DNA from: a virus | IMG/VR virus record: IMGVR_UViG_3300042560_000787 | Location: 1 to 22,642 of that record | Strand: one strand, 5' to 3' | DNA: 22,642 nucleotides | Shown here: piece by piece, positions 1 through 22,642 of the stretch | How the letters are laid out: each line of letters opens with the position of its first letter | Numbering within the stretch: the first letter of the stretch is position 1 | Notes under the pieces: model-generated | What the model saw: only the letters and a program-made list of their open reading frames with translations | Database searches by the model: none | Told to the model about the DNA's origin: nothing | Position numbers and translations under genes: made by a program

Positions 1-6
1 TGACAT
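1..6 (-). CDS. Possible start of a further early gene (cut by window edge)
   Basis: An ATG at base 6 on the minus strand follows the stop of the 48-residue gene by two bases, continuing the tight run of small early genes. Only two codons (Met-Ser) are inside the window, so nothing can be said about the product. The upstream GGAG within the previous gene could act as a weak ribosome binding site. Confidence 0.25.
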
Positions 7-8
7 AG

Positions 9-155
9 CTATACACGCTCCACGCTAAGAACAACCTCTCGCTTAGGACAAGCAGAGAACTTGGTTACAGCTTGAATAGGGGTGTAACCCCGCTCATAGG
101 CGTAGTGAACGCGCTTATCGTCGTTGTAACGCCACGCAATACGAAACTTAAACAT
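9..155 (-). CDS. Small early protein, 48 aa, unknown function
   Basis: A 48-residue ORF begins MFKFRIAWRYNDDKR and ends LSVERV. A strong Shine-Dalgarno (GAGGGGG, about 7 bases before the ATG) decides the start. The product is basic and aromatic-rich, with no signal peptide or membrane segment. It lies 14 bases after the stop of the preceding 51-residue gene and is followed almost at once by another ATG, so it is part of the early operon. I do not recognise the family. Small early proteins at this place in T7-like phages often modulate host enzymes, but that is general knowledge and not evidence for this protein. Confidence 0.65.
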   Translation of the reverse strand: MFKFRIAWRYNDDKRVHYAYERGYTPIQAVTKFSACPKREVVLSVERV

Positions 156-169
156 TATGGTTCCCCCTC

Positions 170-325
170 TTAGTACTCAACCTTGATGGATTGCGGGACT
201 GATACCCGAATACAACTACCCTCACGCTCAAGTTCCGCCTGAAGAAGTTCTTCGATCCACTCGGCTAACTCAAAGGAATCGATGGGGTCGTAAGAAAGAA
301 CCTCTACATTGATCGTGTACTTCAT
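170..325 (-). CDS. Small early protein, 51 aa, unknown function
   Basis: A 51-residue acidic ORF begins MKYTINVEVLSYDP and ends SVPQSIKVEY. The start is supported by GGAGAG about 6 bases upstream. The pattern is a beta-strand (YTINVEVL), a helix (residues about 17-35, rich in Leu and Glu) and a second strand (CIRVSV), which suggests a compact alpha/beta fold. It follows a hairpin at 347-370 after the metallopeptidase gene. I do not recognise the family. Confidence 0.65.
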   Translation of the reverse strand: MKYTINVEVLSYDPIDSFELAEWIEELLQAELEREGSCIRVSVPQSIKVEY

Positions 326-342
326 GGTGACTCTCCATAGAG

Positions 343-370
343 AAAAGCACGGACAGTCTCCCGTCCGCGC
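343..370 (-). terminator. Hairpin with U-tract after the metallopeptidase gene
   Basis: On the minus strand GCGCGGAC pairs with GTCCGTGC (8 bp including one G-U wobble) around the loop GGGAGACT, followed by TTTTCTC. It sits between the stop of the peptidase gene (393) and the ATG of the 51-residue gene (325). It could be a weak intrinsic terminator, or an RNase III processing site of the kind found between T7 early genes. Confidence 0.5.
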
Positions 371-392
371 TGATGATAGTTTGAATTGTTGC

Positions 393-1310
393 TTACCTTA
401 TGTAGAACACTTCACTGAGGAATTGTTCTTCGTCATACCCAAGACGATCTAGGATATCCGCAGCAATGTCAGGGTATTGCTTGACCAATGACGCAAGATC
501 ACCGTACTGGCACTTGATGTAGTCATCGCTGTATAGATCATACGTCTTGCGCCAGTTGTAACCATAGTCTACGTCATCTTCCCCAGCTTTGCGGGAGACA
601 ACCAGCTTAGTTGTGTCAAGGTCACACAGCTCTTGGAACAGGCTGTCCAAGAACCACATATCAAGGCACTCATTAGGACCATGCGCCCCCTCGTAACCCA
701 CCGACAAGTTAGTGCACTCAGCAATCAAGTCAGTGTAGTTTGCGGTATCGGTGAAGATACCATTAGGGCTGGCGGTGAAGCCGGTCAGTTGTTCAGCAAG
801 TGAAGCAGCGAAGGCATCGCTACAGCATCGCACCCCTTGATGGGTGATGATGTCACCCGTGCCTTTGCGATCCAGTGCGATTGCTATATCGATACCCTGA
901 AGATACTCGGGGTTTTCCTTAGCGATAGCCCTAGACCCAATGCCCCCGACTTCTTCCCCACGATGGAAGATGTAAAGCCCTGGGATTCCAAAGGTAATCA
1001 TCTGGTGCATAAGCCAGACACCAGCTGTGTCGTCTGCACCAAGGCAGTTAGACTTACTACCAGGGGCTAGCGCAACAAGACCATCAACAGCAGTGATGAG
1101 TTGCTTGCCTTCCTCACGATGCACAGTGTCAGTGTGGCAAGACCACATGACATTTGAGGAGCCTATGCTGATGATGAGGTTTCCCTCCTCGTCTACATAG
1201 GGATCAAGCGGCATGAGGAAGCGATTGATAAACTTCTCCTCGGTGCGCGATGCGTGAGGACGGCGATAGCGCAGCATGTCGAGAAGCAAGGCATGGTCAG
1301 GAGTACGCAT
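393..1310 (-). CDS. M20/M28-like zinc metallopeptidase, phage-encoded
   Basis: This 305-residue protein has the full order of metal-ligand motifs of co-catalytic zinc peptidases (M20/M28/M42 clan). They are SCHTDTVH (H59, D61), LGADDTAG (bridging D93), RGEEVGG (general base E119, ligand E120), IALDRKG (D147) and EGAHGPNE (H210). In the families the HxD and the bridging Asp bind two zinc ions and the first Glu activates water for aminopeptidase, carboxypeptidase or deacylase chemistry. No signal peptide is seen, so it should act in the host cytoplasm. The ATG overlaps the end of the zinc-ribbon gene by 14 bases and has GGAGG six bases upstream inside that gene, so the two are translationally coupled. 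The C-terminal 70 residues (after about 235) are acidic and Tyr/Asp-rich and do not match the core. The substrate is unknown. The assignment to the clan is strong, to a family weak. Confidence 0.85.
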   Translation of the reverse strand: MRTPDHALLLDMLRYRRPHASRTEEKFINRFLMPLDPYVDEEGNLIISIGSSNVMWSCHTDTVHREEGKQLITAVDGLVALAPGSKSNCLGADDTAGVWLMHQMITFGIPGLYIFHRGEEVGGIGSRAIAKENPEYLQGIDIAIALDRKGTGDIITHQGVRCCSDAFAASLAEQLTGFTASPNGIFTDTANYTDLIAECTNLSVGYEGAHGPNECLDMWFLDSLFQELCDLDTTKLVVSRKAGEDDVDYGYNWRKTYDLYSDDYIKCQYGDLASLVKQYPDIAADILDRLGYDEEQFLSEVFYIR

Positions 1311-2640
1311 GATCGGCCTCCACAGTTACAACTTCCTCTTCACCGGCTTCCTCAGCAGCCTTCTCCGCTGCTTTCTCCTCAGCCTCATCCGTTGTTAGAT
1401 AGACACCATCGTCTTCGTCATAGACGAAATCATGCGAGCAAGACTCACAGACTGTGGTGCCAGAAGTGGTGGTACCCACAATCTCAGACTCGTACCAGTA
1501 GTACTCACCGCACTCATCGCAGAAGTACACTCGACCACGATCAACGCAGCTTTCGCAGACTACGTAACCATCGTGGGTGTGGACATGGCTAGTGCTGTCG
1601 CTGTACGCATCTCCGCAGCAATCGCAAGTGAACGCACCACTAGCGTAGCAGCTATGGCAAATCTCTTCTTCAGAGTCATAAAGCCAATAACCGTCACCCT
1701 CATCGAAGTGTTCACCACACCACGGGCAGCAGTGACCCTTATCAGCATAGCCGCCCGTGTTCTGGACCTGTAGATGACCAGACCCAAGGACAAGCCAGTC
1801 CTTACCGTTGCATCGTTCAATAGACGCTTCTTCGATCCAGTCAATATACGGGCAGACGTAATGACCACGATGCTCAATGGCTTGGAGATGTGCGCCTTCG
1901 AAGCCACCTTCATGATATCCCATACCTTCTAGGTGCTTGAGCAAACGCACGGCATCCCCGTAGATGCGCCCATAGATAGACTCGTCTTCCCAGATGAGTG
2001 CCCGTGCTGTTACATCGCCTTCTTCATCCACAAGAACAGCGAGGGAGAGATCGGAGTCGCCATAGATAGCCACAGGGTGGACAGGGCTATCGTAGCTGCG
2101 TGCCTCCTTAGACATGCAAGACGATGGGCCGTTGATGTAAGCGTGGATGATATCCTCGGATGACCGAAGGATCTTGAAGGAACTGGCGTTATCAAACTCA
2201 GCGCAGAAAGACGCAATGGTAGCGTCACTGATGAGATCACCATAGAATTTCTTCAAGTAGCGCCCAGGCGAGACAACAATTTGCCTATCCGCTGCGCCGT
2301 ATTCTTCATCCGGGGTATACGCGACCTTGTTCTTGTTGCCTTGTGCAATGTGAACAAAGTGATCCTTGTATTCACGCACAAATCGGCTGGCTGTAGTGTA
2401 GTTGCTAGGCTGAGTGAACAGATCAAGACTGGCCCAGGGCACAGGCTCATAGTTCCCATTGTCAAAGCGCCCTTGCTCACGCTCACGCCAGTCAATAATA
2501 GGCTTCTCCTTACGCTTTTGGATACGCGAGAAAGACGCAGCTTGCTTGTTGATGAAGCGCACAATAGCAGCAGCATCTTCCGAGACTTCAAAAGAGGCGA
2601 AGCGACAAGCCACTTCCCCATTGGTGACAACATCAAACAT
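1297..2640 (-). CDS. Early protein with three tandem zinc ribbons
   Basis: This 447-residue protein has six CxxC knuckles: C305/C308, C328/C331, C339/C342, C362/C365, C374/C377 and C398/C401. They fall naturally into three consecutive zinc ribbons, followed by an acidic, Glu/Ala-rich tail (about 404-447). The N-terminal 290 residues form a separate domain with a basic stretch near residues 39-55 and a conserved-looking GPSSCMS segment (171-177). I do not recognise the N-terminal domain. Zinc ribbons of this spacing usually bind nucleic acid or protein partners, so a role in host takeover is inference. The start has a strong GAGGAG 8 bases upstream. The 3' end overlaps the metallopeptidase gene by 14 bases, which points to coupled expression. 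Confidence 0.75.
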   Translation of the reverse strand: MFDVVTNGEVACRFASFEVSEDAAAIVRFINKQAASFSRIQKRKEKPIIDWREREQGRFDNGNYEPVPWASLDLFTQPSNYTTASRFVREYKDHFVHIAQGNKNKVAYTPDEEYGAADRQIVVSPGRYLKKFYGDLISDATIASFCAEFDNASSFKILRSSEDIIHAYINGPSSCMSKEARSYDSPVHPVAIYGDSDLSLAVLVDEEGDVTARALIWEDESIYGRIYGDAVRLLKHLEGMGYHEGGFEGAHLQAIEHRGHYVCPYIDWIEEASIERCNGKDWLVLGSGHLQVQNTGGYADKGHCCPWCGEHFDEGDGYWLYDSEEEICHSCYASGAFTCDCCGDAYSDSTSHVHTHDGYVVCESCVDRGRVYFCDECGEYYWYESEIVGTTTSGTTVCESCSHDFVYDEDDGVYLTTDEAEEKAAEKAAEEAGEEEVVTVEADHAYS

Positions 2641-2692
2641 GACACTTCTCCTCTAGTAAGCCTTACGCAAGCGCAAGGCAGTAGACAAAGAA

Positions 2693-2773
2693 CTAGCGCG
2701 TAAGCACTTGGACAAGCCAAAGGCTAGACGCGATGATTGTTATGTAGATTGAGAAGACCAAAGCCTTGCCCAT
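2693..2773 (-). CDS. Putative 26-aa single-span membrane peptide
   Basis: A micro-ORF of 26 residues (MGKALVFSIY...VQVLTR) is almost entirely one hydrophobic helix with a Lys near the N-terminus and a terminal Arg. Its ATG overlaps the stop of the preceding 30-residue ORF in a TGATG, the usual sign of translational coupling. The same frame can be extended upstream to a TTG at 2881 (62 residues). I prefer the short version because the strong ribosome binding site serves the other frame. The function is unknown. Small membrane peptides are common in T7-like early regions. Confidence 0.45.
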   Translation of the reverse strand: MGKALVFSIYITIIASSLWLVQVLTR

Positions 2774-2865
2774 CAGCGAAACCTGGTAATGGTGACGACA
2801 GGACGGCGGCGAAGAAGCCACAAAGCATGGCGGAGTTCTTCTGTTAGGATACGGATTGCGAGCAT
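2773..2865 (-). CDS. Putative 30-aa basic early peptide
   Basis: A 30-residue ORF (MLAIRILTEELRHALWLL, then an Arg-rich end) is preceded by GAGGAGTGACCACA, nearly identical to the ribosome binding sites of the neighbouring early genes at 3081 and 3364. That makes translation likely despite the size. The N-terminal 18 residues would form an amphipathic helix, followed by RRRPVVTITRFR. Its stop overlaps the start of the 26-residue membrane peptide. I do not recognise the family. Confidence 0.5.
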   Translation of the reverse strand: MLAIRILTEELRHALWLLRRRPVVTITRFR

Positions 2866-2877
2866 TGTGGTCACTCC

Positions 2878-3081
2878 TCAAAGGGAAGGATCATCAAACA
2901 AGACACGCCCTGGAACAGTTTCTTCAATGAGAAGAACAAGTTCTTCCAATTGAGACACAGCAAGAAAGGTGTCTTCATTCGGGTGGGGATCATCCGCCAT
3001 GTCTTCGCAATCAAGCGACAAGACACAATGCAGGGTGCGGATTTGTTCGATGGTAAGCATGAGTGCAATTTTCTCAGACAT
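2878..3081 (-). CDS. Small acidic early protein, 67 aa
   Basis: A 67-residue acidic protein begins MSEKIALMLTIEQIRTLH and is predicted mostly helical, with two leucine-rich helices (about 8-24 and 40-56). The start is supported by GAGGAGTACCTACC directly before the ATG. It is followed within 12 bases by the 30-residue micro-ORF and preceded by a hairpin (3117-3140). Negatively charged small proteins in the first part of a T7-like early region can be anti-restriction DNA mimics (such as T7 Ocr), but this is much shorter and I see no specific similarity. The function is unknown. Confidence 0.65.
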   Translation of the reverse strand: MSEKIALMLTIEQIRTLHCVLSLDCEDMADDPHPNEDTFLAVSQLEELVLLIEETVPGRVLFDDPSL

Positions 3082-3116
3082 GGTAGGTACTCCTCTGGTT
3101 TAACATAGGTTTACTT

Positions 3117-3140
3117 AAGGGTAGCCTCTCGACTACCCTT
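3117..3140 (-). promoter_or_regulatory. Early intergenic hairpin (putative RNase III site)
   Basis: AAGGGTAG and CTACCCTT form a perfect 8-bp stem around an 8-base loop between the 71-residue and 67-residue early genes. There is no U-tract on the minus strand, so a processing site or mRNA-stabilising end is more likely than a terminator. The bases just downstream (AAGTAAACCTATG) closely match those after the hairpin at 3401-3436. Confidence 0.5.
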
Positions 3141-3148
3141 TGGAAAAC

Positions 3149-3364
3149 CTACACAAAGAAACGCTTTGCATGTTCGATAGCAGTTTCATGCCTACGTTCA
3201 ATGCTGGTGCCCCACCAATCAGGATCGGTGGTGAAACCATCACGTTCCAAGGCAGACTGCGCTTTGGCCATTTCTTTAGGGCAGATGAATTGAAGCAGAA
3301 GGGTTTGACCAGTCACATCACCGTCATCAGGCCAGACTTTGAGAGTGTATAAACGATCAAACAT
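3149..3364 (-). CDS. Small early protein, 71 aa, unknown function
   Basis: A 71-residue protein begins MFDRLYTLKVWPDDGD. A ferredoxin-like alternation of strand, helix and strand is plausible: TLKVW, then a helix about residues 30-42, and a WWGTSIERRHETA segment near the end. No membrane segment is seen. The start is decided by GAGGAGTAACCACC before the ATG. It lies between two hairpins. I do not recognise the family. Confidence 0.65.
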   Translation of the reverse strand: MFDRLYTLKVWPDDGDVTGQTLLLQFICPKEMAKAQSALERDGFTTDPDWWGTSIERRHETAIEHAKRFFV

Positions 3365-3400
3365 GGTGGTTACTCCTCGCGTTGAACTAAAGGTTTACTC

Positions 3401-3436
3401 TAGGGGACACAATACCCTTTGGTATGGCATCCCCTA
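3401..3436 (-). promoter_or_regulatory. Early intergenic hairpin with symmetric internal loop
   Basis: The outer stem TAGGGGA/TCCCCTA (7 bp) and inner stem ATACC/GGTAT (5 bp) are separated by a 4x4 internal loop (CACA opposite GGCA) and closed by CTTT. A stem with a central internal bulge is typical of T7 early RNase III sites. It lies between the 173-residue gene (stop at 3447) and the 71-residue gene (start at 3364). It is followed on the minus strand by GAGTAAACCTTTAG, which resembles the sequence after the 3117-3140 hairpin. Confidence 0.55.
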
Positions 3437-3446
3437 TGGTAAGCAT

Positions 3447-3968
3447 TTAGGCAGCCTTAGCCTTTTTGCTGGCGACTGCATCGGCAATCTTGTTGTTAGT
3501 CATGAGGAAGGCAATCAGGTCCTCATTCCTGATTTCCTGTCCTTCCTGGGCAATATCCTGTGCCATAGCAGCCTTGGTAAGAACCTTGAGGATATCGATG
3601 GGCGAGAGGTTCAAATTCTCCGCCTTGGCGTCCCACCACATAGTCTTAGTGGCGTACTCCATATCCCAGTCGGCGTCTGTCCGATCCTTTTTAAGACCAA
3701 ACACCTTATCCTTGCCGTTCACACTGAAGGCATCCTTGGCACCCTTGGCATCCTTCTCGGACAACGGAGCCGCGTTGAACAACCAAGCCTTAAGGCTGGA
3801 ACGATTAGCACCAGCGCCCACCGCGTCGAACAAACGCGAGAGCAACGAGGCATCGCCATGATCCTTGGCATGAGCGAGAGCGAGGAGGCCAATTTCCTGC
3901 ACATTGGCGCGGAAAGTGGTGGCGGACTTCTTCAAACCAGCGATCTTATTGATGATGTTAGCGGACAT
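3447..3968 (-). CDS. First early protein after the leader, 173 aa, phage hypothetical
   Basis: A 173-residue Ala/Lys-rich protein begins MSANIINKIAGLKKSATTF and ends ASKKAKAA. It is predicted mostly helical, with a central KxWLFNAAPLS segment and a WDMEYATKTMWWDAK segment. The middle part (ALAHAKDHGDASLLSRLFDAV) resembles a hypothetical-protein family I have seen in several unrelated phages, so the gene is probably real and mobile among phages. I cannot name a function. The start has AAGGAG about 7 bases upstream. It is the first convincing minus-strand gene after the large non-coding region, the position of T7 gene 0.3. Confidence 0.75.
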   Translation of the reverse strand: MSANIINKIAGLKKSATTFRANVQEIGLLALAHAKDHGDASLLSRLFDAVGAGANRSSLKAWLFNAAPLSEKDAKGAKDAFSVNGKDKVFGLKKDRTDADWDMEYATKTMWWDAKAENLNLSPIDILKVLTKAAMAQDIAQEGQEIRNEDLIAFLMTNNKIADAVASKKAKAA

Positions 3969-4025
3969 GATGTTTCTCCTTGGCGCTTAATCGATGCGCC
4001 GATTGTGTAGACCATCCACACATGA

Positions 4026-4055
4026 AAGCGCCTTAAGGTGTCCCCTAAGGCGCTT
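4026..4055 (-). promoter_or_regulatory. Perfect 10-bp hairpin in the early leader
   Basis: AAGCGCCTTA and TAAGGCGCTT are perfectly complementary around the 10-base loop AGGTGTCCCC, about 58 bases before the ATG of the 173-residue gene. Only three Ts follow on the minus strand, so a processing site (like the T7 R0.3 site) fits better than a terminator. The arms contain the CCTTAAGG/CCTAAGG core also seen in the 5647-5705 repeat cluster. Confidence 0.5.
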
Positions 4056-4542
4056 GATATCTATGGATGTTGGATTCCGTTAAGTGATACACGGTTTTCT
4101 TGTACCCTAGCTATTTTCCTCTATCCCCTTGGTTCACCCTGCATCCCCCGTATTTCGTGGCACATGCTCTCGCATCACCAGTCACCAAAGGATTTTTCGC
4201 TGCTTCTATGTATGCCGTGTATGCCGTTACCAGCCTGAAGCCTCGCGCAAGCTACCATCATGTGATGTTATGCCGTCAGCGTTTCACCCTGATTAATGGA
4301 CATAGGCTTGCGCCACTAAGACCACCATTTGAGGACTACTTTACCAACCACAGGTACACCCAAGGATATTCGAGTATATTTGCTAGGTCGTTTTCACACT
4401 GTTACCAGTGCAAGGGTTTACGTACCCTTCCAGCGTCATGTGATTGACTGGGTGCGGCGGGATTCCCCTCTACCGCTTGACCTACCCTAATCCCCTAGCC
4501 TCTACCCTTCCCCTTCGGTACTAAGGCGCTTTGCTAGGCTTT

Positions 4543-4583
4543 CCTGCCCATTTGCTGGGCGGGTAGTAGTCCGACACTCGGAC
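4543..4583. repeat. Two adjacent hairpins in the leader
   Basis: CCTGCCCA/TGGGCGGG (8 bp with one wobble, loop TTTGC) spans 4543-4563. GTCCGA/TCGGAC (6 bp, loop CAC) follows directly at 4569-4583. Neither has a U-tract on either strand. They are structural elements of unknown role in the leader or terminal region. Confidence 0.45.
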
Positions 4584-4705
4584 CATCAATCACATGCTAG
4601 ATTGTACCGCTACACCTACAGGCTTCCGGCATCACCGGGGCGAACCTTAGGGGCGTCATATTGTGTTGCTCTCGCTCTCTATTCACCTATCCCTTCCTTT
4701 GAGGC

Positions 4706-4729
4706 TGGGGGACGGACCTCCCGCCCCCA
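4706..4729. repeat. Strong GC hairpin
   Basis: TGGGGG-A-CGG pairs with CCG-CCCCCA around the loop ACCTC, giving nine base pairs with one bulged A. No U-run follows on either strand, so it is not a standard terminator. It is the most stable short hairpin in the leader region. Confidence 0.45.
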
Positions 4730-4875
4730 AGGCTGTATATGGATGAACTGCCATCAATCAGCAATCCAAAGGTAAGGATTACGGTATGGGAAGGGTAACG
4801 AAAAAAATGCAGCCTATGACTTCAGGGTAGGTTTTAAGGGGCATTTCCCTACCCCAAGGTGTGGTTAGGTCAATC

Positions 4876-5193
4876 ATGCTGATATTCATTTGGTTGTATA
4901 AGTCAAAAATGACCATACAACCCAACACCTTGGAAACCATAGGTAACCTATTGATTTCTCAGGGTATATTAGATGATTTTCTAGCTTATGAAAAAAGATG
5001 TGATGATGATTATGATAGTGTTTTCAATGGTTTAGGTGGGTTTGTGGCTTGTGCCATATGGTGGCATGACCGTGCCACTATATGGATGCTAGTGGTTCCC
5101 CTCGGGATGCCCTGGGATAGCCTCGGGATGCCTTCAGGATTGCTTAGGGGCTATGACCAAAAAAGATGGCAGAACACAAACAGAGGGAAGTGA
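4876..5193 (+). CDS. Lone plus-strand ORF, about 105 aa, doubtful
   Basis: This is the only protein-like ORF on the plus strand. It can start at a GTG (4861), at ATG 4876 (weak AGG 6 bases upstream) or at ATG 4909 (no ribosome binding site). The N-terminal half (LETIGNLLISQGILDDFLAYEKRC split by a helix-like pattern, then DDDYDSVF and a GGFVACAIWW hydrophobic patch) looks protein-like. The C-terminal third is built from a repeated LGMP unit encoded by the 21-base tandem repeat. It overlaps the AT-rich island where early minus-strand promoters would be expected. It may be a moron gene or a chance ORF in promoter DNA. I favour chance slightly. Confidence 0.3.
   Translation: MLIFIWLYKSKMTIQPNTLETIGNLLISQGILDDFLAYEKRCDDDYDSVFNGLGGFVACAIWWHDRATIWMLVVPLGMPWDSLGMPSGLLRGYDQKRWQNTNRGK
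4879..4906 (-). promoter_or_regulatory. Candidate sigma70 early promoter
   Basis: On the minus strand TTGACT (5 of 6 to the -35 consensus) lies 16 bases before TATCAG (4 of 6 to the -10 consensus), in the AT-rich island upstream of the early genes. A second, weaker pair (TTTTCA, 17 bases, TAATAT) lies at 4966-4994. Clustered host promoters at the left end are known in T7. Here the match is modest and the assignment leans on position. Confidence 0.35.
4966..4994 (-). promoter_or_regulatory. Weaker candidate early promoter
   Basis: TTTTCA and TAATAT are separated by 17 bases on the minus strand, each matching the sigma70 hexamer at four of six positions. It lies about 90 bases upstream of the 4879-4906 candidate, within the same AT-rich island. 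It could be one of a promoter series, or just AT-rich sequence. Confidence 0.25.
5100..5141. repeat. Two-copy 21-base tandem repeat
   Basis: CCTCGGGATGCC occurs at 5100-5111 and again at 5121-5132, the starts 21 bases apart, with partly similar tails (CTGGGATAG and TTCAGGATT). It keeps frame within the doubtful plus-strand ORF, giving two LGMP units. Confidence 0.6.
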
Positions 5194-5200
5194 TAGTGAC

Positions 5201-5312
5201 CGTCCCCCGGCAATCCCCAGGTTCCCCCCTCGGTCTACCTCATGTTTCCCCAAGGGATATGATATTCAATCATGGGCAAGCTATTGATATCCTTGGGTTT
5301 TCTTGGGGGACG
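5201..5312. repeat. Nested long-range inverted repeat
   Basis: The outer arms CGTCCCCC (5201-5208) and GGGGGACG (5305-5312) enclose inner arms CCCAAGG...ATAT...CAAT (5249-5270) and ATTGATATCCTTGGG (5283-5297). The left inner arm is interrupted by a G and by a GATATT insertion. The whole could extrude as a cruciform or fold as a long RNA stem. Its position in the probable terminal region suggests a role in processing concatemers, but that is inference. Confidence 0.45.
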
Positions 5313-5428
5313 TGACAGATGATGTGACAAATCCAGGGGATCGTTGGGGATAAAGCTAGTGATCTAGTAGGCTAGTCGAAAGGTGGGCTAAGGGGGAAAC
5401 TGCTCTCCGCCCTCTGCGCTATACCTCT

Positions 5429-5554
5429 TCAGATTTTTCCTACAAAATATTCAGGGTATGACCAGTAGAAGTATGAACTCAAGGACCCCGTCAGACACGC
5501 ATGGTATCCCCTAAGGACCCCTATGGTTTCCCATGCCATAACTGACCGAGCCAT
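5429..5554 (-). CDS. Putative 41-aa protein in the terminal region
   Basis: A short minus-strand ORF begins MARSVMAWETIGVLRGYHA and ends YPEYFVGKI. It is preceded by AGGAGAGG five bases before the ATG, the best ribosome binding site in this gene-poor region. The product is aromatic-rich (five Tyr, two Phe, two Trp) with no clear membrane helix. It lies just beyond the repeat cluster at 5647-5705, so it could fall within the terminal redundancy, as do very small genes in some phages. The function is unknown and reality uncertain. Confidence 0.4.
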   Translation of the reverse strand: MARSVMAWETIGVLRGYHACLTGSLSSYFYWSYPEYFVGKI

Positions 5555-5646
5555 GTATCCCTCTCCTGAGGAACCCATATAGATACCCTACGTTCCCATA
5601 CGGTAACCACACAGTTAACCTTAATATACATACTACACATTTAAAA

Positions 5647-5705
5647 ACCTAAGGTACCTTAGGTGTCTTTAAGTATCTCTAAGACACCTAAGGTTACCTT
5701 AAGGT
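5647..5705. repeat. Palindromic short-repeat cluster, SRR-like genome-end marker
   Basis: Four units alternate in orientation: ACCTAAGGT (5647), ACCTTAGGT (5656), ACCTAAGGT (5686) and ACCTTAAGGT (5696). Units 1 and 2 form a perfect 18-base palindrome (5647-5664). Bases 5656-5669 and 5681-5694 form a perfect 14-bp inverted repeat around an 11-base spacer. Directly repeated CCTAAAG heptamers lie just inside each T7 terminal repeat and are thought to act in concatemer processing and packaging. The core and location here, right after the last late gene, make the same role likely. The inverted rather than direct arrangement differs from T7. Confidence 0.65.
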
Positions 5706-5733
5706 TTTAGTTTAGTTGATTACGTTGGAGATG

Positions 5734-6033
5734 TCAACAAGCATTGTGTCTTTCCAAAACGTCAGCTACCCAGTCATCGATCCATTGGTTAACATAGAGG
5801 ACACCCTGAGGGTAATCATATATGATCGTTTCGGCTGTCTCTAACTCAGTGGCTGGAGTAGACCTGGCTATAAGCACCCGTATCTCTTCAAGAGCCTCTC
5901 GGCTCTTCTTAGCAGTGTTAGAGTCTCTCCAACGGAAGACATGCTTCTTCATGAGTTCATACACCTGCCTGTTCTCTTCGTAGTCAGGCCAAGGGGTTTT
6001 AAACTCTTCAATAAATTCAGCTACAGTACCCAT
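5734..6033 (-). CDS. Hypothetical 99-aa protein after the large terminase
   Basis: A 99-residue acidic, helical protein begins MGTVAEFIEEFKTPWPDYEEN and ends DWVADVLERHNAC. It starts one base after the terminase stop, so translation is coupled. It holds the position of T7 gp19.5, although T7 19.5 is about half this length and I see no sequence similarity. There are no membrane segments. It is the last late gene before the genome-end repeats. The function is unknown. Confidence 0.7.
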   Translation of the reverse strand: MGTVAEFIEEFKTPWPDYEENRQVYELMKKHVFRWRDSNTAKKSREALEEIRVLIARSTPATELETAETIIYDYPQGVLYVNQWIDDWVADVLERHNAC

Positions 6034-6034
6034 A

Positions 6035-7702
6035 TCACCTCAATGTCCACTTACGGTTTCCCTTAGGTTTCATAGAGAACACATTGTCCATGTATCTACG
6101 TAGTTCCTTCTCCATAGCTTCATCTCTCTGTGTCTTGAGACCAAGTTCTTCATCCTTAGCCATCACCTCAGAGAAGTAAGCTACAGCCATAGCAACCGCA
6201 TCTAACCTATCGTCAAACCTAAGAGCACCTCTCTCATAACACACCCTGGTCAGCTGGTAGATGAGGCTCTTAAAGACCCTTATGGAACTCTCGTATCCCT
6301 GTATGGACTCCCAATCCTTAATGAGAACGTCCTTATCAACAATCAACCTATGCCGACCCATGACCGGCTCTAGGGTGTCAATAATACGTCGCTCCTTCTG
6401 GATGGAGTGCTTGACCTCTTCAACCTTACACTTGTGGTGTCTGAACAGCACAGGCTGGAACAGCTGGGTAAACATACCGTCACCGAAGTTAGCCTCGATG
6501 ATCACATGGTTTACCTTCTCCTCTAGGGCAATCTTAGCAAGCTTTTCCAGAGTATCAGGGTCGTAGCCACCTGCAAGACCACCAGCCCTGCGCAGATACA
6601 CAAATCCGTTAAGAAACTTGACCACCGCATAACCAGTCTCATCCTTACCACGACCACTTGGGTCAACCGCAAGGACACTTCCAGTGTACTCAGCGAATTC
6701 CTTAGAGTGTCCAGCGTGTAGGTAGAACTTATCCCCAGGCATGCTGAGGTTGTTTAGGTCCTTACATTCCCTATCGGGATCAGGCAGCCAATTAACGGAC
6801 ATAGGAGCCTGGTCAACTGCTGTGTACATCACAACCAGGTCATGCACCTTGAGCGGATAACGCTCCAGATCGCTCAACTGGGTGTTCAGCATAAACTGGA
6901 GACTGAACCCAGCCTTACCGTACTCCCCCTGGCGCTCCATAAGGTCCATGATGGTGAACCGCTGAGGATCGCACGACTGACCGGCTTTACCTTCCTCCAT
7001 AAGCTTCCTCACATACGGAGCAAGTCTATCCCCATACGACTCAGCTTCCTTCTCAGTGGGCACAATGGCAGGCCAGATGCGCACTACGAAGTTAGTCGGT
7101 AGCTTATTGTAGATGGAGTCCTCGGTCTGAGGTGTACCAAGGTAGATGGTCTTAGCTGAAGGGAGCGGCTTAAGGATCGCTGAGAACTCCCGAGTTTTCT
7201 CAAGGAGACTCTCGCGCATATCAGCAGTCGCAGAGTTGTTCATCACCTCAACATCATCGGAGATGATGATGTCAGCACGAGTCCCGGTGATCTGCGAGGT
7301 GATCCCAACGCTCTTCATGCTGGGCGATTGGTCAGGGAGAGCAGGTCCTACGTCAAATTCGATCTTACTACACCGCTGATCGGCTCTAGGACGGAGACCA
7401 GCCAGGATAGGCATCTCCATAATAAGCCGCATGGTGAACGTAGTGAAGTTATCTGCACGGTTCTTAGACGCTGAGACAACCAAGATCTTCTTCTGTGGGT
7501 CCCTAAGCAGCTCCCAGATGCAATACGCAGAGGTTACGAACGACTTACCAACGCCTCGGAAGGCTTCGATGCCAATCTTATTTGGCCCATGCTGTAGAAA
7601 CTTGGCAATATCGTACTGAAGTGGGGTAGGATCTGGAAGATTGATGTGCTTCCAGACGAGGAATAGGAAGACTCGGAAGTCCTTCTTTACATCGTCAATC
7701 AT
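6035..7702 (-). CDS. terL: Terminase large subunit (DNA packaging ATPase/nuclease)
   Basis: This 555-residue protein is the motor that packages concatemeric DNA into proheads and cuts it at the genome ends. The ATPase domain has Walker A AFRGVGKS (47-54), Walker B IIISDDVE (145-152) and coupling motif YLGTPQ (187-192). The RNase H-like nuclease has acidic residues at AVDPSGRGKDE (D347), IIEANFG (E403) and FDDRLDA (D497/D498/D501). The length is close to T7 gp19 (586). The ATG at 7702 is preceded only by a weak GAG but by a striking structured spacer (7733-7799). The small terminase is two genes upstream, split from it by the endolysin-like gene, as in T7 where gp18.5 intervenes. Confidence 0.97.
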   Translation of the reverse strand: MIDDVKKDFRVFLFLVWKHINLPDPTPLQYDIAKFLQHGPNKIGIEAFRGVGKSFVTSAYCIWELLRDPQKKILVVSASKNRADNFTTFTMRLIMEMPILAGLRPRADQRCSKIEFDVGPALPDQSPSMKSVGITSQITGTRADIIISDDVEVMNNSATADMRESLLEKTREFSAILKPLPSAKTIYLGTPQTEDSIYNKLPTNFVVRIWPAIVPTEKEAESYGDRLAPYVRKLMEEGKAGQSCDPQRFTIMDLMERQGEYGKAGFSLQFMLNTQLSDLERYPLKVHDLVVMYTAVDQAPMSVNWLPDPDRECKDLNNLSMPGDKFYLHAGHSKEFAEYTGSVLAVDPSGRGKDETGYAVVKFLNGFVYLRRAGGLAGGYDPDTLEKLAKIALEEKVNHVIIEANFGDGMFTQLFQPVLFRHHKCKVEEVKHSIQKERRIIDTLEPVMGRHRLIVDKDVLIKDWESIQGYESSIRVFKSLIYQLTRVCYERGALRFDDRLDAVAMAVAYFSEVMAKDEELGLKTQRDEAMEKELRRYMDNVFSMKPKGNRKWTLR

Positions 7703-7732
7703 AGGAACTCGATTTAAGCCATTTTAAAGGCT

Positions 7733-7799
7733 GTTTTAGGGGTCTAAGCTAGGGGTGTAGCCGGGAGGGGGCTAAAACCCCTGTAGACCCCCTTAAAAC
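7733..7799 (-). promoter_or_regulatory. Large nested stem-loop upstream of the large terminase
   Basis: GTTTTA-GGGGTCTA (7733-7746) pairs with TAGACCCCCTTAAAAC (7784-7799) with two small bulges. Inside this, AGGGGT (7751-7756) pairs with ACCCCT (7777-7782), and AGCC (7759-7762) can pair with GGCT (7770-7773). The element fills half of the 137-base gap before the terminase, the longest spacer in the late region. It may be an RNase III site, an attenuator or a structure setting terminase translation. No U-tract follows. Confidence 0.5.
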
Positions 7800-7831
7800 G
7801 CCTTACAGAGGCATATGGGACCCCTGGGTAC

Positions 7832-7847
7832 GGGTGTCTTCACACCC
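7832..7847 (-). terminator. Small hairpin overlapping the endolysin stop
   Basis: GGGTGT pairs with ACACCC around a four-base loop (GAAG on the minus strand), and the TGA stop lies in the hairpin. No U-tract is present, so it is probably a 3' stabiliser or processing signal rather than a true terminator. Confidence 0.35.
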
Positions 7848-8244
7848 CAGCGATCTTGATACCCTGTTCGATCACGTCATCAGCATACGGCTGATCACCG
7901 TTCTCATGCTTGATGATCCCCTTGATCAGCCATACAAGCGTATCGCTCCTATGGACATCGATGGGTTCGTTAGGGGTGACCCCAAGGAGCTTAGCGATAT
8001 GCTCTGCGTAAGCCCCAGTGTCGTTCTCATTGGGAGGTGCCCAACGATCAATAATCTTGGCTACAGTGTTGAGACCGTACTTGTCCTGGTACTTGATCAG
8101 GATCTTAGCCATAGCTCGGATTCCGAACTCAGGCACCGTGAAGACACAGAAGTCAGGATCAGTCTGATTGGTTGCAAGGCCCTTCCAGTCGTCCCCCTTG
8201 CGGAGGTTACCTGGATTATTGTTTTTGATACCTCTACTAGTCAT
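7840..8244 (-). CDS. Putative endolysin / lysozyme-like peptidoglycan hydrolase
   Basis: From ATG 8244 the product is 134 residues and begins MTSRGIKNNNPGNLRKGDDW, followed by TVPEFGIRAMAKIL (37-50), YGLNTVAKIIDRWAPP (56-71) and NENDTGAYAEHIA (72-84). This motif set defines a widespread phage family variously called structural protein or lysozyme-like. A role in cutting peptidoglycan is the common view, but I have no direct evidence for the catalytic residue. The longer frame to 8358 runs through the small terminase in another frame and lacks family sequence, so I chose the ATG that overlaps the small terminase stop by 8 bases with GGTGG just upstream. No signal peptide is seen, so release would need a holin. 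T7 has its Rz gene in this place. Confidence 0.7.
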   Translation of the reverse strand: MTSRGIKNNNPGNLRKGDDWKGLATNQTDPDFCVFTVPEFGIRAMAKILIKYQDKYGLNTVAKIIDRWAPPNENDTGAYAEHIAKLLGVTPNEPIDVHRSDTLVWLIKGIIKHENGDQPYADDVIEQGIKIAGV

Positions 8245-8455
8245 CCACCAACTCGTCATCTGAGAATACTGGGAGGGAAGCAGCAAGTGATCCCAAGGGG
8301 TTGTCGGGGGTAGCGATGCATTCGATACCGTTGTCTTTGAGAAACTTAATAGCAGCACTAAACTCAGCAGCAGTAGCTTCGCCGCTCTTAATACGAGAGA
8401 GAAGTTCTGTAGCGACAGTATTGTGCAGTGCCTCCAATAGTTCGTTAGTGTTCAT
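8237..8455 (-). CDS. terS: Terminase small subunit (T7 gp18-like)
   Basis: This 72-residue protein begins MNTNELLEALHNTVATELL, with a SGEATAAEFSAAIKFLKDNGI core (about residues 24-44), a PDNPLGSLA turn and an acidic end. Size, helix-turn layout and the position between holin-like and lysis/terminase genes match the T7 gp18 DNA-packaging family, in which a small protein recognises the concatemer and guides the large subunit. The ATG is one base beyond the preceding stop. Its end overlaps the endolysin-like start by 8 bases. Similarity to T7 gp18 itself is weak, and the call rests on pattern and synteny. Confidence 0.65.
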   Translation of the reverse strand: MNTNELLEALHNTVATELLSRIKSGEATAAEFSAAIKFLKDNGIECIATPDNPLGSLAASLPVFSDDELVDD

Positions 8456-8854
8456 TTAGACACCCTTCTTGAGAGCCATGAAGTCCGCCAGCTTCTTGTA
8501 ACCGAAGCTTGCCGAGATCGCCACCAACAGCGCCCATTGGTACCACTCCGGGGTCGAGGCACTCAGCGCAGCGAAGCCAGCCTTTACATATCCGTCCAAG
8601 CCAGGGATGAAGCACATAATCAGAGGGATCGATAGGACAACTGTGAACCATTCGTCTTTCCACCCAGAGTTGGCTAATGCAGTGTTTTCCCAAGCAATAT
8701 CAGCCTCCTGAGCGGTAGCTAGGCGCTGAATCTTTGCCTCAGTGACTGCCTTGTTAATGGCAAGATCAGACTCCAACTGAGCGGTCTTGCGCTTCTGCCA
8801 GCCATCCACAAGAGACCCGATAGGGTTGAGGACAGCGGAAATCCAATCAAACAT
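8456..8854 (-). CDS. Holin-like inner-membrane protein, 132 aa
   Basis: The N-terminal 60 residues are an amphipathic, charged helix region (MFDWISAVLNPIGSLVDGW then a Lys/Glu/Ala stretch). Two hydrophobic segments follow: about 69-86 (FTVVLSIPLIMCFIPG) and 106-118 (WALLVAISASFG), then a basic tail ending LKKGV. This architecture, with the WKDEWFTV and PEWYQWALL sequences, is common among small phage proteins annotated as holins. It sits where T7 has its holin (gp17.5). The start overlaps the stop of the 203-residue gene by one base (TAATG). The holin function is inferred from position and membrane layout. Confidence 0.6.
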   Translation of the reverse strand: MFDWISAVLNPIGSLVDGWQKRKTAQLESDLAINKAVTEAKIQRLATAQEADIAWENTALANSGWKDEWFTVVLSIPLIMCFIPGLDGYVKAGFAALSASTPEWYQWALLVAISASFGYKKLADFMALKKGV

Positions 8855-9465
8855 TAAGGCACCTTAGTAAGGTTATCGATTACCCTATTGATGGTATCGA
8901 TGTGGGTAATAATGTAGCCAATAGAAGACACAGTGAAGATACCACCGCCTACAATCAGGCTAATACCAGCCTTGACTGCGCCACCTTTGATAATAGCGAG
9001 AAGCTCGGCAGTCTCTTTCTGGGCAGTAGCAATTTCTTTTAATGCTAGATGTCTAGCATCAGCTTTCTTCTGCATCGTGTCGAAGTTATCAGCTAGCTTA
9101 GCGTACTTAGCTTCAGCAGAGGCACGTTCCTCAACCGTATGTTCATCGATAAGCTGCTTGACTTCTTTGATGACATGCTGAATCTGACGGTTTACAGAAG
9201 CACCCATATCGGTGATCCGTCCGTCAACACGCTCAATGTCTTCTTTAAGCTCCCTCTGGGTATCCTCTAGGCGTTCCCCCAGGTGTTCTAACTGGGTTTC
9301 TACCACAGCCATTTGTGTCTCCAGAGAGTGCATCTTTGCAATTGCTTCTATGTCGGACGCTCTTCGTCCTTGAGATCGGGTGTAATCGGGTGGGGATACA
9401 GGTGTAGATCGTCCAGGCAGCCCTGTACCTTCCATGAGTTCAGACTGCATGGTGTGGGAATCCAT
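8854..9465 (-). CDS. Coiled-coil protein with C-terminal membrane segment, 203 aa
   Basis: Residues about 35-110 form a long heptad-rich coiled coil (METQLEHLGERLEDTQ-type repeats), continued by a charged helix to about 155. One strongly hydrophobic segment (about 168-187, ISLIVGGGIFTVSSIGYIIT) and a short polar tail follow. The N-terminal 35 residues are Pro/Ser-rich. The layout recalls XhlA-type lysis accessory proteins, which have a coiled coil followed by a C-terminal span, though those are about half as long. It could also be a spanin-like or virion protein. There is no good ribosome binding site at ATG 9465, and Met6 or Met11 are possible starts. It stands first in the lysis/packaging run, just after a terminator-like hairpin. 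Confidence 0.6.
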   Translation of the reverse strand: MDSHTMQSELMEGTGLPGRSTPVSPPDYTRSQGRRASDIEAIAKMHSLETQMAVVETQLEHLGERLEDTQRELKEDIERVDGRITDMGASVNRQIQHVIKEVKQLIDEHTVEERASAEAKYAKLADNFDTMQKKADARHLALKEIATAQKETAELLAIIKGGAVKAGISLIVGGGIFTVSSIGYIITHIDTINRVIDNLTKVP

Positions 9466-9482
9466 AGGTTAACGAAAGGAAA

Positions 9483-9511
9483 CCCCAGGATCTTTTAGGT
9501 AGACCCTGGGG
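9483..9511 (-). terminator. Terminator-like hairpin closing the fibre cassette
   Basis: CCCCAGGGTCT pairs with AGATCCTGGGG (11 bp, one mismatch) around a 7-base loop. On the minus strand it is followed by TTTCCTTT. It lies between the four-span membrane protein gene and the coiled-coil gene, exactly at the end of the GC-rich block. Confidence 0.6.
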
Positions 9512-9520
9512 TAGTAAAGG

Positions 9521-9946
9521 TTAGAGTAGAAATAACAGGCCGACCGAACCCCAGAAGCTGGCACCGAGAAGGATTTCGCCCACGGAATTACTGCCGTCGA
9601 TCAGGCTCCCGGTGTTCCACTCGTCGCGCCAAAAGCGATGGGCCAGGACGTAGCCGAGGCCAAAGGGGCCGTATTTCAGCAGCACGTCGCGGTCATCGGT
9701 GAACTTGCCGCCAGGGTAGAAGCTCACCACGAAGAACAGCAGGCAGGCCGTGGTGACGACGATTGCCGCGAGACACGCCACCCAGAGCGGCCACGTTGTC
9801 TGTGCCAGGAATATCACCACTGGAGCCATCAGCGGAGCCATCAGGGCGTAGCAGATGCTGCGTGGCAGGCCCAGCCAGCCACCCAGGATTCTTCGCCAAC
9901 ACCCTCCGAGAACGGTCCACAGGGCTATGAGAGCGGCGGCGGTCAT
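9521..9946 (-). CDS. Four-span membrane protein of the fibre cassette, 141 aa
   Basis: This 141-residue protein has about four hydrophobic segments (roughly 3-16, 31-48, 53-75 and 123-141) and a polar loop between the third and fourth. The loop contains FYPGGKFTDDRDVL and YVLAHRFWRDEW. Its ATG overlaps the stop of the 70-residue gene by four bases (ATGA). GC content is clearly higher than in the lysis genes next door, so it travels with the distal tail fibre. No enzymatic motif is seen. Candidates are a superinfection-exclusion or envelope-modifying protein matched to the receptor, or an extra lysis membrane protein. None is proven, and I do not recognise the family. Confidence 0.65.
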   Translation of the reverse strand: MTAAALIALWTVLGGCWRRILGGWLGLPRSICYALMAPLMAPVVIFLAQTTWPLWVACLAAIVVTTACLLFFVVSFYPGGKFTDDRDVLLKYGPFGLGYVLAHRFWRDEWNTGSLIDGSNSVGEILLGASFWGSVGLLFLL

Positions 9947-10155
9947 AGCTTAGGAACCGCAGTCTTGATAGCGCCCATCTCAGCGAGATACCGATCAAGC
10001 TCCGCAGTATTCCCCAGTTTGGCGTCGTGCTCGGCTGCTCGGATAGCGTGATCCGGCCAGCGAGAAAAGTACATCATCCTGCGGCGCCGCTGCCAGTTGC
10101 CGTCATCAGGGAATGCTGCCAGCAGATCAATGAGCCACTGCTCCATTTCCGTCAC
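9943..10155 (-). CDS. Small protein coupled to the tail fibre, 70 aa
   Basis: This 70-residue protein begins MTEMEQWLIDLLAAFPDDG, has an RRRRMMYFSRWPDHAIRAAEHDA core and ends AIKTAVPKL. It is helical and soluble. Its ATG overlaps the tail fibre stop by four bases, and its own stop overlaps the next ATG by four. Genes coupled this tightly behind a receptor-binding protein are often fibre-assembly chaperones, so that is the best guess here. I see no diagnostic motif. Confidence 0.6.
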   Translation of the reverse strand: MTEMEQWLIDLLAAFPDDGNWQRRRRMMYFSRWPDHAIRAAEHDAKLGNTAELDRYLAEMGAIKTAVPKL

Positions 10156-12119
10156 TCCGCGTAGATGGCCGGGGCTGCAACGCGCTGGGCCTTTGTGTTC
10201 AGGGTCTTGATGCGCATCGTCAGGCTGGTACCGCTCGGCTGAGACGACACACTGGCCCTCCCCTGGATGGCCGAATATGTACCGTCATACGACGCGATAG
10301 TGGTGATGGTCGCCGTTGACCACGTAGTGCCGCCGTCACGGGACAATTCGACGGTCAGATCGGTACCAAGCACCGCCGACCCGCTGTCGTCCTTCCACAG
10401 GCAGTATGCGTCCATGTAGGACGGGGCTGCGGATACTGTCGTGGATGCCGGGGGGATGAGCGTCATGTTCGCAGGAGACAGGCTCTCGAAGAACTGCAAC
10501 TCGGCGCAATAGACACTGGCAGAGCCGTCAACGCTGTCGATGCACAGCCAGTGATAGCGGTAGGCTGTGGTCGTGGTGATTCCAGAGGTTACGGTCACCG
10601 TATAGCCGTTGGAATCCGCGATGGTGCCGCTGTCATGCAGCAAGGTGCCGTTGGTCGGGCTGGATGGCGCCGTATTGCTGCCGTACAGACGAAGACGCCC
10701 TTGGCTGCTGTTGGTGATGCCCTGGTCCGTCGATGCCCAGTATGAGAATTTGGTGATGGTGTAGCTGTTGCCGAGGCCCCAGTCTTTACCCACATAACCC
10801 TGGGTCGCCGACTTGGCCGCAGACGCGCCAGCGCCCTGGGATGTGGTGCCGTCGAATGCAGCCGCCGTACCGCCATTGATTGTCATGTCACCGATGATGG
10901 TTCCCGTACCCTGCGCAATCTGGGAGAAACTTCCGGGATTGCCGTAATAATTGGGCGATCCCGCTGTATACGTCTCGTTTGTGGAAGTCGCACCCCACTC
11001 ATCGGACGAAAGCTCCCATTGGTACCCGCCAGCGAGAGCACCTGTCGTCACTGCAGAGTTGAGCATCAGCCTCAGGTTCGTAAGGGCTATCTGGCTGCGT
11101 GCCGTCAAATCGGTAGCAGAGAGGCCGGTAAGCAGAGACCCGTCAACGGCGGGCAGTTGAGCCGACCCGTTGAGTTGGACGATCTTGTTGGCGGCGGTGC
11201 CCACATCAACAGCAATAGTCCCGCTGGTGGTGATCGTGCCGCCCGTCAGGCCGGTGCCTGCGGTGATGCTGGTGACGGTGCCGTTACCTGTTCCTGCACC
11301 AAGATTGGCACGTGCGGTAGCAGCATTAGTCAGATCACTAAGATTATTAGTGCTGATCAAATCACCAGCACCAATATTAGTACCTACCCAAGCACTCCCA
11401 CTCCACTGGGGAACCTTGCCAGTACCCGTAGCAGCACCATTGGGCAAACTTGCAGCACTTGCAGCAGCAGCATTCTCAGACACCAACGCAGCAGCCGCAG
11501 AGGCAGCCGCAGCAACCTTATAGCCATCCACAGTGTTCTTATCGGCAGCCACAGCCGCACGATCAGCAGCCGTAGCGACAGCATCAGCAGCGGTCAGGAT
11601 GGCCTTAGCAGTCGCTGTGTTCGCCGCAGAAGTTGCGGAGATGTCACTGAGGTTCGCCGCAGATGCTGAGGAAGCCGCTGCGTTCTTATAGGTGAGCGCG
11701 TTGGACTCAGAGGTAGCCGCAGCAGACTCAGAGGCAGCGGCAGCAGCTTCAGAGAGAGCCGCAGCAGTCTCGGAGGCTAGGGCAGCCGCAGCGGAAGCCT
11801 GGGCAGACCCAAGACTATCGATGCCCTCCTGAAGGGCGAACAGGAACTGGTCATTCTGCTGGTTAGCTTCAGCAGCCAAGAAGGCAGACCCATCTACGAA
11901 GGTGGTAACCTTATCTTCGATAGGGGTGGTACGGTAAACTACGACATCCCCAGTGGGTGCAGGGGAGATGTTAATAACCGAGGTAGAAGTAAAAGTGAAG
12001 GAGGTCGAAACCCCCTCCACAGTAACAGCGATATCAGACTCGTCAATATACCCGAAAGGGATGGAATACGAAGTGGTCGTGCCAGTCTGATTCGGATAGG
12101 TAACGCTTGCGTATGCCAT
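10152..12119 (-). CDS. Tail fibre with T7-type N-terminus and swapped distal domain
   Basis: This 655-residue receptor-binding protein has several parts. Residues 1-105 (MAYASVTYPNQTGTTTSYSI, YIDESDIAVTVEG, EANQQNDQFLFALQEG) are the T7 gp17-type domain that docks on the tail. Residues 105-225 are an Ala/Ser repeat predicted to form a trimeric coiled coil. Residues 235-340 contain the fibre motif SDLTNAATARANLG and GTVTSITAGTGLTGG. Residues about 415-547 resemble a discoidin (F5/8 type C) sugar-binding fold: AFDGTTSQGA, DWGLGNSYTITKFSYWAS, GRLRLYGSN, YRYHWLCID and YCAELQFFE. A short beta-rich tail follows. Base composition becomes GC-rich distal to about 11345, at the conserved fibre motif. 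It is slightly longer than T7 gp17 (553). Confidence 0.93.
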   Translation of the reverse strand: MAYASVTYPNQTGTTTSYSIPFGYIDESDIAVTVEGVSTSFTFTSTSVINISPAPTGDVVVYRTTPIEDKVTTFVDGSAFLAAEANQQNDQFLFALQEGIDSLGSAQASAAAALASETAAALSEAAAAASESAAATSESNALTYKNAAASSASAANLSDISATSAANTATAKAILTAADAVATAADRAAVAADKNTVDGYKVAAAASAAAALVSENAAAASAASLPNGAATGTGKVPQWSGSAWVGTNIGAGDLISTNNLSDLTNAATARANLGAGTGNGTVTSITAGTGLTGGTITTSGTIAVDVGTAANKIVQLNGSAQLPAVDGSLLTGLSATDLTARSQIALTNLRLMLNSAVTTGALAGGYQWELSSDEWGATSTNETYTAGSPNYYGNPGSFSQIAQGTGTIIGDMTINGGTAAAFDGTTSQGAGASAAKSATQGYVGKDWGLGNSYTITKFSYWASTDQGITNSSQGRLRLYGSNTAPSSPTNGTLLHDSGTIADSNGYTVTVTSGITTTTAYRYHWLCIDSVDGSASVYCAELQFFESLSPANMTLIPPASTTVSAAPSYMDAYCLWKDDSGSAVLGTDLTVELSRDGGTTWSTATITTIASYDGTYSAIQGRASVSSQPSGTSLTMRIKTLNTKAQRVAAPAIYAE

Positions 12120-12128
12120 CCTCTTTCC

Positions 12129-15100
12129 TTATTTGAAGTGTTTCATATAACGAGTGTTCTCAATACCAACGAGTTCCATAAAGGACTTATCGGTTTTCTC
12201 TAGGTAATCCCTAGATGCGCTATGGTACTTAGAGATGATCTTTTGGAGATCCTCAGTACGCCTACCAGTCTGTCGGGTTACACCGAACGTCTCATCGATG
12301 AAGCGATCACCAGAGATGTATCTTGTAAGAGCATCTCGCATGGTGAGACCACCAAACATCTGGATCTTAGAAGTGGTATCCAGATATTTGTCGTATAGAG
12401 TGGTATCCTTTCCGTCATGCCCTTTGGTCGTCTTCTTACGTAGATCAACACCTGCAAAGAACGAAGTAGGAGACGGTGGAGCGTATTTAACACCAGTGGC
12501 TTCCACGGAATCCAAGAGTGTTCCTAGAACAGGATCGTAGTTCTGTGGGTTACCAATGAAGTTAGTGAAGCGGTGACCAACTTCATCCTTCATAACCTCA
12601 CCAAGGATGTTGCGCTTAACACCCATAGGAACAGTGTCAGAGAGGAACGGAAGTCTAGCTACAGCAACCTGCATGAAGCCTTTTGGATCAAACTGAGAGC
12701 CATCATGAAGAGCGACATTAGCATGCTTGAGGAAAGTAGGAACAGAAGCATCTAACTGCATCCTACCAACTTCACCTACCCAATCTTCAGGCTGTTCCTG
12801 ACGCATGATACGCATGAGTTCTTGGAGACCTGAGTTGAATGGATTACTCGCATTCATGGTCATTAAAGCCCAGAAACCTGCGTGCCAAGCTTCAGTGAAC
12901 TTCTCTTCAGCATTCTCAAACTGACCGCGATCCTCAGCTTCGTGCCAACGCTTGTAAGCTTGCGTAGCAGAAGACCACAGCTTCAACGGGACAGAGAGCG
13001 GTTCATACTGGCCGTAGTTATGCCACTTATCCCCGATCTTAATACTGTAAGGCTGTACCTCGATCTCACGCTGGAGCTTTGCATCCCAGATCTTCTGAGG
13101 GGAAGCACCAGTCATATTACCGTTAATCGTCGCAGTGACGGCTGACATAGCCATAGCACCACCGATGATCACCTGACCTCGCGCAATGGCTTGCTGAGAT
13201 AGACCATTGATGCCCTTAAGGTCATCCAGAAGTCTCTGATTGTAAGACCACTTAGAGCCCGACATGTACAACATAGGAGTTGCAACATCGATCATTCTAA
13301 AGCCGCCACGCATCAAGTTGACGATGGTGTTATAGAAAGGAACTAGCGTAGCCTTAACAGCCCAGTGATTAGCCATCTGACCAAGCTTCGCTGCGCCTCT
13401 CTCGAACATATACTCACTATTAGGATTGAGTACGTTCTGGAAGGTAGCTTCATTAGCTTTAGTCACAGCCAGGGGATTCAATCCGATACCTTCAGGAGTG
13501 AATGCTTTGGAGAGTTCACCCTTAATGAACGCGTCCAACTCAGGACCTTCATGACCAAGCATACGTCCTTGCATCTCTGCGTTAGCGTGGACTTCACCAC
13601 GGGCGACCAGCTGACGAAGGAACTCATCAGAGGACAGCATCACGCGACTTGGGAGACGTAACGCGTTACCAGAGGCGTTGAAAGCGGCTCCTAGAGGGCC
13701 TTCTGCGTCTCGACCAAGCAAATGTTGCGTGGACCAAGCGTGATTGGATTCGGTAACGTGACCGTGCGGAGAGAGTATGTGCTTCTCATCAACGAAGGCT
13801 TTGGCGGCGATCTGAGCGGCTACACCGACAGAATCCAACATACCAGCGATCTTGCTTACGGCTAACGCACGAGTGCGAGAGTCACCAAAGGCAAGCTCAG
13901 AGCCGACACGAGTAATGATGTGTGCAGCTGTGGATAGGATGTTAGTTTCGTGGGTCTTCCAGTTGAACAGAAGGGCGCTGTAGCGTTGCGCAAGGAGCAT
14001 ATCCACCATCTTCTGAGCGGTTGTACGCTCCACAGCAGCCTGCTTCTCACCAGCAAAGATCATCTCATAGTTCTTATGGAACTCTTTGAAGTTGATGTTC
14101 TTAGCTTCCTTAGCCAACTCATCAGCTAGGGTCTGTGCAGTGCGGAAATCCAGACCCTTAGCAGTCATCTCTGCAAGAGCATCATTCCTAAACTGTTCAA
14201 CACCGCTGATGTCAGCAGAGCGAAGGATGTCGTCCTTAAAGTATCGAGAGGAGTTCCAAGGCTTTTCATCGAGATTCTCAGCGTTTCTAACGCTTGCATC
14301 AATTCTAGCTTGGTCAATTTGATCGTCAGACTTCTTACTGTCCTTGCGTTTCTTTTTTGTAGCAGCAGCAGTTTCAGGCTTAGAAACAAACTCTACGCCC
14401 TGACGCTCACCGTTAACAACGATGTCATCAAAGCGCCCCTCATAGAACATCTTTAGCGAGTTAAGAGCGCCGCCCTTAGAACTAGCCATCTGTCGTGCGG
14501 TGGCATCCAAGTTGATGGACATCGCAGTGAGACGATTAAGCGCGTTCTCAAGGTCAACTGAAATAACATCAGGGGCAAGCTGACGATAAGCGACAAGCAT
14601 GTCATCCAGCTGCTTCTTAACAGAAGATGCAGCCAGCTTAAGACCGATCAGTTTACCAATAGACTGTTCTTCAGTACCAGTGTGGTGCTTGGCAAACTCA
14701 ACTAGACCCTTCCAGTCGTCCTTCTGAAGGAACTCGTTAATGAAGGGTACAGCTTCCTTGACGTAGCGATTGAGAACCCCAGCACCCCATCCTTCAGCAC
14801 CGATAGCCTTGGTGATGTCGATATTGTCACCGACAAGCTCCATGAGCCTGAAGGCACCTCCATCACCCTGCCTACCCATAGTGCTGAGAAGCAATGCGTC
14901 GTTGAGTATCTTATCATCTAGTTTACCTCGGAGTTCCTCAGGGGTAACCATGATGTAATCATCAAGGATCTTCTTACCCGCTGCCTGAGCCTTGGGCATA
15001 ATGCCTTCAGCAGTGACAACCATCTCATCGGTAAGGCTGTAAGGAACCCACCCGGATACCTTAACACCCTCAGGAAAGAAGTGGGCTACATTGCGATCAG

Positions 15101-16241
15101 CTTCAAGTTTAGCCTGGACACGATTGGTCTGCTGTACCTCAGTAGGAGCATGCTCAACAACATTACCTGATAGCTTTGCAGCAGCCTGGAGTTCAGCTTC
15201 ACGAGCCGACAGGAGATCAGCGTAACCGAGGTTTGCCTTAGCGGTTTCCCAGGGGAACGTAACTGTATCAGGGTTGATCTTATGGGATCGAGACGCTGCG
15301 ATATCTTCTCTAGTGAACTGATACGCAGGAACACCATGCTCAGTGTTGTAGGTCTGCTGAACAGCCTTCCTGTCAGCCATCCAGCCTCTACCAGCCTGTA
15401 CACTGGATGCCAATCCGTGGATGACCGCTGAACCAACACCGAACATCGCTACTGCATCAACAGCGAGCTTCATTCGATTGGCATAATCAGGAGCATCAGG
15501 ATCGGTGGCGATCAGGGAGTAGATGGCCTTACCAGCAGGGGAATCAGGCCGATCAGCCATAAGATTCCATAGGGCTGACGTGGCTGTATTGTCTTCCACA
15601 GGGTTCTGAGCGAAGAAGCCAAGGACACCTTCAGCAAGCGGTATAGCCGCTGCCTTAGACACTTGGATACCTTCCAAGCCCTTAACCAAAGGGGCAGCGG
15701 GGAGGACGTACTGACCAACCAGCTTACCTGCACCTGAGAGACCCTTACCAACAACAGTCTCACCAGTATTAGACTCGCTAAGATGCTTATACATCCTGTC
15801 AGTGAGATCAGCCACATCAGCAGCAACCTCACCAGGGATCAACTTAGCAACAGAGCCTATAGCACCTACAGCGGCACTACCGATGCCTCGCTTGAGTCCT
15901 TCAGCAAACTTATCAGGAGCCGTTAGTACATCCCTAGCAACAGCCAGAGTGGTGTTCACAAATCCGTAGTTAGGATCGTGTAATTTCTCGGAAGCACCAA
16001 TCCCGTAGGACTGATCAAAAGCCTTCCTGATTTCCTCGTTATTGTAGTTCTCATTGAGGAAATCCAAGTGCTTCTGTTGGGGACCTTGCAGCATAGCAGC
16101 AGCAAACTTAGGGTCTCCAACGCGTCGGGTGACGTATGCAAGGGCTTCTGCGTTCAGATTTTCCTGAGTAGCCTTCTTGCGAATAAGCTCCAGATCTTCA
16201 TAAGTGAGGCTGGAGTTGCCCTCGGGACTGGTTGTTTCCAT
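12129..16241 (-). CDS. Large internal virion (ejection) protein, T7 gp16-like
   Basis: This 1370-residue protein has the length and place of T7 gp16 (1318), which is ejected with the DNA and forms a channel across the host envelope. Hydrophobic stretches lie near residues 120-145, 175-230 and 255-280. The C-terminal part (WAVKATLVPFYNTIVNLMRG then a region of small residues, QQAIARGQVIIGGAMAMSAV) matches the membrane-active C-terminal part of the family. I do not see the N-terminal lytic transglycosylase motif (catalytic Glu-Ser with GLMQ) that T7 gp16 carries, so wall cutting must be done elsewhere. The start overlaps the gp15-like stop by one base (TAATG). Confidence 0.85.
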   Translation of the reverse strand: METTSPEGNSSLTYEDLELIRKKATQENLNAEALAYVTRRVGDPKFAAAMLQGPQQKHLDFLNENYNNEEIRKAFDQSYGIGASEKLHDPNYGFVNTTLAVARDVLTAPDKFAEGLKRGIGSAAVGAIGSVAKLIPGEVAADVADLTDRMYKHLSESNTGETVVGKGLSGAGKLVGQYVLPAAPLVKGLEGIQVSKAAAIPLAEGVLGFFAQNPVEDNTATSALWNLMADRPDSPAGKAIYSLIATDPDAPDYANRMKLAVDAVAMFGVGSAVIHGLASSVQAGRGWMADRKAVQQTYNTEHGVPAYQFTREDIAASRSHKINPDTVTFPWETAKANLGYADLLSAREAELQAAAKLSGNVVEHAPTEVQQTNRVQAKLEADRNVAHFFPEGVKVSGWVPYSLTDEMVVTAEGIMPKAQAAGKKILDDYIMVTPEELRGKLDDKILNDALLLSTMGRQGDGGAFRLMELVGDNIDITKAIGAEGWGAGVLNRYVKEAVPFINEFLQKDDWKGLVEFAKHHTGTEEQSIGKLIGLKLAASSVKKQLDDMLVAYRQLAPDVISVDLENALNRLTAMSINLDATARQMASSKGGALNSLKMFYEGRFDDIVVNGERQGVEFVSKPETAAATKKKRKDSKKSDDQIDQARIDASVRNAENLDEKPWNSSRYFKDDILRSADISGVEQFRNDALAEMTAKGLDFRTAQTLADELAKEAKNINFKEFHKNYEMIFAGEKQAAVERTTAQKMVDMLLAQRYSALLFNWKTHETNILSTAAHIITRVGSELAFGDSRTRALAVSKIAGMLDSVGVAAQIAAKAFVDEKHILSPHGHVTESNHAWSTQHLLGRDAEGPLGAAFNASGNALRLPSRVMLSSDEFLRQLVARGEVHANAEMQGRMLGHEGPELDAFIKGELSKAFTPEGIGLNPLAVTKANEATFQNVLNPNSEYMFERGAAKLGQMANHWAVKATLVPFYNTIVNLMRGGFRMIDVATPMLYMSGSKWSYNQRLLDDLKGINGLSQQAIARGQVIIGGAMAMSAVTATINGNMTGASPQKIWDAKLQREIEVQPYSIKIGDKWHNYGQYEPLSVPLKLWSSATQAYKRWHEAEDRGQFENAEEKFTEAWHAGFWALMTMNASNPFNSGLQELMRIMRQEQPEDWVGEVGRMQLDASVPTFLKHANVALHDGSQFDPKGFMQVAVARLPFLSDTVPMGVKRNILGEVMKDEVGHRFTNFIGNPQNYDPVLGTLLDSVEATGVKYAPPSPTSFFAGVDLRKKTTKGHDGKDTTLYDKYLDTTSKIQMFGGLTMRDALTRYISGDRFIDETFGVTRQTGRRTEDLQKIISKYHSASRDYLEKTDKSFMELVGIENTRYMKHFK

Positions 16242-17869
16242 TACTTACCTTGTTTATTCATAGCAGCTTCAATAGGATTCACTGCGCTTCCACCAGAGAT
16301 GGTCGGCATGAACGAAGAAGGATTACGATCCAGTTCTTTGTCTCGGATGTGCTTCAGAATCGGATCAACAATCTCGCCCATCTTGAAGTAGTTATGGAGG
16401 ACGCTAGGGTCATCCTTAGACTTAGCATAGATGGCGGAGCTAATCAGATTGACTGTATACTGACGGATACGCTCACGTTCTTCTTCAAGAAGCTTTGAGT
16501 GTACTTTGGGGTCTAGAAGCGTAGTCTGCATATTGACAGGGACAGCGCGTTTGATCTCAGCCATGAACTCTTGGAGAGGCGCGTATTCCCTGAAGACAGG
16601 CTGGGTAACTTTACCTCGCTCAAGGGTCATTAGGTTCTTAGTCAGGTCATCCACTGTGATGCGACCAGCCTTCTGCTCTTCAAACAAACGACCTCGCACA
16701 CTAGCAAGATCAGTGTCGTAATTAGAACTGTACGCTAGACGTTTAATGTCAGCGTCAAGACTGCCGAGTGTCTTGGCTCTGGTGTCTAGAAACGCAGGAT
16801 TTTCAAACAGCTTGGCTTCTCTACGCTGCCTATCAGTCTCAATCATCTGTGCGTGACTGCGCTCCATCTGGAACACCGCAGCCTTGCCTCCAGGGTGCAT
16901 AGACATAGCAGCAACAGCGTCTGACCTAGCTTTCTGATCACCAGTGACAAAGGCGTCTGCCAATTTATCAGCAGCCAGTCTATAGGCTCTATCAGCCTCA
17001 GCGCGTTTCCTAGCTTCCTCAGTTCTGTTGAAGTCCTCAATCTGAGTCTTAGTGCTTAGAACAGCGAGCTTAGTGTCGCTATCCTTTGCAATCTTATCAG
17101 GAAGAGCGTCTAGAAGAGTGGGGTTTTTAGATTCAAGCGCCTTAGCAACCAATTGATCACGGATAATCTTGTTACCCTTAGCATAAGGAAGACGTGCCGT
17201 GTTGTTTGCAGAGGTGAGTGACTCTTCAATCTTCTGCTTGAGCATGTTGGTGTCAGAACCGTACATCTGGATATGGGAATCCAGTTCGGTATTTAGCTGA
17301 CCAATTGCCTTCTCTTCAAACAGGGAGTTAGCACGTTCAAGCTGCTTCGCCCTCATATGGCTCATTACCTGAGGGACCGCTGAGGTCCACCCAGCACGCC
17401 AATCGCTATTGGCATTACCCTGCTGGGCCATCTCCTCAGAGAGCTTCTTCTGAATGAAGTCGTTGTAAGCCTTAGGATCAGTGGACTGCGATGCAGGATC
17501 GCTCAACCAGTCTTGATCAAGCTTCATGCCAAACTCAAGAGCCTTGGATTTACCCTCAGCTACGTTGAAACCACGCATGAAGTGATGCGAAGCAGTCTTC
17601 TCAAGCTCACCCTTATTAATCTTAGAGCCATCTTCAAGAACACCAGTAGCGAACGCCGAGGCACCCTTTTGGGCTTCCTCTTCATTCCACTGGTCAGTCA
17701 TCTTCTGACCCTGCTGAAGAGCAACACCAAGCGACTTAGCCAGCTGGTTTGCACTGTCCCCAGCAGTGGGATCTGAACGGGCAGCTACGAAGGTGTCGAG
17801 GATCTTCTGGGAGGTCTCAGCAGCCTTAACGGTACGCTGGTCAACCTGTACGCGATTGTTACTAGCCAT
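16241..17869 (-). CDS. Internal virion protein, T7 gp15-like
   Basis: This 542-residue, mostly helical, Gln/Lys/Ala-rich protein begins MASNNRVQVDQRTVKAAETS. It contains long charged helices, such as EARKRAEADRAYRLAADKLADA around residues 275-297. Position between the gp14-like and gp16-like genes and lack of membrane segments identify it as the middle ejection protein, which forms the periplasmic tunnel with gp16 in T7. It is clearly shorter than T7 gp15 (747). It begins three bases after the gp14-like stop. Confidence 0.8.
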   Translation of the reverse strand: MASNNRVQVDQRTVKAAETSQKILDTFVAARSDPTAGDSANQLAKSLGVALQQGQKMTDQWNEEEAQKGASAFATGVLEDGSKINKGELEKTASHHFMRGFNVAEGKSKALEFGMKLDQDWLSDPASQSTDPKAYNDFIQKKLSEEMAQQGNANSDWRAGWTSAVPQVMSHMRAKQLERANSLFEEKAIGQLNTELDSHIQMYGSDTNMLKQKIEESLTSANNTARLPYAKGNKIIRDQLVAKALESKNPTLLDALPDKIAKDSDTKLAVLSTKTQIEDFNRTEEARKRAEADRAYRLAADKLADAFVTGDQKARSDAVAAMSMHPGGKAAVFQMERSHAQMIETDRQRREAKLFENPAFLDTRAKTLGSLDADIKRLAYSSNYDTDLASVRGRLFEEQKAGRITVDDLTKNLMTLERGKVTQPVFREYAPLQEFMAEIKRAVPVNMQTTLLDPKVHSKLLEEERERIRQYTVNLISSAIYAKSKDDPSVLHNYFKMGEIVDPILKHIRDKELDRNPSSFMPTISGGSAVNPIEAAMNKQGK

Positions 17870-17871
17870 TA

Positions 17872-18504
17872 TTAACGACCCCAGATCTTAGTGAGGGCAT
17901 CACTGGGACCCTGAGAAACCCCAGGATTAGAGGGCATGGCACCAGTTGCGTTAGTTCCACCAATGGAGAAGATCCCATCCATGCCAGGGGCCTTACCACC
18001 AGCCATGAAATACGCTGTGCCACCCTTGAAGGCAGCATCCAGAAGCATCCCACCGGAGGAAGGACCGGACACAAAGGGATTAGCAGCGATGCGCATATCA
18101 CCTTCAGTCTTGGCAGAGTTAACATTGTTCAGATATTCAACAGTGGAGTAATCCATCTTGTCTTCAATCTTATAGACGTTCCTAGCACCCTTCTCAGCCT
18201 CAGAGGCCAACAGAGCATCCACAGAGATACCTGAGACACCTGAGGAGCCAGCAGCGGCACGGCCTAAAGCAACAGCAGCGTTCTTCTCAAGAGAAGCGTC
18301 ATAGGCTTCGTTCTGAGCTTCACGGATCTGCTGCACATGGCGAGCCGAGGCGTTGGTGTATTGATTATTCGCAGCAATACGGGCGTTTTCGTGCGTCTGC
18401 GCCGTCGCCGCGTTATGGGCACTGGCAGCGTCAGCTTGAGCCTTGCTCTGCGCCAAAGACGAGGCTACTGCAACAGCAGCCATAGCAACAGCGGGGTTGC
18501 ACAT
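17872..18504 (-). CDS. Internal virion protein B, T7 gp14-like
   Basis: A 210-residue protein begins MCNPAVAMAAVAVASSLAQSK, the hallmark N-terminus of this family (MC-P followed by an Ala-rich hydrophobic helix, and then a long Ala/Gln/Asn coiled region). The middle contains GSSGVSGISVDALLASEAE (92-110), typical of gp14-like proteins. In T7, gp14 is ejected first and forms a pore in the outer membrane. The length is close to T7 gp14 (196). It lies between gp13-like and gp15-like genes with only 2-3 bases between. Confidence 0.9.
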   Translation of the reverse strand: MCNPAVAMAAVAVASSLAQSKAQADAASAHNAATAQTHENARIAANNQYTNASARHVQQIREAQNEAYDASLEKNAAVALGRAAAGSSGVSGISVDALLASEAEKGARNVYKIEDKMDYSTVEYLNNVNSAKTEGDMRIAANPFVSGPSSGGMLLDAAFKGGTAYFMAGGKAPGMDGIFSIGGTNATGAMPSNPGVSQGPSDALTKIWGR

Positions 18505-18507
18505 TAG

Positions 18508-18960
18508 TTATTCTTTCCTGATGACGAATTCGATGTACTCTTCACCGTTGATCCCCATAGGAACCTTGCGAAGAGCGATAGCACCGCACCAACGCAACCA
18601 AGCGTGATGCAGGGTGTTTCGTGCGTCTGTGTAGTTATACGCTAGTTGGTAATCACCTATGAGATCCTGCACTGCCGCTCTGGAGTTCTTTAGGAACTTC
18701 ACCTGATGACCAATTAGATCGTCAGATGCGAGCATCCAGATAAGACCAACACCGTCCATATCGGTAGGGCAGATGCCATATACACCGACCAGCCGACCCT
18801 CGGGGGTCATCGCAAGACACCTATCGGAGTTAATTAAGCCTAACTCCAGGGCGTCCATAGGCGAGAAGCCTAATGATCTGACCTCAAGCTCATCTGCTTT
18901 TCGCAGCCTAGTAGCGAGATCGACCATGTCCACAAGGGTGGCCGGTCGGGTATATTTCAT
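18508..18960 (-). CDS. gp13-like virion-assembly protein with GNAT-like fold
   Basis: This 150-residue protein begins MKYTRPATLVDMVDLATRLR, with GLINSDRCLAMTPEGRLVGVYGI (40-62), VGLIWMLASDD (71-81) and NTLHHAWLRWCGAI (115-128). These are features of the T7 gp13-like family (the DUF2833 type), which resembles GNAT acetyltransferases but has no proven catalytic activity in phage assembly. T7 gp13 (138 residues) is needed for proper core formation. The stop is followed three bases later by the gp14-like ATG. Confidence 0.85.
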   Translation of the reverse strand: MKYTRPATLVDMVDLATRLRKADELEVRSLGFSPMDALELGLINSDRCLAMTPEGRLVGVYGICPTDMDGVGLIWMLASDDLIGHQVKFLKNSRAAVQDLIGDYQLAYNYTDARNTLHHAWLRWCGAIALRKVPMGINGEEYIEFVIRKE

Positions 18961-18963
18961 TAC

Positions 18964-21291
18964 TTAACCTCTACGGATTGTGATCGGGTAGTACGTAGCT
19001 TCCCACTCAGCACCAACGAAGGAGCAAGGGAAGGGGCTATCCGATTTGATCTTGATTGAGATGTCTTCATTCTCACCGGGAGTGGCGAACCTGAACTTCC
19101 CTGAATCAAGCACGATGTTACCAAAGGTATTCTCAGGGGAACCTATAGCTCTCCCCGTATACACTGACACAAACGGATCACGACCCTCTGAGATAAACTC
19201 AGTTGTGAAATACGCAGTGTCTTTGTAGCGAATAGAGATGTAACGAACCTGTACTCTTCCGTCTTGGATAGCCACAGTTCCGTTACCAGCTTGTGCCCTC
19301 ATATAGAGGGTCGAGAACTCGTATTCGAAGTTATACGGGATACCTACGTAGTAGGTCAAAGCAGTGATGTCCCCAGAAACGCCTACGGAGGTCCCTGAGG
19401 CCGATACGACGTTCTTGAGTACATTGGTACTGGTGACAACTTGCACCGTCTCCCCGGCCTTCAGAGCGTAAGGGAGAGTGATCGTGGTTACGTCAGTACC
19501 TGCGTTGTAGCTCTCGGTTACCTGGGAGTTGCTTAAGCGCATATCCAAGAGAACACCGAAGCGACTCAGGAAGTTAGTTGCACCGTCTTCAATATCCGCA
19601 GTGACAAGGTACATCCCATCAGTTCGCTTAACGAGCATGTAGAGGATGTTATCAACGAAGTCAGCATACATGATCTGGAAGTCACTAGGGAACTCCCAGA
19701 CACCCCAGGCACTCTGGAGCTTACCTTGCTGTCCCCAGAAGTACTTGTACAGCCACAGCTTGTTCCTAGCACCAGACGTAAGAGCAACCATGACGTTGTT
19801 GTCGTTACTGGCAGCTAACTTATAGACACCGGAGGGGATGAAGTAAGGAACCTGTGCGGTAACCTCAGAGGCATCATCAGATCCTGTGTCCTTGTCAACG
19901 AAGTACTCATACAACGATGCGTACTGACCAGAACTAGCATCCTCAACAAACATGATGTTAGGGCCGACGTTAACCGGACGGACCTTCTGAGAGACACTGA
20001 AGGATGCTGAGAGGAGAACTCCAATTGTCTTAGGAGACAACAGGTTGTTATTCTCAGTGACCTTGAACTGCGCCTTGTCGGAGAACAACAGGAACGTCTG
20101 ATTGAAGGGTACACCCCAGTTCATCTGGGCCACACGGGTGGTGGGGGATGACACATCAATAGGGTCTGAATCGACCAGCTGGGTTAGGGTGGTCCTGTAG
20201 AAGTTTCCGTACTCACCAACCTCGGAGAAGATCACATTCTCGTCAGCCACAAAACCCATGCGGTTCTTATGGACGAAGATGTCCCTGATCTTAGCACCAA
20301 TGAAGGAAGGAGAAGGATTGCTGTCAGCGTCACCAGCAGTCCTGGCAGCCCATTCAGCGTACTTCTTGAACGTCCACGTACCATCCCCGTTATCCACTAG
20401 GACATGGGGCATGGTAGAAGCGTTCAGCTGTTCTCCAGCGTTGTATCCGTAGGTCTCTTCCCACACACCGTTTATGTATTGAACGTAGTAGTCATCACCA
20501 TTGACTTCCACATCTCCCTTGATCTTGACAATGCGGTTGTCTTCATCATAAGGAGGCAGGTCAGCGAAGGTCTTAAGAGCATCTTTAAAGCTCTTGATGG
20601 CTTCATCACCGTAATCATCACTGGTGACGAGTTCATTACCCGAGGTAAGGTTTATGGATACTGTAGAGCCGTTTCTTCCAACGGTGTACCCAGCAGCAGC
20701 CAGGTCTGCCCTGAGGTCCTCAGCGATAGTGAGAGTACCTGCGACTGCTCCTGAGGAGGAGGTGGCGTAGTTGGCCTTGAGAGTTCCGTCAATGTAAACA
20801 TTGTAATTGCTATTCCCTACAGCCTGATAGACGTACACAGACCCACGCGTAGCAGGATTGGTCCTAGTCTCAGTGACTGTGGAGACAGCAGTCGTGATTG
20901 TCTTGTTAACAATGAACGTGGTGTCAGCGATGGTCAGGAACGCAAAGTCAGAAGCTGGGTCGCTAGAAGCAAGATAGGTTTTCCCATCAGGGAACGTAAC
21001 TGTCTTAGAGGCACCTGTAGATGCGTTATGAACCTTGAGATCCCCATCAGCGATGGTGACAATGAAAGGGTCCACACTGCGCCTATCGATCATATGACCA
21101 GCAACAGAGGAGGTAGGTGCTGTAGCGTAGACCTCAGCCTTGTACACGGTCGGCTGCCGCTTATGCAGACCAGTCACAACGGACGGATACCCGTTCAGCA
21201 GCGACTCACAGGCAGTGAGCGCACGTAGCGCAGAAGGCTGCTGCGAGACACCACCAACCATGTTGGGGATGCTTGCGGAGACTAAGGGCAT
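18964..21291 (-). CDS. Tail tubular protein B (nozzle), T7 gp12-like
   Basis: This 775-residue protein forms the lower part of the short tail through which DNA leaves. It begins MPLVSASIPNMVGGVSQQPS, the standard start of the family. The signature block FVHKNRMGFVADENVIFSEVGEYGNF with TLTQLVDSDPIDV lies near residues 345-390. It ends with a beta-rich C-terminus (EWEATYYPITIRRG). The length agrees with T7 gp12 (794). It starts one base after the tail tubular A stop and is followed three bases later by the gp13-like gene. Confidence 0.96.
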   Translation of the reverse strand: MPLVSASIPNMVGGVSQQPSALRALTACESLLNGYPSVVTGLHKRQPTVYKAEVYATAPTSSVAGHMIDRRSVDPFIVTIADGDLKVHNASTGASKTVTFPDGKTYLASSDPASDFAFLTIADTTFIVNKTITTAVSTVTETRTNPATRGSVYVYQAVGNSNYNVYIDGTLKANYATSSSGAVAGTLTIAEDLRADLAAAGYTVGRNGSTVSINLTSGNELVTSDDYGDEAIKSFKDALKTFADLPPYDEDNRIVKIKGDVEVNGDDYYVQYINGVWEETYGYNAGEQLNASTMPHVLVDNGDGTWTFKKYAEWAARTAGDADSNPSPSFIGAKIRDIFVHKNRMGFVADENVIFSEVGEYGNFYRTTLTQLVDSDPIDVSSPTTRVAQMNWGVPFNQTFLLFSDKAQFKVTENNNLLSPKTIGVLLSASFSVSQKVRPVNVGPNIMFVEDASSGQYASLYEYFVDKDTGSDDASEVTAQVPYFIPSGVYKLAASNDNNVMVALTSGARNKLWLYKYFWGQQGKLQSAWGVWEFPSDFQIMYADFVDNILYMLVKRTDGMYLVTADIEDGATNFLSRFGVLLDMRLSNSQVTESYNAGTDVTTITLPYALKAGETVQVVTSTNVLKNVVSASGTSVGVSGDITALTYYVGIPYNFEYEFSTLYMRAQAGNGTVAIQDGRVQVRYISIRYKDTAYFTTEFISEGRDPFVSVYTGRAIGSPENTFGNIVLDSGKFRFATPGENEDISIKIKSDSPFPCSFVGAEWEATYYPITIRRG

Positions 21292-21292
21292 A

Positions 21293-21889
21293 TTACCTCC
21301 AGACGGTGCGGCGATTGATCACACGCTGAACGGTGATAGACCCAGTGCCCATGTTGTATTTACTAGTATCGGTCTCTTCCTGACGTAGCAGAGCGTAAGC
21401 ACGTTGCTCATCAGACCTATCGAACTTAGACAGTTCAGGGTCAGCAAGCTGACGCTCCTGAAAGATCCTAGCAGCAGCCAGAGTGACATACCTACGGGCA
21501 GCCTCAGGGAGATCCGTAAAAGACAGCAGAGAGATGATCTCTACATCGATGTCTTCATCGAAGGTGAAAGTGTTCTTACCGAATGCCTTGTTGTAGAGCT
21601 TACCTCCTCGAACAACGATCTCTTCACGAGCATCGGATTCGGAGGGGAGAACTCTAAGAGCGTTGGTGGGAATGCCGATCTGGTTGGAGCCATTACGCAC
21701 CAGCGTCATACGCTCAGTGTTCCAAGTCCAACCTCGGGTCTGCACATCACGCGACACCTCAGCAAGAGTCGAGCGTGCCTGTGAGGCGTCAACCGGGAGG
21801 GCACCGGACAGCGAGTTGATCGGGGCTTCGTTGATTGCGCCTAGAAGGGTATTGACCGCCTCTAGCTCAGTCGTCGGGGTGAGTGACAT
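21293..21889 (-). CDS. Tail tubular protein A (adaptor), T7 gp11-like
   Basis: This 198-residue protein links the portal to the nozzle. It begins MSLTPTTELEAVNTLLGAI, with INSL (about 19-22), RDVQTRGWTWNTE (46-58), a beta-region (VRGGKLYNKA) and LSFTDLPEAARRYVTLAAARIFQ (116-138). All are characteristic of the family, whose length is usually about 196. It follows the terminator at 21905-21941 and has AGGA about 7 bases upstream. Transcription must pass the terminator to reach it, as in T7 where gp11 follows T-phi. Confidence 0.95.
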   Translation of the reverse strand: MSLTPTTELEAVNTLLGAINEAPINSLSGALPVDASQARSTLAEVSRDVQTRGWTWNTERMTLVRNGSNQIGIPTNALRVLPSESDAREEIVVRGGKLYNKAFGKNTFTFDEDIDVEIISLLSFTDLPEAARRYVTLAAARIFQERQLADPELSKFDRSDEQRAYALLRQEETDTSKYNMGTGSITVQRVINRRTVWR

Positions 21890-21904
21890 GTTATGTCCTA
21901 AAAA

Positions 21905-21941
21905 CGAAAAAAAGGCCCCCAGGGTTTCCCCTGAGAGCCTT
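21905..21941 (-). terminator. Strong intrinsic terminator downstream of the capsid genes (T-phi-like)
   Basis: On the minus strand AAGGCTCTCAGGG pairs with CCCTGGGGGCCTT (13 bp with two G-U wobbles) around a GAAA tetraloop, followed by a run of seven Ts. The place, just after the capsid gene block and before tail tubular A, is that of T7 T-phi. There it lowers expression of tail genes relative to capsid. Confidence 0.85.
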
Positions 21942-21950
21942 GATTTTTAA

Positions 21951-22172
21951 TTACGCGCCGACAGCAGCGCCGGTATCCACGCGCTTCCACGTGGTGCCGC
22001 TGAAGAACACCAGGACACCAGTACCGTTGCCGGTGGTCTCCGAGGCGTTCAAGCCGTTGGTGGCGAAAGCCAGATCACCGACAGCGCCGGTCGGGAGACC
22101 AGCGACAGTGAACGTCGGGATGCCCACGGCAGAGGTGCCGTTCGGGCCGACCTTGAGAGTGTTAGCACCCAT
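21951..22172 (-). CDS. Small protein following the capsid, 73 aa
   Basis: This 73-residue Gly/Thr/Val-rich protein begins MGANTLKVGPNGTSAV and contains PTGAVGDLAFATNGL (27-41), GTGVLVFFSGTTWKRVD (50-66) and the ending TGAAVGA. The motif of a short beta-hairpin ending in W-R-x-D is frequent in small phage virion proteins near capsid or fibre genes. A capsid decoration or accessory head protein is therefore possible. It begins two bases after the capsid stop and shares the terminator that follows. There are no membrane segments or Cys. The function is unproven. Confidence 0.7.
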   Translation of the reverse strand: MGANTLKVGPNGTSAVGIPTFTVAGLPTGAVGDLAFATNGLNASETTGNGTGVLVFFSGTTWKRVDTGAAVGA

Positions 22173-22174
22173 GA

Positions 22175-22642
22175 TTAGTTACCCCGCAGTTCGATGACGC
22201 AATCGGGACGAAGCATGCCGAAACCAACGGCCATCTTCGAGACGAACAGGTGGCCCTGACGGGAGACCTGGTACTCGCTCTCAGAGGCGATATCCATCAG
22301 GTGGACAGCACCAAGAGCCTGCTTGTGCAGGATCAGAGCGATGGTATCCGAGGCATCCACCTGATAGTCAGTGGTGGCCGAGCCGCCCTGAGAACCCTGG
22401 ATCGTACCCGTGGTGTGATTGACCGCCATGTTGTTGGTCTTCACGATGGTGATACCAGCCGCAGTGCGGATGATACCCTGGGCGTAGTCGCCGTTGCCCT
22501 CAGCATTGTAGTCACGGTTGAACAGGGTCTTATCCTGAACCAACGCGTAGTACACAGCAGGAGAGACGTAGGCGTAACGGTCACCCTCGGGGACGTTAGC
22601 TTCGTCCAGCTTCTGAGCAGCCAGATACAGCTTGGTGATGAT
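22175..22642 (-). CDS. Major capsid protein, C-terminal part (T7 gp10-like)
   Basis: The frame is open to the window edge, leaving the last 155 residues. They include KLDEANVPEGDRYAYVSPAV, the YYALVQDKTLFNRDY block, GIIRTAAGITIVKTNNM and a closing segment ALGAVHLMDIASESEYQV with LRPDCVIEL. These are classic features of the HK97-fold capsid protein of T7-like phages, in which this part forms the axial domain. The N-terminus and start lie outside the window. The apparent start at 22555 is a GTG within the gene. Confidence 0.95.
   Translation of the reverse strand: MITKLYLAAQKLDEANVPEGDRYAYVSPAVYYALVQDKTLFNRDYNAEGNGDYAQGIIRTAAGITIVKTNNMAVNHTTGTIQGSQGGSATTDYQVDASDTIALILHKQALGAVHLMDIASESEYQVSRQGHLFVSKMAVGFGMLRPDCVIELRGN

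Follow-up and report, generated by a model that had tools for sequence, protein, structure and literature searches.

The gene at positions 393–1310 of the window, by which we mean the whole 22,642-nucleotide stretch analysed here (a 22.6-kb virus fragment), apparently encodes a real and intact peptidase and belongs to a conserved two-gene pair, the other member of which lies directly upstream. The peptidase matches solved enzymes in fold and has an invariant active site, the two genes are linked in searches from either side, and the two proteins diverge in parallel. In our preferred interpretation, which we hold at roughly even confidence, the product is a cytoplasmic di-metal exopeptidase or amide hydrolase, made early, that forms half of a two-protein module with an SCM/LIM-like partner. 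The peptidase itself is a known phage gene, whereas the pair appears to be an undescribed extension worth pursuing. The features of the window that bear on this interpretation, all on the minus strand, are as follows:

346..371, minus strand: terminator-like hairpin of 11 pairs with a T-rich tail, just past the stop of the peptidase gene (by consensus match only)
393..1310, minus strand: clan-MH metallopeptidase of 305 aa, with a lid-less PepT-like catalytic domain (residues ~1–238) and a helical C-terminal tail
1297..2640, minus strand: partner of 447 aa, its stop overlapping the peptidase start, with a core bearing an invariant SCM motif and a Cys-rich LIM-like tail
2878..3968, minus strand: small ORFs upstream in the same direction (2878–3081, 3149–3364 and 3447–3968), presumed early genes
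5647..5664, minus strand: terminator-like hairpin past the terminase and one small ORF, where late transcription presumably ends (by consensus match only)

The peptidase ORF runs from ATG to stop over 305 aa with no internal stops. The original prediction placed the gene in the correct interval, leaving its strand unsaid, and rightly regarded it as complete and not decayed. Each of the seven residues that it named as catalytic or metal-binding (H59, D61, D93, E119, E120, D147 and H210) is found exactly at the number claimed, and together they follow the arrangement HxD–D–EE–D–H that marks the co-catalytic metallopeptidases of MEROPS clan MH (M20/M28/M42). None of the seven varies in an alignment of 52 relatives or, among 105 distinct pairs, in any sequence reaching those columns; the metal ligands, R148, D188, C199, N201 and E214 are likewise invariant wherever the columns are reached (104/105 distinct pairs). 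The PHROG_4191 ‘peptidase’ profile covers residues 6–261 of 305 with an E-value of 9.2e-73. The scores against Pfam Peptidase_M28 (PF04389; 17.2 bits) and M42 (PF05343; 16.7 bits) fall under the gathering thresholds of 21.3 and 23.2, respectively, and PF04389 is weakly matched by 38 of the 52 relatives (best E 1.1e-7). A phmmer search of PDB sequences with the lone peptidase sequence gave chance matches only, so that an alignment profile was needed to reach PepT; the profile of the family did so with an E-value of 4.7e-8 and the motifs HxDTV, LGADD, EE and GYexxH. Megablast of the whole window returned only short terminase matches, and a close relative of the window is therefore absent from the collection searched.

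The AlphaFold2 model of the peptidase, built from the 52-sequence alignment, has a pLDDT of 92.2 and a pTM of 0.81. PepT-type tripeptidases rank first in Foldseek (3gb0, E 5.9e-12), and the model superposes on 3rza (Z 25.6) and 3gb0 (Z 25.1) with an rmsd of 2.1–2.2 Å over 225 residues; other M20 and M42 enzymes follow, with Z-scores of 20–25 to M20/M42 structures. The best matches are to an enzymatic fold, and as far as the superposition shows neither outcome named beforehand as a refutation, ligands set apart or a non-enzymatic fold, arose; the proposed identity as a complete M20/M28-like (clan MH) metallopeptidase is borne out. What had been overlooked is a missing domain. The model consists of one domain and C-terminal helices, with only ~90 residues separating E120 from H210, and its 225 aligned residues are spread along the full 373-aa PepT chains, an extra part of which, the lid/dimerisation domain, has no counterpart in the window peptidase. 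The chain is shorter than those of M20 enzymes because the lid domain is missing, which gives the peptidase an M28-like layout. The alignment with PepT is limited to the catalytic domain; the last ~60 residues form helices and show partial conservation. We infer the active-site geometry from the superposition of the model, and the peptidase is probably enzymatically active.

The peptidase lies behind the late genes. Read along the minus strand, tail proteins, internal virion proteins, a tail fibre, a lysozyme-like gene and the terminase (6035–7702) are followed by one small ORF, the hairpin at 5664–5647, a gap, small genes, the partner, the peptidase and the hairpin at 371–346. Since late genes, a hairpin and a gap precede it and its homologue in Rhizobium phage Pasto lies near the left end, we read the peptidase as an early gene, in agreement with the original prediction; this is a sound inference about position and not a measured expression class. 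In Pasto, described as T7-like (PMC8407765), the homologous pair occupies positions 1969–4557 from the left end, past an ArdA-like gene, and a tyrosine integrase and a helix-turn-helix gene are found close to the pair in this podophage (L016:3571-6510). The stretch of the window at ~3970–5640, between the terminase and the early genes, is long and holds no convincing minus-strand genes; it is the place where the terminal repeat and early promoters would be expected. Scanning positions 1–7000 for promoters revealed no excess of sigma-70-like sites. T7 was correctly said to have no such enzyme: searches of T7 and LUZ19 with the peptidase and partner profiles found neither gene in either phage. 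Elsewhere in the window, the minus-strand gene at 18508–18960 encodes an internal virion protein (phrog_308) that sits where T7 has gp13 and that might, by eye, show a GNAT-like pattern.

The survey of gene neighbourhoods that had been proposed revealed what the original prediction did not notice, namely, the conserved partner directly upstream. Of 132 loci fetched by similarity to the peptidase (the window and duplicates included), 118 have a same-strand homologue of the partner upstream of it, in nearly every case as the immediate neighbour. After reduction to distinct pairs, 105 remain, and the median gap between the two genes is 0. Among the 14 exceptions, L015, L088 and L124 start at the edge of the available sequence or only just inside it. 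The reverse search, for which a closer partner alignment was used, the first being too divergent for searching, yielded 80 loci, 78 of them non-truncated; the peptidase is next in 72 of the 78, lies 1.3 kb on in one more and is not found nearby in five. No substitute hydrolase was evident when the partner-only loci were inspected. Conversely, a peptidase without its partner is seen in Thermus phage P23-45, in some contigs, both viral and bacterial, and in a 735-kb phage with five copies. The link is thus strong but not obligatory. In the latter phage (LR756501.1, L134), the five paralogues lie at 436241-441680, 494935-495657, 667141-667812 and 708102-708800, and there are just two weak, non-adjacent partner-like matches; here the family has expanded without the usual pairing.

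The pair is present in small podophages, in phages of 80–125 kb, in two plasmids and in bacterial contigs, the latter presumably prophages. Two elements carry two diverged pairs, with identities of 43–45% between the peptidases and 22–37% between the partners. These are Methylobacterium indicum plasmid pVL1_2 (L021:2010-9602) and a Mesorhizobium element (L035, with the same pairs in L104), in each of which the two strongly diverged pairs are in tandem; within L021 or L035 the two pairs differ from one another as much as from the pairs of other elements. Distance matrices of the peptidase and the partner correlate with r 0.74 (permutation maximum 0.14), as expected if the pair is inherited together as a unit. 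Adjacency itself contributes to this correlation, and by itself is enough to give correlated trees. No third gene is widely shared among the neighbourhoods: the most frequent are integrase (17 loci) and an RIIA-like gene (14), with all others in fewer. The integrase genes lie downstream of the pair at a distance of a few genes and suggest temperate relatives. In roughly twelve loci (L018:4216-6339 and similar spots in other larger phages) the RIIA-like gene comes directly past the peptidase, and in others genes for a MoxR-like ATPase and VWA-like proteins are repeatedly seen slightly farther along, after a few intervening genes.

The model of the partner is of good quality, with a pLDDT of 89 and a pTM of 0.64. 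It has no family in Pfam or PADLOC, matches only families of unknown function in PHROGs, and in the viral structure library matches uncharacterised phage proteins. Residues S174-C175-M176, Y193, R213, Y227 and P264-Y265-x-D267 are invariant or nearly so. The region of residues ~150–246 resembles GNAT-fold enzymes in all VIA-align rows, including aminoacyl-tRNA-dependent transferases, at a level (Z ≤ 7.1, Foldseek E ≥ 0.02) that the tool itself describes as frequent where a model has no clear match. Profile–profile comparison with GNAT families by hhalign gave probabilities of ≤ 1%, equal to reversed controls; a transferase-like reading of the partner is therefore without sequence support. The tail contains many Cys-x2-Cys pairs and is weakly LIM-like (profile against LMO4, E 0.0017; Pfam LIM matched in 5 of 66 family members); the Cys pairs are present in the window partner and partly lost among relatives.

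We propose that the peptidase, a PepT-like domain minus the lid/dimerisation domain, would work in the cytoplasm as a di-metal exopeptidase or amide hydrolase and would be made early alongside the SCM/LIM-like partner encoded directly upstream. The partner, as a zinc-ribbon adaptor possibly with an acyl- or aminoacyl-transferase-like core, would bind, present, make or modify the substrate of the peptidase. The peptidase could strip an N-terminal residue or an acyl group off the same target, whether a host protein, a peptide or a small molecule, and the outcome might be to help host take-over or counter-defence. We tentatively suggest, as the less probable outcome, that the pair represents a widespread, so far uncharacterised two-protein early module shared by phages and plasmids; in it, a lid-less PepT-like hydrolase would edit a host protein or metabolite together with a new family of SCM/LIM-like transferases or adaptors.

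The roles that the original prediction put forward for the peptidase (release of amino acids, processing of a regulator and removal of signals) are speculative. Three other explanations deserve consideration, and the evidence does not separate them. The pair could inactivate a host defence protein or remove a defence-triggering signal of acyl or peptide nature, and such a role would account for its place in the first-expressed region and on plasmids. The early position, the adjoining ArdA-like antirestriction gene in Pasto, the occurrence of the pair in both phages and plasmids and the retention of two diverged pairs in one element all fit this explanation. Antirestriction genes, however, show no fixed association with the pair across loci, and no PADLOC model was matched, these models describing defence systems and not inhibitors; we regard a counter-defence role as somewhat unlikely. 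Amino-acid salvage, in which the peptidase would trim short peptides from host turnover for phage translation and the partner would be a dispensable regulator or an unrelated co-traveller, agrees with the nearest folds being tripeptidases and general aminopeptidases, as well as with the lone peptidase of P23-45 and the multiple copies in the 735-kb phage. That the linkage to the partner runs both ways, and does so in phages, in plasmids and in bacterial contigs, is nevertheless hard to fit with a stand-alone nutrient enzyme, and a burst of amino acids has no evident use to plasmids, so that we judge salvage unlikely.

The remaining explanation is reversible modification of a host protein, in which an acyl or aminoacyl group would be attached by the partner, taken to be a divergent GNAT-like transferase, and the peptidase would either remove the group or clear the acceptor. 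It draws on the top structural rows for the partner core, which are all GNAT-fold and in some cases aminoacyl-tRNA-dependent, on the occurrence of deacylases among M20/M28-type enzymes and on the phage GNAT Rac, which leads to cleavage of the host RNA polymerase alpha (PMC7552054). By contrast, the tool also gives Z-scores of about 7 and Foldseek E ≥ 0.02 to unrelated models, the GNAT profile comparison stays at the level of reversed controls, and an acetyl-CoA loop is not recognisable by eye in the partner. We consider this explanation improbable.

The distribution of the gene gives no support to regarding the peptidase as unusual for a phage. The peptidase is matched in 374 GenBank phage records (tblastn E ≤ 1e-5), mostly KP34-like Klebsiella, Pectobacterium and Vibrio podophages, and further relatives are found in 542 IMG/VR stretches, 30 bacterial genome contig stretches and nine plasmid records. 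In many KP34-, PhiM1- and VP93-like phages the gene already carries a peptidase annotation, and the 2018 description of Pectobacterium phage CB5 (PMC6115819, IPR007484) lists six conserved early genes, of which this alone was given a putative function. In the open-access literature we found only annotation for phage M20/M28/M42 enzymes and no description of the conserved peptidase–partner pair, which may have been reported elsewhere. By itself, then, the peptidase is an ordinary, previously annotated phage gene, and it is the conserved pair that makes a testable unit out of what was one putative peptidase in a set of early genes of unknown function. For the hundreds of phage records with the peptidase, many from Klebsiella phages, the linkage points to the protein to co-express and co-purify with it. 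If the preferred two-protein module edits host molecules or serves counter-defence, a conserved early block now without a function would gain one.

Comparison with known systems places the window peptidase closest, in fold, to the PepT-like tripeptidases (M20B; 3gb0 and 3rza), with which it shares the catalytic domain (Z 25) and the GADD, EE and GYexxH motifs. It differs from PepT in having no lid/dimerisation domain, in its added helical C-terminal tail and in an invariant Arg148 right after the metal-ligand Asp147. A lone catalytic domain with no inserted lid is shared with M28 family aminopeptidases, but the window peptidase scores under the PF04389 gathering threshold. Rac (LUZ19 gp28) may share a fold with the partner core, a weak likeness; as a homologue of the partner it was rejected, since LUZ19 has neither gene of the pair by profile search and the partner has no sequence-profile similarity to GNAT families. 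The PHROG_4191 peptidases of Phimunavirus, KP34-like phages and Maculvirus (PhiM1 gp10, VP93 gp7 and Pasto gp05), by contrast, belong to the same family as the window peptidase (E 9.2e-73), with identities of 45% for Pasto and 34% for PhiM1, and these podophage enzymes share both the early position ahead of the replication genes and the same upstream partner.

Follow-up and report, generated by a model that had tools for sequence, protein, structure and literature searches.

In the LysW/LysK system, an acidic zinc-ribbon carrier protein bears an amino acid conjugated to its C-terminus, and release is performed by an M20-type hydrolase. In phiKMV-type phages, the GNAT protein Rac leads to cleavage of the alpha subunit of host RNA polymerase (PMC7552054), which offers, by analogy only, a functional precedent for a phage GNAT that brings about proteolysis of a host protein. 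The closest described loci are found in Autographiviridae, where gp10-gp11 of KP34, gp6-gp7 of VP93, gp14-gp15 of Gaspode and genes 6-7 of PPWS1 are homologues of the two genes described here, adjacent or overlapping and in the same order. They are annotated as 'hypothetical protein' and 'peptidase' and are located upstream of the primase and helicase genes, in a stretch defined as the early region (PMC6115819). In the literature searched, KP34 and early phage peptidases were covered by comparative genomics or not at all, and no study of the function of the upstream protein was found.

The gene pair in the window

The window, a stretch of 22,642 nucleotides (22.6 kb) from IMG/VR virus record IMGVR_UViG_3300042560_000787, was found to belong to a T7-like podophage whose terminase shares 53-57% identity with its counterparts in Roseobacter and Rhizobium phages. 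The pair (Table 1) comes after three small genes, which are themselves downstream of a gene-poor stretch. This stretch of about 1.7 kb without clear genes (4010-5730) separates the gene block of the pair from the terminase block, contains a terminator-like hairpin at 5647-5664, and may be a genome-end region, perhaps the left end; a search of the window for long direct terminal repeats gave none. Repeats spaced at 21 nt are present in an alanine/serine-rich stretch of the tail fibre gene (11463-11808).

Table 1. Features of the SCM-peptidase pair, in positions of the window
Feature	Position	Strand	Basis
Terminator-like hairpin just past the peptidase stop	346..371	-	11 pairs, 7 GC; pattern match only
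Clan MH (M20/M28/M42-like) metallopeptidase, 305 aa	393..1310	-	Profile matches; metal/catalytic residues invariant
SCM/zinc-ribbon protein gene, 447 aa	1297..2640	-	ORF; homologues adjoin peptidase in 131 loci
Acidic C-terminal tail	1300..1434	-	Last 45 residues: 17 D/E, 2 K/R
Putative ribosome-binding site of peptidase (GGAGG), inside SCM gene	1317..1321	-	6 nt before peptidase ATG
Putative zinc ribbon 3, C374-C377 / C398-C401	1438..1521	-	Variable among relatives
Putative zinc ribbon 2, C339-C342 / C362-C365	1546..1626	-	Variable among relatives
Putative zinc ribbon 1, C305-C308 / C328-C331	1648..1728	-	Ribbon common to most relatives
Conserved core, aa about 50-300	1741..2493	-	AlphaFold2 mean pLDDT 91.7; part weakly GNAT-like
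Ser174-Cys175-Met176 (SCM) motif	2113..2121	-	98-100% conserved, about 135 sequences

The upstream gene starts with an ATG preceded by GAGGAG and encodes a protein with a pI of 4.5 (family median 4.7), here termed the SCM protein. Its stop overlaps the ATG of the peptidase by 14 bases (ATGCGTACTCCTGA). CxxC motifs start at residues 305, 328, 339, 362, 374 and 398 and pair as 305/328, 339/362 and 374/398 into three units of the form C-x2-C-x19-C-x2-C, C-x2-C-x19-C-x2-C and C-x2-C-x20-C-x2-C, respectively, a cysteine spacing that suggests zinc binding. Six CxxC motifs were never reached in 20,000 composition-preserving shuffles (mean 0.77, maximum 5). An earlier note on this DNA had described six CxxC knuckles forming three ribbons, with an acidic tail behind them, in a gene that shares 14 bases with the metallopeptidase gene and contains the peptidase ribosome-binding site; each of these points was borne out.

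The peptidase was matched to the PepT-like tripeptidases 3rza (1.4e-9) and 3gb0 (9.5e-9) and to the M42 peptidase TET1 2cf4 (1.2e-3) in profile searches. It missed the Pfam gathering cut-offs of M42 (16.7 of 23.2 bits) and M28 (17.2 of 21.3 bits) as well as the NCBIfam PepT-like cut-off (19.9 of 274). Residues H59, D61, D93, E119, E120, D147 and H210 were present in all of about 149 aligned peptidases, and the co-catalytic metal site (His, bridging Asp, Glu-Glu, Asp, His) was complete. Because the clan MH metal and catalytic residues are present in every aligned sequence, the window peptidase should be active.

Pairing and co-inheritance of the two genes

A scan of viral contigs with the single SCM protein of the window gave no matches, and neither A1 nor A2 could serve as a scanning alignment because of their divergence; the peptidase alignment was used instead. 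In the forward test, viral contigs were fetched by the peptidase alone and their open frames were searched with an SCM profile. The SCM gene was found on the same strand and directly upstream in 87 of 92 viral contigs; four of the five exceptions were contig ends and one (L036) was genuine, giving 87 of 88 contigs with enough upstream sequence. Counted over peptidase loci, SCM was directly upstream in 95 of 100, with four of the five exceptions being contig ends. Among the bacterial contigs fetched by the peptidase the figure was 34 of 45, and the remainder mostly carried divergent peptidases, apart from a contig end and one reversed order (L127, a Spirochaetaceae MAG contig), where an SCM-like gene follows the peptidase (265-2632). 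In the reverse test, 45 contigs were fetched by the SCM core: the peptidase was adjacent in 40 and 0.8 kb away in one, one was a contig end, and three had none nearby (phage contigs L200, L202 and L204), so that without the contig end the peptidase was downstream in 41 of 44. The forward and reverse sets share some contigs and near-copies occur; 104 pairs were left below 90% peptidase identity.

At the SCM-peptidase junctions (n = 130), the genes overlapped in 47 cases and were separated by 0-30 nt in 67, with start codons picked automatically and a few extreme distances being artefacts. No third gene was constant, the next commonest neighbour family being present in 16 of 131 loci. Solitary divergent peptidases were found in Thermus phage P23-45, Bacillus 2S-4 and several bacterial contigs; since these and the SCM-only contigs exist, neither protein strictly needs the other. 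In the vicinity of the P23-45 peptidase (L101), an ATP-dependent protease is annotated and a VWA protein is also encoded. The SCM genes of L202 (4815-5963) and L204 (3765-4889) are followed by small lysis/cell-wall-like genes, and the C-termini of their products show cysteine-poor repeats.

The pair was found in Autographiviridae isolates (KP34, VP93 and PhiM1 types), Bradyrhizobium phages, and alphaproteobacterial plasmids and chromosomes. Isolates checked one by one and found to carry it were Pasto, BDU-MI-1, KP34, Gaspode, PPWS1, VP93, vB_AbaA_LLY, Ep4, C171, in which the peptidase is annotated as two pieces, and KPPK108.1. It is also present on Sphingopyxis plasmid pMC4. On Methylobacterium plasmid pVL1_2 (L021, 4542-9905), two SCM genes in tandem precede the peptidase gene, whose product is extended at its N-terminus by about 150 residues, and a Bradyrhizobium plasmid carries SCM alone. 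In seven loci (L013, L015, L025, L026, L056, L071 and L088), genes for a MoxR-type AAA ATPase and a DUF2201 VWA/metallopeptidase protein are present 0.6-2.7 kb downstream of the pair. Enterococcus phage H1 (L104, 17-4354) has a divergent peptidase and, 2.5 kb ahead of it, a protein with the SCM motif and ribbons, which matches the SCM profile with 95% probability in the ribbon region and only 4% in the core; a second protein with an SC motif (SCM/SCH-like) is encoded directly upstream of that peptidase. From their motifs, the H1 proteins are possible distant members of the family and are given here as a lead.

The mirror-tree correlation between SCM and peptidase was 0.64, compared to a shuffled maximum of 0.20. 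Pairing was clustered on the peptidase tree, with 6 changes against 13.5 after shuffling, and none of 500 shuffles went as low, on a rough tree in which several solitary peptidases sit on long branches. The SCM tree disagrees with 11 of the 41 supported splits of the peptidase tree, which indicates some re-pairing or noise. These findings show that phages, plasmids and chromosomes alike carry an SCM gene immediately before the gene of a peptidase whose metal site is complete, that the two are largely co-inherited, and that their coupling is real and strong. The earlier note had proposed that the two proteins may act together, with the ribbon protein for example as substrate adaptor or host-binding partner, and had named co-occurrence in related phages as a check. 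Within the main clade, single genes were seldom seen whichever of the two was used for the search, and this coupling, the only constant gene association, accompanied by correlated trees, supports the joint-action part of its interpretation.

The SCM core and its predicted structure

The window SCM protein matched PHROG 13313 (1.1e-10) and PHROG 6980 (7.5e-9), and tblastn found relatives in phages of Klebsiella, Escherichia, Shigella, Bradyrhizobium and others. An alignment of 72 divergent relatives (A5) defined the conserved region at aa about 50-300. This core of roughly 250 residues was named after Ser174-Cys175-Met176. In about 135 sequences, Cys175, Tyr193, Arg213, Pro264, Asp267 and Gly297 were invariant, and Ser174, Met176 and Tyr227 were 98-99% conserved. 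Among the 72 members, 59, 28 and 7 matched PHROGs 6980, 13313 and 23053, respectively, which carry no recorded function, and no Pfam match was recurrent. Searches of the SCM protein against Pfam, NCBIfam and PDB sequences gave nothing or noise, and the PADLOC anti-phage defence profiles gave no families for seven proteins. The order of the SCM motifs looked similar to that of PcfJ, and a weak BFVD row (E 0.083) pointed the same way, but a PcfJ-like identity (PF14284) was rejected, since profile comparison to seven PcfJ sequences with hhalign gave a probability of 0.1%.

A simple count of motifs across 131 pairs gave 30 SCM proteins with no ribbon, 72 with one, 16 with two, 12 with three and one with four, and Corkvirinae relatives have similar repeats in which the cysteines are missing. 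Judged from the alignments and this count, the SCM core is the constant part of the family, the ribbons are a variable add-on and three ribbons are a minority state. The stress that had been laid on three ribbons was thus misplaced. Moreover, what had been called an unknown 290-residue domain does lack a recorded function, but it is the defined conserved region of a family represented in PHROGs 13313 and 6980.

The AlphaFold2 model of the full-length protein (12 sequences) was uncertain, with a pLDDT of 74.5 and variable, low-confidence termini, and that of the core (72 sequences) was confident. The protein consists of a helical N-terminal part, an alpha/beta core, variable ribbon repeats and often an acidic tail. 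No strong PDB structural match was found for the core with Foldseek (E 0.045 or worse), the first row being lysyl-phosphatidylglycerol synthase. The best 50 VIA-align rows were almost all GNAT-type acyltransferases, aligned to model residues 103-199 (window aa 152-248); the top row had a Z of 6.6 and 3.4 Å over 88 residues, and a Z under 8 can reflect a common arrangement. The core had 20 matches at E <= 0.001 among predicted viral proteins, and those with names were nearly all uncharacterised phage proteins. The acetyl-CoA pyrophosphate loop Q/R-x-x-G-x-G/A was absent at the beta4-alpha3 junction, where the A5 consensus is R-x-Y-G-D-x-x-R. Because the structural scores are weak and the CoA loop is absent, the modelled core is described as weakly GNAT-like in arrangement and not as a GNAT.

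Proposed function and comparison with known systems

Since the SCM gene is almost always directly before the peptidase gene, in phages and plasmids, the two proteins probably work together. The preferred reading, with a probability of approximately 0.5, is that they form a translationally coupled early two-gene module in which the SCM protein would select or modify the target of the peptidase, for host takeover or disarming. The two proteins would act in one step or one complex, in which the ribbon repeats would contact a macromolecular target and the SCM core, in a pocket that its invariant residues would line, would recognise or chemically modify a substrate of peptide or amino-group type; the peptidase would then hydrolyse the substrate handled by the core, early after entry, to take over or disarm the newly entered host cell. 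Such a role fits the early-region placement in T7-like phages, the ArdA-like antirestriction gene that adjoins the pair in phage Pasto, and carriage on plasmids. A narrower version is possible and more speculative, namely a two-component enzyme system shared by phages and plasmids: a GNAT-like protein whose Cys is invariant would mark or present its target, either a host protein or a small signal, and a dedicated peptidase would destroy that target, so that the host is shut down or a defence disarmed.

It is rather unlikely that the SCM protein is a GNAT-like acyl- or aminoacyltransferase and that groups of the type it transfers are taken off by the peptidase, as a writer and eraser or in two-step processing. 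The nearly all GNAT-type structural matches, the lysyl-phosphatidylglycerol synthase at the head of the Foldseek rows, the active site suggested by invariant Cys, Tyr, Arg and Asp, and the Rac precedent argue for it, whereas the missing canonical loop and structural scores within the range of common arrangements argue against it. An SCM protein that serves the peptidase as substrate or inhibits it, in a zymogen-like or toxin-antitoxin-like manner, is unlikely. Such an arrangement would explain the tight coupling, upstream order and frequent overlap, and the variable, low-confidence termini could be trimmed, but a conserved core with invariant polar residues exceeds the needs of a substrate, three SCM genes have no peptidase nearby, and PADLOC gave no match. 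An acidic DNA mimic or antirestriction protein with a merely co-transcribed peptidase is quite improbable: the low pI, the annotation of the KPPK108.1 (Klebsiella phage) homologue as 'putative DNA mimic protein' and the ArdA-like neighbour point to it, but DNA mimics have no need of invariant Cys, Tyr, Arg and Asp or of zinc ribbons, and near-exclusive pairing with one peptidase across such divergence would be left unexplained. Finally, a LysW-type carrier, suggested by a zinc ribbon, an acidic tail and an M20-related hydrolase within one operon, is largely refuted, since the conserved C-terminal Glu is absent and the C-termini are variable (AYS, EAA, DAA, SNQ, ENE, TID), no ligase was annotated among ten recurrent neighbour families, and ribbons are missing in 30 of 131 pairs.

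Sequenced phages by the hundred, including many of Klebsiella, have a gene listed as 'hypothetical' beside one listed as 'peptidase', and this gene is half of a conserved pair that spans several phage lineages and plasmids of environmental bacteria. The pair offers defined proteins and specific residues with which the role of early phage peptidases can be probed.

Compared to the window, the Autographiviridae SCM homologues are longer (about 580-710 aa) and have one or degenerate ribbons rather than three. The window peptidase is like the PepT/M20B tripeptidases and M42 TET aminopeptidases in profile match and in its full metal/catalytic set, but has 305 aa and a TDTANY...ECTN...GY..H..E signature of its own. 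The best Foldseek PDB rows for the whole SCM model were LIM-type tandem zinc ribbons (E 0.017), from which SCM differs in the linkers of 7-8 residues between ribbons, in all-Cys ligands and in the loss of ribbons in many relatives. SCM weakly resembles the GNAT acyltransferases in the predicted order of elements over aa 154-246, but it has neither a sequence match nor the CoA loop, and has in addition an N-terminal helical region and C-terminal ribbons.
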